Below are positions 1 through 53,065 of a stretch of DNA of 53,065 bases, piece by piece. Within the stretch, counting starts at the first letter, position 1. Each line of letters starts with the position of its first letter. Below the pieces are notes generated by a model. That model did no database searches and was not told the DNA's origin. It saw only the letters and a program-made list of their open reading frames with translations. The stretch is from Clostridiales bacterium DTU073. GTDB lineage: Bacteria > Bacillota > Peptococcia > DRI-13 > DTU073. The DNA is taken from contig LFSF01000029.1 of assembly GCA_001512665.1 (NCBI GenBank), positions 33,355-86,419 on the forward strand. The letters run 5' to 3'. Position numbers and translations under genes: made by a program.

Positions 1-396
1 GAATTAGCCGGTAAAGAGCTGAAGACAGAAATACCTCGGGTGGCTGCTTTAAGGGACAAATTGGTACGGGGATTGCAGCAAAGGATTCCCCAAGTTCGTG
101 TAAACGGGGATATGGAGAAGAGAGTTTGTAATAATGCTAATCTTTGTTTCCCCGGAGTAGAAGGTGAAGCTTTATTAGAAAGACTTGATTTGAAGGGAAT
201 TTGTGTCTCCAGTGGTTCTGCTTGTAGTACAGGTGCTGTGGAGCCTTCACATGTGCTTTTGGCGATGGGCTTGTCCCCTGAGTTAGCGAAAAGCTCTCTC
301 AGGATAACGTTAGGGATTGAGAATACTGAGGAAGAGATTGATTATGTGATCGAACAGCTTTCACAGATCTATAATTCTCTTGTAACTCAGGGATGA
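1..396 (+). CDS. Cysteine desulfurase (IscS/NifS family), C-terminal part
   Basis: PLP-dependent enzyme that takes sulfur from cysteine as an enzyme-bound persulfide. Only the C-terminal ~131 residues are present; the frame is open to the first base of the window, so the gene begins upstream. The loop SSGSACSTG carries the catalytic cysteine and is followed by EPSHVLLAMG, the layout of class I (IscS/NifS-like) enzymes. It ends 19 nt before mnmA, which uses its persulfide for tRNA 2-thiolation; the pair matches yrvO-mnmA of Bacilli. Which class I paralogue it is cannot be settled from the fragment. Confidence 0.93.
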   Translation, partial: ELAGKELKTEIPRVAALRDKLVRGLQQRIPQVRVNGDMEKRVCNNANLCFPGVEGEALLERLDLKGICVSSGSACSTGAVEPSHVLLAMGLSPELAKSSLRITLGIENTEEEIDYVIEQLSQIYNSLVTQG

Positions 397-415
397 GAAG
401 TGATAGGGGTGTTTA

Positions 416-1522
416 GTGGTGTCAGAGAGACAAAAAAGAGTTGTGGTAGCCATGAGCGGAGGCGTTGATAGTTCAGTCGCCGCCGCTCTGCTAAAGGAAG
501 AAGGGTATGATGTTATTGGGATAACCATGCAGCTTCAAAATCAAGGGTCGGAAAGTGTGCCCGGGGGCTGTTGTTCATTGGAAACAGTGCAAGATGCTCG
601 TCAGGTCGCAGAAAAACTGGAAATCCCTTTTTATGTTGTGAATTTCCAAGATGTATTTGAAAAGCAGGTTATTGATTATTTTACTGCGGAATATTTAAGA
701 GGAAGAACACCTAATCCTTGCATTGCTTGTAACCGGCATATCAAGTTTTCGGCTCTTTTAAAAAGAGCGTTAGCTTTAGAAGCTGATTATTTGGCGACAG
801 GTCATTATGTTAAGGTAGTTTATAGTGAGGCAAGGGAGAGGTATTTGCTTTATCGAGCAGAGGATAAGCATAAAGATCAATCTTATGTTTTATATAATCT
901 GACACAATCACAGTTAGCCCATACCTTGTTTCCTTTAGGTCGGTTTACAAAATCACAAATTAGAGAAAAGGCAGCGCAAATAGGCTTAAAGGTGGCGGAC
1001 AAGCCCGAGAGTCAGGAAATATGTTTTGTGCCCGATGATGATTATAAAGGCTTCTTAAGGGAGCGGGTGGGTGCTGATAATAATGCGTTCAAGCCTGGAA
1101 ATTTTGTTAACACTAAAGGAGAGGTTTTGGGTAGGCATAAAGGCATATGCTATTATACGGTTGGTCAACGGAAAGGGTTAGGTTTAGCTTTAGGCTATCC
1201 TGTCTTTGTTGCTGGGATTAATCCGGTGGATAATACTGTTGTTGTAGGCAGAGAAGAAGAAGTATTCCAGCAAGAATTGTTAGCTAAGGATAACAATTTC
1301 ATCGCTATACCCAAGCTGGAGGATGAGTTGAGGGTTCAAGCCAAAATCAGATATGGAGCTGAACCTGCTGAAGCTGTGCTTATGCCGGAAAGTGAGGATA
1401 CGGTTAGAGTGATTTTCGAGAAGCCCCAGCGTGCGATTACCCCGGGACAAGCGGTTGTTTACTATCAGGGAGATTTAGTAGTAGGTGGTGGTACGATAGA
1501 TGAAGTAATTATGTCGAAGTAG
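416..1522 (+). CDS. mnmA: tRNA-specific 2-thiouridylase MnmA
   Basis: Cytoplasmic ATP-dependent enzyme that makes 2-thiouridine at wobble position 34 of Lys, Glu and Gln tRNAs. The 368 residues start with the PP-loop SGGVDSS (about residues 14-20). The catalytic cysteine pair lies in NPCIACNRH and [12 protein letters not shown], and the C-terminal beta-barrel includes [10 protein letters not shown]. Two GTG codons lie next to each other (416 and 419); the AGGGGTG ahead of them suits the second slightly better, a one-residue difference. The neighbouring cysteine desulfurase is the likely sulfur donor. Length and motifs are normal for the family. Confidence 0.97.
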
Positions 1523-1559
1523 ATGTTATTGTATGCTTTTTTCATCTTCAGGCAATAAT

Positions 1560-2024
1560 ATGGGTATGAAAAAAGGACGTGAGGTTAGAAAATTACCGGT
1601 TATAGATATTATTAGCGGACAGCATTTGGGCTATGTGCAGGATTTTAAAACTGCTAATTATGCCCAGTTACAGGGGTTATATATGATTTCCCCGGAAAAC
1701 AATTTATATTATCTTCCTTTGGAAGCTATTGCCAAGATGGGAAAAGATGCGGTGCTGGTAAAATCAGAGCTGCTGAAGTTGAGCACTGAGCAGATTGAAT
1801 GGAGTAATGATTTAGGCTTAACGGAGAGAATAGTCATGACAACATCTGGCGAGGTTTTGGGTCAGGTATCCGATTTGCTGATTGAAGAAGATCTGGGAAG
1901 CATTTCAGGTTATGAGGTATCCGATGGTTATTTAAAGGATGTTATGTTGGGAAGAAAGGTTATTGCTACTTCTGATATCCTAACTTGGGGTATTGATACG
2001 GTAATTGTAAGGGATGAATTATAA
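1560..2024 (+). CDS. Double PRC-barrel domain protein
   Basis: About 154 residues forming two PRC-barrel-like repeats, roughly residues 10-80 (KLPVIDIISGQHLGYVQDF) and 85-150 (SGEVLGQVSDLLIEEDLG). PRC barrels occur in small adaptor proteins and in the RNA-processing factor RimM; no enzymatic residues are seen. An in-frame ATG at 1533 would add nine residues, but family members usually begin near (M)KKGREVRKLPV, so 1560 (or 1566) is preferred. The gene follows mnmA by 37 nt and its stop overlaps the start of the next small gene (TAATG), so the two are probably translationally coupled. Function unknown. Confidence 0.75.
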   Translation: MGMKKGREVRKLPVIDIISGQHLGYVQDFKTANYAQLQGLYMISPENNLYYLPLEAIAKMGKDAVLVKSELLKLSTEQIEWSNDLGLTERIVMTTSGEVLGQVSDLLIEEDLGSISGYEVSDGYLKDVMLGRKVIATSDILTWGIDTVIVRDEL

Positions 2025-2194
2025 TGAGGATGAAGGTGATGGAAGTGAAATGCCCGGTTTGTGGCAGCAGGTCTGTAGGGAAAGTAGGAGTAGAACAATA
2101 TTATTGTTGGGATTGTTATGTGGAATATCAGTATCATGGAAATAAGGCGAGAAGGTATATCGTTGAAGAAGATGGTAGTTTGGTAGAATTTTAA
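2024..2194 (+). CDS. Small zinc-ribbon protein (56 aa)
   Basis: A short ORF whose ATG overlaps the previous stop codon. The product has two CxxC knuckles, KCPVCGSR and YYCWDCYVEY, spaced about 18 residues apart, which is the pattern of a rubredoxin-like zinc ribbon, followed by a basic and then acidic tail ending in GSLVEF. An internal ATG-GAA-GTG a few codons downstream could be an alternative start. Position between the PRC-barrel gene and the AI-2E permease and the coupled start argue that it is translated. No function can be assigned; nucleic-acid or protein binding is only a guess from the fold. Confidence 0.7.
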   Translation: MRMKVMEVKCPVCGSRSVGKVGVEQYYCWDCYVEYQYHGNKARRYIVEEDGSLVEF

Positions 2195-2211
2195 GATAAA
2201 ATTAGGGCAAG

Positions 2212-3255
2212 ATGGAGTCTAAGAAAATGTTAAGAACTTTGGTTAAATATCAACGTCCCATTATTGTAGCATTGGGGCTTTTTCTACTTTTTTGGCTATT
2301 TTATTTTCTTCGAGGAATCTTTATACCTTTTGTGATGGGTTTTATATTAGCTTATATTCTTGCACCTGTTGTACAAATGATGGAGAATCGTGAGATTCCA
2401 CGTAGTATAGCGATCATGATTAGTTATGCGGCTTTTTTAGGGTTGATTGCGTTTTTTATTTTTTATGCAGTGCCGCTTTTACTAAAGGAGTTAAATCAGT
2501 TAGGGAATCTTATCCCGCAATACATTCAAGCAATTCAGGAAGCGTTATGGCAAATGCAGGAAGGCTATAGCAGGGTTCCTCTTCCGGAAGGAGTCAGGAA
2601 ACTAATTGATGGGGCTGTTATTCGGTTGGAACAGATGTCGTTAGGGCTTATTCAGGGATTTATCCAAGGGTTGATTGTTTTGTTGGGACAAAGCTTTAAT
2701 TTTGTCCTAGCCCCGATTATTAGCTACTATTTTTTGCGAGACTTTCAGCATTTAGGTGAGAATGTCTTAAAAACTGTGCCTTTGCGTTATCGGGATGATG
2801 TTGCACAAGTTGGTAAGGAAATTGATCAAGTTTTACGTAAATTTATTAAAGGGAGTCTTTTAGTGGCCTTTTGGGTAGGACTTTTAACAGCGCTGGGTAT
2901 GTACATAATTGGTATGGATTTTTTTGTTTTAATCGGAATTTTAGTAGGAATAACTAATATCATTCCTTATTTCGGAGCGATTATTTCGGCAGTACCGGCG
3001 ATTTTACTGGCACTTCTTAAATCTAAATGGCTGGCACTTTATGTTTTAGGGTTGATCCTTTTGATTCATCAGTTGGAGAGTAGTATTCTTACCCCGCGAA
3101 TTATTGGCAGCTCCGTAGGGCTACATCCTTTACTAATTATTTTTGCGCTTTTGGCAGGTGCTCAGCTGTGGGGGTTTGTGGGACTATTATTAGCGGTACC
3201 TTTAATGGCCATATTAAAGGTGCTCTTGAAACATTTATATTTGCGATTTGTTTAG
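2212..3255 (+). CDS. AI-2E family transporter (YrrI-like permease)
   Basis: Integral membrane protein of 347 residues in the TqsA/AI-2E exporter-like family (PF01594). It has two N-terminal membrane segments, an extended loop (about 75-145, charged and amphipathic) and a run of C-terminal segments with the family signature around GITNIIPYFGAIISAVPA and LTPRIIGSSVGLHPLLII. Family members have been linked to autoinducer-2 export or sodium/proton antiport, so the substrate is not predictable. It lies in front of alaS as in Bacillus (yrrI). ATG follows AGGGCAAG. Confidence 0.88.
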   Translation: MESKKMLRTLVKYQRPIIVALGLFLLFWLFYFLRGIFIPFVMGFILAYILAPVVQMMENREIPRSIAIMISYAAFLGLIAFFIFYAVPLLLKELNQLGNLIPQYIQAIQEALWQMQEGYSRVPLPEGVRKLIDGAVIRLEQMSLGLIQGFIQGLIVLLGQSFNFVLAPIISYYFLRDFQHLGENVLKTVPLRYRDDVAQVGKEIDQVLRKFIKGSLLVAFWVGLLTALGMYIIGMDFFVLIGILVGITNIIPYFGAIISAVPAILLALLKSKWLALYVLGLILLIHQLESSILTPRIIGSSVGLHPLLIIFALLAGAQLWGFVGLLLAVPLMAILKVLLKHLYLRFV

Positions 3256-3276
3256 CTTTCCCAGATCTGAACTTGA

Positions 3277-3305
3277 TTGACAAAGAAGTTGGGGTTTCGT
3301 ATAAT
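3277..3305 (+). promoter_or_regulatory. Sigma-A promoter of alaS
   Basis: Perfect consensus boxes TTGACA (3277-3282) and TATAAT (3300-3305) with a 17-nt spacer, located just after the AI-2E stop codon. Transcription should start near 3312, giving a leader of about 80 nt before alaS. Confidence 0.85.
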
Positions 3306-3323
3306 TAAGGCGTTATACTGGTG

Positions 3324-3369
3324 CTCTTATCCTTAACACGGAAGTGTTGGTGATGAGGGTTTCTTTTTT
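3324..3369 (+). promoter_or_regulatory. Terminator-like hairpin in the alaS leader
   Basis: CTCTTATC (3324-3331) can pair with GATGAGGG (3352-3359), with AACAC/GTGTT stacked inside around a GGAA tetraloop. TTTCTTTTTT follows at once. It lies downstream of the alaS promoter and upstream of its GAGGAGG site, so it could act as an attenuator of alaS as well as ending transcripts from upstream. There is no T-box (no TGGNACCGCG-like motif). Confidence 0.55.
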
Positions 3370-3390
3370 GCGAGTTTCGAGGAGGTATAA

Positions 3391-6039
<2,649 letters not shown>

Positions 6040-6117
6040 AAAAAATAAAAGGATATCTGCTTTATATCACGAAGTAATAAGTTGAATCTTAAGACCGATT
6101 TTGTGGGGTGATTTGTA

Positions 6118-6378
6118 ATGAGCAGTGAAAAGTTTGATCAAACGATGATGTTTCGAGTAAAAACTGATGAGGATGTTTCGGCAAATGATGTTCTGCTTAC
6201 TGTTTACGATGCTCTGCAAGAGAAGGGTTATAATCCGATTAATCAAATTGTAGGATATCTCCTTTCAGGTGACCCTGCATATATCACAAGCTATAAAAAC
6301 GCTCGTTCTTTGATTAGAAAATTAGATCGTGATGAAATTTTGGAAGAATTAGTACGCAGTTATTTAGGGAGAATATAA
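6118..6378 (+). CDS. IreB family regulatory phosphoprotein (UPF0297)
   Basis: 86-residue cytoplasmic protein of the YrzL/IreB family. In Enterococcus faecalis IreB is a substrate of the Ser/Thr kinase IreK and lowers cephalosporin resistance; the role elsewhere is unsettled. The family core [18 protein letters not shown] and [20 protein letters not shown] is intact, and the threonine near the N-terminus (DQTMMF) is the region phosphorylated in IreB. The alaS-ireB-ruvX order is the standard Firmicute arrangement, and ruvX begins 7 nt after the stop. Confidence 0.92.
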
Positions 6379-6385
6379 AAGCTAT

Positions 6386-6793
6386 ATGCGTATATTAGGT
6401 TTGGATATAGGCGAAAAAAGAATCGGACTGGCGGTTAGTGATGAATTAGGGATCACAGCCCAAGGTTTGAAGACATTAAACAGGACAAAGTTAGAAGATG
6501 ATTTGCACCGATTAGCTGAACTTATACGAGAAAAGGAAATTAACAAGTTGGTCGTTGGTCTTCCCAAAAATATGAATGGGACTTTAGGACCTCAAGCAGA
6601 AAGAGTAAAGAAATTTGTTGATCTTTTAACAAAAGAGTGTCCGTGTGAGGTAGTTTATTGGGATGAACGACTTACAACGATAGCGGCGCAGCGTACTCTT
6701 TTAGAAGCGGATGTTTCTCGTAAAAAAAGGAGAAATTCTGTGGATAGATTAGCCGCTGTCTTGATTTTACAAGGTTATTTGGATAAAAAATAA
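6386..6793 (+). CDS. ruvX: Holliday junction resolvase-like RuvX (YqgF)
   Basis: RNase H-fold nuclease of 135 residues, involved in processing the 5' end of pre-16S rRNA and proposed earlier as a Holliday junction resolvase. Visible motifs: the first acidic site MRILGLDIGEKRIGLAVSD, the strand VVGLPKNMNG, and the WDERLTT motif with catalytic acidic residues; the C-terminal RRNSVDRLAAVLILQGYL supplies the last aspartate. Immediately downstream of ireB and probably cotranscribed. Confidence 0.95.
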   Translation: MRILGLDIGEKRIGLAVSDELGITAQGLKTLNRTKLEDDLHRLAELIREKEINKLVVGLPKNMNGTLGPQAERVKKFVDLLTKECPCEVVYWDERLTTIAAQRTLLEADVSRKKRRNSVDRLAAVLILQGYLDKK

Positions 6794-6822
6794 ATAATAA
6801 AAGATGAAAAATTTTGGTAAAG

Positions 6823-6852
6823 TTGACAAATTATTATTTTAAAGAGTACAAT
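6823..6852 (+). promoter_or_regulatory. Sigma-A promoter of the DUF1292 gene
   Basis: TTGACA (6823-6828) and TACAAT (6847-6852) with an 18-nt spacer. It places the DUF1292 gene in its own transcription unit, about 25 nt leader before its AAAGAGGTGG site. Confidence 0.75.
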
Positions 6853-6882
6853 GTCCATAGAAATTAGGAAAGAGGTGGGAAA

Positions 6883-7185
6883 ATGATTAGTGAGGAAGAA
6901 AAGGTTGTTTTGTTAGATGAAGAAGGTCAGGAACATGAATTTGCTTTTATTGACGTATTAGAGGTAGACGGCGAGCGTTATGCTGTTTTAGCACCTGTAG
7001 AAGGATTAGAAAATGATAGTGAAGAAGAAACTGAAGCAGTCATTTTAAAAATTGGTAAAGATGAAAATGGAGAAGATATTTTATCAGATATTGAAGATGA
7101 TGAAGAATGGGAAAAGGTCGTTGCTGAATGGCAGCAACTGGTAGAAAGTGAAGAAGAAGATATTGAAGAAGACGAAGAAGAATAA
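6883..7185 (+). CDS. DUF1292 domain protein (YrzB-like)
   Basis: Very acidic 100-residue protein of the YrzB/DUF1292 family found next to ruvX in Firmicutes. The domain (about residues 8-75) reads as beta strands with the family pattern EGQEHEFAFIDVLEVDGERYAVLAP; the C-terminal tail is almost all Asp/Glu. No catalytic residues are seen and the function is unknown. Own promoter upstream and a strong terminator 50 nt downstream, so it is probably monocistronic. Confidence 0.88.
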   Translation: MISEEEKVVLLDEEGQEHEFAFIDVLEVDGERYAVLAPVEGLENDSEEETEAVILKIGKDENGEDILSDIEDDEEWEKVVAEWQQLVESEEEDIEEDEEE

Positions 7186-7234
7186 TTGTGGTAAATATAA
7201 TTGAGAATTTGTACATTGGTCAACATAGAAAAAT

Positions 7235-7272
7235 AAGTCTTTTGCGTGTAAGCAAAAGACTTTCTCTTTTTT
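7235..7272 (+). terminator. Intrinsic terminator after the DUF1292 gene
   Basis: Perfect 11-bp stem AAGTCTTTTGC / GCAAAAGACTT (7235-7245 with 7252-7262), loop GTGTAA, followed by TCTCTTTTTT. Confidence 0.9.
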
Positions 7273-7305
7273 ATACGGATTAGTTAAATTTGTGAGCATA
7301 AAACT

Positions 7306-7337
7306 GTTCTATGTAGGAAAAGGTTTATACATAGAAC
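7306..7337 (+). promoter_or_regulatory. Inverted repeat directly before the VanW gene
   Basis: GTTCTATGTA (7306-7315) and TACATAGAAC (7328-7337) form a perfect 10-bp stem. The 12-nt loop holds GGAAAAGG, the only ribosome-binding-like sequence for the TTG start at 7339. It could be an RNA hairpin presenting or hiding that site, or a DNA operator. Confidence 0.5.
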
Positions 7338-7338
7338 T

Positions 7339-8733
7339 TTGCCTAATCTGGTGAAAGGAATGCTTGTTTTACGCTATATTATTTTGATTTTATTGGTGAC
7401 CGGCGCGTGTTTCTCGTATATTCCGGCCGGGAGTAGTAAGGGACCAACTATTTATGCAGGTGTTTCTGTGCAGGGTATAGAGCTGGGCGGGAAAAATATC
7501 AATGATGTTTATTATCTTTTAGATGTAGAGAATAAGAAAGTCGGTTTGCGTAAAATTTATTTACATCTTCCGGATGGGGAAAGCGTAAAGGAAGTTTCTT
7601 TTGCAACGATAGGCGTAGAAGTAGATAAAAGTAAAATCTGGCAGGAAGCCTTTGCTCAGGGCAGAAGTGGTTCTTGGTGGAAGAAGCTTAAGGTTAGATG
7701 GTATTTAAAAAGGAAAGGAGTTAATCTACCCCTTTATTTAAAATTAAATCAAGAGCAGGCGAAAAGAGTTCTTGAGGAAGTGGGGCAACCTTGGTATATA
7801 GTGGCGCAGGATGCTCGGTTTGTTATTAATGATCGCGATGAAGTGCTTATCATCGAGGAGGAATTTGGAGAAAGTATAGCAGTAAAAGAAGCTATATATT
7901 CTCTACAAAAGAAATTACTATTGAATTTAGAGGAAGAACTTCATCTCTATTTAAGTTTAGAAAAAATACAGCCTAAAATATTAAAGCAGGATTTAGAGGA
8001 ATATGGGATCTCTAGTAGGCTAAGCAGTTTTACGACATGGTTTAATACAACGAATGTGAATAGGTCTAAGAATATCAGGTTAGCAGTAAAGGAGTTAGAA
8101 TTAATACTCCTTTCTCCCGGAGAGATTTTTTCTTTTAATGAAATTGTTGGTCCACGGACAAAAGAAAGGGGATATGATGAAGCTGATATTATTCAAAATT
8201 ATAGTGTAGTTCCGGGAATAGGAGGAGGAATTTGTCAGGTTTCAACAACTTTATACAATGCGGTTTTGTTAGCTGATTTGGAAGTAATTGAAAGATATCC
8301 TCATTCTATGATTATTAACTATGTACAGCCCGGCTTAGATGCAACAGTAGTTTATGGGAGCAGAGATTTTAGATTTAAAAATAATACCGAAGGTCATTTA
8401 TTAATTAATACAATTGTTGAGCAGGGAAAAGTAATTTGTAAAATTTTTGGCAAACCTGAGAAAAAGAAAAAAGTAGTACTTAAAACTTTTCTTGAACGTG
8501 AAATCAAGCCATCAACAATTTATCAAGAAGATCCTCTTGTACCGAGTGGCAAATATATTTTGGAAAGAGAGGGGATACCGGGGCGTGTAGTTAGGGTAGA
8601 ACGACATGTTTATAATCTCAATGGTGAGTTAATTAAAAAAGAAGTAATTTCTAAAGATCTTTATCCACCTATAGATATGGTGATTAGAAGTTCGGCTAAT
8701 CCACAGTCCATGTCCATTTCGGAAATTTTATAG
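7339..8733 (+). CDS. VanW family protein with PG-binding domain
   Basis: About 464 residues: an N-terminal membrane anchor (YIILILLVTGACFSYIPA), a putative peptidoglycan-binding domain (about 40-160) and the VanW domain (about 230-360) with FSFNEIVGPRTKERGYDEA and GIGGGICQVSTTLYNAVL. Members such as B. subtilis YoaR are predicted cell-wall proteins of unknown biochemical role; the link to vancomycin clusters in the name is historical. The start is uncertain: TTG 7339 has a distant GGAAAAGG, and ATG 7360 has AAAGG too close. Upstream of mltG, so an envelope role is plausible. Confidence 0.85.
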   Translation: MPNLVKGMLVLRYIILILLVTGACFSYIPAGSSKGPTIYAGVSVQGIELGGKNINDVYYLLDVENKKVGLRKIYLHLPDGESVKEVSFATIGVEVDKSKIWQEAFAQGRSGSWWKKLKVRWYLKRKGVNLPLYLKLNQEQAKRVLEEVGQPWYIVAQDARFVINDRDEVLIIEEEFGESIAVKEAIYSLQKKLLLNLEEELHLYLSLEKIQPKILKQDLEEYGISSRLSSFTTWFNTTNVNRSKNIRLAVKELELILLSPGEIFSFNEIVGPRTKERGYDEADIIQNYSVVPGIGGGICQVSTTLYNAVLLADLEVIERYPHSMIINYVQPGLDATVVYGSRDFRFKNNTEGHLLINTIVEQGKVICKIFGKPEKKKKVVLKTFLEREIKPSTIYQEDPLVPSGKYILEREGIPGRVVRVERHVYNLNGELIKKEVISKDLYPPIDMVIRSSANPQSMSISEIL

Positions 8734-8781
8734 TATAATAATTGAGATAGTTTATTAAATCAGAAAGAAGGGGATAAGAGC

Positions 8782-9816
8782 ATGAATCCGCCTTTGCTGA
8801 AAAATATAAAAACCAAAAGGATTCACTGGCATACTAAATTAGTAGTTTTACTGGTATTGATAGCTTTGGGTTTAGGTATTTACTTTTATAACCAATTAGG
8901 TCCGGTTGATCTTAATGACCAAGTGGACAGGTTATTTGTTGTGAATCGTGGGGCAACATCAATGCAGATTGCTAAAAATTTAGCAGAAGAAGGTTTGATC
9001 AAAAATATCCATACTTTTATTATTTATAATCGACTGACCTGTAATATTAAAAAATTAAAAGCCGGACATTTTCTTTTAAACCCTGCGATGAGTGTTCAGG
9101 AAATTACGGCTAAACTTGTAGAAGGCAAGGTTGCCACCATTTCTTTTACAATTCCGGAAGGTTATACTCTCAAGCAAATAGCAGATGTTTTGGTGAAAAA
9201 AGGGATTACTACAGAACATGAATTTTGGGCAGTGGTAAAGGAGGGTGAGTTTAATTTTTCTTTTATAAAAGATTTACCACTGACAGAAAACAGATTAGAA
9301 GGGTATCTTTTTCCTGATACATATATAATACCTCTCGGCATATCTACTGAAGAAGTTATTAGGGTGATGCTGAAGCGTTTTGATTCTGTTTTTAAACAAC
9401 TTCCTCCCAATAACACAGGACTCACGACACATGAGCTAGTGACTTTAGCCTCTATAGTTGAGGGCGAATGTCTATTGGACCGGGAAAGACCTATTGTTGC
9501 TTCAGTTTTTTTAAATCGACTCAAAATAGGGCAGAAATTAGAAGCTTGTGCAACTGTTCAGTATGCATTAGGTAAGAGAACGGCAAGGGTTTTAATTGAG
9601 GATACTAAAATAGAATCCCCGTATAATACGTATGTTCATGAGGGATTACCTCCGGGACCTATTGGTTGTCCCGGCGAAGCTTCTTTACGGGCAGTATTAG
9701 AACCGGCTGATACAAGTTATTATTATTTTGTAGCGAAAAAAGATAATAGTGGTGAGCATGTTTTCTCGAAAACATTTGATGAGCATAAGAGAAATAAGTG
9801 GAAATTGGGGTATTAA
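8782..9816 (+). CDS. mltG: Endolytic murein transglycosylase MltG
   Basis: Membrane-anchored lytic transglycosylase (YceG/DUF175 family, YrrL in Bacillus) that cuts nascent glycan strands. 344 residues: a cytoplasmic basic N-terminus, one membrane helix (about 20-40), a LysM-like region (about 50-110) and the catalytic domain. The catalytic glutamate is E227 in LASIVEGEC, followed by RPIVASVFLNRL and SPYNTYVHEGLPPGPIGCPG, all family signatures. AGAAGGGG precedes the ATG. Located as in B. subtilis between yrzB and yrrM. Confidence 0.95.
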   Translation: MNPPLLKNIKTKRIHWHTKLVVLLVLIALGLGIYFYNQLGPVDLNDQVDRLFVVNRGATSMQIAKNLAEEGLIKNIHTFIIYNRLTCNIKKLKAGHFLLNPAMSVQEITAKLVEGKVATISFTIPEGYTLKQIADVLVKKGITTEHEFWAVVKEGEFNFSFIKDLPLTENRLEGYLFPDTYIIPLGISTEEVIRVMLKRFDSVFKQLPPNNTGLTTHELVTLASIVEGECLLDRERPIVASVFLNRLKIGQKLEACATVQYALGKRTARVLIEDTKIESPYNTYVHEGLPPGPIGCPGEASLRAVLEPADTSYYYFVAKKDNSGEHVFSKTFDEHKRNKWKLGY

Positions 9817-9901
9817 GCAGTCACGGATGTTGATTTATGAGGCATAATATAATATATGTGTGGTTTTTGGAGTTTGTGGGATCGGTTGTTAATGGAGTGG
9901 G

Positions 9902-10567
9902 GTGTTATCGTTGTGGGAAACGTTTTTATCGGAAAAAATAGTTACTTTTATGAGGGAGATGTTACCTGAAAGACCTTCTCTTTTCGCAGAAATAGAAAAG
10001 GAATGTATGCGGGATTATGTACCGCTGATTGAGCCTGAAGTTGGTCAGCTATTGCAAGTGCTTCTGGGAATTAAACAAGCGAAAAAAATCTTAGAAATAG
10101 GAACCGGGATTGGATATTCAACTTTGTGGATGGCCTTGGCTCCTGACCGGACAGATCGCCATATTACTACGGTGGAAATTGAGCCGGAACGACATCAGAG
10201 AGCTTGTTATTATTTTAAAGAAGCCGGAATAGATTCCTTAGTTACTCCGCTTTTGGGGGATGCTCGTAAGCTTATCTCAAAATTGGAGGGGTCTTTTGAT
10301 TTTGTCTTTATGGATGCCGCCAAAGGACAATATCTGAATTTTTTTTCTAAAGTATGGCCATTGTTAGAACCTGGAGGAGTTTTGGTAATCGATAATATTC
10401 TACTAAATGGTTGGGTTATTGATATGTACTGGCCGGAACGGCGTAAAAAGACGATGGTTTGTCGTTTGCGCCAGTTGATCGAAATGTTAAAAAATCACTC
10501 GGGGTTATCGACTACTATCTTACCGTTAGGTGACGGAGTTTCCATAAGTGTTAGAAAGATAGAGTAA
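9902..10567 (+). CDS. trmR: tRNA 5-hydroxyuridine O-methyltransferase TrmR (YrrM-like)
   Basis: SAM-dependent class I methyltransferase, 221 residues, of the COMT-like O-methyltransferase family. Motif I is KILEIGTGIGYSTLWMA, motif II TTVEIEPER, and the metal-binding acidic residues lie in FVFMDAAKGQY and VLVIDNILLNGWV. In B. subtilis the orthologue methylates 5-hydroxyuridine-34 to 5-methoxyuridine. The next gene is a U32 protein of the TrhP type that makes the hydroxyuridine, so context strongly supports this over a generic catechol methyltransferase. GTG start; a TTG at 9911 is an alternative. Confidence 0.87.
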   Translation: MLSLWETFLSEKIVTFMREMLPERPSLFAEIEKECMRDYVPLIEPEVGQLLQVLLGIKQAKKILEIGTGIGYSTLWMALAPDRTDRHITTVEIEPERHQRACYYFKEAGIDSLVTPLLGDARKLISKLEGSFDFVFMDAAKGQYLNFFSKVWPLLEPGGVLVIDNILLNGWVIDMYWPERRKKTMVCRLRQLIEMLKNHSGLSTTILPLGDGVSISVRKIE

Positions 10568-10647
10568 GAAAGTTTATATACATTGGCTATTATTGGTTAG
10601 GATATAAATTAGTGGTGTTTTTGTCTTGGCAGGGGGGTTTCAAAAGA

Positions 10648-11907
10648 ATGGAGAAAGTGGCGGTCAAAAAGATTGAATTGTTAGCACCGGCCGGTAATCT
10701 GGAAAAATTAAAGATGGCGATAATCTATGGAGCTGATGCTGTTTATTTAGGTGGTAAAGAGTATGGTTTGCGAGCTTCAGCCGGTAATTTTACTATAGAA
10801 GAAATTAGTGAAGGTGTAGAATTTGCCCATAAACACCAAGCTAAGGTATATGTAACAGTAAATATTTTTGCCCATAATCAGGATTTGATTAATTTACCTG
10901 AATATTTGCGGGAATTGGAAGATGCAGGTGTAGACGCGATAATTTTCTCTGATCCGGGTGTATGGAGAATTTCCCAGGAAATAAACACAAAAATGGAATT
11001 GCATCTTAGTACTCAAGCAAATACGACTAATTGGGCAAGTTGTTTGTTTTGGGAAGAGCTTGGCGTACAAAGAGTGGTATTAGCGAGGGAATTATCTTTA
11101 GAGGAAATCAGAAAAATTCGGAAGAAAGTAAAGTTAGAGTTAGAGATATTTGTTCATGGGGCGATGTGTATTTCCTATTCGGGGAGATGTCTATTAAGTA
11201 ATTATATGGCGGGACGGGATGCTAATATGGGCCAATGTGCTCAGCCTTGTCGTTGGAATTATACTTTGGTTGAGGAGAAACGTCCGCATCAGCAGTACCC
11301 TATTTTTGAAGATGAACGCGGGTCATATATCTTTAATTCGCAAGACCTATGTTTAATCAGACATTTGCCTGAGTTAATTAATGCCGGGGTAGACAGTTTG
11401 AAAATAGAAGGACGGATGAAGAGTATTCATTATGTTGCGACGGTGGTGCAAGCTTATCGAAAAGCACTTGATGCTTATTATGCTGATCCGGAGGGTTATG
11501 ATTTTAATGAATCATGGTATGAGGAAATTTTAAAGGTAAGCCATCGTGATTATACGACGGGCTTCCTTTTTGGGAAACCAAAGTCGGAGGCTCATAATTA
11601 TGAGACTTCTGCATATATACGCAATTATGATTTTGTAGGGCTTGTGCTTGCTTATGATGCTGTTTCCGGCATAGCGACTGTAGAACAGCGTAATAATTTT
11701 AGGGTAGGGGATCAAGTGGAGATTACCGGACCTCAGACCGATCTTTTCGTGCAACGGATTGGGGAAATGAAGGATGAAGAGGGAAAGGTAATTGAGGTAG
11801 CCCCTCATCCACAACAGATTGTCCGTTTTAAGGTTGATAGAGCGGTGAGACCTTGGGATATGGTGAGACGAGAAGTAAAAACCGTAAAAGAGGTGAGTAA
11901 GGAATGA
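10648..11907 (+). CDS. trhP: U32 family protein, tRNA hydroxyuridine synthase TrhP
   Basis: About 419 residues of the U32 'peptidase' family. TrhP-type members hydroxylate U34 of tRNAs using prephenate and an Fe-S cluster. The barrel starts at ELLAPAGNLEKLKMAI, and the cysteine set for the cluster is visible in HGAMCISYSGRCLLSNY and GQCAQPCRW; the C-terminal beta domain begins around residue 345. ATG 10648 sits 9 nt after AGGGGGG; an upstream GTG at 10612 lacks such a site. The gene follows trmR, which methylates its product. Its last codons overlap the next gene by 4 nt. Confidence 0.88.
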   Translation: MEKVAVKKIELLAPAGNLEKLKMAIIYGADAVYLGGKEYGLRASAGNFTIEEISEGVEFAHKHQAKVYVTVNIFAHNQDLINLPEYLRELEDAGVDAIIFSDPGVWRISQEINTKMELHLSTQANTTNWASCLFWEELGVQRVVLARELSLEEIRKIRKKVKLELEIFVHGAMCISYSGRCLLSNYMAGRDANMGQCAQPCRWNYTLVEEKRPHQQYPIFEDERGSYIFNSQDLCLIRHLPELINAGVDSLKIEGRMKSIHYVATVVQAYRKALDAYYADPEGYDFNESWYEEILKVSHRDYTTGFLFGKPKSEAHNYETSAYIRNYDFVGLVLAYDAVSGIATVEQRNNFRVGDQVEITGPQTDLFVQRIGEMKDEEGKVIEVAPHPQQIVRFKVDRAVRPWDMVRREVKTVKEVSKE

Positions 11908-12662
11908 AGAGTATCCATCGAAATGCCGAGCCTTTTTTCTGGGAAGGGAAAAAAGAGGTAGCTTGCCTTCTAATTCATGGGTTTACCGGGTCGCCGGCAG
12001 ATATGAAGGTTTTGGGTACATCTTTATGGAAGTGTGGTTATGGTGTTTCGGGATTGTTACTACCGGGACATGGAACTACTCCGGAAGATTTGGCCACGAA
12101 AAGTTGGACGGATTGGTTTAATGCTGTGGAGGAGGAATATCTTAAATTACAACAAAGTTATCGACTTGTTATTCCTATGGGGTTATCCATGGGAGGTGTA
12201 CTTGCTATGCATTTGGCGGCTCAGCATCAGGTTCGAGGGTTTGTTTCTTTAAGTGCCCCCATTTTTTTGCTTGATGAGAGGGTCTATAAAATAGACGAAT
12301 ATGAGTTTGAATATTATGTGAAGGAACGTACTCCGGAAGCTGAAGCACACATCCTGGCGGAAGGACGTTTTTCCTATGATGCTATACCATTAAAAGCACT
12401 TAGCTCGTTACTCGAGTTAATTGACTTGGTTAAGGAGGAATTAGGCGAGATTAAAGCCTCAGCTTTAATCCTTCAATCCCAAGATGACACTTTGGTCAAT
12501 CCTCAGAGTGCGGAATATATCTATGATCATCTTGGTAGTAAAGAAAAGGAGCTTATTTGGTTGGAAAAATCCGGACATGTGATTACTTTAGGGGTAGAGC
12601 GACAGTTGGTATTTGAGAGAATTGAGCAATTTTTGCAAAGGGGTTTGGAAAATGCAGTTTAA
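11904..12662 (+). CDS. Alpha/beta hydrolase (carboxylesterase Est30-like)
   Basis: Cytoplasmic serine hydrolase of 252 residues. The nucleophile elbow GLSMGG has Ser95, the acid is in QSQDDTLV (about residue 194) and the histidine in KSGHVITL (about 224); the oxyanion strand is LLIHGFTGSP. The small cap domain resembles carboxylesterase Est30/monoacylglycerol lipase. Substrate unknown; short-chain esters are the typical activity. Start overlaps the TrhP stop (ATGA) and its own end overlaps the following gene, so it is part of this operon. Confidence 0.88.
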   Translation: MKSIHRNAEPFFWEGKKEVACLLIHGFTGSPADMKVLGTSLWKCGYGVSGLLLPGHGTTPEDLATKSWTDWFNAVEEEYLKLQQSYRLVIPMGLSMGGVLAMHLAAQHQVRGFVSLSAPIFLLDERVYKIDEYEFEYYVKERTPEAEAHILAEGRFSYDAIPLKALSSLLELIDLVKEELGEIKASALILQSQDDTLVNPQSAEYIYDHLGSKEKELIWLEKSGHVITLGVERQLVFERIEQFLQRGLENAV

Positions 12663-13059
12663 ATATGATCATCAATGTTTTGGTTGTGGAGAACAGAATC
12701 CGGCCGGTTTGAAACTGAAATTTGTACAAGAGGGCGAGATCATTAGTACAACTTTTGTTCCACCGGAAATTTATCAAGGTTATCCCGGCATTCTTCATGG
12801 TGGGATTACCAGTACTGTATTTGATGATACGATGTCTCAGTGTGTGGCAGCATTAGGGAAATTCGGATTTACCAGTCGTTTAGAGGTGCGTTTCAGAAAA
12901 AAGATTCCTGTGTTAAGACCGGTTAGGTTTGAGGCTTGGATTGTCAAGCAAAAAGGACCGATCGTGGATATAGAGTCCAGAGCTATACTAGAGGACGGAG
13001 AATTGGCAGCAGAAGCAAAGGCCAGATTTATGCTGACCAAGGAAGAAACAGAATCTTAA
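12652..13059 (+). CDS. Hotdog-fold thioesterase (PaaI family)
   Basis: 135-residue protein with a single hotdog domain (about 40-125). The central helix HGGITSTVFDDTMSQC carries the HGG and acidic residue used by PaaI-type acyl-CoA thioesterases, and the strand FTSRLEVRFRKKIPVLRPV is typical. The N-terminal CFGCGEQNPAGLKLKF is the usual opening of this subgroup. ATG 12652 lies 11 nt inside the preceding gene after AAAGGGG; a GTG/TTG further upstream is unlikely. Substrate not predictable. Confidence 0.88.
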   Translation: MQFKYDHQCFGCGEQNPAGLKLKFVQEGEIISTTFVPPEIYQGYPGILHGGITSTVFDDTMSQCVAALGKFGFTSRLEVRFRKKIPVLRPVRFEAWIVKQKGPIVDIESRAILEDGELAAEAKARFMLTKEETES

Positions 13060-13084
13060 AGCTAGGACTTATTTAGTTATCAAA

Positions 13085-13125
13085 AACGGAGTACCCCGAA
13101 GTTTTGCATTTCGGAGTACTCCGTT
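13085..13125 (+). terminator. Terminator hairpin after the thioesterase gene
   Basis: AACGGAGTAC (13085-13094) pairs with GTACTCCGTT (13116-13125), extended inside by CCGAA/TTCGG with one mismatch. The plus strand lacks a clean T-run (CTATAT), whereas the minus strand ends in TTTTTG, so it may work in both directions between convergent genes. Confidence 0.7.
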
Positions 13126-13147
13126 CTATATCTATTACGATAAATTT

Positions 13148-13322
13148 TTAGTCGTCTTCACATTCGGCATTATCGTTAATGATAATTACTGTGGAAGCGA
13201 TAATTTTAAATTTAATGAATTTGGGGCAGCAAGGATTTTATAAAATATGATAGTAAATCTGCTAAAATTGTTAAATCTGCATCTTCTACATAGGCTTCGT
13301 TTGTTTTGTTTATCTTGGCCAT
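13148..13322 (-). pseudogene. Small Cys-rich protein gene with a frameshift
   Basis: Minus-strand ATG at 13322 with a good GGAAAGGAAG site 7 nt upstream. The first frame gives 36 residues (MAKINKTNEAYVEDADLT..., stop at 13212). Removing one A from the AAAA run at plus 13236-13239 joins it to a second open frame reading NPCCPKFIKFKIIASTV and ending DNAECEDD at 13148, giving a coherent protein of about 59 residues. I do not recognise the family. The break may be real decay, a +1 programmed shift, or a homopolymer sequencing error. It is the main content of the 365-nt gap between 13060 and 13424. Confidence 0.45.
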
Positions 13323-13424
13323 GTTAATCTTCCTTTCCATAAGTTCATATTAAAAATTAAAAGCTTGGATAATTTATAATATTGCATGTACCGTGAAAGT
13401 GTTACTGAGGATGTCTAGAATCTT

Positions 13425-13979
13425 CTATCTTGTGGCGAAACATTGCGGGAATTGTCTTACAATGCCTTGTGTTAATAGATCGGCCATATGGAGTAGATGT
13501 AATTCGCCTATGTCGTAGAAATGTATATCTGATGCATAATCTTTATTTAGTCTGGCCACAGCTTGTGCCTTGACCTGGTCTAAGTGGATGCGCCACATAT
13601 TGCTCATAACTTCCCTTGACCAAAAAGAATTAATACGGGAGAGAAAAGTGGCAATTTGTTCACCATTGGCGTACCATTTCCTCTCGATATCTGCTGCTGC
13701 AGTTGTATCACCGGTTTTGGATGCCTTAACAAGTTGTGCTGCTAGTACTAAATGATCTGTCAATAAATTTTTCAAGCACTCGGCGATTTGATTTCCATAA
13801 TAACACTGAAAAACGGCCGCTATATCTCCGGGATTGCGCAGTAGTCTTTGTGTAGTAAGTTCTTCATCGGCTAGGCCTTCGGCTATGCTGATGATTGTCA
13901 TTCTTGTCCAAGCGGCGTGCTGTTCCCAGAGCATGCGCATCAGGTTATTTAAATAAAGAAAGCTTGTTTGTTGAGCCAT
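13425..13979 (-). CDS. Conserved all-helical protein of unknown function
   Basis: 184 residues, predicted almost entirely helical, without signal peptide or membrane segment. Conserved-looking features: MLWEQHAAWTRMTIISIA at the N-terminus, QRLLRNPGDIAAVFQCYYG, KWYANGEQIATFLSRIN and a C-terminal DLLTQGIVRQFPQCF. I recall similar proteins widely in Clostridia and Bacilli, sometimes mislabelled as acetylglutamate kinase or glycosyltransferase; nothing here resembles either enzyme. The histidine/tryptophan-rich helices allow a DinB- or hemerythrin-like bundle, but that is inference. AAGGAAGTG precedes the ATG. Confidence 0.78.
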   Translation of the reverse strand: MAQQTSFLYLNNLMRMLWEQHAAWTRMTIISIAEGLADEELTTQRLLRNPGDIAAVFQCYYGNQIAECLKNLLTDHLVLAAQLVKASKTGDTTAAADIERKWYANGEQIATFLSRINSFWSREVMSNMWRIHLDQVKAQAVARLNKDYASDIHFYDIGELHLLHMADLLTQGIVRQFPQCFATR

Positions 13980-14066
13980 CTAATTTTCACTTCCTTAACT
14001 TGCAGAAATATATTATTAATATATGATAGCTTGACTAGATCAGTTACAGTATGTCTTTAAAAGCAA

Positions 14067-14105
14067 ATAAAAAGAGTGTCTGGAAGGATAACTTCCAGAC
14101 ACTCT
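14067..14105 (-). terminator. Terminator of the cold-shock gene
   Basis: Perfect 14-bp stem AGAGTGTCTGGAAG / CTTCCAGACACTCT (14073-14086 with 14092-14105), 5-nt loop, followed on the minus strand by TTTTTATTTG. Confidence 0.9.
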
Positions 14106-14122
14106 CTTAGTTTTAGGTTTAA

Positions 14123-14320
14123 TTATTTGCGTACAACATTTTCGGCTTGTGGACCACGACTGCCTTGAACTACGTCAAAGGTTACTTCTTGACCTTCTTC
14201 AAGAGTTTTAAAGCCTTCAGACTGGATAGCGGAAAAATGAACGAAAACATCTCCGCCTTCATCTGACTCAATGAAACCAAAACCTTTTTCTGCATTAAAC
14301 CATTTTACTTTACCTTGCAT
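14123..14320 (-). CDS. Cold-shock protein, CspA family
   Basis: 65-residue single cold-shock domain that binds single-stranded RNA/DNA. RNP-1 is KGFGFIE and RNP-2 is VFVHFSAI; the start [15 protein letters not shown] and end GPQAENV are standard. Transcribed alone on the minus strand from a sigma-A promoter about 115 nt upstream, with a structured leader as is typical for cold-shock genes, and followed by a strong terminator. AAAGGAGG precedes the ATG. Which Csp paralogue (CspB/C/D-like) is not decidable. Confidence 0.97.
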
Positions 14321-14372
14321 TTTAAAACCTCCTTTACTTATAGACTGATCAAAAAGTTAATTTCGAATACCC

Positions 14373-14472
14373 TTTGACCAATCTTTTTATAAATAAGAGG
14401 TCAAATCAGGTTTTTCTTTGCAACTCTTTAACACGTGCTCTTTATGTTAGCATAGTTTTATGGTAATGTAAA
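14373..14472 (-). promoter_or_regulatory. Promoter and structured leader of the cold-shock gene
   Basis: On the minus strand TTTACA (plus 14467-14472) and TAACAT (14444-14449) are 17 nt apart. The ~115-nt leader holds an inverted repeat TTTGACC / GGTCAAA (14399-14405 with 14373-14379), with TCTT/AAGA inside, before the AAAGGAGG site. Confidence 0.65.
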
Positions 14473-14520
14473 GATATAGTAAAGTTAAAGCTCTAGAATT
14501 TTAGGGGAGGGTGTACATAG

Positions 14521-15105
14521 ATGGCGGTTGGAACAAGAAGAAAATTACTGTGTACATATTTGTTAATCTCTTTTTTGACTGTCCTAATTTTTGAAATCTT
14601 TATAATAGGAAATATTCATCAGTATTATTTAAATAGTGTTAGCAGTGCTTTGAAAAATAAGGCAGCACTTGCCGGTAGATTTTATAACAATTTTTTAGAT
14701 TTTGGTGATATTTATAGTAATTCCAAACAAATAATAGATTTATTTGCTGAAAGATCTTATCAGCTGCAAATAACCGATAAGAATGGAAACGTAATCGCTG
14801 ATTCTTTAGGAATAAAGGAAAAGAAGAATTTAGATTATGAAGATGTTAAGATAGCTCTTACCGGCAAAAACAGTGAATATAAAGGACGCCAAGCTGATTC
14901 CGGAGAAAAAATATATGCTTATACGGTGCCTTTAACCAGTAATGGTATGATTGTAGGAGCCATGCGCTTTACTACCTCACTAGAACAGACTTATCAGGTT
15001 ATCTATAAGCTAATATTACAGTTGCTTGTTTTTGGTTTGATTCTGGTGGCAACAATTTTTATCATTAGTGTGTTCATAACATCTAAGTTAATGAAGGAGT
15101 GTTAA
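14521..15105 (+). CDS. Membrane sensor stub resembling a histidine kinase N-terminus
   Basis: 194 residues: membrane helix (about 8-30), an extracytoplasmic Cache/PAS-like sensor (about 35-155, with YQLQITDKNGNVIADSLG and YAYTVPLTSNGMIVGAMR) and a second helix (about 163-188), then a stop two codons after ITSKLM. In related sensor kinases this point is followed by HAMP, HisKA and HATPase domains, none of which occur here. GGGGAGGG precedes the ATG. It is either a truncated kinase gene or a kinase-free membrane sensor; the intact frame and coupling to the next gene fit either. Confidence 0.75.
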   Translation: MAVGTRRKLLCTYLLISFLTVLIFEIFIIGNIHQYYLNSVSSALKNKAALAGRFYNNFLDFGDIYSNSKQIIDLFAERSYQLQITDKNGNVIADSLGIKEKKNLDYEDVKIALTGKNSEYKGRQADSGEKIYAYTVPLTSNGMIVGAMRFTTSLEQTYQVIYKLILQLLVFGLILVATIFIISVFITSKLMKEC

Positions 15106-15107
15106 AG

Positions 15108-16085
15108 GTGCGCAAAGGGTTAGTTGGTATTTTAGTAATTGTGAGTATTGTTTTCATGTTTTCTTTAATTGCTTGTAATGTTACTGATCCTATACAAACA
15201 ATGAAGACTCCGGCAGTAATAGAGAAGGTGGAGGTAGACAATTCTGAGCTTGGGGTACTTTCACAGCTGAAAGAAATTCTGCCTGCAGAGATTGAATTAT
15301 TAAAACTAACAAATTTAACAGAGCAAAAAAGGGATTGGCTAGAAATCGACTTAACCGGGGACGGACAAGCAGAACTTTTATTGGGTTATCGTGATAATGA
15401 TGAAAAGATAGGAGTTATTATTTTGCAGAAAGACGAGCCAAGTTATAAAAAGCTTTATATGAAAACTTTTGATAATTATGACTATCAATTGAGTTTTGAC
15501 AAGGTTATGGATATAAAAACTGCTCAACTTATTAATAACAAGTTATCTCAGGTTGTGGTAAGCTATAATTTTTATGCCTCAGATTACAATTCTTTATCTA
15601 CCCATATCTTAGGTTATGATCCGAAGGAAAAAGTAATTAAAAATTATTTTAGTTTACAAGATCTTCCTCAAGCAAATATGAAAGTTCAGTCAGATCGGAT
15701 TATCATTAGCGCAATGGGGATTTCTAAAGAGTATAAATGGAGTGGCAGTAAGTTTATTGGTAAACAGATTTACGAGATTCCGGAAGTCAACAAAAACGAT
15801 GTGGTTATACACTACGCCATGAGTAAAAAGGGACCTTTAACAGTAAGTAAGGAAGCTGTTGAATTAAATGTGGGGCAACGGTTGCTATTGATTCGTGATG
15901 ATCAATTAGATTTAGCAGAGAGGATTATGCAGGGCGGCGATGACCCCTCCTTTGTGGATATACTTGATTTTACTGCCGAGAAAGTCTATACAGCTCAAAA
16001 ACCAGGGATAGTACATTTAACTATTGTCCCAAATGGTGGCTATGATTGGGATAATGCTAAAGAGATAACAGTAACGGTAAAATAA
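15108..16085 (+). CDS. Lipoprotein with FG-GAP/VCBS-like segment
   Basis: About 325 residues with a lipoprotein signal (hydrophobic stretch then FSLIAC, the cysteine being the likely lipidation site). The region EIDLTGDGQAELLLGYRD looks like the calcium-type DxTGDGxAE loop of FG-GAP/VCBS repeats; the C-terminal part (about 225-325) contains an Ig-like or inhibitor-like beta module (LTVSKEAVELNVGQRLLL ... PGIVHLTIVPNGGYDW). GTG 15108 lies 8 nt after AAGGAG and starts 3 nt past the preceding stop, suggesting coupled translation with the sensor stub. Function unknown. Confidence 0.78.
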   Translation: MRKGLVGILVIVSIVFMFSLIACNVTDPIQTMKTPAVIEKVEVDNSELGVLSQLKEILPAEIELLKLTNLTEQKRDWLEIDLTGDGQAELLLGYRDNDEKIGVIILQKDEPSYKKLYMKTFDNYDYQLSFDKVMDIKTAQLINNKLSQVVVSYNFYASDYNSLSTHILGYDPKEKVIKNYFSLQDLPQANMKVQSDRIIISAMGISKEYKWSGSKFIGKQIYEIPEVNKNDVVIHYAMSKKGPLTVSKEAVELNVGQRLLLIRDDQLDLAERIMQGGDDPSFVDILDFTAEKVYTAQKPGIVHLTIVPNGGYDWDNAKEITVTVK

Positions 16086-16104
16086 ATTTATGTGATTAGA
16101 AAGA

Positions 16105-16142
16105 AATCCTCCTGGCAAGGCTAAGGTCGGGGGGGGTTTTTT
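16105..16142 (+). terminator. Terminator hairpin containing the PBP ribosome binding site
   Basis: AATCCTCC (16105-16112) can pair, with G-T wobbles, with the run of eight G (16129-16136) plus TT; six T follow (16137-16142) and the next gene's ATG is directly after. The G run is also the only ribosome binding site of that gene. Confidence 0.6.
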
Positions 16143-17879
16143 ATGCGTAAGCGGATTATTATAATCATGTTTACTTTTATGGTTTTATTTTTTATAGTCG
16201 CCGGTAGGGCTTTTTATCTACAGGTTTATAATGGTCCTTATTCGGGTCGGGAGTTAGCCCAAAAATCTTTGAACTATCGAAGTCAGTATCTTTCTGCCGA
16301 AGAATATTATCGTGGTGAAATATTAGACAGAAATTTGCTTTCTTTAACCGATAGCGGGATTAGACCTACATTGGTTGCTTTTCCGGGAGGGATAAAAAAC
16401 CTAGAAGTGACCGGTAAAAAATTAGAAGAAGTACTGGGAATCCCGGTCGATGAATTTAAGAAAAAAATTCGTCGCAGTCAGGAACACTATGGTTATCGTA
16501 CCCCTTTAATTTTAAAAGTTAATTTAACTGCCGAGGAAGTGCAAAAGTATCAAGACCATAAGATTGCCGGAGTTGCGATTATCCCGGTAAAAACAAGATA
16601 TGGCCCAAATTCTGTAGCTAAACATGTGATTGGCTATTTAAATAGTATAGATTCTCAGCAGTGGAAGGAATTGGTTCGGTCTAAGAAAACTGTAGACACA
16701 AACAGCTTTTTAGCTACTGCGTATCATTTAACAGATAGGATTGGCGTGGCAGGGTTAGAAGGTAAATATGAAGAGGTTTTAAGGGGTTCACAGCCTGAAA
16801 ATAAGATTGTCGGTTTTCAGGATGCCAATGGTAAACTGTTGGAAGGATTAGGGTATAAAATAATCAACCAGGAAGCTGATTTATGGCGAAATCATTTAGT
16901 TTTGACTTTAGACAGACGCTTTCAGGAAATTGTTGAAGAAGAAATTGACCGTGAAATTAAGCGAGGAGCTGTTGTCGTAATTGATATTCCCAGTGGAGAT
17001 GTTCTGGCTTTAGCCAGTAGACCGGATTTTAACCAAAATAAAGTAGAGCAATATCTTTCTGGGATTGATGAACTGCTTGATCGTACAGACAGGGTTGCTT
17101 TTTATCCCGGTTCTGTTTTTAAAATGGTAGTTGCGGCGGGTGTGTTAGAAAAGAAGTTGGTTTCTCCAGAAGAAAAATTCACCTGTACCGGTAAATATAC
17201 TTTCCCTGATCAAACGGAAATAACTTGCTTACGAGAACACGGAGAAATCACCCTTAAGGAAGCTATTGTTAAGTCTTGTAATAGCACTTTTATTCATTTA
17301 GGGTTACGTTTGGGAAATGCAGGATTTATTGAGTATGCTCAAAAACTAGGCTTTAATGTAAAGATAAACAATCAATCGCCCCCGGCTTTGTTAGGGAATG
17401 CCTCGATTGGACAGCAAGGGGTTTTAGTGAGCCCTTTGCAAATTGCTAATTTATATGCGACAATTGGACGGAAAGGTTTTTATTCTCCTTGGCGAATTGT
17501 GTCGCAAATCCGTAATTATCAAGGAGATGTGATTCAGGAATTTCCCGTTAAAAGACCTGAACAAATCTTAAAAGCTGAAACTTGTGCATTTTTAATAAAA
17601 GCTTTAGCCGAAGTTACTCGAGAAGGGACCGGTCAACAGGCTTGGTTGGAAGGGCATGGTACGGCAGGAAAAACAGGGACGGCTCAAGTTAATGAAGCGG
17701 GTAAGGTTATTGCTTGGTTTGCGGGGGTTTCTCCATTGGAAAATCCTCGTTTAGCTATTGTTGTTATGGTAGAAGAAAAAAAACAAGGTTCTTCGGTTGG
17801 ACTTAGTGGGGGAAATGCAGCAGCTCCAGTATATAGAAAAATAGCGGATAGAATATTAAATAGTTATTTAATTAATTAA
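16143..17879 (+). CDS. Class B penicillin-binding protein (transpeptidase)
   Basis: Monofunctional peptidoglycan D,D-transpeptidase, 578 residues, anchored by one N-terminal membrane helix (about 4-24). A dimerisation/pedestal domain (about 50-240) precedes the transpeptidase domain with S324-xx-K327 (PGSVFKMV), S378-C-N380 and K510-T-G512 (AGKTGTAQ), all catalytic motifs intact. No PASTA repeats, so it is not SpoVD/PBP2x-like in tail; it resembles PbpA/MrdA-type elongation or sporulation PBPs. ATG is 6 nt after a G8 run that is part of a terminator-like hairpin. Confidence 0.93.
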   Translation: MRKRIIIIMFTFMVLFFIVAGRAFYLQVYNGPYSGRELAQKSLNYRSQYLSAEEYYRGEILDRNLLSLTDSGIRPTLVAFPGGIKNLEVTGKKLEEVLGIPVDEFKKKIRRSQEHYGYRTPLILKVNLTAEEVQKYQDHKIAGVAIIPVKTRYGPNSVAKHVIGYLNSIDSQQWKELVRSKKTVDTNSFLATAYHLTDRIGVAGLEGKYEEVLRGSQPENKIVGFQDANGKLLEGLGYKIINQEADLWRNHLVLTLDRRFQEIVEEEIDREIKRGAVVVIDIPSGDVLALASRPDFNQNKVEQYLSGIDELLDRTDRVAFYPGSVFKMVVAAGVLEKKLVSPEEKFTCTGKYTFPDQTEITCLREHGEITLKEAIVKSCNSTFIHLGLRLGNAGFIEYAQKLGFNVKINNQSPPALLGNASIGQQGVLVSPLQIANLYATIGRKGFYSPWRIVSQIRNYQGDVIQEFPVKRPEQILKAETCAFLIKALAEVTREGTGQQAWLEGHGTAGKTGTAQVNEAGKVIAWFAGVSPLENPRLAIVVMVEEKKQGSSVGLSGGNAAAPVYRKIADRILNSYLIN

Positions 17880-17907
17880 ATTATTGGTGTAGAATGGAAG
17901 ATGTTGA

Positions 17908-17936
17908 TTGAAAATAGCTTCAATAGTAGTTATAAT
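17908..17936 (+). promoter_or_regulatory. Sigma-A promoter of the rnf operon
   Basis: TTGAAA (17908-17913) and TATAAT (17931-17936) with a 17-nt spacer, about 64 nt before rnfC. It is the only good promoter seen before the six rnf genes. Confidence 0.75.
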
Positions 17937-17954
17937 ATGAACATATAACTACTA
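17924..17954 (+). promoter_or_regulatory. Inverted repeat over the rnf -10 box (candidate operator)
   Basis: TAGTAGTTATA (17924-17934) and TATAACTACTA (17944-17954) are a perfect 11-bp inverted repeat with 9 nt between, spanning the -10 box and start site. It does not match the Rex site TTGTTAA-N4-TTAACAA. Repressor binding is inferred from position only. Confidence 0.55.
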
Positions 17955-17999
17955 TATAATCAATTACCACACTATTATTAATATTAGGAGTGAAGGAGA

Positions 18000-19361
18000 A
18001 TGAACACGAGTACCTTTAGGGGTGGAATTCATCTGCCCGGGTATAAGGAGAGTACGCAAGGATTACCCATAATTCCAGCAAACATTCCTGATAAGGTGTA
18101 TTTACCTGTTTCACAACATATCGGGGCACCTTGTACACCTTTGGTTGAAGTAGGTACAGAGGTAAAAAAAGGACAAAAGATTGCTGCAGGAAAAGGTTTT
18201 GTCACCTCACCTATTTATGCCAGTGTCAGTGGTAAAGTTGTAGCCATTGAAAAGAGGCAACATCCAGGTGGCAATTTTGTTGATTGCATTATTATTGAAA
18301 ATGATGGTAAAGAAGAGTGGGCAGAGACAGTTAAACCTAATCCACATCCTGAAAAGCTAAGTCCTGAAGAAATTAGAAATATTGTCTTTGAGGCTGGAAT
18401 AGTTGGTTTAGGCGGAGCGACATTTCCGACACACGTTAAGTTCGCTCCGGTGGAAGGAAAAAAGGCGGAATATATTATCTTAAATGGCGTGGAATGCGAG
18501 CCTTATATCACTGCGGATCATCGTTTGATGTTGGAAAAGGCTGACCGAGTGGTAGCGGGATTACGATATATTATGAAGTGCACTGATTGTCAGCAAGGAA
18601 TTATTGCCATTGAGGAAAATAAACCTGATGCTATTGCCTTAATGGAAAAAGTTGTAGCTGCAGAACCAAATATCAGAGTACAAGTTTTAAAGGAAAAATA
18701 TCCACAAGGCTCCGAAAAGCATTTGATTTATGCTTGCACACAGAGAGAGGTTCCTGTAGGGGGATTGCCTTTAGATGTAGGAGTAATTGTTAATAATGTT
18801 GGAACTGCAGTGGCCATAGCCGACGCGGTTGAATTAGGGATTCCTTTAATCGAACGTGTGGTAACCTTAAGTGGTGACGGAATCAAAAACCCGGCTAATT
18901 ATTTGGTACGTTTAGGAACGCTTTTTAGTGATTTAATTGAACAAAGTGGCGGATTTACCGAAGAAATCGAGAAAATTATTGCCGGCGGTTTAATGATGGG
19001 GAAAGCAGTTTATTCGGCAGATGTTCCTGTAACTAAAGGTAGTTCCGGTATTGTTGTATTGAAAAAAACAAGTCGGAAAAAAGTACGGGAAACTAATTGT
19101 GTTCGTTGTGGTAAATGTATTGAGGCTTGTCCACTGTTTTTAGAGCCAACTACCATTACCAAGCTGGCGAAACGTGGCCTGTGGGAGGAAGCAGAAAAAA
19201 ACAATGCGATGAGTTGTATAGAATGCGGCTCTTGTGTCTTTGTTTGCCCGGCGAGGATTCCTCTTGTACAGTATGCTAGACGGGCAAAACAGGCTATTGG
19301 TGCAGCCCGTGCTGCGGCAAAGGCTAAAGCTAATGCTAATAATAACGGAGGTAAAAAATGA
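18000..19361 (+). CDS. rnfC: Electron transport complex subunit RnfC
   Basis: Peripheral NADH-oxidoreductase subunit of the Rnf complex, 453 residues. The N-terminal region and flavin/NADH-binding Rossmann part include GLGGATFPTHVKF and NGVECEPYIT; an SLBB-type region follows; two [4Fe-4S] motifs sit near the C-terminus, CVRCGKCIEACP and CIECGSCVFVCP. The tail is a short Ala/Lys-rich stretch rather than the long repeats of proteobacterial RnfC. Stop overlaps rnfD by 4 nt. First gene of rnfCDGEAB, the order used in Clostridia and Acetobacterium. Confidence 0.97.
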   Translation: MNTSTFRGGIHLPGYKESTQGLPIIPANIPDKVYLPVSQHIGAPCTPLVEVGTEVKKGQKIAAGKGFVTSPIYASVSGKVVAIEKRQHPGGNFVDCIIIENDGKEEWAETVKPNPHPEKLSPEEIRNIVFEAGIVGLGGATFPTHVKFAPVEGKKAEYIILNGVECEPYITADHRLMLEKADRVVAGLRYIMKCTDCQQGIIAIEENKPDAIALMEKVVAAEPNIRVQVLKEKYPQGSEKHLIYACTQREVPVGGLPLDVGVIVNNVGTAVAIADAVELGIPLIERVVTLSGDGIKNPANYLVRLGTLFSDLIEQSGGFTEEIEKIIAGGLMMGKAVYSADVPVTKGSSGIVVLKKTSRKKVRETNCVRCGKCIEACPLFLEPTTITKLAKRGLWEEAEKNNAMSCIECGSCVFVCPARIPLVQYARRAKQAIGAARAAAKAKANANNNGGKK

Positions 19362-20323
19362 TGAATAACCGAGAAAATTTATTAATCGTTTCTTCCTCAC
19401 CACATCTTCATAATGGTAATAGTGTTGCTAAAGCAATGCGTGATGTTTTAATTGCACTTATACCTGCTTTAATTGCTTCATTATATTTTTTCGGCTGGGC
19501 AGCGGCGAAAGTTATAATTACCTGTATTCTTGCGGCGGTTTTAAGTGAAGCGGTAGCACAAAAGATTATGAAGAGGGAAGTAACGATAGATGATGGCAGT
19601 GCTGTAGTTACCGGCTTATTGTTGGCTTTTTGTCTTCCCTCGACCTTGCCTTTATGGATGGCCGCAATCGGCGCGGTTGTAGCGATTATAATTGGTAAAC
19701 AGATGTTTGGCGGATTAGGTAATAATATTTTTAACCCGGCTTTGATTGGGAGAGCTGTACTTTTAGCTTCTTGGCCGGTAGCGATGACTAGTTGGGTAGC
19801 TCCACTTGACGGGGTTACGACGGCGACTCCGTTAGGAATGTTAAAACAAGGGGTAATTGCCGAACAACTTCCTTCTTTGTGGAATTTATTTATCGGTAAT
19901 GTGGGAGGAAGTTTAGGTGAAACATCTGCTGTGGCGTTAATTCTTGGTGGCATTTATTTATTATATAAAGGTCATATCGATTGGCGTATTCCCTTTTCTT
20001 ATCTCGGTACAGTCTTTGTTTTCACTTTGATTGTGGGTTTTGTTATAGGAGAAGGGCTTTGGTATCCGTTATTTCATCTTTTGAGCGGCGGATTGCTTTT
20101 GGGTGCCTTTTTTATGGCTACAGATTGGGTTACCAGTCCGATTACCAAAAAAGGAAAGATTATTTTTGGAATAGGTTGTGGTCTTTTAACAGTAATCATA
20201 CGTTTAATGGGTGGATATCCTGAAGGCGTATGCTATTCAATTTTATTAATGAATATGATTACTCCTCTTATTGATCGCTATACAAAAGCTCGTGTATTTG
20301 GAGGTGTAAGTAAACATGCGTAA
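19358..20323 (+). CDS. rnfD: Electron transport complex subunit RnfD
   Basis: Integral membrane subunit of Rnf, 321 residues with about nine membrane helices. The sequence DGVTTATPLGML holds the threonine expected to carry covalent FMN attached by ApbE. It is related to NqrB and forms part of the ion-translocating core. Start overlaps rnfC (ATGA) and its end overlaps rnfG by 8 nt, so translation is coupled. Confidence 0.97.
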   Translation: MMNNRENLLIVSSSPHLHNGNSVAKAMRDVLIALIPALIASLYFFGWAAAKVIITCILAAVLSEAVAQKIMKREVTIDDGSAVVTGLLLAFCLPSTLPLWMAAIGAVVAIIIGKQMFGGLGNNIFNPALIGRAVLLASWPVAMTSWVAPLDGVTTATPLGMLKQGVIAEQLPSLWNLFIGNVGGSLGETSAVALILGGIYLLYKGHIDWRIPFSYLGTVFVFTLIVGFVIGEGLWYPLFHLLSGGLLLGAFFMATDWVTSPITKKGKIIFGIGCGLLTVIIRLMGGYPEGVCYSILLMNMITPLIDRYTKARVFGGVSKHA

Positions 20324-20891
20324 TATACTGAAACTGGGTTTGTTTTTGTGTATTGTTGCAGGTATTGCGGGTTTGTCTATCTCTTATGTTAATGGGATTA
20401 CTTATCCGATAATTCAAGAGCAGATAGAGAAGGAAAAGTTAGCTAGCTTCCAGGAAGTTTATCCGGGCACGGGTGAAGTTAAGGATGAGAGTAATACGTA
20501 TCTTGGCGGTAATTCTGATTCGATTTTGACGGAAGTAAATGTTGTTTATCAAGAGAATAATCCGGTAGGGGTTATCTATATGGCTGAGCCTGTTGGCTAT
20601 AGTGGCGTTATTCAATTATTAGTCGGTATGGATATTGCCAAGAAAGAAATTACAGCTATTAAAGTGTTGAGCCAAACGGAGACCCCCGGACTTGGTACTA
20701 ATGCGCAGAAAAGTTTCTTTACCGATCGTTATAAAGGGAAAAGTGCGGAGAGCGTGTTAGAAGTAGTTACGAAAGAGCCTGTGGGAGACAATCAGATTTT
20801 GGCGATTACCTCGGCGACAATAACTTCTAAAGCAGTAACTGAAGGTGTCAATGCGGCGAGACAACATTTTCTCGATAATTTTATAGAGTAA
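20316..20891 (+). CDS. rnfG: Electron transport complex subunit RnfG
   Basis: 191-residue subunit with one N-terminal membrane helix (about 5-25) and an extracytoplasmic FMN-binding domain (about 75-185). The flavinylation motif near the C-terminus reads ITSATITSKAV, with a threonine in place to accept FMN from ApbE, which is encoded four genes downstream. ETPGLGTNA is the usual signature before it. Overlaps rnfD. Confidence 0.96.
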   Translation: MRNILKLGLFLCIVAGIAGLSISYVNGITYPIIQEQIEKEKLASFQEVYPGTGEVKDESNTYLGGNSDSILTEVNVVYQENNPVGVIYMAEPVGYSGVIQLLVGMDIAKKEITAIKVLSQTETPGLGTNAQKSFFTDRYKGKSAESVLEVVTKEPVGDNQILAITSATITSKAVTEGVNAARQHFLDNFIE

Positions 20892-20924
20892 TTGATTATT
20901 GAATAGAGGAGGTAAATTATTGCT

Positions 20925-21584
20925 ATGAACTTGTTTCAGGAATTTAGTAAAGGGATAGTGCGAGAAAACCCACTTTTCCGTCTTGTTTTAGGAATGTGTC
21001 CTGCTCTGGCGATTACAACCTCGGTTAATAATGCTCTTGGCATGGGGGTAGCTTTTACCAGTGTGCTTATAGCTTCTAATATTGTAATCTCGGCTTTACG
21101 CAAATTAATTCCCGATAGTATTCGTATTCCATGTTATATTGTAATTATTGCTTCTTTTGTGACAGTAACAGAAATGGTTATGCATGCATATCTGCCCGAC
21201 TTGTTTGAAAGTTTAGGGATATTCATTCCTTTAATTGTAGTTAACTGTATTATTCTTGGGCGCGCTGAAGCCTTTGCTAACAAAAACAGTATTATTCCTT
21301 CTTTTGTAGATGGTATCGGTATGGGAATTGGTTATACTTTAGCTTTGACAATTGTTGCAACCATTAGAGAAGTGTTAGGTGCGGGTACATTTTTAGGTTA
21401 TCCTGTTATGTCTGCTTCGGCACAATCAGCCTTAATTATGATTCTTCCTCCCGGAGCGTTTCTCACTTTAGGATGTACTTTAGCTTTTATTAATATGATG
21501 CAAAACAGGAAAGCTAAAAAAAGTAGTGATTTCAAGGTAAGAATTACTGAACAGCAAGTTGCTCAGCCGTTTAGTAGTAATTAA
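20925..21584 (+). CDS. rnfE: Electron transport complex subunit RnfE
   Basis: Membrane subunit of 219 residues with about six helices, RnfA/RnfE/NqrD/NqrE family. Signatures NPLFRLVLGMCPALAITTSV, VNCIILGRAEAFA and DGIGMGIGYTLAL fit RnfE rather than RnfA. Together with RnfA it forms the membrane pair that binds a [2Fe-2S] cluster in the core in known structures; the conserved cysteines C26 (GMCPAL) and the one in VNCIILG are present. A GAGGAGG site precedes the start. Confidence 0.96.
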   Translation: MNLFQEFSKGIVRENPLFRLVLGMCPALAITTSVNNALGMGVAFTSVLIASNIVISALRKLIPDSIRIPCYIVIIASFVTVTEMVMHAYLPDLFESLGIFIPLIVVNCIILGRAEAFANKNSIIPSFVDGIGMGIGYTLALTIVATIREVLGAGTFLGYPVMSASAQSALIMILPPGAFLTLGCTLAFINMMQNRKAKKSSDFKVRITEQQVAQPFSSN

Positions 21585-21601
21585 GGAAGGAGGACATATC
21601 A

Positions 21602-22177
21602 ATGCGTGAAATGATTTTAATTATTATCAGTGCCGTTTTAATTAATAATATAGTTTTGTCACAGTTTTTAGGTGTATGCCCCTTTTTAGGTGTTTCCAAA
21701 AAACTTTCCTCTGCTATAGGAATGGGAGCTGCGGTAATTTTTGTTTTAACACTGTCTTCCTTAATTACTTGGGTTGTGCAAATATTTGTTTTAGATAAGC
21801 TAGGAATTGGTTATCTACAGACTATAGCCTTTATTTTGGTTATTGCAGCTTTGGTACAGTTTGTGGAAATGGTAATGAAAAAAAATACTCCAGACCTTTA
21901 TAAAGCACTTGGTGTATATCTTCCTTTGATTACTACTAATTGTGCTGTGTTGGGTGTAGCGATTATTAATATTCAAAAATCATATACTTTTATGCAAACA
22001 CTTGCTAATAGTATAGGTAACGGGATTGGTTTTACATTAGCTTTGATTATCTTCGCGGGGATTAGAGAAAGGTTGGAAGAAGCTGATGTTCCTATGAGTC
22101 TGAATGGATTGCCGATAGCTCTGATTACAGCGGCTTTAATGTCCATTTCGTTTTTGGGATTTACCGGTCTTTTATAA
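21602..22177 (+). CDS. rnfA: Electron transport complex subunit RnfA
   Basis: Membrane subunit of 191 residues with about six helices. NNIVLSQFLGVCPFLGVSK and TTNCAVLGVAI carry the two cysteines paired with those of RnfE for the inter-subunit [2Fe-2S] cluster; GIGFTLALIIFAGIRERL is the C-terminal signature. AAGGAGG precedes the ATG, 17 nt after rnfE. Confidence 0.96.
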   Translation: MREMILIIISAVLINNIVLSQFLGVCPFLGVSKKLSSAIGMGAAVIFVLTLSSLITWVVQIFVLDKLGIGYLQTIAFILVIAALVQFVEMVMKKNTPDLYKALGVYLPLITTNCAVLGVAIINIQKSYTFMQTLANSIGNGIGFTLALIIFAGIRERLEEADVPMSLNGLPIALITAALMSISFLGFTGLL

Positions 22178-22195
22178 AAAGTACGGAGGTAGAAC

Positions 22196-23083
22196 ATGAT
22201 GATTTATGCTGTTATAAGTTTGGCTGTTCTGGGAGCAGTTTTCGGAATAATACTTGGTGTAGCTGAAAAAAAATTCGCTGTTGAAGTCGATCCAAGGGTT
22301 GAGGCAATTACAGAAGTTTTACCCGGTGCTAATTGCGGTGGATGTGGATTTCCCGGTTGTAACGGATATGCTGAAGCCATTGTGGCGGGTACGGCTCCCA
22401 TAGATATTTGTGCGCCTGGAAAAGAGGAGGTACGTCAAAAGATTGCAGCGATCATGGGTGTTGATGCGGGGGATACTAAGCAACGTAAGGTTGTGCAGCT
22501 TTTTTGTAACGGAGGAAAAGATAGGGCTGCCCTTAATTATGTCTATGAGGGGTTGCAAGATTGTCATGTAGCTGCGACTATGTTTAAGGGTCCCAAAACT
22601 TGTAGCTTTGGCTGTATAGGCTTTGGTAGCTGCGTCCAGACCTGTCCCTTTAATGCCATTGAGATGGGACCCGATCAATTGCCGGTGATTGATTATGATT
22701 TGTGTACCGGCTGTGGTGCTTGTGTGAATAATTGTCCGCAACACGTTTTAAAACTTGTGGAAGCTACTAAACTTGTACACGTTCGTTGTAGTAATAAAGA
22801 AAAAGGGAAAACTGCTAAAGAAGCTTGTACAGTTGCGTGTATTAAGTGTAAAATTTGTGAAAAGAATTGTCCGGAAAAGGCTATAAGCGTAGTTGCAGAT
22901 GCTAATGGTAGTATAGCTGTAATCGATTATGAGAAGTGTACTAATTGCGGAATTTGTGTAGCAAAGTGTCCGACCAAGGTTATTGAAAAAATATTGCCTT
23001 TGAATGCTACATGTGCGCAGAATAAAGATATAACTATGGGTCAAAATCCTACAGGATGTCAACAGTGTGGTCTTTGTCATTAA
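22196..23083 (+). CDS. rnfB: Electron transport complex subunit RnfB (multi-Fe-S ferredoxin)
   Basis: Entry point for ferredoxin electrons, 295 residues. One N-terminal helix anchors it; an Fe-S domain follows (GANCGGCGFPGCNGYAEAI), then several ferredoxin motifs: CSFGCIGFGSCVQTCP, CTGCGACVNNCP, CIKCKICEKNCP and CTNCGICVAKCP, and a final cysteine group ending QQCGLCH. The cluster number is higher than in proteobacterial RnfB and typical of Clostridia. Last rnf gene; apbE follows after 35 nt. Confidence 0.96.
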   Translation: MMIYAVISLAVLGAVFGIILGVAEKKFAVEVDPRVEAITEVLPGANCGGCGFPGCNGYAEAIVAGTAPIDICAPGKEEVRQKIAAIMGVDAGDTKQRKVVQLFCNGGKDRAALNYVYEGLQDCHVAATMFKGPKTCSFGCIGFGSCVQTCPFNAIEMGPDQLPVIDYDLCTGCGACVNNCPQHVLKLVEATKLVHVRCSNKEKGKTAKEACTVACIKCKICEKNCPEKAISVVADANGSIAVIDYEKCTNCGICVAKCPTKVIEKILPLNATCAQNKDITMGQNPTGCQQCGLCH

Positions 23084-23118
23084 GTATTTGCCGGTGATGG
23101 TACTAAGATAGGAGTGTA

Positions 23119-24192
23119 TTGATGAATAAATTCTATCTTAAATTAGGAGTAGGTATTTTTTCAGTTTTGCTACTATTGGCAGGGGTTTTCTTCTTTTTAC
23201 AAAATCAGGAACGCCAATTGACGAGTGAGCAATTTTTAATGGATACTTTAGTCAGTATTAGTACTTATGGTACTGATACTGACTTTTTGCAACAGGTTAC
23301 GGAAAAAGCATTTAAAGAAATTAGGCGGGTTGCTGATTTGACGGATAGGTTTCCTTCTCCCGGTACTATTGCTTATGAGCAAAGTGATGTTGTTAAAATT
23401 AACGAAAATGCAGGAATTAGTCCGGTTTCAGTTGATGAGGATGTTTTTAAAATGTTGCAAATAGCTCAGGATTATTATGAACTTACAGAAGGTGAATTTG
23501 ATGTGACGATTGGTCCATTGATGGACCTATGGGGGTTTGGACGTGAAACCCAAAAAGTGCCTACAATTGTTGAAATACAAGAGACTTTGGCGTTAGTGGA
23601 TAGCAGAAAGTTAATTTTAGATGAAGAGAAGCAAACTGCTTTTTTAAGTCAAAAAGGAATGAGTCTTGATTTAGGAGCAGTGGCTAAAGGTTATGCTGTG
23701 GAAAAAGCAGCTCAGGTAATGATTGAAGCAGGTGTAGAAAAAGCTCTGATTAATGCCGGAGGGAATATTAGAGTTATTGGGAAAAAAGACAATAATAACG
23801 CTTGGAAAATAGGTGTTCAGGATCCGCGTAATCCCTCGAACTTGATTGGTGTATTATCTTTAAATAACGAGGCAGCCGTAACTTCAGGTGACTATAATCG
23901 CATTGTTGAAATAAAAGGGAAATCTTATCATCATCTGCTGTCCGCCCGGACAGGTTATCCTGCCGGAAAGAATATGAGTGTAACGGTAGTAGCCCTTGAT
24001 TCCGGTCAGGCTGACCTTCTTTCCACATCTTTATTTCTTTTAGAACCACAACAAGCATTAGAGCTAGTATCAAGATTAAATAATGTGGAAGTAATAATTA
24101 TTACTACAGATAAGAAAATTATGTGCAGCCCTGGTCTCCGAGAAAAGTTTGAGTATAGGTCGGGAGAGGGATATAGTTATGACCAAAACTGA
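23119..24192 (+). CDS. apbE: FAD:protein FMN transferase ApbE
   Basis: Attaches FMN to threonines of target proteins on the outer face of the membrane, here most likely RnfD and RnfG. 357 residues with an N-terminal membrane anchor (about 8-28) and no lipobox cysteine. Conserved regions: EQFLMDTLVSISTYG, GPLMDLWGFG, LDLGAVAKGYAVEKA, NAGGNIRVIG and ARTGYPAGKNMSVTVVA, the last two around the FAD and magnesium site. Directly downstream of rnfB and probably in the operon. Confidence 0.95.
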   Translation: MMNKFYLKLGVGIFSVLLLLAGVFFFLQNQERQLTSEQFLMDTLVSISTYGTDTDFLQQVTEKAFKEIRRVADLTDRFPSPGTIAYEQSDVVKINENAGISPVSVDEDVFKMLQIAQDYYELTEGEFDVTIGPLMDLWGFGRETQKVPTIVEIQETLALVDSRKLILDEEKQTAFLSQKGMSLDLGAVAKGYAVEKAAQVMIEAGVEKALINAGGNIRVIGKKDNNNAWKIGVQDPRNPSNLIGVLSLNNEAAVTSGDYNRIVEIKGKSYHHLLSARTGYPAGKNMSVTVVALDSGQADLLSTSLFLLEPQQALELVSRLNNVEVIIITTDKKIMCSPGLREKFEYRSGEGYSYDQN

Positions 24193-24553
24193 TCGTCAAT
24201 TATTTTTGGCATTATTATTAATAGGGGTATTTTTATTTGTTTGCAGTCAGTTTTTTTTCTACCAACCTAATCCGCAAAGTCGAGTGGTAATTAAAGTTAG
24301 TGGTGAGATTATCCAAACGATTCCTTTGCAAAAGGGGACTTCTCAAGAGAGGTTTATTGTTGAAGGCAAAAAGGGCAAGGCTATTGTGGAAATAAAAGAA
24401 CTAAAGGTAAGAATGTTAGAAGCTCCTTGCCCGGACCAGATTTGTGTTAATCAGGGCTGGATAGACAGTCCATGGCAGACAATAGTTTGTGTACCTAATG
24501 AGATTGTAATCTATCTTGATAAAGAAGCTCCCGTTGATGCCATCACAGGATAA
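24179..24553 (+). CDS. NusG domain II-containing protein
   Basis: 124 residues: one N-terminal membrane helix (about 8-27) then a small beta domain of the NusG_II type, with the family's cysteine motif APCPDQICVNQGWI. Despite the name it lacks the NusG NTD/KOW and is probably extracytoplasmic. ATG 24179 overlaps the apbE end by 14 nt and follows GGGAGAGGG; the longer frame from 24149 is less likely. Such genes regularly accompany rnf-apbE and Gx-transporter genes in Clostridia; their biochemical role is unknown. Confidence 0.88.
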   Translation: MTKTDRQLFLALLLIGVFLFVCSQFFFYQPNPQSRVVIKVSGEIIQTIPLQKGTSQERFIVEGKKGKAIVEIKELKVRMLEAPCPDQICVNQGWIDSPWQTIVCVPNEIVIYLDKEAPVDAITG

Positions 24554-24565
24554 AAAGGTGAATTA

Positions 24566-25078
24566 TTGATGAATAAAACGCGAAAATTAGTATTTTTTTC
24601 TCTCTTTGTAACTTTAGCTACCGCCCTAGGTTTTTTGGAAACACTTTTGCCTAATCCCTTTCCTCTGCCTGGGGTTAAGTTGGGTCTTGCCAATATCGTT
24701 ACTTTATTGGTACTTTATGTCTATGGTTTTAAAGAAGGGTTTGCAGTAGCTCTATTGCGTGTGATTTTTGCTTCATTAATGGCCGGCACCTTTTTGTCGA
24801 TAAGTTTCATGCTTAGTCTTTCCGGGGCGATTTTAAGTACTATAATGATGGGGTTATTAATTAGAACTATGTCTGCACTAAGTATTATTGGGGTAAGTAT
24901 GGTTGGAGCAGTTTCGCACAATGTCGGGCAATTAATAACAGCATCTTTTTTAATTCAAACTCCATATATTTTTTATTATTTGCCTGTTTTATTGTTAGCG
25001 GGAATACCTACAGGTTTGATTACAGGATATATTGCTCGTTTGTTATTATGCTATCTCAAAAAATTAAAAACCGTATAG
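24566..25078 (+). CDS. Gx transporter family protein (heptaprenyl-diphosphate-synthase component I-like)
   Basis: 170-residue membrane protein with about five helices, of the PF07456 family once named heptaprenyl diphosphate synthase component I. It has none of the DDxxD motifs of prenyl synthases; the motif PNPFPLPGVKLGLANIVTLLVL near the N-terminus resembles substrate-binding ECF/Gx transporters. Follows the NusG_II gene by 12 nt and is followed by a terminator, so it closes the rnf transcription unit. Substrate unknown. Confidence 0.85.
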   Translation: MMNKTRKLVFFSLFVTLATALGFLETLLPNPFPLPGVKLGLANIVTLLVLYVYGFKEGFAVALLRVIFASLMAGTFLSISFMLSLSGAILSTIMMGLLIRTMSALSIIGVSMVGAVSHNVGQLITASFLIQTPYIFYYLPVLLLAGIPTGLITGYIARLLLCYLKKLKTV

Positions 25079-25102
25079 TTTATAAAACTACTACGGTTTT
25101 TT
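25066..25102. terminator. Bidirectional terminator between rnf unit and SASP gene
   Basis: AAAAACCGTA (25066-25075) pairs with TACGGTTTTT (25092-25101), with AGTTT/AAACT stacking inside. T-rich flanks on both strands suit the convergent genes on each side. It overlaps the last codons of the Gx transporter gene. Confidence 0.8.
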
Positions 25103-25120
25103 CTTTCAATATGCTATAGG

Positions 25121-25330
25121 TTACTGCTGATTTTTGAGTTGTTCTTCGGCAAACTGGACTAGTTTTCTGGTCATATAACCACCTATATAACCATTTTGTC
25201 TAGAGGTCAAACTACCTTTATCAATATTTGCATAGTTGCTAATTCCTAACTCTCCAGCCATTTCATATTTCATATTGTTTAAGAAATTTTTTGCACCTTC
25301 TACTGCAGGTTTGTTAGTGTTTCTTGCCAT
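25121..25330 (-). CDS. Alpha/beta-type small acid-soluble spore protein
   Basis: 69-residue DNA-binding spore protein that coats and protects spore DNA. The germination-protease region KYEMAGELGI (normally E-I/L-A) and the second conserved box SRQNGYIGGYMTRKLV are both present. AAAGGAGG precedes the ATG. A weak sigma-G-like pair (AATA and CATAATTA about 18 nt apart on the minus strand, near plus 25380-25410) fits forespore expression but is tentative. Ends at the shared bidirectional terminator. Confidence 0.96.
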   Translation of the reverse strand: MARNTNKPAVEGAKNFLNNMKYEMAGELGISNYANIDKGSLTSRQNGYIGGYMTRKLVQFAEEQLKNQQ

Positions 25331-25448
25331 TTTTTAACCTCCTTTAATATAATTTAAAATTCTAATCATATCTTTTGTAATTATGGGAAAGTTATGTTAT
25401 AAATATTTTTACAAATTTACCAGTAATAATTAAATTTTTTATGTTCAG

Positions 25449-25477
25449 GCACATTACTAATTTCACCGCCATATTAT
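25449..25477 (+). promoter_or_regulatory. Possible sigma-E promoter of sigK
   Basis: GCACATT (25449-25455) and CATATTAT (25470-25477), spaced 14 nt, match the sigma-E consensus (KMATATT, CATACAHT) at 6 of 7 and 6 of 8 positions. sigK is under sigma-E control in other spore formers. Confidence 0.4.
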
Positions 25478-25511
25478 TAAGAATGACTGTAAAAATGGAG
25501 GTGAAGCTGTA

Positions 25512-26207
25512 ATGGGATTAGGAACTTTAATTATTACTGTGATAACTTTAGTTAATAGCTTGTTACTGCTAGCATATTTTTTAAATAATAATGCTTTTCC
25601 TCATCCACTTTCCGAAAAAGAAGAAAGTTTCTACCTTGATAAAGTGCAGCAAACAGGTGATCTTAATGCCAGAAATGTTTTAATCGAACATAATTTAAGA
25701 TTGGTCGCTCACATCGCCAAAAAGTTTGAGGGTATGGGTGATGATAAGGATGATATAATTTCCATAGGTACCATTGGTTTAATCAAGGCGATTAATACTT
25801 TTGATATAGGTAAGGGCACAAAGCTAGCAACATACGCCGCACGCTGTATCGAAAATGAAATATTAATGCATTTAAGAGCAACCAAAAAAAATAAAGGTGA
25901 GGTTTCCCTTTATGAGCCCATTGGTGTAGATAAAGAAGGAAATGAAATCAGTTTAATTGATGTATTGGGTACCCATCCGGACATTGTTCCTGATGTAGTG
26001 CAAACTAACGTAGAGTTTCAACAAACTTTAGCGAAGATCAAACATTTGAGTAATCGGGAAAGAAAGGTATTAGAAATGCGATTTGGGCTAATCAATGGAT
26101 TACGTAAGACGCAGCGGGAAATTGCCAAAATGTTAGGGATATCCCGCTCATATGTTTCGCGCATTGAGAAGAGAGCGTTAGAAAAGCTAATTAAAGATTT
26201 AAAATGA
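25512..26207 (+). CDS. sigK: Sporulation sigma factor SigK, uninterrupted
   Basis: Late mother-cell sigma factor, 231 residues. The hydrophobic first ~25 residues ([18 protein letters not shown]) look like the pro-sequence removed by SpoIVFB. Region 2 contains [14 protein letters not shown] and [22 protein letters not shown]; region 4 has the helix-turn-helix [24 protein letters not shown]. The gene is continuous, so there is no skin-type element splitting spoIVCB/spoIIIC. GGAGGTG precedes the ATG. Confidence 0.96.
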
Positions 26208-26409
26208 TTAAAATATATAAAAAAAGAGACCCCTTTATTGAGGTCGAGGAAGAAATAAAAATTGGTTTGATATAATTTATATAAAGGAAAGATATTAGTT
26301 CACTTAAATTATATATTATTAGTTGGGTTTAGTAAAGACAAATAATTGCGGAATGATTTTCTGAAAAATTTATGTTAAACTATGAATAGGGAAAGATTAG
26401 GAGATGGAT

Positions 26410-26886
26410 ATGAACATCTTAAATCCTGCTTTAGTTGTTAAATCTTTAAGTGAGATTAATCTTAAGAAATATTGGGAAACGGGAAAAAGAGGAATAATTT
26501 TAGATCTTGATAATACAATAACTCCGTGGAATGAAATGGAGTTAAGCCAAGAGGCTCATGTTTTTCTTAAAGAGGCACTGGATTTAAAATACAAAATATT
26601 TTTATTGTCAAATGCCAAACGAAACAGAACAGAGGCAATTGCTCAAAAGTATGCTATTTCTTATCTAGCCCCGGCATTAAAACCGAGAAAAGCATCATTT
26701 TTAAAGGCTTTAGAGTTAATGAATTTAAAGAATGAACAGGTTTTGGTTATTGGCGACCAAATATTTACGGATATTTTGGGGGGTAATCGCGTAGGTTGTT
26801 ATACAATTTTGGTGCCGCCTATTTCTCAAAGAGAATTTTTTGTTACGAAGTTTTTCCGGCTGTTAGAAACTTTGTTTAGACATTAA
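26410..26886 (+). CDS. YqeG family HAD phosphatase
   Basis: 158-residue HAD-superfamily IIIA phosphatase, related to phosphatidylglycerophosphatase-type YqeG/GEP4. Catalytic motif I is ILDLDNTITPW (DxDxT), motif II FLLSNAKRNR, and the acidic motif near the C-terminus is VIGDQIFTDILGGN. ATG 26410 lies 6 nt after AGGAG; ATG 26404 directly abuts that site, so it is unlikely. A phosphatidylglycerol-synthesis role is inference from the family. Followed by aroK under its own promoter. Confidence 0.92.
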   Translation: MNILNPALVVKSLSEINLKKYWETGKRGIILDLDNTITPWNEMELSQEAHVFLKEALDLKYKIFLLSNAKRNRTEAIAQKYAISYLAPALKPRKASFLKALELMNLKNEQVLVIGDQIFTDILGGNRVGCYTILVPPISQREFFVTKFFRLLETLFRH

Positions 26887-26905
26887 AGTATGTAGAGAGT
26901 TTTTA

Positions 26906-26951
26906 TTGACAATTTTTTCACTTTTCGTGATAATTATTAATTATTCACGAA
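26906..26951 (+). promoter_or_regulatory. Promoter with overlapping inverted repeats before aroK
   Basis: TTGACA (26906-26911) and GATAAT (26929-26934), spacer 17 nt. TTCGTGA (26924-26930) and TCACGAA (26945-26951) form an inverted repeat flanking the -10 box, and a further TTCAC occurs at 26916-26921. The leader to aroK is about 140 nt with nothing else recognisable. Confidence 0.6.
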
Positions 26952-27079
26952 GAAAAAAAGATAGATTATATAAATGGGAAAAAAAGGAGAAAATTTTTAT
27001 AAGATAAATGTTTAAAGCTAGAAGAAGAGGCTTATTATAATTTTAGGGATCGGTATAGTATTTAAGGCAGGTGAAAAAT

Positions 27080-27631
27080 ATGAAAACAAATATTATTTTA
27101 ATAGGATTTATGGGAACAGGAAAAACTGCTGTGGGAAAAAGATTGGCAGCTATATTGGGTAAATCTTTTTATGATACAGATCAAGAAGTTGAAGCGGTTA
27201 CGGGAATGACCATTTCTCAATTGTTTAATAAGTATGGAGAGGTGAGGTTTCGTTCAGAAGAAAATTTAGCTATTCAACGTTTAATGAAAAAAGACAACTG
27301 TATTATTGCTACCGGTGGAGGTATTATTCTTAATCAGCAAAACATCGATTTTTTGGCAGAAAAAGGTGTGGTTATTTGCCTTACGGCCAGACCGGAAATA
27401 ATTTATGAGCGTGTTAAAAGGAGAAACAATCGTCCTTTATTAAAAAAAGGAAATCTATATGAAACGATAATAAAATTAATGAAAGAACGGGAAGAATTAT
27501 ATAAGCAAGCTGATCTTTATATAGATACTTCTGATTTGGATTTTCGGGAAATTATTGAGAGAATAATCGCCTTTTTAGAAGAATATTGGCAGGAGCCAAT
27601 AAAGGTACAACAAATCGAAAACTGGTGTTAA
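27080..27631 (+). CDS. aroK: Shikimate kinase
   Basis: Phosphorylates shikimate to shikimate 3-phosphate in the aromatic pathway, 183 residues. Walker A is GFMGTGKTAVGKRL, the substrate-binding aspartate lies in FYDTDQEVE, the arginine in VRFRSEENL, and the Gly-rich ATGGGII loop and lid RRNNRPLL are present. ATG 27080 follows AAGGCAGGTG; the GTG at 27071 is within that site. Unlike many genomes it is not clustered with aroA/B/C/E, but aroQ is 5 kb away. Confidence 0.95.
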   Translation: MKTNIILIGFMGTGKTAVGKRLAAILGKSFYDTDQEVEAVTGMTISQLFNKYGEVRFRSEENLAIQRLMKKDNCIIATGGGIILNQQNIDFLAEKGVVICLTARPEIIYERVKRRNNRPLLKKGNLYETIIKLMKEREELYKQADLYIDTSDLDFREIIERIIAFLEEYWQEPIKVQQIENWC

Positions 27632-27639
27632 AATCAAGT

Positions 27640-27691
27640 GCACCTTAGATGTGAGATAATAAATATCTAACACTGAGGTGCTTTTATTTTT
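27640..27691 (+). terminator. Terminator after aroK
   Basis: GCACCT (27640-27645) pairs with AGGTGC (27676-27681), with AGATA/TATCT inside, followed by TTTTATTTTT. Confidence 0.8.
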
Positions 27692-27781
27692 GCCTTTTTT
27701 ACTTATAAAATAGCAAGAAAAGGGATTTACAGAAAAAAGTCGAATATTTTAATAATGGAAAAGTAAGGGAGGGATTAGGAG

Positions 27782-28867
27782 TTGGATGCTAATAAAATAT
27801 TGAATATGGCTGTAGAGCTAGGTGCTTCGGATATCCATCTTTCCGTAGGTACGAAACCTGCATTTCGTATAAATGGCAAACTTAGACATCAAAATATTGA
27901 TGATAATGAACAATTAAAAATTTTAAACCGAGAAGATATTATGAATATTATCAGAGAGATTATGGATGAAGAACAACAGTTAATATGGAGGAAAAAAGGG
28001 GAATTGGATTTTTCTTATTCCCTTTCGGGTGTAGGTCGCTTTAGGGTTAATGTCTATCGTCAACGGGGCTGTCCAAGCTTAGCTATTAGGCCTGTTCCTT
28101 ATGAAATTCCTCCGTTAGAAAGTTTAGGTGTGCCGGAAGCTATTGTCAATCTTATGGAAAAGAAGAATGGTCTGATTTTGGTTACCGGTACGACAGGAAG
28201 CGGAAAGTCTACTACTCTAGCGGCTTTAATCAATAAAGTAAATATGGAATGTGAAAAACACATTATCACTATAGAGGATCCGATTGAATATCTTTATCAA
28301 CATAAAAAGAGCATTGTTGATCAAAGAGAAGTGGGAAGTGATACAGCGACTTTTGCCGGGGCGTTACGTGCTTGTTTACGGCAAGATCCGGATGTGATTT
28401 TAATTGGGGAACTCCGTGATTTAGAAACAATTTCTACAGCTATTACGGCTGCGGAAACAGGACATTTAGTTTTGGCCACATTACATACAAATAGTGCAGC
28501 TCAGTCTATAGACAGAATTATTGATATTTTCCCTCCAAATCAACAGGAACAGATTAAAGTTCAATTAGCCAGTACGTTACAAGGAATCATCACTCAACAA
28601 TTATTACCAAGGGCAGATGGAAAAGGAATGGTCTTAGCTTCAGAGATAATGATCAGCATACCTGCTATTCGCAATTTAATTCGCGAAGGAAAAACTCATC
28701 AAATTCCTACGGTATTACAGACAGGTACTCGCTGGGGTATGAGGACAATGGATGCTTCTTTATGTGAATTAGTAAAAAGTAAAATTGTAAGTGTTGATGT
28801 AGCGATGAATTATACAAACGATAGAGATAGTTTTGCTCGCTTAGTAAATTTTTATGAACGTTATTAA
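27782..28867 (+). CDS. pilT: Type IV pilus twitching ATPase PilT
   Basis: Hexameric ATPase for pilus retraction, 361 residues. Walker A GTTGSGKSTT (about 136-145), Asp box and Walker B DVILIGELRD, and the His box HLVLATLHTNSA are canonical, and the C-terminal AIRNLIREGKTHQIP is the PilT AIRNLIRE signature that distinguishes it from PilB-type assembly ATPases. TTG start with GGGAGGG 8 nt upstream. No pilin, pilB or pilC lie in the window, so partners must be elsewhere. Confidence 0.95.
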   Translation: MDANKILNMAVELGASDIHLSVGTKPAFRINGKLRHQNIDDNEQLKILNREDIMNIIREIMDEEQQLIWRKKGELDFSYSLSGVGRFRVNVYRQRGCPSLAIRPVPYEIPPLESLGVPEAIVNLMEKKNGLILVTGTTGSGKSTTLAALINKVNMECEKHIITIEDPIEYLYQHKKSIVDQREVGSDTATFAGALRACLRQDPDVILIGELRDLETISTAITAAETGHLVLATLHTNSAAQSIDRIIDIFPPNQQEQIKVQLASTLQGIITQQLLPRADGKGMVLASEIMISIPAIRNLIREGKTHQIPTVLQTGTRWGMRTMDASLCELVKSKIVSVDVAMNYTNDRDSFARLVNFYERY

Positions 28868-28917
28868 AAAGAGAAATATTTTGCTCAATTATTTACAGTA
28901 TATGAGGAGTGATTTTA

Positions 28918-29673
28918 GTGACATCAGCATTTGTACTACTATACACTTTTCTTTTCGGTCTTGTTTGCGGAAGCTTTCTTAATGTTTGTATCTATCGTTT
29001 ACCCAGAGAAGAAAATATTATTTTTCCACCATCTCATTGTACATCTTGTCAAGCCAGGTTAAAGGTAAAAGATTTAATTCCAGCTTTAAGTTATCTTTTG
29101 CTTAAAGGAAAATGTCGGTATTGTGGCGAAAAAATACATTGGCGCTACCCTCTGGTAGAGTTAATAAATGCTTTGGGCTGGGTCTGGATAATTTCTGTTT
29201 TTGGTCTTACTCTACAAGGTATAGCAGCCCTCTTTGTTTTTTCTGTTTCTTTAGTGATCACGATTATTGACCTGGAACATTATTTAATTCTAGATAGTGT
29301 TGTGGTTGTTTTATTTTTATCAGGCATTCTTTTTCATTTTTTTTCTGAGAAAATTAGTTTGCAAGGAAGGTTAATAGGAATGCTTGTCGGTTTCGCTATT
29401 CCCTTTTTACTTGCATTGGTCAGTCGGGGCGGCATGGGGGGTGGTGATATCAAATTATGTGCGGCTATGGGTTTTTGGTTGGGATTTCCCGGAATATTTC
29501 AAGCAATATTTTTAGGTGCTACACTAGGTGGTATTCTTGGAATAATCTTATTAATAACTAAAGTAAAAAACAGAAAGGATCCGATTCCTTTTGGTCCTTT
29601 CTTAATGATAGGATTTTTTACAATCTTTCTTTTTCAAGATGAATTATTATCTTGGTATTGGTCATTATTTTAA
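28918..29673 (+). CDS. Prepilin peptidase / N-methyltransferase (A24)
   Basis: Inner-membrane aspartate protease that trims and methylates type IV prepilins, 251 residues. The N-terminal methylase domain has the two CxxC pairs CTSCQARL and CRYCGEKI; the catalytic aspartates are in DLEHYLILD and GGGDIKL. Seven or so membrane helices. GTG 28918 lies 8 nt after GGAG, better than the GTG at 28909 which overlaps it. Neighbour of pilT; could also be called PilD or ComC. Confidence 0.94.
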   Translation: MTSAFVLLYTFLFGLVCGSFLNVCIYRLPREENIIFPPSHCTSCQARLKVKDLIPALSYLLLKGKCRYCGEKIHWRYPLVELINALGWVWIISVFGLTLQGIAALFVFSVSLVITIIDLEHYLILDSVVVVLFLSGILFHFFSEKISLQGRLIGMLVGFAIPFLLALVSRGGMGGGDIKLCAAMGFWLGFPGIFQAIFLGATLGGILGIILLITKVKNRKDPIPFGPFLMIGFFTIFLFQDELLSWYWSLF

Positions 29674-29696
29674 AAGAAAAATGGGAGGGTTTTATT

Positions 29697-29966
29697 TTGG
29701 AACTAACTAATTATACTTTAAATTGGATTTGGGAAGTAATTGAAGAGGTTTTAGCAGACTATCCTGATTTTTGTAAGTGTGACCGTTGTCGTTATGATAT
29801 CGCAGCATTTGCGGCTAATAGGCTGCCACCCACTTATGTTGTAAGTGAAAATGGGTATGTTTATACGAAAACGAATATTCTTTCACAGCAAAAGAAAACG
29901 GATATATTGGCTGAGGTAGTTAAGGCCATCGAAATTGTGAGTAAAAATCCCAGTCATTCTATCTAA
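29697..29966 (+). CDS. ComFB family late-competence-type protein
   Basis: About 89 residues of the ComFB family. The core EEVLADYPDFCKCDRCRYDIAAFAAN... (positions 12-35) contains the family's CxCxxC cysteines, which probably bind a metal, followed by LPPTYVVSENGYVY. TTG 29697 has GGGAGGG 7 nt upstream; a longer frame overlapping the peptidase gene is unlikely. ComFB-type proteins have recently been reported to bind cyclic di-nucleotides in cyanobacteria, where they affect pili; whether this one does is unknown. Sits with pilT and pilD. Confidence 0.85.
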   Translation: MELTNYTLNWIWEVIEEVLADYPDFCKCDRCRYDIAAFAANRLPPTYVVSENGYVYTKTNILSQQKKTDILAEVVKAIEIVSKNPSHSI

Positions 29967-30042
29967 TAGTTAGGTATATTTTTGATTAAAGTTTGATAGG
30001 TTACGTAATAGGAGATAGATATTTTTTAAAAGAGGTTAGACT

Positions 30043-31464
30043 ATGGAAAAAAAAGAGATTTCGGAAATACTTAAAAAAGCCTTGAACAGTGGTGCTGATT
30101 TTGCTGAACTTTTTTGGGAACAAAAAGAATCATCAAGTATTAGTTGTGAAGAAAACCGTATTGAAAGAATTAATTCCGGTATTGATGAAGGAGTAGGCAT
30201 CAGGGTTATTGCTGGGGAAAACACTTCATATGCTTATTCTAATGATTTATCTTTTTCTAGGTTGTTAGAAGTTGCGGAAATAGCTGCAAAGGGTGCACGG
30301 AAAAGTCAGGAGGTCTTGGAAATAAAGGAGTTCCAAACACCACCTTCTTTATTAAAGCTGGAGATAAAGAAACCGCCTCACGAAATAGAGATAGAAGAAA
30401 AAGTACAATCCGTACTTACAGTTAATGAGGCAGCAAGAGGTGTAGATAACCGTATCCGACAGGTTACGGTTAATTATAGTGATGCAAGACAAAAAGTTAC
30501 TATTGCTAATACTGATGGTGTATTTGTAGAAGACCTGCGAACAAGAACCAGGCTTTCTGTTCATGCAGTAGCTGCAGAGGGTGATCTTGTTCAGACAGGT
30601 TTTCAATCTTTAGGTGGAAGTGTAGGTTTTGAATTATTAGAGGAAAATGATGTAATCGAGTTAGCGAAAACAGCGGCTCAAAGAGCTATTTTAATGCTAT
30701 CAGCTAAACCTGCTCCTTCCGGTAAAATGCCGGTTGTTTTGACAGGAAAAGCCGGAGGTACTATGGTTCATGAGGCTTGCGGGCATGGTTTAGAGGCTGA
30801 TCTTGTACAAAAAGGACTTTCTGTCTATGCCGGAAGGATAGGGCAGGAAGTAGCTTCTCCACTAATAACGGTTGTTGACGATGGGTTACTTAAAGGAAAA
30901 TTCGGTACTTCTTGTTATGATGATGAAGGTACGCCTTGTAGGAAAAATGTTTTGATTAGGGATGGAGTACTTGAGAATTATATGTATGACCTTAAAACGG
31001 CAAAACGAGATCAAGTATCTTCAACCGGAAACGGTCGTCGTGAATCCTATAAAAGTCGTCCTATTCCCAGGATGCGCAACACTTATATTGCTCCCGGAAA
31101 AACAGATCCGGAAAAAATTATTAAAGATACTAAAGAGGGATTATTGGTTATGGCCATGGGTGGCGGACAGGTTAATACACTTAATGGTGATTATGTTTTT
31201 GACGTGGCAGAAGCTTATCTGATTAAAGACGGTGAAGCAATTTATCCTGTCAGAGGGGCAACGTTGACAGGTAATGGTCCTGAAACCTTAAGATTAGTAG
31301 ATATTGTTGGTAATGATCTTGGTTTTACCATTGGGATTTGTGGTAAGGAAGGACAGGGAGTTCCGGTTTCGGATGCTCAGCCGACCATGGTTGTGCGCGA
31401 GTTGATTGTGGGAGGTACCGGTGGAGATTCAACTACTCAAGGAAAGACAATTCGACGTTTATAA
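30043..31464 (+). CDS. tldD: TldD-like metalloprotease
   Basis: Zinc-metalloprotease subunit of the TldD/TldE (PmbA) pair, 473 residues. The active-site motif HEACGHGLE (HExxxH, about residue 242) is present, as are TGNGRRESYKSRPIPRMRNTY and GGQVNTLNGDYVFDVAEAY. In E. coli the heterodimer processes antitoxins and modified peptides such as microcin B17. The partner gene follows after 22 nt. ATG follows AAAGAGG. Confidence 0.93.
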   Translation: MEKKEISEILKKALNSGADFAELFWEQKESSSISCEENRIERINSGIDEGVGIRVIAGENTSYAYSNDLSFSRLLEVAEIAAKGARKSQEVLEIKEFQTPPSLLKLEIKKPPHEIEIEEKVQSVLTVNEAARGVDNRIRQVTVNYSDARQKVTIANTDGVFVEDLRTRTRLSVHAVAAEGDLVQTGFQSLGGSVGFELLEENDVIELAKTAAQRAILMLSAKPAPSGKMPVVLTGKAGGTMVHEACGHGLEADLVQKGLSVYAGRIGQEVASPLITVVDDGLLKGKFGTSCYDDEGTPCRKNVLIRDGVLENYMYDLKTAKRDQVSSTGNGRRESYKSRPIPRMRNTYIAPGKTDPEKIIKDTKEGLLVMAMGGGQVNTLNGDYVFDVAEAYLIKDGEAIYPVRGATLTGNGPETLRLVDIVGNDLGFTIGICGKEGQGVPVSDAQPTMVVRELIVGGTGGDSTTQGKTIRRL

Positions 31465-31486
31465 GGAAAAAGGAGTGAAATATTCA

Positions 31487-32818
31487 ATGGAAACTGTAGC
31501 TCCCAAAGTGCTGGATATGGCCCAAAGAAAAGGGGCAGAATTAGCGGAAGTTTTCCTTTTAGACTCCCAGAAATTAACGATTGAGGTGGCGTCACAGAAG
31601 GTTGAAAACTTAAAACTTTCCGAAGAACGGGGTTTTGGATTACGTGTAATTTCTCAGCAAAGATTGGGATATGCTTATAGTTCGGATTTATCAGAGAAAG
31701 CCTTAATCAAAACGGTGGAGAGAGCTATCTATAATTCGCGCTTGGTGGCTGAGGATTCAGCCTGGGATGTAGCAACATTAGGAAAGAGTTATCCGGTGTT
31801 GGATCTCTATGATGAAGAGATTATCCGGAAAACTGTGGAGGAGAAAATATCATTAGCTCAAGAGGTGGAAAAAACCGCTTTAGCTTCGGATTCCCGGGTG
31901 AGACAAGTGGAGAAAGCTGTATATCAGGATTCTTCATATCGAATCTCCCTTTATAATACTCGCGGTTTGGTCTGTAGTTATCAGGGTTCTTATTGTGGTT
32001 TATATGGAGTGGTCATCGGTCAAGAGGGTGAAGATGCTCAGACGGGTTTCAGTATGAATTTTTCTCTTAAATATAAGGAGTTAAATCCTACAAAGGTTGG
32101 TTTAGAGGCAGCAGAAAAAGCTGTGCGCATGTTGGGAGCAAAATCAATGCCTTCAGCGAAACTCCCGGTTGTTTTCGAGCCATACGTAATGACCGGTATT
32201 TTGGAGGTACTGCAGACTGCTTTTTCCGGTAAAGCGGTAATAAAGGGAACTTCTTTTTTGGCAGGTAAAGAAGGGAAAAAAGTAGCCAGCCCTTTAGTGA
32301 GGATTATTGACCATGGAGCTTTGCCCGGGCAGGTGGGTTCTTCACCATTTGACAGTGAAGGTGTACCAACAGGAGAAACAGTTTTGGTTCAAGATGGTGA
32401 ATTATTGGGTTTTCTCCATAATCTTTATACGGCAAGTAAGTTAGGCGTGGTTTCTACCGGGAATGCGGTAAGAAGTAGTTTTAAGTCGACGCCTGAGGTG
32501 GGTGCTACTAATTTTTATTTTGATAAAGGTACAGTTTCCCGAGAGGAGCTTATAGGTGAAATAAAAAGAGGATTATATGTTACGGAAGTGATGGGTTTAC
32601 ATACAGCCAACCCAATTTCCGGCGATTTTTCTTTAGGTGCGTCAGGATTACTTATTGAAAATGGAGAATTGACCACACCGGTAAAAGGAGTAGCTATTGC
32701 CGGAAATTTGCAGGGTTTATTGCTGGGTATTGATGCTGTAGCCGATGATTTAACTTTTTATGTGGGGCAGGGGGCTCCTACGGTAAGAGTTCAGGGGCTC
32801 ATGATTAGTGGAAAATAA
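31487..32818 (+). CDS. TldE/PmbA-like metalloprotease subunit
   Basis: 443 residues of the TldD/PmbA family. The HExxxH motif of the first gene is absent here; the equivalent region is FEPYVMTGILEVLQTAF, as expected for the non-catalytic TldE (PmbA) subunit. SGDFSLGASGLLIENGEL is the conserved C-terminal block. ATG 31487 follows AAGGAG at a distance of about 11 nt; a GTG at 31475 is a possible alternative. Forms a heterodimer with the preceding gene product. Confidence 0.9.
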   Translation: METVAPKVLDMAQRKGAELAEVFLLDSQKLTIEVASQKVENLKLSEERGFGLRVISQQRLGYAYSSDLSEKALIKTVERAIYNSRLVAEDSAWDVATLGKSYPVLDLYDEEIIRKTVEEKISLAQEVEKTALASDSRVRQVEKAVYQDSSYRISLYNTRGLVCSYQGSYCGLYGVVIGQEGEDAQTGFSMNFSLKYKELNPTKVGLEAAEKAVRMLGAKSMPSAKLPVVFEPYVMTGILEVLQTAFSGKAVIKGTSFLAGKEGKKVASPLVRIIDHGALPGQVGSSPFDSEGVPTGETVLVQDGELLGFLHNLYTASKLGVVSTGNAVRSSFKSTPEVGATNFYFDKGTVSREELIGEIKRGLYVTEVMGLHTANPISGDFSLGASGLLIENGELTTPVKGVAIAGNLQGLLLGIDAVADDLTFYVGQGAPTVRVQGLMISGK

Positions 32819-32897
32819 GATTAGGTACTAGGAAATTTATGCTATCTATGATAAAATTCAAGATGTATTTTATGGGATGGAGATAGGTGTTGGTGTT

Positions 32898-33356
32898 ATG
32901 TCTAAAGTTTGTATAATTCACGGACCTAATCTTAACTTATTGGGGAGCAGGGAACCGTCATTGTATGGAGAGATTACCCTGGAAGAGTTAAACAGGCAAT
33001 TGACAGATTATGGAAAAAGATTAGGATTGGAAGTAGAAACCTTTCAGTCAAATTATGAAGGTGCCATCGTGGAGAAAATACAACAGGCAGTTGGTTGTGA
33101 TTGTCTTATAATTAATGCTGCAGCGTATACTCATACCAGTATTGCCATTAGGGATGCCCTTTTAGCGGTTAAGGTACCGGCTGTGGAGGTACATATCAGT
33201 AATATTTATCGTCGTGAGGATTTCCGTCAGCGGTCATTGCTTGCTGATGTGGTGCAAGGACAGATAGTAGGGTTTGGTGTATATGGTTATCGTTTAGCTT
33301 TAGATGCTGCAATTCATTTATTACAAGGAGGAACCACTATTGTCCAGACTGGCTAA
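32898..33356 (+). CDS. aroQ: Type II 3-dehydroquinate dehydratase
   Basis: Dodecameric enzyme converting 3-dehydroquinate to 3-dehydroshikimate, 152 residues. IHGPNLNLLGSREPSLYG, SNYEGAIVEKIQ, NAAAYTHTSIAIRDAL and the catalytic histidine region VEVHISNIYRRE(DF)R are conserved. In most family members the motif is NPGAYTHTS; here AAA replaces PGA, a mild variation. ATG 32898 has AGGTG 8 nt upstream. Overlaps pepQ by 17 nt, as yqhS-yqhT-efp in B. subtilis. Confidence 0.95.
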   Translation: MSKVCIIHGPNLNLLGSREPSLYGEITLEELNRQLTDYGKRLGLEVETFQSNYEGAIVEKIQQAVGCDCLIINAAAYTHTSIAIRDALLAVKVPAVEVHISNIYRREDFRQRSLLADVVQGQIVGFGVYGYRLALDAAIHLLQGGTTIVQTG

Positions 33357-34407
33357 AATGAAAAATTGGCTTCAGGATAAAGAATTAGATGCGTTCTTAA
33401 TTACTAAGCCTGTTCATTGTTATTATTTAAGTGGTTTTACTGGAACCAGTGCTTGTTTAGTGATAACAAGCTCCGGCGGGAAGGATTTTTTAATCACAGA
33501 TTTTCGTTATCAAGAGCAAGCGGAAAGTGAAGCTAAAGGGTTTGAGCTTGTCCTTTGGAAAAGTTCTCTTTTTCAAACTTTAGCTGAGCTTTTTCAGTTT
33601 TATGATTTGAAAAAGGTGGGCATAGACGAAGATGAAATAACTTTGAGTACATATGAAGGATTGAAAAAAGAAGTTCCTGGAGTGACTTTTTTTCCTCAAA
33701 AAGATTATTGTATTGAATTAAGAAAGATAAAAGACGAAGGTGAGCTTAAATTATTAAAAAAAGCTGTAGAAATTAGTGATAAAGCTTTTCTTCATCTTCT
33801 TGATCTTATTCGTCCAGGATTAACTGAAAGTGAAATTGCCTTAGAGTTAGAATTTTTTATGCGTCGTTTAGGCGGGTCTAAAAATGCTTTTGAGACCATT
33901 GTTGCTTCCGGATATCGTGCCGCACTTCCTCATGGAGTAGCAACAACTCGTGCTATCCAAACCGGAGACCTTGTTATTTTGGATTTTGGAACTGTATATC
34001 AGGGTTATCATTCTGACATAACGAGAACTTTGATTTTAGGAGAACCGGATAAGCTACAGAAGGAGAGATATAATCTTGTTTTAAAAGCTCATGAAGAAGT
34101 GGCTCAAAAAATGCAGCCGGGGATGAGAGCACGCGAAGCAGATGCTCTTGCGCGCAGGGTTATAGAAGCTGCAGGATACGGTGAAAATTTTGGGCATAGT
34201 CTAGGGCATGGTGTTGGTTTGGAAATCCATGAAGGTCCTAGTTTGTCACCTCGTGATGAAACAATTTTGGAACCGGGAATGATTGTTACGGTGGAACCGG
34301 GTATTTATATTTCTGGTTGGGGTGGTATCCGCCTTGAAGATATGTATGTAATTACACCTGGTGGCTGTGAAAGACTTACAAAGTCACCAAAGGTGTTTAA
34401 TGTATAA
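33340..34407 (+). CDS. M24 Xaa-Pro aminopeptidase/dipeptidase
   Basis: Pita-bread metallopeptidase of 355 residues, YqhT-like. The N-terminal creatinase domain starts YYLSGFTGTSACLV; the metal ligands are in VILDFGTVYQGYHSDITRT (two Asp), GHSLGHGVGLEIHEGP (His), VTVEPGIYI and GGIRLEDMYVI (two Glu). TTG 33340 lies 8 nt after AAGGAGG and inside the end of aroQ; the other frame-start at 33304 has no site. Position before efp is the Bacillus order. Confidence 0.93.
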   Translation: MSRLAKMKNWLQDKELDAFLITKPVHCYYLSGFTGTSACLVITSSGGKDFLITDFRYQEQAESEAKGFELVLWKSSLFQTLAELFQFYDLKKVGIDEDEITLSTYEGLKKEVPGVTFFPQKDYCIELRKIKDEGELKLLKKAVEISDKAFLHLLDLIRPGLTESEIALELEFFMRRLGGSKNAFETIVASGYRAALPHGVATTRAIQTGDLVILDFGTVYQGYHSDITRTLILGEPDKLQKERYNLVLKAHEEVAQKMQPGMRAREADALARRVIEAAGYGENFGHSLGHGVGLEIHEGPSLSPRDETILEPGMIVTVEPGIYISGWGGIRLEDMYVITPGGCERLTKSPKVFNV

Positions 34408-34444
34408 TAAAACATGAACTTTATATTAATTAAGGAGGTATAAA

Positions 34445-35002
34445 ATGATTTCAACGACTGATTTTCGAACAGGTATTACTTTTGAATTAGAAGGTGATGT
34501 GGTTCAAGTTGTAGAATTTCAGCATGTAAAACCTGGAAAGGGCGCAGCTTTTGTACGTTGTAAATTACGTAGCTTAAAAACAGGCTCTGTTGTAGAAAAA
34601 ACATTTCGTCCTGGAGAAAAATTTCCCAAGGCGCATATCGATCATAAAGAGATGCAGTACTTATATAAAGATGGGGATAGTTGGGTCTTTATGGATGTTG
34701 AAACATATGATCAAATCTCTATCCCTGAAGGAAAACTGGAAGAGGCACCTAAGTATTTAAAAGAGAATATGACTATGGGAATTCTCTTTTATCAAGGAGA
34801 AGTTATAGGGGTAGATCTTCCTAAACAGGTTGAATTAAAAGTAGTGGCCACAGAGCCGGGAATAAAAGGAGATACTGCGTCTGGAGGAAGTAAGCCGGCT
34901 ACATTAGAGACTGGTGTGATTGTTCAAGTACCCTTTTTCGTTAATGAAGGGGATGTTTTACTTATTGACACGCGTACAGGGGAATATGTCAGTCGCGCTT
35001 AG
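34445..35002 (+). CDS. efp: Elongation factor P
   Basis: 185-residue translation factor that rescues ribosomes at polyproline. The three OB/KOW domains are full length; the loop [10 protein letters not shown] has the lysine that receives the modification. The C-terminal domain ends [19 protein letters not shown] precedes the ATG. Confidence 0.98.
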
Positions 35003-35039
35003 GATATAATAATATATTAAGCTATAAGGAGGGAAAAAG

Positions 35040-35522
35040 GTGAGCGGATTAAAGGAGAAAATTGCCTATTTGCAAGGTCTTGCTGAAGGGATCAATTTAG
35101 ATAAGGAAAGTAAAGAAGGTAAGCTTTTTACGGCTGTGATTGAAGTTTTGGATGAAATGGCCTTGTCTATTGAAAGAATTTTGCTTAATCAGTCGGAGTG
35201 TGAAAGTTATCTGGAAGCTCTTGATGAAGATTTAGGCGACCTGGAAGATGATATATATGGTGACGATGGAGATTATCTGTTCGAAGACGATGATGAGGAT
35301 GAAGATGATGATTATTATGAAGATGAGTGTGATGACGTAGAATGCGATTGTGGCAATTATGTAGAAGTGGCCTGTCCTCATTGTTTTAGTGTAATCAACA
35401 TTGAACCTGGGATTTTGGATGACGATGATGTCCTGGAAATTAGCTGTCCTAACTGTGATAAGATTGTCCATGTAACTGATGATAATTTGGAACTGGAAGC
35501 TCAAGATCAAGAGGAAGAATAA
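35040..35522 (+). CDS. CD1247-type protein with acidic linker and zinc ribbon
   Basis: 160 residues: an N-terminal helical domain (about 1-55, LKEKIAYLQGLAEGINL, the CD1247 N-terminal type), a very acidic linker (about 60-100, runs of Asp/Glu with several Tyr) and a C-terminal zinc ribbon with CPHCFSVINI and CPNCDKIV plus CDCGNY. GTG start after AGGAGGG. Function unknown; the combination of an acidic linker and zinc ribbon resembles RNA polymerase-associated small proteins, but that is only a comparison. A terminator follows. Confidence 0.85.
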   Translation: MSGLKEKIAYLQGLAEGINLDKESKEGKLFTAVIEVLDEMALSIERILLNQSECESYLEALDEDLGDLEDDIYGDDGDYLFEDDDEDEDDDYYEDECDDVECDCGNYVEVACPHCFSVINIEPGILDDDDVLEISCPNCDKIVHVTDDNLELEAQDQEEE

Positions 35523-35576
35523 AAACAGAAAAATTAAGAACGGTATGGCTAACAAACTAGCAAAATATATCACAAA

Positions 35577-35613
35577 ATATGTCCAAAGGCTTTTGCATTT
35601 GGATATATTTTTT
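35577..35613 (+). terminator. Terminator after the CD1247-type gene
   Basis: ATATGTCCAAA (35577-35587) pairs with TTTGGATATAT (35598-35608), one G-T, followed by TTTTT. Confidence 0.82.
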
Positions 35614-35636
35614 GTATAAAAGGAAAAAAACTTGTA

Positions 35637-35645
35637 TGTTATAAT
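35637..35645 (+). promoter_or_regulatory. Extended -10 promoter for hydF
   Basis: TGTTATAAT: a perfect TATAAT with the TG of an extended -10 element. No convincing -35 box at the right distance. About 70 nt before hydF. Confidence 0.45.
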
Positions 35646-35723
35646 AAAAAATGGTGTAATTATAGTAAACAGTATAGTATATTAGTTTATCTTAAAATCG
35701 ATTGAATGATAAAGGAGTACATT

Positions 35724-36932
35724 ATGGTAAGTTTGAATGAAACGCCTCGTGCTGAGCGAGTTCATATAGCTTTATTCGGGATTACTAATGCCGGAAAATC
35801 TAGTCTGATCAATGCTTTGACAGATCAAGAGATAGCCTTAGTTTCAGATGTAAAAGGAACAACAACCGATCCAGTCTATAAGGCAATGGAGCTTTCTCCT
35901 ATTGGTCCGGTTGTGCTTATTGATACAGCAGGGTTAGATGATCGAAGCGAATTAGGGGAGCTGAGAAAAGAGAAGACGTTAGAGGTACTAAACAAAACAG
36001 ATGTGGCTATTTTAGTATGTGATGCCCAAGCAGGGATTACTGATTTTGACCGCGAAATTTTGCAGCTATTAAAAGAGAAAAAGATACCTCTGGTAGGAGT
36101 TATAAATAAGTTAGATTTACTTGCCGAAAGTGAAGTAAAGTTAAAAAAATATGCCCAGAAATTAGGTATAAAACTAGTAGGTGTCAGCACTTATACAGGA
36201 GAAGGGTTGAAGGAGTTAAAAGAGGCATTAATTAAGATTGTGCCGGAAGATAAAAATAAATTTTCAATTATTGGTGATTTAATTTCTCCGGGTGATTTTG
36301 TCGTTTTGGTTATTCCGTTGGATGAATCCGCTCCTAAAGGTAGATTGATTTTACCGCAACAGCAAACCTTGCGGGATATTTTGGACCATAACGCTGTGGC
36401 TATAGCGACGAAGGAAGACCAAGTAAAAGAGACTTTGAGTAATTTAGGGAAAAAACCACGCTTAGTAATTACTGATTCTCAGGCGTTTGGGAAGGTGTCA
36501 GTGCAAATTCCGGAAGATGTGCCTTTAACCTCATTTTCAATCCTCTTTGCTCGACACAAAGGTGATTTAAAGGAATTAGTCAAAGGGGCTCAAGCTGTTA
36601 GTAAGCTTAAAGACGGGGATAAAATTTTGATTGCGGAAGCCTGTACCCATCATCGCCAGTCTGATGATCTCGGTACGGTCAAGATTCCCCGTTGGTTAAA
36701 ACAGAAAACAGGAAAAGAGTTGGTTTTCGAACATTCCAGTGGTTATTCTTTTCCCGATAATGTACAGGATTATGATTTAATTATCCATTGTGCCGGTTGT
36801 ATGCTCAATCGTAAGGCGATGCTTTATCGGATTAATCAAGCTATAGAGGCTGGAGTACCGATTGTTAATTATGGTGTTTTGATTGCTTATTTACATGGGA
36901 TTTTGGATAGGGCGCTAGAGCCGTTTAAGTGA
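35724..36932 (+). CDS. hydF: [FeFe]-hydrogenase maturation GTPase HydF
   Basis: Scaffold on which the H-cluster precursor is assembled before transfer to the hydrogenase. 402 residues: GTPase domain with GITNAGKSSLINAL, GTTTDP, DTAGLDD and NKLD (about 15-175); a dimerisation domain; and a C-terminal [4Fe-4S]-binding domain with ACTHH and HCAGCML, the CxH...HCxxC ligand pattern. ATG 35724 lies 7 nt after AAAGGAG. hydE, hydG and the hydrogenase are not in the window. The gene implies the organism makes [FeFe]-hydrogenase. Confidence 0.97.
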   Translation: MVSLNETPRAERVHIALFGITNAGKSSLINALTDQEIALVSDVKGTTTDPVYKAMELSPIGPVVLIDTAGLDDRSELGELRKEKTLEVLNKTDVAILVCDAQAGITDFDREILQLLKEKKIPLVGVINKLDLLAESEVKLKKYAQKLGIKLVGVSTYTGEGLKELKEALIKIVPEDKNKFSIIGDLISPGDFVVLVIPLDESAPKGRLILPQQQTLRDILDHNAVAIATKEDQVKETLSNLGKKPRLVITDSQAFGKVSVQIPEDVPLTSFSILFARHKGDLKELVKGAQAVSKLKDGDKILIAEACTHHRQSDDLGTVKIPRWLKQKTGKELVFEHSSGYSFPDNVQDYDLIIHCAGCMLNRKAMLYRINQAIEAGVPIVNYGVLIAYLHGILDRALEPFK

Positions 36933-36956
36933 TATTTAGCTTGAAACAATCATTAA

Positions 36957-37060
36957 GTGTCATGGGGACGTTTCTCCTGCCACATTTTTGAAGATGATGA
37001 AACACGTATGAAATGTGGCAGGAGAAACGTCCCCATGACACACGCCCCCCTGCCACAGTT
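36957..37060. repeat. REP/BIME-like inverted repeat
   Basis: Perfect 31-bp arms, 36957-36987 and 37011-37041, separated by 23 nt. The core includes GGGGACGTTTCTCC, similar to the GGGGACGGTTCTC-type palindromes I associate with RAYT transposases in Clostridia. A partial unit CCCCCCTGCCACAG follows (37045-37058). No transposase is nearby. It sits between hydF and spoIIIAA. Confidence 0.75.
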
Positions 37061-37067
37061 TTTTCTA

Positions 37068-37097
37068 AAGAGGAGTTTTTACTCCTTTTATTTTTTT
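37068..37097 (+). terminator. Terminator between hydF and spoIIIAA
   Basis: AGGAGT (37071-37076) pairs with ACTCCT (37081-37086), extended by AAG/TTT with one wobble; loop TTTT, then a T-rich tail including seven T in a row. Confidence 0.75.
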
Positions 37098-37107
37098 GCA
37101 TAAATAT

Positions 37108-37142
37108 AGAACTTGGACAATATATTATATTGTCCAAGTTCT
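37108..37142. repeat. Perfect 35-nt palindrome upstream of spoIIIAA
   Basis: Two 17-nt arms with one central base: left AGAACTTGGACAATATA, right its exact complement. TTTTAT follows on the plus strand, so it can be read as a second terminator or as a DNA operator; the spoIIIAA ribosome binding site AAGGAG begins 6 nt later. Confidence 0.75.
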
Positions 37143-37163
37143 TTTATAAGGAGAGAAAGTTTT

Positions 37164-38210
37164 ATGGCTAAAGTTTTTATTAATAAAAATATAAAAAACA
37201 TAAATAAAGAAAAAATTCAAGAAAATTTATCCGGAATAGAAACATCACCCTTAACAGTATCTTCACTGACCTGGTTTCAGGCTTTGTCTCCTCAATTACA
37301 GGAACTTGTTGTGGAAGGTTTACAGCCGTTTGTGGGTGAGATTGAAGAAATCCGGTTAAGAGTGAATAGACCGATTGTTTTTCGGGTGGGAACTCAAGAA
37401 ATGACGGTAACTGCACAAAAAAAATTCACTTTACAATTGGAGCAAGGTTACATAGTTACCCGGGAAGAAATGGAAAGAACTGTGCAAATCTTTAGTCAGA
37501 ACTCCCTTTATGCTTGGGAAGACGAATTTAAAAATGGGTATCTTACTATTCCCGGCGGTCATCGAATTGGGTTCGTAGGCAGAGGAGTTTTAGATCATGG
37601 GGAGATTAAAACCTTGAAGGAGCTCTCCGGAATAAATTATCGTATAGGCCGGCAAATAATAGGGTGTGCTGATGAGGTATTACCGTATTTAGTAAAAAGA
37701 GAACAAGTTTATCATACCTTAATAATTTCACCACCTCAGTGTGGTAAAACAACTTTGTTACGTGATATTATCAGGCAAATTAGTGATGGGAGACCTGATC
37801 TGCATTTTCCGGGAATGAATGTAGGTTTAGTAGACGAGCGTTCAGAAATTGCCGGTATGTATCAGGGTGAACCACAGTTTCAAATCGGTTTGAGAACAGA
37901 TGTGTTGGATGCTTGTCCCAAGGCTCAGGGAATGATGATGCTAATCAGATCAATGTCACCTGGGCTTATCGCAACAGATGAAATTGGCAAGAAAGAAGAT
38001 ATAGATGCACTGTATAATGCCTTACAAGCCGGAGTAAAAGTAATTACTACAGTTCATGGCAGTGGATTTGAGGAAATAAAAGAGAGATTAAATTTACAAA
38101 GTTTAATCAATTGGCGTTTTTTTGAAAGGATTATTGTTTTAAGCAGACGTGAAGGAGTAGGTACAATTGAAAAGATCTTAGACGGAAAAACTTTGGAAAG
38201 GTTGAGATAG
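37164..38210 (+). CDS. spoIIIAA: Stage III sporulation protein AA
   Basis: Cytoplasmic secretion-type ATPase of the SpoIIIA-SpoIIQ feeding-tube complex that supports the forespore, 348 residues. Walker A SPPQCGKTTLLRD (about 200-212), Walker B VGLVDERSEIAG and the Asn-containing IATDEIG are visible; the N-terminal domain spans about 1-130. ATG 37164 follows AAGGAGAG; an upstream frame through the palindrome has no site. In known spore formers the operon is under sigma-E; no clear sigma-E boxes could be separated from the palindrome here. Confidence 0.96.
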   Translation: MAKVFINKNIKNINKEKIQENLSGIETSPLTVSSLTWFQALSPQLQELVVEGLQPFVGEIEEIRLRVNRPIVFRVGTQEMTVTAQKKFTLQLEQGYIVTREEMERTVQIFSQNSLYAWEDEFKNGYLTIPGGHRIGFVGRGVLDHGEIKTLKELSGINYRIGRQIIGCADEVLPYLVKREQVYHTLIISPPQCGKTTLLRDIIRQISDGRPDLHFPGMNVGLVDERSEIAGMYQGEPQFQIGLRTDVLDACPKAQGMMMLIRSMSPGLIATDEIGKKEDIDALYNALQAGVKVITTVHGSGFEEIKERLNLQSLINWRFFERIIVLSRREGVGTIEKILDGKTLERLR

Positions 38211-38212
38211 GT

Positions 38213-38731
38213 ATGTTAAAGATATTAGGCGCATTTTGTATTTTAGGTGGCTGTGGTTATATAGGAGCCAGAATTTCTCGTATTTATAAAAAAAGGACAG
38301 AGCTTTTTCGTTTTTTGCAAAATGGCTTGGCTTTGTTGGAAACGGAAATTAATTATGCCTCTACACCATTACCTTTAGCTTTGGAAAGGGTAGGGAAAAA
38401 GATTAATAAAGACTGCCGGCCTTTGTTTGTCAAAGCTGCTGCAGTTTTACAGGAAAAAAAGGGGGTAACTGCTACTGAAGCTTGGGAAGCCGGAGTAACA
38501 GCTCTTTGTCATGAAGTTCCTTTAACTGAAGAAGAGAAGGAATTATTATTTATTTTTGGCCATGGTTTAGGCGGGTCTGATAAAGAAGAACAAATAAAAA
38601 ATATTGTGCTGACTCAAAAACAACTGAATTTGCTGGAAAAAGTTGCGGAAGAGGAACAAGTACGAAATCAAAAAATGTGGCAGTATCTTAGCTTTTCAAT
38701 TGGAGCAGTTATCGTACTAATTCTCATTTAA
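38213..38731 (+). CDS. spoIIIAB: Stage III sporulation protein AB
   Basis: 172-residue membrane protein of the SpoIIIA complex, resembling the type II secretion F-protein. Helices at both ends (LKILGAFCILGGCGYIGA and SFSIGAVIVLILI) flank a cytoplasmic helical region with FLQNGLALLETEINY. Starts 2 nt after the spoIIIAA stop. Confidence 0.94.
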   Translation: MLKILGAFCILGGCGYIGARISRIYKKRTELFRFLQNGLALLETEINYASTPLPLALERVGKKINKDCRPLFVKAAAVLQEKKGVTATEAWEAGVTALCHEVPLTEEEKELLFIFGHGLGGSDKEEQIKNIVLTQKQLNLLEKVAEEEQVRNQKMWQYLSFSIGAVIVLILI

Positions 38732-38767
38732 AGGTTCAGAATAGAGAAAAAGGGGAAGAGTTGATTT

Positions 38768-38962
38768 ATGAATGTTGAGTTGATTTTTCAAATTGCGGGA
38801 ATAGGCATATTAACCTCGATTTTTCATATTGTTTTGAAACAGGCAGGGAAAGAGGAGTATTCTTTTATTGCGACTTTAGCAGGGGTGGCGATAGCTTTGA
38901 TCATGGTTATACAACTTTTAGCAGAATTGTTGGAGCAAGTTAAAGGTGTTTTTTTTCTGTAA
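38768..38962 (+). CDS. spoIIIAC: Stage III sporulation protein AC
   Basis: Small two-helix membrane protein of 64 residues; conserved IAGIGILTSIFHIVLKQAGKEEYSF. Resembles SpoIIIAD and c-ring-like oligomers; part of the membrane platform of the SpoIIIA complex. Confidence 0.94.
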   Translation: MNVELIFQIAGIGILTSIFHIVLKQAGKEEYSFIATLAGVAIALIMVIQLLAELLEQVKGVFFL

Positions 38963-39006
38963 AAATTATGAAGGAAGATAGAGGTTAGTAATTCTAGAGG
39001 TGTGAT

Positions 39007-39393
39007 ATGGAGATTTTTCAAGTAGTGGGAATTGGTCTTACCGGAGCAGTTCTGGCTGTATATGTTAAGGAAAGCAACCGGGAAATTGCTGTATTAATCA
39101 GCTTAGTAACTGGATTGGTGCTTTTTTTATTTGCTTTGAGTCAGGTAGGTGCTGTAATTAAAGTATTGGTCGAATTAGCTACACGGGCAAATATTAATCT
39201 ATTTTATTTGACCATTGTTTTAAAGATTATGGGTATTGCCTATATTGCTGAATTTGGTGCGCAGATTTGCCGGGATGCCGGGGAGGGTTCAACTGCTACG
39301 AAAATCGAATTTGCGGCTAAAATATTAGTGATGGTCCTAGCTTTACCAATTATTATGGCCTTAATGGAATCTGTTTTACGGCTTTTACCTTGA
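39007..39393 (+). CDS. spoIIIAD: Stage III sporulation protein AD
   Basis: 128-residue membrane protein with about four helices, the second half being a tandem SpoIIIAC-like unit. Conserved IVLKIMGIAYIAEFGAQICRDAGE. Follows spoIIIAC by 44 nt, with GAGGTG before the start. Confidence 0.94.
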   Translation: MEIFQVVGIGLTGAVLAVYVKESNREIAVLISLVTGLVLFLFALSQVGAVIKVLVELATRANINLFYLTIVLKIMGIAYIAEFGAQICRDAGEGSTATKIEFAAKILVMVLALPIIMALMESVLRLLP

Positions 39394-39407
39394 GGTGATT
39401 AAGAAAG

Positions 39408-40604
39408 ATGAAAACAATAAGAATATTCTCCCTGGTTTTATGTGGTTTTCTTTTCTGTCCGTTTTTGGTTTTGGCAGCTAATACCCCTAATATTACTGAT
39501 TCACCTTTTACACCTCAGGATATCTTAGAAATTCAACAACAAAACTTAGATCTTAGTGAATTAGAAGAGTTTATTAAAGAGGTTGACGAGGATATTAAAG
39601 CCATCCTCCCGGAATTTTTTCTTACACAAATCTTTAATAATTTAAAAAGCGGTAGCTTTGAAATTCATCCGCGAGAAACCATAAAAAAGATTTTTAATTA
39701 TTTTATGCGGGAGGTAATGGTTAATTTATCACTATTGGGTAAGCTTTTAATTATTGCCGTGTTATGTGCAATTTTGCAAACATTACAGTCTGCTTTTGAA
39801 AAAGGGACTGTTGCGCGTCTAGCTTATTTTATTTGTTTTTTGGTTGTAATTACTTTGGCCATTAATTCTTTTAAAATAGCCATAACTATTGGTATATCCA
39901 CTATAGATAAAATGGTGGATTTTATGAGGCTATTGCTACCGGTACTTTTAGTGCTTTTAACAACAGTAGGGGGACTTACTTCGACGGCTTTATTACAACC
40001 TTTTTTGTTAGTTTTTCTTAGTTTTATGTCTTTTTTTACCCAAAAAATTATTTTCCCCTTGATTTTTCTAACTGCTGTTTTATGTATTGCTAATAATATG
40101 TCTGACCAATTTAAAGTATCGCGTCTTGCCGGTTTTTTTAAGCAGATAACCAAAGTAGGGATTGGTCTTGTGTTAACACTTTTTATCGGGGTGTTATCTA
40201 TACAAGGGGTAGCAGGTGCTGTTACCGACGGGGTTACTCTGAGAACTGCTAAATACATGACAGGTGCTTTTATTCCTATAGCAGGTAGTATGCTTGCTGA
40301 TACCCTTGATGCGGTTATGGGAGGAGCGCTTTTATTAAAAAATGTTCTAGGCTTAACGGGCGTTTTAGTATTAGCAGCTATTATTTTGTTACCGGTAATT
40401 AAAATTATTGCTCTGGCTGTCATTTATCGACTTGCTTCTGCCTTAATCCAGCCTATGGGTGATTCTTTGTTGGCTAATACTTTGGAGCAGATGGCAGAGT
40501 GCCTTTTTCTGGCTTTTGCTGCAGTAACAGCTGTGGCGATTATGTTTTTTTTGACGATTACGATTATTGTTGGTGCGGCTAATTTTACTTTCATGCTTAG
40601 GTAG
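39408..40604 (+). CDS. spoIIIAE: Stage III sporulation protein AE
   Basis: Polytopic membrane protein of 398 residues with an N-terminal signal segment (ending VLAANTPN), an extracytoplasmic region (about 25-100) and about eight helices. Conserved GVLSIQGVAGAVTDGVTLRTAK in the middle. Permease-like component of the SpoIIIA complex. Confidence 0.95.
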   Translation: MKTIRIFSLVLCGFLFCPFLVLAANTPNITDSPFTPQDILEIQQQNLDLSELEEFIKEVDEDIKAILPEFFLTQIFNNLKSGSFEIHPRETIKKIFNYFMREVMVNLSLLGKLLIIAVLCAILQTLQSAFEKGTVARLAYFICFLVVITLAINSFKIAITIGISTIDKMVDFMRLLLPVLLVLLTTVGGLTSTALLQPFLLVFLSFMSFFTQKIIFPLIFLTAVLCIANNMSDQFKVSRLAGFFKQITKVGIGLVLTLFIGVLSIQGVAGAVTDGVTLRTAKYMTGAFIPIAGSMLADTLDAVMGGALLLKNVLGLTGVLVLAAIILLPVIKIIALAVIYRLASALIQPMGDSLLANTLEQMAECLFLAFAAVTAVAIMFFLTITIIVGAANFTFMLR

Positions 40605-40614
40605 GTGTGTGGGG

Positions 40615-41232
40615 ATGTCTGTTTTGACAGAATTAGTGCGAAATATAATGCTAATTATTATTTTAACGTCATTTTTGGATATGATTATGCCTTCACATAG
40701 TATGCAGCGTTTTGTAAAGGTTGTGATGGGGCTTTTTGTGTTGATTGCTATTTTAAATCCCATCTTAAATTTAATCAATCAAGGACAAGAGATAGAAGCT
40801 TTTGTTTGGCAAGAGGAAGAATTTTATGAATCTCAGTTTAATAGTGTTTTAGAACAGGGAGAAAATTTGCAAAGGGTCAACCGGGAAATATTATGGGAGA
40901 CCTATCAGCAGAAAATAGAAAAACAAATGGAGACCTTGGTTTTAACAGTAGATGGTGTGGAAAAAGCTGAAGTGCAGGTTCAGTTGGATCAAACAGTAAA
41001 TAAAGAATGTCCGGAATTATTTGAAGAAATATTGGTTTCTATTGGTGTTAGTAATAAAGATGAAGAAAAGGAAGGAGGGTCAGAATTTATTAAACCGGTA
41101 AAGATTAATCAGGGCAAAACTATAGAGAAACAACGGAGTAGAGAGGAACAATTGCTGGAGGCAGAAATAATAAAAGTGATTTCTCAATATTTGGGGATTA
41201 AGGACCAACAAATTAAGATAGTTTTTACTTAA
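40615..41232 (+). CDS. spoIIIAF: Stage III sporulation protein AF
   Basis: 205 residues with two N-terminal helices and a cytoplasmic or mother-cell domain (about 70-205) that contains charged helices and a ring-building-motif-like fold. ATG 40615 follows TGTGTGGGG, 10 nt after spoIIIAE; an earlier frame overlapping spoIIIAE is unlikely. Conserved MQRFVKVVMGLFVLIAILNPIL region. Confidence 0.92.
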   Translation: MSVLTELVRNIMLIIILTSFLDMIMPSHSMQRFVKVVMGLFVLIAILNPILNLINQGQEIEAFVWQEEEFYESQFNSVLEQGENLQRVNREILWETYQQKIEKQMETLVLTVDGVEKAEVQVQLDQTVNKECPELFEEILVSIGVSNKDEEKEGGSEFIKPVKINQGKTIEKQRSREEQLLEAEIIKVISQYLGIKDQQIKIVFT

Positions 41233-41275
41233 CTAAGATTTGTTAAGTGATATATTGGACCGGAGGTGCAGTTGG

Positions 41276-41863
41276 ATGAACGAATTTTACAAATCTATAC
41301 TTGATCCTAAGGGTAGGTTTGGGGTTTGGGGTATAGTTACATTAATTATTCTGGGAATTTTGCTGATGATTGTTCCGGGATTGCTTTTAGATGATCAAAA
41401 TAAGACGGCGGTTCCCGAAAAAATACCGCAAAAATCCATGGAAGATATGCGACCTATTGCTTCGTCATTAATGAGTATGGAAGATGTTTTGGCTAAACAA
41501 ATCACTGACATATTAAGTCAAGTAGAGGGCGTTGGTCATGTTTCTGTAGCAATAAGCCTCGCAGCCGGTCAGGAACAAGACTATGCTAAAAATGTCAATA
41601 ATCAAAAAACAATTGTCGAGGAAAAAGATACACAAGGTGGAGTAAGAGTGACTACTGAGATTGATGAGCAAACAGAGTATGTTTTAGTTCAAAGCAGGAA
41701 TGAACCGTTAGTTCTTAAGGAAAAGGCACCGGAAATAAAAGGAGTTCTGGTTGTGGCTGAAGGTGCTAATGATGTGGAATTAAAAATACAATTAAGTAGG
41801 GCTGTTCAGTCTTTATTTGATTTACCGGCACATAAAATAATGATACTTCCCAAAGAAAGGTAG
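41276..41863 (+). CDS. spoIIIAG: Stage III sporulation protein AG
   Basis: 195 residues, one membrane helix (about 17-37) and an extracytoplasmic ring-building domain (about 70-195) with SQVEGVGHVSVAISLAAGQ and KAPEIKGVLVVAEGAND. In B. subtilis SpoIIIAG forms a large ring in the intermembrane space. ATG 41276 follows GGAGGTG. Confidence 0.94.
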   Translation: MNEFYKSILDPKGRFGVWGIVTLIILGILLMIVPGLLLDDQNKTAVPEKIPQKSMEDMRPIASSLMSMEDVLAKQITDILSQVEGVGHVSVAISLAAGQEQDYAKNVNNQKTIVEEKDTQGGVRVTTEIDEQTEYVLVQSRNEPLVLKEKAPEIKGVLVVAEGANDVELKIQLSRAVQSLFDLPAHKIMILPKER

Positions 41864-41866
41864 GTA

Positions 41867-42454
41867 ATGATGATTATGACTACAATTTTTCTTCGTTTTA
41901 AAAGCTTGCTTACATTAGGCTTAATTGTTTTAAGCATCTCTTTTGTTTGGTTTGCTCTTACGTCTGGTTATCAAGGAAAGAATTTTTTAACCGAAGATGA
42001 GCATCCGGCAATGCTGGAAGAGACAGAGGGCGATAGATTGGAACCGGAAGAAGTAAGCACTCAGCCCCAGATTACGATAATTTCTGAAGAGGAAAAAGAG
42101 TTAAAAGATAACTTTTTTAGTGAATATCGTTTAGAAAGGGAGAGGACACGAAGTGAACGGGTGGAAAGATTAAATGAAATTATTAATAATCCAAATAGTA
42201 GTGAGGATATTCGTTTAAAAGCTCAAGAAGAATTACTATGGTTTACTAACAATATTGGGAAGGAAACAAAAATTGAAAATGCCCTACTTGCGAAGGGCTT
42301 TACTGATGTAATATCAGTAATCGAAAAAGAATCGGTAATGGTGGTGGTACCTTCCGAGGGATTAAGAGATGATGAGATTGCCAGGATTGCAGATATAGTC
42401 ACGATGATTTCCGGCTGTAAAATGGAAGATGTGGTGATTGTACCCAAAGCATAG
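41867..42454 (+). CDS. spoIIIAH: Stage III sporulation protein AH
   Basis: 195 residues; one membrane helix (about 12-30), a charged linker and a C-terminal ring-building domain (about 95-195), the partner of SpoIIQ in the channel. The conserved block IENALLAKGFTDVISVIEKESVMVVV is present. Several ATG codons lie close together (41867, 41870, 41876); the AGGTAGG site suits the last two as well. Last gene of the operon. Confidence 0.94.
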   Translation: MMIMTTIFLRFKSLLTLGLIVLSISFVWFALTSGYQGKNFLTEDEHPAMLEETEGDRLEPEEVSTQPQITIISEEEKELKDNFFSEYRLERERTRSERVERLNEIINNPNSSEDIRLKAQEELLWFTNNIGKETKIENALLAKGFTDVISVIEKESVMVVVPSEGLRDDEIARIADIVTMISGCKMEDVVIVPKA

Positions 42455-42603
42455 AGGTGTATACTTTTATTATTCAGAATAGTAAATAATTAAAACTATT
42501 TTCCCCATTTTGAAAGGAAATTTGTAATAATATAACGAATTATGATATAAAAATGCATCTTAGTAAAATTAGTGTAATTTATCTCTAAAGGAGGCAGTTT
42601 TAA

Positions 42604-44295
42604 ATGAGCTTGAAAATTAGGGGAAAATTATTATTAATGGTTTTTTCGTTATTTATAGTTTTTAGTATTTTTGTAAACGTCGTAGTTTATTTTGAATTTG
42701 ATGAATTCATTACTACTAACCTTTTGACGACAAATGCTGATTTGGGTATGCAATTAATTGAAACGAAATATCCCGGAAAATGGAGTATAGTAGGTGATAA
42801 ATTATATAAAGGTGATGTTTTAATTAATAATAATTATGAAGTTGTTGATTTGATTAAAGAAAACGCAAATGTAGAATGTACTATTTTTTTATATGATACA
42901 AGAATAGCTACTACGGTGATAAATAATGGAGAGAGAGCAGTAGGAACTATAGCGGACCAAAAGGTAATAAATACGGTAATGGGTGAAAATAAAGAGTATC
43001 TTGGTGTAGCTAATGTCGTCAATATTGAGCATGAAACTATATATGTACCGATCAAAGACAGTAATAACAAAACAATAGGGATGTTTTTCATTGGTATACC
43101 AAAGCAGTTTATTCAAATTGAAGTAAATAAAGTAATCTATAATATTGTGTTAATTACTGCTATATTAGTTTTCTTAGCAGGTTTGTTAATCAACATTTTT
43201 GCCAATAGGATAATTATCAAGCCATTGACATATTTGGAAGCTCATTTACAAAAATTTGCTACCGGTGATTTAACTACAGAGGTTGATAATGAATATTTAA
43301 AGAAAACAGATGAATTTGGGCAAATAGTTAATGCCGCTAAAATAACACAGGATTCAACCAAAGATATGATAAAAACTATCGTAGATAACTCAGAAAGCAT
43401 TAATAAACAATCAGATATTTTAGCCGCAGTATCTCAAGAAATGTCTTCGGCTTCAGAAACAGTGACAACATCAATTCAAGAGATTGCTGAAGGTACAGGT
43501 ACCCTCACGGAAAATTTATTTGAGATAAATGAAATATTAGAGCGTTTTAATAAAGATTTAGATAATATGACTTCAGCAATAAAAGAAATTGATTCCGGTT
43601 CTAAAGATGTAAAAGTATTGACTAATGAAACAAATAGTAAGATGGAGTTATTAAGAGAGTCAGTAAACAATTTTACCGATTCGTTTAAACATTTTGTAGA
43701 TAGGTTTGCAAGCTTAGGTAAGAATGTGGTTAAAATAAATGAGATTATTACCTTGATAAATGAAATCGCAGATCAAACAAATTTGTTAGCTTTAAATGCA
43801 GCAATCGAAGCTGCAGGTGCCGGAGCTGCCGGAAGAGGTTTTACCATTGTTGCTGAAGAAATCAGAATTCTGGCAGAACAAACTAAAGCATCTTCCGAAG
43901 ATATTAATAAACTTATTGGTACAATTTCTGATGAGACAAATGATGTTCTGGCCAGAGCCAGTAATGAAATGAACCAACAATTGGAGGAGCAGTTTGATGT
44001 TATTACAAAAGCCTTAACTTCATATCAAGATGTTATCTCCGTAATTAACGATTTAGTTCCTAAAATAGAAGCTATTGATGAGGGAACAACAAATATAGAA
44101 AAACAGAAGGATATTATACTCAAAAATGTTCAGGAGGCCTCTAGTGTTGCACAGCAAGTTTCAGCTTCGACTCAAGAAATAGCGGCTTCTTCTGAAGAGT
44201 TGTATGCTTCCACAGAGGAAGTATCATCAACAGCTCAGACTTTAAATATAATGACTAAAGAAATGATTGATGCAGTTCATAAATTTAAATTATAA
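42604..44295 (+). CDS. Methyl-accepting chemotaxis protein with Cache sensor and altered tip
   Basis: Transmembrane chemoreceptor of 563 residues: TM1 (about 8-30), a single-Cache extracytoplasmic domain (about 35-180), TM2 (about 182-205), HAMP (about 205-260) and a signalling coiled coil. The hairpin tip reads NLLALNAAIEAAGAGAAGRG, where the usual sequence is NAAIEAARAGEAGRG: the Arg and Glu are replaced by Gly and Ala. The protein is otherwise full length. AAAGGAGG precedes the ATG; TTGTAA and TATAAA 18 nt apart around 42526-42560 are a weak promoter candidate. Ligand unknown. Confidence 0.93.
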   Translation: MSLKIRGKLLLMVFSLFIVFSIFVNVVVYFEFDEFITTNLLTTNADLGMQLIETKYPGKWSIVGDKLYKGDVLINNNYEVVDLIKENANVECTIFLYDTRIATTVINNGERAVGTIADQKVINTVMGENKEYLGVANVVNIEHETIYVPIKDSNNKTIGMFFIGIPKQFIQIEVNKVIYNIVLITAILVFLAGLLINIFANRIIIKPLTYLEAHLQKFATGDLTTEVDNEYLKKTDEFGQIVNAAKITQDSTKDMIKTIVDNSESINKQSDILAAVSQEMSSASETVTTSIQEIAEGTGTLTENLFEINEILERFNKDLDNMTSAIKEIDSGSKDVKVLTNETNSKMELLRESVNNFTDSFKHFVDRFASLGKNVVKINEIITLINEIADQTNLLALNAAIEAAGAGAAGRGFTIVAEEIRILAEQTKASSEDINKLIGTISDETNDVLARASNEMNQQLEEQFDVITKALTSYQDVISVINDLVPKIEAIDEGTTNIEKQKDIILKNVQEASSVAQQVSASTQEIAASSEELYASTEEVSSTAQTLNIMTKEMIDAVHKFKL

Positions 44296-44349
44296 AAAAT
44301 ACTTGCATTAGATTTTTAAGTAAATTATAATTGAAATTGTTAAAATCAG

Positions 44350-44421
44350 CGTTGACTAGGTTAAACGAGTCACCGACGTTTAACTTGGCTACGGTGAAAA
44401 AATAAGGAGGTGAAGGTTGTC
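44350..44421 (+). ncRNA. rpsO leader with S15-type pseudoknot
   Basis: Stem 1: AGGTTAAACG (44358-44367) with CGTTTAACTT (44377-44386), two wobbles. Loop bases TCACCG (44370-44375) are exactly complementary to CGGTGA (44392-44397), just upstream of AAGGAGG, giving an H-type pseudoknot. GACT/AGTC (44354-44357 with 44368-44371) offers an alternative. This layout fits autoregulatory S15-binding leaders. Confidence 0.6.
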
Positions 44422-44700
44422 ATGTCGTCCATGTCATTTAAACAGGAAAAGAAAAGCGAGATAATTAACAAATACCGCATTCATGAAAACGATACGGGAT
44501 CTCCGGAAGTACAAATTGCCATTTTAACAGAAAGAATAAATTATTTAACTGAACACTTAAAGGTTCATAAAAAAGACCATCATTCCAGACGTGGTTTATT
44601 AAAAATGGTTGGTCAACGTAGGCATTTGTTAAATTATCTGATGAAAAAGGACTTAGACAGATATAGGGCTATTATCGAAAGTTTAGGTCTCAGAAGATAA
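44422..44700 (+). CDS. rpsO: 30S ribosomal protein S15
   Basis: Binds 16S rRNA in the platform. Conserved [31 protein letters not shown] and the GLRR end. ATG 44422 is 11 nt after AAGGAGG and gives 92 residues; ATG 44431 gives exactly the canonical 89 but lies further from the site. The leader contains a pseudoknot that could let S15 repress its own synthesis, and a strong terminator follows, separating it partly from pnp. Confidence 0.97.
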
Positions 44701-44732
44701 AAATAAGAGCGGAATTCCGCTCTTATTTTTAT
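44701..44732 (+). terminator. Terminator after rpsO
   Basis: Perfect palindrome at 44701-44730 centred on AATT (stem AATAAGAGCGG / CCGCTCTTATT) followed by a T-run; symmetrical, so it could also stop minus-strand transcription. Confidence 0.88.
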
Positions 44733-44869
44733 GGATGAAAAAGGTAAAGAGGAATATATTAGGTATTTTATTTTCTAAGGGAAGGAAATAATAAAAGTTG
44801 TGTAGAATAAAGTCTACGTTTAGAGGAAAAAAAATAAGGTGAATAAATATAGGGAGGTTAAACTAATAC

Positions 44870-47008
44870 ATGGAATATCCATATCCAATTCTTAGAAAGC
44901 AAATTGATCTAGCTGGAAGAAAGCTCGTTCTAGAAACAGGAAGATTGGGTAAACAGGCCGGCGGAGCTGTTTTTATTTGTTATGGCGACACCTGTTTACT
45001 GGCTACAGCTACTTCTTCTGCTGAACCCAGGGAAGGAATTGATTTTTTCCCGTTAACAGTTGATTATGAAGAACGACTTTACTCTGTAGGGAAAATCCCC
45101 GGAGGTTTTATTAAGAGAGAAGGGCGTCCCAGTGAAAAAGCGATTCTTTCCAGTAGACTTATCGATAGACCGATTCGTCCGCTTTTTCCTAAAGGATATC
45201 ATAATGATGTTCATATTGTGGCTACGGTAATGTCTGTTGATCAGGATAACTTGCCTGATGTAACAGCCATTAACGGAGCTTCTGCTGCTTTACATATTTC
45301 CGGTATTCCTTTTAAAGAACCTATTGGAGCTGTTGTTGTAGGCTATGTTGATGGACAACTTATCATTAATCCAACTGTTGAAGAAGCTGAAAAAAGTCTT
45401 TTTCATTTAACAGTTGCCGGAACTAAAGATGCCGTGATGATGGTAGAAGCCGGATGTAAGGAAATATCAGAAGAGTTATGTCTTGAGGCAATTATGTTTG
45501 GACATGAAAAGATCAAGGAAATAGTACAATTTATTGAAGAATTTCGTGAAGAAGCTTTAAAAATAGGTTTAGCAAAAGAAAAAGAAGAGCCCCAGCTGGC
45601 GGTGATTGATTCTGAACTTGAACAAGCGGTAAAGGATTTTGCCGAAGAGCCATTACAAAAAGCTTTGCTTAATAAAGACAAATTAGAACGAGAAGAAAAT
45701 GTAAAAAGGATTAAAGATGAAGCTATCTTACATTTCACAGAAATTTATCCTGATAATTTGAAGGATGTAGAGAAGGTTCTTGATACAATTATTAAGACAT
45801 ATATTCGTAAACTGATTACTGTAGATAAAATCAGACCGGATGGCAGGGCTTTAGATGAGATTAGGACAATTACTTGTGAAGCCGGTGTCTTACCTAGAAC
45901 TCATGGTAGTGGTCTGTTTACAAGAGGTCAAACACAGGTTTTAACCATTGCGACTTTAGGTGCAATCGGTGATGAACAAATTTTGGATGGCTTAGGAGTC
46001 GAGGAATCTAAACGTTATATGCATCATTATAATTTTCCTCCGTATAGTGTGGGAGAAGCTCGTCCGATGAGAGGTCCCGGCAGAAGAGAAATCGGGCATG
46101 GTGCTTTGGCGGAAAGAGCACTTGAACCGATGATTCCTCCGGAAGAGGAGTTCCCTTATACGATTCGTCTTGTTTCCGAAGTTGTGGAATCTAATGGTTC
46201 TACTTCGATGGCCAGTGTTTGTGGAAGTACCATTTCGCTCATGGATGCCGGAGTGCCTATTAAAGCACCTGTTGCAGGAATTGCTATGGGTTTAATTAAA
46301 GAAGGAGAGCATTATTCAATTCTTTCGGATATACAGGGGTTGGAGGATGCTAACGGCGATATGGATTTTAAAGTAGCCGGTACAAGTAAGGGCATTACGG
46401 CAATCCAAATGGATATAAAAATTCCGGGGATTAATCGTGACATCTTAAGAGATGCTTTAGAACAAGCTCGTAAGGGTAGATTGTTTATTTTAGATAAGAT
46501 CCTTTCTGTTATTTCCGAACCTCGCCCGGAATTATCTCCATATGCACCCAGAATAATTAGTATGGTTATAGATCCGGAAAAGATTAGAGATGTAATTGGA
46601 CCTGGTGGAAAAACAATCAAAAAAATTATTGATGAGACAGGTGCAAAAATTGATATTGAAGATGATGGACATGTCTTTATTGCCGCAGTTAACACAGAGG
46701 CCGGGGAAAAAGCAAAGCAAATGATTGAGAAGCTGACCAAAGAGGTTGAAGTTGGTGAAATATACATGGGTAAAGTAATTCGGATCATGAATTTTGGGGC
46801 TTTTGTCGAAATTTTACCCGGAAAAGAAGGTTTGGTGCATATTTCACAATTAGCAGAAGAGCGTACAAATAAAGTAGAAGACGTTGTATCTATAGGAGAC
46901 CAAATACTGGTTAAAGTAACAGAAATAGATCGTCAAGGCAGGATTAATCTTTCCCGCAAGGAAGCACTTCGAGAGCAAAAAAGTGTTGAATCAGAAAAAA
47001 ACAAATAA
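44870..47008 (+). CDS. pnp: Polynucleotide phosphorylase
   Basis: Trimeric 3'-5' exoribonuclease of the degradosome, 712 residues. Two RNase PH-like domains (about 10-230 and 310-545) with [18 protein letters not shown] and [17 protein letters not shown] domain with [12 protein letters not shown] (about 565-615); S1 domain (about 620-695). Ends with a Lys/Glu tail. AGGGAGG precedes the ATG by 9 nt. A small GTAGA/TCTAC hairpin lies in the 139-nt leader. rpsO-pnp-ylxY-mlpA order as in Bacillus. Confidence 0.98.
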
Positions 47009-47044
47009 GGACAAAGATTTGATGTTAAAATTATGTCTACTAAA

Positions 47045-47090
47045 AAAATGCGTGTAGCATGTTAATATTGCACGCATTTTATTTAATTTT
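47045..47090 (+). terminator. Terminator after pnp
   Basis: AAAATGCGTG (47045-47054) pairs with CACGCATTTT (47071-47080), followed by ATTTAATTTTT. Confidence 0.8.
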
Positions 47091-47120
47091 TGCTTGAAGA
47101 TTATTATTTTAATTCACCCT

Positions 47121-47147
47121 GCATATAGATTACCGTAAACATATCTT
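47121..47147 (+). promoter_or_regulatory. Possible sigma-E-like promoter of ylxY
   Basis: GCATATA (47121-47127) and CATATCTT (47140-47147), 12 nt apart, resemble the sigma-E boxes. The spacing is short by about two bases and the match imperfect. Confidence 0.3.
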
Positions 47148-47164
47148 AAAGGGGTGAAATTAAA

Positions 47165-47869
47165 ATGTATGTTTTTTTTATCAGCAAAGGTCGGATTGCC
47201 TGGTTTTTAATGATCATCTTGCTCTTAATTATGGGATTTGTTTTTTGCAGTTATTTTGTAAATAAAACTCAACCTACAATTAACCCCATTTTTATGGGGG
47301 ATACACAAGAAAAAGCCGTAGCTTTTATGTTTAATGTGGATTGGGGAGAAGAAATTCTTCCGGATTTACTGGAAGTATTAAAAGAAGAGAAGGTTACAGC
47401 AACTTTTTTTATTTCAGGTAAGTTTGCCAAAAAGTTTCCTCAATTAGTAGCTAATATCGCCGAAAACGGTCATGAAATAGGTAATCACGGGTATTCTCAT
47501 CCCCACCCGGACAAATTAAGTGTAGAACAAAATATGAAGGAAATAACCGATACTGAAAAAGTTTTTCAAGAAATTAAAATAAATTCAGCTAAAATTTTTG
47601 CTCCTCCGTATGGTGAACATGGCCAATCGGTTTTAAAGGCAGCTGATTCTTTAGGCTATAAGACGATTATGTGGACCTTAGATACAATAGATTGGCAAGA
47701 CCCTACTCCCGAAGTAATCTTAAATCGAATTCTCCCTAAAGTTGATCATGGTTCCTTAATCCTTATGCATCCCAAAAGCTGTACTTTACAAGCTTTGCCC
47801 GGATTAATAAAATCTTTACGGGACCAGGATTATCAGTTTAAAAAAGTAACGGAAATTATTAAATCATAA
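47165..47869 (+). CDS. ylxY: Polysaccharide deacetylase family protein YlxY
   Basis: 234 residues with one N-terminal membrane helix (about 10-32) and a NodB-type domain (about 55-225). The first motif is FNVDWGEE instead of TFDDGP, as in the YlxY subgroup, and the metal-binding His pair is in GNHGYSHPHPDKL; the later FAPPYGEHG and DTIDWQDP are present. Because the first aspartate motif is altered, activity on peptidoglycan or other glycans is uncertain. GGGGTG before the ATG. Genomic position after pnp equals B. subtilis. Confidence 0.9.
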   Translation: MYVFFISKGRIAWFLMIILLLIMGFVFCSYFVNKTQPTINPIFMGDTQEKAVAFMFNVDWGEEILPDLLEVLKEEKVTATFFISGKFAKKFPQLVANIAENGHEIGNHGYSHPHPDKLSVEQNMKEITDTEKVFQEIKINSAKIFAPPYGEHGQSVLKAADSLGYKTIMWTLDTIDWQDPTPEVILNRILPKVDHGSLILMHPKSCTLQALPGLIKSLRDQDYQFKKVTEIIKS

Positions 47870-47928
47870 ATTATCTAATTACAGCCATACTATTTTTATA
47901 TGACAAAAATTATGAAACGGAAAAGGAC

Positions 47929-48804
47929 ATGGTAAAGTATAAACAGGGGATAATCTTTTTAATTTCTTTTTACTTTGTGCTTATTTTATCTTGTTTTATT
48001 AATTTTTGTAGTAATAATGCATGGGCGACTTCGGATCCAACTATTACTGCAGCTGCGGCTGTAGCTATAGATGCAGAAACCGGGGTGATCTTATATCAAA
48101 AAGATGCGTTTAAGTTAAAAGCGCCGGCCAGTACAACGAAGATTTTAACGGCAATTTTAGCCATTGAAAGCGGACGTTTAGATGAGTTGGTTACGGTAAG
48201 TAAAAGAGCAGCAGCTGTTGGGGAATCTTCGATACATTTAAGGACCAATGATCAGTTAACCTTAAGAGAATTGGTGCATGGTGCGCTGATTAAGTCAGGA
48301 AATGATGCCTGTGTGGCTATTGCCGAACATCTTTCGCCCACTGAAGAAGAATTTGTCGGGATGATGAATTTTAAAGCCAGGTTAATTGGGGCTTATAATA
48401 CAACTTTTTATAATACCAATGGCTTACCTCATCGCTATCATTTAACAACGGCTTATGATTTAGCACTAATTGCCCGCTATGCTTTACAAAATCCGGTGTT
48501 TTCTAAAATAGTGGTTACTAAAGAGTACACTTTGCATTGGACAAACCCTCGAAGAAGTGCATATATTAGAAATACAAACAAACTATTATGGACTTTACCT
48601 GGGGCTACCGGGGTGAAAACCGGGACCACGAATCAAGCCGGGAACTGTTTAGTTGCTTCAGCGATGAATAACGGTCACCATATTATCGCGGTTGTGCTAA
48701 ATTCTCGTAACCGTTATGGAGATGCGCAAAAATTATTAGAGTATGGAATGAAAACAAAGGAGATTCAGTCTAATGCAGAAAAACGAGCAAAATCAGCAAA
48801 ATGA
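47929..48804 (+). CDS. D-alanyl-D-alanine carboxypeptidase (S11), short form
   Basis: Low-molecular-weight PBP that trims the terminal D-Ala of peptidoglycan stem peptides. 291 residues: signal segment (about 8-33, ending ANAWATSD in the mature start), then the S11 domain with SxxK in PASTTKIL, SGN in KSGNDA and KTGT in VKTGTTNQ. The C-terminal PBP5-type beta domain of DacA/DacF is missing, as in DacB-like sporulation enzymes. Start overlaps no Shine-Dalgarno of note (AAAAGGACATGG). Its end overlaps mlpA by 32 nt. Confidence 0.92.
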   Translation: MVKYKQGIIFLISFYFVLILSCFINFCSNNAWATSDPTITAAAAVAIDAETGVILYQKDAFKLKAPASTTKILTAILAIESGRLDELVTVSKRAAAVGESSIHLRTNDQLTLRELVHGALIKSGNDACVAIAEHLSPTEEEFVGMMNFKARLIGAYNTTFYNTNGLPHRYHLTTAYDLALIARYALQNPVFSKIVVTKEYTLHWTNPRRSAYIRNTNKLLWTLPGATGVKTGTTNQAGNCLVASAMNNGHHIIAVVLNSRNRYGDAQKLLEYGMKTKEIQSNAEKRAKSAK

Positions 48805-50062
48805 TATTGTTAAAACTGAATTAGAAAACGGCGTGAGAATTATTTCTGAGAAAATTCCCGGTGTTCGTTCGGTTTCTACGGGAATTTGGGTCGGAACAGG
48901 GTCGCGTCACGAGAAAGAAGGCTGGGAAGGAATTTCCCATTTTATTGAACATTTAATGTTTAAAGGAACGAAAAATCGCTCTGCAGTTGAGATTGCTGAA
49001 GCCCTCGATTCTGTTGGGGGACAGTTAAATGCGTTTACAACTAAAGAATATACTTGTTATTATACGAAAACCCTTGATGAGCATTTTTCTTTGGGTTTGG
49101 ATGTTTTATCAGACATGTTTTTTAATTCTACTTTTACGGAAAAAGCTATTGAGAAGGAACGGGGTGTGATTGAAGAAGAAATTAAAATGTATGAAGATAC
49201 ACCTGATGACCTTATTCATGATTTGTTTGTGCAAACGGCCTGGCCTGACCATCCTCTGGGCAAACCGATCTTAGGTACGCTTAAATCCTTGGAAAATATA
49301 CAAAGAAATGATATTATCAAATATCTTCAAGACACATATATACCCAGTCGTTTGGTGATAGCAATAGCTGGGAATTTGGATCATCAGGAGGTACAAGCTA
49401 AGGCAGCGGAGATTTTTGGAGCTATGAAGCCTCGTCAGACAGATGAAAAGGTGACCATACCGGAAAATATTCAAGCGGTAAGCTCTAACTTAACTCGTGA
49501 TACAGGACAAGTTCATATTTGTTTAGGAACCGGTGGCTTATCACAACAGGATGAAAGAATCCATACACTATATATTCTTAATAATGTTTTAGGCGGTGGT
49601 CTATCTTCGCGTTTAGTTCAGTCAATCAGGGAAGAAAGAGGCCTTGCTTATTCTGTGTTTTCATATCATAGTGCTTTTTGTGATACGGGTTTATTTACTT
49701 TTTATGCCGGTACCAGTCCGGCGAAATATGAAGAAGTAATCCATCTCTTATTAAAAGAGGTACAGGATATTGTCTCCAAAGGCATTACAGAAAAGGAGTT
49801 GAACAGAGCCAAGGAGCAGATTAAAGGAAACTTATTTTTAGGTTTAGAAAGTGTGAGCAGTCGGATGACTCGGTTAGGCAGGAATGAGTTATGTTTAAAC
49901 CGTATTGTACCACCCTCAGAAATAATAGAGCGAATCTTTGCTGTAACCTTAGAAGATGTAAAACAATTAGCCAATGATTTATTTAAAGAAAAGCATTTTA
50001 CCCTAAGCACAATAGGTCCTATCGATAAACCACTGGATTTGCAATCTTTTTTATCCGATTAG
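48773..50062 (+). CDS. mlpA: M16 family zinc peptidase (MlpA/YmxG)
   Basis: 429 residues of the pitrilysin/mitochondrial-processing-peptidase-like family. The inverted zinc motif is HFIEHLMFKGT (HxxEH), with the second glutamate in ERGVIEEEIKMYED about 75 residues later; the C-terminal half is the catalytically inactive repeat with GLAYSVFSYHSAF. B. subtilis MlpA/YmxG is linked to expression of the aprE protease. AAAGGAG precedes ATG 48773. Confidence 0.92.
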   Translation: MQKNEQNQQNDIVKTELENGVRIISEKIPGVRSVSTGIWVGTGSRHEKEGWEGISHFIEHLMFKGTKNRSAVEIAEALDSVGGQLNAFTTKEYTCYYTKTLDEHFSLGLDVLSDMFFNSTFTEKAIEKERGVIEEEIKMYEDTPDDLIHDLFVQTAWPDHPLGKPILGTLKSLENIQRNDIIKYLQDTYIPSRLVIAIAGNLDHQEVQAKAAEIFGAMKPRQTDEKVTIPENIQAVSSNLTRDTGQVHICLGTGGLSQQDERIHTLYILNNVLGGGLSSRLVQSIREERGLAYSVFSYHSAFCDTGLFTFYAGTSPAKYEEVIHLLLKEVQDIVSKGITEKELNRAKEQIKGNLFLGLESVSSRMTRLGRNELCLNRIVPPSEIIERIFAVTLEDVKQLANDLFKEKHFTLSTIGPIDKPLDLQSFLSD

Positions 50063-50069
50063 CTGGAAT

Positions 50070-50115
50070 AACCCTCCTTTACCTGCATAATTATAAAGTA
50101 AGGGAGGGGTTTTTT
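50070..50115 (+). terminator. Terminator hairpin containing the next gene's ribosome binding site
   Basis: AACCCTCCTTTAC (50070-50082) pairs with GTAAGGGAGGGGTT (50098-50111), one bulged G and one wobble. TTTTTT (50110-50115) ends directly at the next ATG, and GGGAGGGG in the stem is that gene's only ribosome binding site. Confidence 0.7.
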
Positions 50116-50445
50116 ATGGGAAAAATCATGTTTTTCCTAATTTTTTTAATAGTGTTCGGTATAGCTGTAAAAACAAAAAAGAAACTTCGTCATGCGAGAA
50201 ATTTGACGCGGTGGGAGGATGCTGTTGAGTCGCCTGCTTCACTGGCTATAGGGGAATTGGTAGCAGTAGCCGGAGGAATTTATCTGGCGTTAACGTTATT
50301 AGCTACATTTTTGAAGATTTCCATGCCGGAAAGACTCGTTTTTTTTGATTGGTCGGTAGATTATTTGGCTGCTATTGCGATTGTATTGGCAATTTTACAG
50401 CCGATAGTTTTAGCTTTATATTATAAAATCTGCAATAAATTTTGA
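50116..50445 (+). CDS. Small membrane protein of unknown function
   Basis: 109 residues with three predicted membrane helices (about 3-18, 48-68 and 82-102) and a basic stretch KTKKKLRHARNLTRWEDAVE between the first two. No family recognised. Start ATG 50116 lies 6 nt after GGGAGGGG, which is part of the preceding terminator-like hairpin. It sits between mlpA and ymxH, genes that are adjacent in B. subtilis. Confidence 0.8.
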   Translation: MGKIMFFLIFLIVFGIAVKTKKKLRHARNLTRWEDAVESPASLAIGELVAVAGGIYLALTLLATFLKISMPERLVFFDWSVDYLAAIAIVLAILQPIVLALYYKICNKF

Positions 50446-50473
50446 TTACTATAGAGAGGAAGGAGAGAGGGTA

Positions 50474-50749
50474 ATGTTTCATGTGCGTTTGAGTGAATTG
50501 ATTGGCAAGGACATAGTTAATATCCAAAATGGCGGACGTTTAGGTATTGTAGCGGATTCAGATTTGGTAATAGATAGTGAAACAGGTGAAATTCAATCCA
50601 TTCTTCTTCCCAGTAGAAGTGGATTGTTTAGTTTTTTAGACCGAAATAATTTCAACATTCCTTGGTCTTGTGTAAAAAAGATAGGAAATGAGGTTATTAT
50701 TGTTGATCTTGATGAAACGCATCTGAATTATAAAAGATTTAATTATTGA
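50474..50749 (+). CDS. ymxH: YlmC/YmxH family sporulation protein
   Basis: 91-residue PRC-barrel protein. The barrel runs from LSELIGKDIVNIQNGGRLG to IPWSCVKKIGNEVIIVDLDE. Family members are induced in sporulation in Bacillus, and position after mlpA agrees with ymxH. GGAAGGAGAGAGG precedes the ATG. Its stop codon lies inside the -35 box of the next promoter. Confidence 0.88.
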   Translation: MFHVRLSELIGKDIVNIQNGGRLGIVADSDLVIDSETGEIQSILLPSRSGLFSFLDRNNFNIPWSCVKKIGNEVIIVDLDETHLNYKRFNY

Positions 50750-50774
50750 CAAATAGCAAGCATCATCATACAAT
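50746..50774 (+). promoter_or_regulatory. Sigma-A promoter of the dapBA unit
   Basis: TTGACA (50746-50751, overlapping the ymxH stop) and TACAAT (50769-50774), 17-nt spacer. RNA would start near 50781, at the head of the lysine riboswitch. Confidence 0.85.
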
Positions 50775-50790
50775 ATATTAAACTTAATAA

Positions 50791-51050
50791 GTATTACCTC
50801 ACTCTGTGGAGTGGGGTAGGGGTTGCGATAATCAAGAGTATTCCAGGGAGTTGGCTACGAAGAACTGGAGGAAAGGGATATTCGCCGAAGTGTAGCAATT
50901 TGCCGGGTTGCTATACTGGGTCTGCATTAAATAAATGCAGGACTGTCATCTGATTGTTCCCGCCATCAGATGGAGAACTATCTCACTAAGGGAAGAGACC
51001 AGGTATTATTTTTGCAGCGATAGGTAGATACCTGTGGCTGTTTTTTATTT
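50791..51050 (+). promoter_or_regulatory. Lysine riboswitch (L-box) with terminator
   Basis: Core elements in order: GCGATAATCAAGAGTATTCC, GAGGAAAGGGATATTCGCCG, ACTGGGTCTGCATTAAATAA, GGACTGTCA and AACTATCTCA, aligning with the B. subtilis lysC leader. P1 uses ATTACCT (50793-50799) with AGGTATTA (51001-51008). The terminator stem CAGCGATAGGTA / TACCTGTGGCTG (51015-51040) is followed by TTTTTT. AGGTAT can instead pair with ATACCT in the terminator, forming an antiterminator. Lysine should lower dapBA expression. Confidence 0.93.
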
Positions 51051-51085
51051 TCTAAAATGAAAGGGAAAAAGGAGGTCAATTGCCA

Positions 51086-51895
51086 ATGGAAAGTTTGAAG
51101 ATTAAGGTTGCGGTAACCGGAGCGAGTGGGAAGATGGGTTGTGCCATAATTAAAGGACTTAGTCAAGTTGCTGATATAGAAATAGTAGGAGCTATAGATA
51201 TTCAAAACATTGGTAAGGATGCCGGGGAATTAGCGGGAATTTCCTTTTTGGGAGTGCAAATCTCGGATAATATAGAACAAGTTATTGATGAAATGAAGCC
51301 TGATGTGGTAATTGATTTTACCCATAAGAAAGCTGCTCAGCAAAACATTCCCCTTGTCTTAAAGAAGGGTGTAGCTGTTGTTGCCGGGACAACCGGTTTA
51401 GAAGAGACTGATTTAGTTGAATTTGATCGTTTAGCTAAGGAACACAATACCTCAATGTTCCTTGCTCCAAACTTTTCTTTAGGTGCTGTAATCATGATGA
51501 AATTTGCGCGAGAGGCCGGAAAGTATTTTGATCAGAGCGAAATAATTGAATATCATAATGATAAAAAAGTAGATAGTCCATCCGGAACAGCTATAGCTAC
51601 GGCACGTAATATTACGAATGATTATTCCACACCGGAAGTTAAGGAAGAGAATACAGTTGCAGACTATTGTCGTGGGGGAGATTTTGGGGGCATAAGGATA
51701 CATAGTGTCAGATTAAAAAGTCTAGTTGCCCATCAAGAGGTACTTTTTGCAGGTACAGGAGAGCTTCTCACAATCAGACATGATTCTTATTCTCGTGAAT
51801 CATTTATTCCCGGAATTTTAATGGCGGTGCGCAAAGTGCAAATGTGGCAAGGACTAAAAGTGGGATTAGAGGAAATTTTGAACCTGGATAATTAA
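51086..51895 (+). CDS. dapB: 4-hydroxy-tetrahydrodipicolinate reductase
   Basis: NAD(P)H-dependent enzyme of lysine/diaminopimelate synthesis, 269 residues. Rossmann motif VAVTGASGKMG, AGTTGLEE, and the substrate motif EYHNDKKVDSPSGTA (His and Lys catalytic pair; usual form HHxxKxDxPSGTA). ATG 51086 is 10 nt after AAGGAGG; a TTG at 51080 is possible. Controlled by the lysine riboswitch directly upstream and followed by dapA. Confidence 0.97.
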   Translation: MESLKIKVAVTGASGKMGCAIIKGLSQVADIEIVGAIDIQNIGKDAGELAGISFLGVQISDNIEQVIDEMKPDVVIDFTHKKAAQQNIPLVLKKGVAVVAGTTGLEETDLVEFDRLAKEHNTSMFLAPNFSLGAVIMMKFAREAGKYFDQSEIIEYHNDKKVDSPSGTAIATARNITNDYSTPEVKEENTVADYCRGGDFGGIRIHSVRLKSLVAHQEVLFAGTGELLTIRHDSYSRESFIPGILMAVRKVQMWQGLKVGLEEILNLDN

Positions 51896-51931
51896 TGATA
51901 TGCTGAAAATATAAAAAGGGGGCTGTTGTTT

Positions 51932-52816
51932 ATGCAAAACTTTCCTAGACTTATTACGGCAATGATTACTCCTTTTAAAGATGATTATAGTGTAGATTTC
52001 GAAGGTGCCCAGAAGTTAGCTTTACAGCTGATTGAGGAAGGCAGCCAAGGCTTGGTTATCTCAGGAACAACCGGTGAGTCACCTTCCTTAAGCAAAGAAG
52101 AAAAATTAGATTTATTTAAAGCGATAAAAGAGGCAGTAGAGTCTAAGGCTTGGGTTATTGCGGGTACGGGTTCTAATAGTACGTTTGATACTGCTCGTTT
52201 TACTGAGGAAGCGGCTCGGACCGGTGTTGACGGAGTTATGTTAGTAACCCCATATTATAATAAGCCTACTCAGGCTGGTTTATATCAGCACTTTAAAACT
52301 GTTGCTGAAGCTGTAGATTTACCGATAATTCTTTATAACGTACCTGGGAGGACGGGAATTAATTTATTGCCTGATACAGTGGTGAAATTGGCTGATGTAC
52401 GCAACATTGTGGCTTTAAAAGAAGCTTGTGGTAACTTAGATCAGGTTTCTGAACTGAAAACAAAATTACCGGAAGAATTTTATGTCTATAGTGGTGATGA
52501 TAGTTTAACATTACCGATGATGGCTGTTGGTTGTTATGGCATTATTAGTGTAGTAGCTCATGTTGTTGGCAAACAAATGAGTGCCATGATCAATGCCTAT
52601 TTAGCAGGAGATATTCAGAAAGCAGCGCAAATACATTTACAGTTATATCCGATTTTTAAAGCTTTGTTTGTAGTTTCCAATCCTATTCCTGTAAAGAAAG
52701 CCCTTGAGCTTATGGGTCGTCCGGCCGGTAAATTACGTTTACCTTTAGTCGAACCGTTACCTGCTGAAACTGAAGTGATTAGAGAGGCTTTAAAGAAAGT
52801 GGGAGTATTAAGTTAA
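51932..52816 (+). CDS. dapA: 4-hydroxy-tetrahydrodipicolinate synthase
   Basis: Schiff-base aldolase condensing pyruvate with aspartate semialdehyde, 294 residues, TIM barrel. SGTTGESPSLS carries the Thr pair, YYNKPTQAGLYQHF the catalytic Tyr, and ALKEACGN the Schiff-base lysine (about residue 162); YSGDDS follows. Product feeds both lysine and, in the mother cell, dipicolinate for the spore core. Starts 36 nt after dapB and ends at a strong terminator. Confidence 0.97.
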   Translation: MQNFPRLITAMITPFKDDYSVDFEGAQKLALQLIEEGSQGLVISGTTGESPSLSKEEKLDLFKAIKEAVESKAWVIAGTGSNSTFDTARFTEEAARTGVDGVMLVTPYYNKPTQAGLYQHFKTVAEAVDLPIILYNVPGRTGINLLPDTVVKLADVRNIVALKEACGNLDQVSELKTKLPEEFYVYSGDDSLTLPMMAVGCYGIISVVAHVVGKQMSAMINAYLAGDIQKAAQIHLQLYPIFKALFVVSNPIPVKKALELMGRPAGKLRLPLVEPLPAETEVIREALKKVGVLS

Positions 52817-52874
52817 GAGGCTCCTGACAATTGTAGACAAAAAAAGTAACAAATAAATAATGACGAATTATGTT

Positions 52875-52907
52875 AAAGGCATTGCTTAGAAGCAATGCCT
52901 TTTAAGC
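52875..52907 (+). terminator. Terminator after dapA
   Basis: AAAGGCATTGCTT (52875-52887) pairs perfectly with AAGCAATGCCTTT (52890-52902), tight loop, then TTAAGCTTTT. Confidence 0.88.
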
Positions 52908-52973
52908 TTTTATTGGCTCTATGTCAAATGTTGGGGTAAGCTCTAAAAAATAAAGAGATTATAGAGCAATTGT

Positions 52974-53006
52974 GCTACCGTTGGAGAGATCTAACGGTAG
53001 CCTTTT
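52974..53006 (+). terminator. Second hairpin near the right end
   Basis: GCTACCGTT (52974-52982) with AACGGTAGC (52993-53001), perfect 9-bp stem, followed by CTTTT. No gene ends nearby on the plus strand, so its transcript is unclear. Confidence 0.55.
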
Positions 53007-53029
53007 AAATACCCGGAAATAAATCAACC

Positions 53030-53065
53030 CTAAACAGTTTTTAGTGGTAACGTACCAGCCAAATG
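53030..53065 (-). CDS. Possible C-terminal end of a minus-strand gene
   Basis: From the window's last base the minus strand reads HLAGTLPLKTV then TAG at 53030. Only 11 codons are visible, too few to name a family or to exclude chance. Confidence 0.2.
   Translation of the reverse strand, partial: HLAGTLPLKTV

Follow-up and report, generated by a model that had tools for sequence, protein, structure and literature searches.

The hairpin upstream of a class B penicillin-binding protein (PBP) gene in Clostridiales bacterium DTU073 is, with a probability of roughly 70%, a promoter-embedded silencer of read-through transcripts. A developmental promoter would be threaded through a hairpin that masks the Shine-Dalgarno sequence (SD): the -35 would lie just 5' of the stem; the 15-nt spacer, unread by the sigma factor, would serve as the anti-SD 5' arm; the -10 would form the loop; and the start of transcription would be in the 3' arm, on the SD or close to it. 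Read-through RNA would carry both arms, fold and leave the PBP untranslated, and where a U-tract follows the hairpin, as at this site, such RNA may also be ended there. RNA from the gene's own promoter would lack the 5' arm, so that its SD should be accessible. Some 50 nt might act at once as terminator or insulator, promoter and ribosome-binding site, and production of the PBP would be confined to the times and cells in which its own sigma factor is active.

The evidence, computational throughout, comprises a predicted hairpin, its dependence on the promoter spacer, the conservation of a promoter-like element, the co-evolution of the arms and the recurrence of the layout before other genes. 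From these patterns we infer the sigma factor, the start site, read-through, the translational block and termination.

Genomic setting

The window, meaning the whole 53,065-nucleotide stretch analysed here, comes from a genome of 1.67 Mb in 52 contigs, with a completeness of 96.4%. Its spore-forming genes include those for a sigma-F/G-type sigma factor (score over the cut-off) and SASP, as well as gpr and sigK. A match to spoIIR was found in 16 of the 18 genomes searched and was absent from the window's own genome. The sigK gene lies unsplit inside the window (25512 to 26207, + strand; NCBIfam match SigK). Several relatives have sigK matches that are broken up or incomplete, with a 5' part apart from one or two 3' parts, resembling a skin insertion (G007:C1:566598, 678758 and 728954; G010:C96; G002:C52 and C132; 5' parts at G014:C20 and G003:C141). 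The window also holds a 184-aa open reading frame (13425 to 13979, - strand) without a Pfam match, flanked by divergent genes. The orthologues compared are related and phylogenetically non-independent, which applies to every orthologue count given below.

A promoter-like element inside the hairpin

The features of the PBP leader, all on the + strand, are as follows.

15108 to 16085, +, upstream open reading frame, called a lipoprotein in the sequence-only reading; without a Pfam or NCBIfam match
16094 to 16098, +, -35-like GATTA of the candidate PBP promoter; G..T(A/G) in 18/18 order orthologues, with a spacing of 14-15 nt
16099 to 16113, +, 15-nt promoter spacer with the anti-SD 5' arm AATCCTCCT, from spacer shuffling
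16103 to 16116, +, 5' arm of the hairpin, from the MFE structure of 16103-16142
16114 to 16123, +, -10-like GGCAAGGCTA, which makes the apical pairs and the loop; GGYAARGMTA conserved in 18 orthologues
16126 to 16140, +, 3' arm of the hairpin, with one bulge and most of the G8 SD run (16129-16136), from the fold
16137 to 16142, +, T6 tract, a possible terminator U-tract, from the sequence
16143 to 17879, +, class B PBP (Pfam PBP_dimer and Transpeptidase)

The top NCBIfam model for the PBP was TIGR03423 (pbp2), with a score below the cut-off. A gap of 57 nt separates the upstream frame from the PBP start codon in the same direction, and this frame would be the source of read-through RNA into the PBP gene. 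The sequence-only reading had placed at this junction a hairpin whose 3' arm is the ribosome-binding site of the PBP, and the structure is indeed there: AAATCCTCC...GGTC-G8 (16129-16136), T6 (16137-16142) and ATG (16143-16145). Positions 16103-16142 fold into a single hairpin of -14.5 kcal/mol with a 9-nt loop (ViennaRNA), the stem containing G-U pairs and a bulge. Against dinucleotide shuffles its stability is moderate only (z -1.6 to -1.9; 12-13 of 200 shuffles equal it), and when solely the 15-nt spacer holding the 5' arm was shuffled, none of 500 versions was as good (z -3.57). The hairpin is weak in the closest relative, G002 (-6.4 kcal/mol), and absent from the PBP leader of G005 in the fold of the 18 order orthologues. 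An unbroken G8 is found only in the window's genome among the 18 PBP leaders; a start within this run (16129-16136) could allow slippage to put extra G residues at the RNA 5' end.

The sequence-only reading overlooked a promoter-like element within the hairpin, formed by GATTA, 15 nt and GGCAAGGCTA. In the PBP leaders of the best matches, the most conserved part is GNNTA-14/15 nt-GGYAARGMTA and not the arms. This element is present in 18/18 order orthologues and in 6/6 class-level ones, and the strict whole motif is expected by chance about 2e-4 times per 80 nt. The end of the -10 lies 15-24 nt from the ATG in 18/18 PBP orthologues, which would place a normal start on the SD or immediately 5' of it; in the window, transcription would be expected to start at about 16127-16131, in the 3' arm. 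The -35 and the spacing match the spoIIR leaders of the clade (GATTA-n15-GKYAATACTR; 11 leaders), and the -10 differs from theirs at several positions (GGYAARGMTA versus GKYAATACTR). The consensus for sigma-F and sigma-G has a GNNTA -35, a 15-nt spacer and a -10 of the GGnRAnnnTA type, and the PBP promoter appears to be a forespore-type, sigma-F/G-like candidate. A spacing of 15 nt is described, in PMC5942855, as preferred by sigma-F promoters in B. subtilis and as the most common one in sigG promoters of Clostridia.

The strict promoter pattern, when searched in 18 whole genomes, found mainly the PBP site, with the remaining hits scattered at about the control level; the pattern is therefore unfit as a regulon finder. 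Relatives of the PBP were present in 60/60 genomes, and the search of genome contigs added just two remote PBPs (Hyphomicrobiales and a Zixiibacteriota MAG), which enter no count.

The conservation of the loop bears on another reading, in which the stem-loop is a cis-regulatory RNA of the gene's own mRNA, a riboswitch or protein site with GGCAAGGCTA recognised in the loop. A loop better conserved than its stem is what this reading would predict, but the loop element is kept where the stem is missing, at a fixed distance from the -35, and the loops before other genes (see below) are unrelated and fit other sigma factors. Moreover, at the gathering score, Rfam matched a single element in the whole window, a lysine riboswitch at 50809-50988, and nothing at the PBP hairpin; the sampled orthologue leaders were likewise without a match at the hairpin. 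We consider a cis-regulatory RNA very improbable.

Predicted masking of the SD

The claim that read-through transcripts would have the ribosome-binding site masked is supported by a predicted SD exposure of about 0.05 in such RNA. Across the 18 PBP orthologues, the mean predicted exposure was 0.05 in read-through RNA, which begins upstream, versus 0.54 in own-start RNA, modelled with its 5' end 5 nt past the -10; in several orthologues the latter exposure is partial (range 0.11-0.94). Shuffling the spacer weakened the hairpin in 15/18 PBP orthologues (p<.05; mean z -3.1). Furthermore, in a motif-free test, where the cost of opening the SD was compared with the cost after dinucleotide shuffling of the preceding 60 nt, the SD was masked at p<=.05 in 13 of the 18. 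Two ways of escaping the mask had been suggested, an opening of the hairpin or a start of transcription inside it. The second is strongly favoured, since a conserved promoter-like element occupies the spacer and the loop in all 18 order and all 6 class-level orthologues.

A matching site and other developmental leaders

A second site in the window, upstream of a 109-aa protein gene, seems to have the same arrangement.

50066 to 50094, +, sigma-E-like promoter candidate GAATA-n15-CATAATTAT; motif in 13/17 orthologues
50071 to 50085, +, spacer with ACCCTCC; 5' arm at 50072-50082, from the fold
50098 to 50115, +, 3' arm and SD GGGAGGGG followed by T6, from the sequence and fold; ATG at 50116 next
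50116 to 50445, +, 109-aa protein gene, without a family match; orthologues in 17/18 genomes

This gene stands between an M16 peptidase gene and a PRC-barrel gene. The comparison with this site proposed in the sequence-only reading was made over 50069-50115: the hairpin (50072-50108, then T6 and the ATG) folds more strongly against shuffles than the first one (z -2.9; 1 of 200 shuffles). The orthologous leaders have GHATA-n15/16-CATA... in 13/17, and for 6 of these 13 shuffling the spacer had a significant effect (p<.05). The lysine riboswitch (RF00168; + strand, 115 bits) lies soon 3' of the PRC-barrel gene, and one is also found close to the second-site orthologues L139 and L145.

Two further masked leaders of the window are listed here.

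25461 to 25511, +, sigK leader; 5' arm TTTCACCGCCAT at 25461-25472, 3' arm ATGGAGGTGAA at 25495-25505, ATG at 25512
47108 to 47164, +, leader of a ylxY/pdaB-like gene for a polysaccharide deacetylase; TTTAATTCACCC pairs with GGGGTGAAATTAAA, with no clear promoter inside

The promoter-in-hairpin layout appears to recur at the second site (sigma-E-like) and in the leaders of spoIIM (sigma-E), spoIIR (sigma-F), sigK and xerD (sigma-H-like). The spoIIM, sigK and xerD genes were picked as the top of a scan of G000, so that the G000 values are selected and those of the other orthologues are not. The spoIIM leaders carry a sigma-E-type promoter, for example GTTATATTT-ACCTCCTTTTCTT-CATAACATT...GGAGGAGGT in L211, and in family f8 both arms are altered in concert (CGTTCTTTTCCC with GGGAGGAGAACG). 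PMC517825 assigns the transcription of spoIIM in B. subtilis to sigma-E. Of 51 sigma-E-like leaders, 45 have the 5' arm within the spacer or at the edge of the -10, a count with a generous class boundary that uses an earlier version of the order-level start anchors, misplaced at contig ends. The 5' arm of the sigK leader extends into a -10-like CATATTATT (25470-25478). For spoIIR, 15 leaders were examined and the spacer shuffle was significant (p<.05) in 7 of the 11 that bear the motif. The xerD leaders have AGGAAAA-n11-GTGGAATTA with the arm within, an element that we take to be sigma-H-like from the consensus.

The xerD leaders (for example L252, L258 and L259) also contain a conserved AAAGAG...CTCTTT that could pair into another hairpin, one that rules out the SD-masking fold; switching between two folds is conceivable there. 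Directly 3' of spoIIM in G000 (C27:70404-70766) lies a gene for a 120-aa protein without an NCBIfam match, whose own SD is strongly masked (z 3.5), with an element of the CATAATAAA type in the hairpin loop.

Co-evolution of the arms

In the motif-free test, masked SDs (p<=.05) were found in 13/18 PBP, 9/17 second-site, 10/17 spoIIM, 7/14 spoIIR, 7/13 sigK and 11/15 xerD leaders (1 of 16 xerD leaders skipped). Masking was seen in 0/15 gpr (1 of 16 skipped) and 2/22 ssp leaders, forespore genes set beforehand, and in 2/7 sigE and 3/15 sigF control leaders; the starts of four gpr (L153, L155, L160 and L163) and several sigF controls were apparently mis-picked, and the control sets exclude the partial gpr of G002 and G005 (L167 and L169) as well as six weaker SASP-family loci. 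In a phylum sample of spoIIM, formed by the best-scoring 30 of 129 spoIIM-bearing genomes, 8/30 SDs were masked at p<=.05.

The 5' region of each genome was also paired with its own SD region and with those of other genomes. Cognate arms paired better than swapped ones for the PBP (z -4.3), the second site (-3.7), spoIIM (-5.8), xerD (-3.7) and spoIIR (z -2.1, p.019), that is, in five of the six order-level sets; sigK gave no significant difference (z -1.2, p.13). The phylum sample of spoIIM gave z -7.45, with 0 of 5000 permutations as good. Among the controls, no cognate preference appeared in gpr (z -0.7), ssp (-0.2) or sigF (-0.1), and the sigE set (n=7) did show cognate-arm pairing (p 0.011), which counts against the masking reading.

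These arms also inform the reading of the inverted repeat as a DNA operator, at which a repressor would sit over the promoter. Many sporulation promoters are under repressor control, and the dyad is centred on the -10; but the arms vary among orthologues yet stay matched, and the bulge and G-U pairs of the stem are of the RNA type, not of DNA symmetry, which speaks against an operator. This reading is the least probable of those considered, slightly below a cis-regulatory RNA.

Termination and masking

The likeliest competitor of a promoter-embedded silencer is that the upstream gene ends in an ordinary intrinsic terminator, which genome compaction merged with the next SD, the masking being a by-product and no regulatory start lying inside. 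The T6 is present, and the stretch from 16085 to 16143 has no further terminator. With the same earlier start anchors, misplaced at contig ends, the interval between SD and ATG was T-rich in 11/17 PBP, 7/17 second-site and 10/15 xerD leaders versus 31/328 unmasked genes, as this reading would expect; but the spoIIM (0/17), sigK (0/13) and spoIIR (0/13) leaders are masked without a U-tract (0/43 together). The promoter-like element in the loop and spacer also speaks against it, being present in 18/18 orthologues and in 6/6 that have no hairpin. We regard a terminator alone as unlikely, though less so than the two readings discussed above.

The description of the site as a terminator hairpin holds in part: a GC-rich stem is directly followed by a U-tract at 16103-16142, but the structure is a putative terminator, the T-rich tail being patchy among orthologues. 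A simple terminator scan did not list 16103-16142, as the 9-nt loop is over its limit. Since tails are absent from some hairpin-bearing PBP orthologues and from three masked sets, masking of the SD is the more constant property. Termination, plausible wherever a U-tract exists, is probably an added function at some sites, including the two named in the sequence-only reading.

Among class-level PBP orthologues, the promoter element is kept in 6/6 with no significant embedded hairpin in any, and a separate terminator directly upstream abuts the -35 in 5/6. Within the order, a separate terminator precedes the PBP in 3/18 (L006, L007 and L008) and is lacking in 15/18; the hairpin of L007 and L008 is present yet weaker, and L006 has the hairpin with a T-rich tail. 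The natural reading is that the PBP element arose by the merging of an adjacent terminator and promoter.

Distribution in genomes

It had been expected that junctions of a G-run, T6 and ATG would be found elsewhere in the genome. The literal GGGGTTTTTTATG occurs only twice in the 1.67 Mb, both times in the window (control 0), so that the expectation fails for the exact string, while the layout itself recurs elsewhere. In a 426-kb sample of the window's genome, 35 of 363 genes with an SD were masked at p<=.05 (18 expected), an excess found mainly at same-strand gaps of 30-100 nt (14/99, 5 expected; 10 at p<=.017). In these ten genes the SD-ATG interval was T-rich in 5, versus the 31/328 unmasked genes. 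Divergent starts in this sample were masked in 5/23 (1.2 expected). In G007, a larger relative, a 400-kb sample contained 14/329 masked SDs (16 expected) and no overall excess; the layout is thus common in a compact genome but not universal. Regular-expression scans for sigma motifs in both samples returned mostly chance sites with no general enrichment, and sigma-A-like sites were masked in 0/19 at p<=.05.

Over the six sets, the SD was masked in 35/48 orthologues that have a gene on the same strand no more than 100 nt upstream, in 16/28 where such a gene is farther off and in 5/15 with a divergent neighbour (close same-strand versus divergent, Fisher p 0.012, uncorrected for kinship). Closeness alone is insufficient for masking, since sigE and sigF starts with a close same-strand neighbour, taken as operon-internal, were masked in only 3/19.

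Implications and comparison with known systems

The control of sporulation is usually put down to which sigma factor transcribes a gene, and read-through in compact genomes would breach that control. If a promoter spacer also served as an anti-SD arm, the result would be a post-transcriptional lock with no added DNA, holding sporulation genes silent until the right cell activates them. Such a lock would explain pyrimidine-rich spacers that co-vary with the SD, and the spacer/SD signature could be searched for, leading to genes whose mis-timed translation is harmful. Whether this extends to a general code is, in our estimate, an even bet: in spore-forming Bacillota, compartment-specific promoter spacers would provide anti-SD insulation, only RNA made with the sigma factor proper to each gene (F, E, H and others) would be translated, upstream leaks would stay silent, cell-type identity would be protected after transcription, and spacer and SD would co-evolve across the phylum.

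A literature search by title and abstract, with most subscription journals outside its reach, turned up no paper in which the spacers of promoters read by several developmental sigma factors serve as anti-SD arms across genes and families. Known systems share parts of the arrangement. Intrinsic terminators have a stem and a U-tract in common with the PBP site and three of the gene sets; at PBP-type sites, in contrast, the loop is a -10, the 3' arm is an SD and the U-tract is missing in half the sets. In the transposase leaders of IS10 and IS50, outside read-through RNA is masked and RNA started inside is unmasked. The masking of outside transcripts is the likeness to the PBP site; the difference is that these leaders serve the self-restraint of a mobile element and not cell-type control.

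Closer precedents are found in phage T4 and B. subtilis. In PMC3014915, early read-through RNA of T4 gene e is described as masking the initiation region, whereas late RNA starts inside, without the 5' strand, and is translated; the structure lowers synthesis 100-fold, and T4-related phages retain a late promoter in the 5'-strand region. Gene e concerns the timing of phage lysis, whereas the sites described here belong to bacterial developmental promoters of several sigma types, with the arm in the -35/-10 spacer and a U-tract at some of them. For sigG (spoIIIG) of B. subtilis, a large hairpin is proposed to block translation of spoIIG read-through RNA and is unable to form in PsigG RNA, as PMC5942855 has it. 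That hairpin has 20 or more base pairs and concerns one gene, whereas the PBP-type sites have short arms in the promoter spacer and occur in several genes and several families. The claim that the PBP site works like these systems is strong because of T4 gene e and sigG. Hairpin-masked read-through with an own start inside is, as a principle, already known from both; what looks new is its repeated use in the spacers of developmental promoters.
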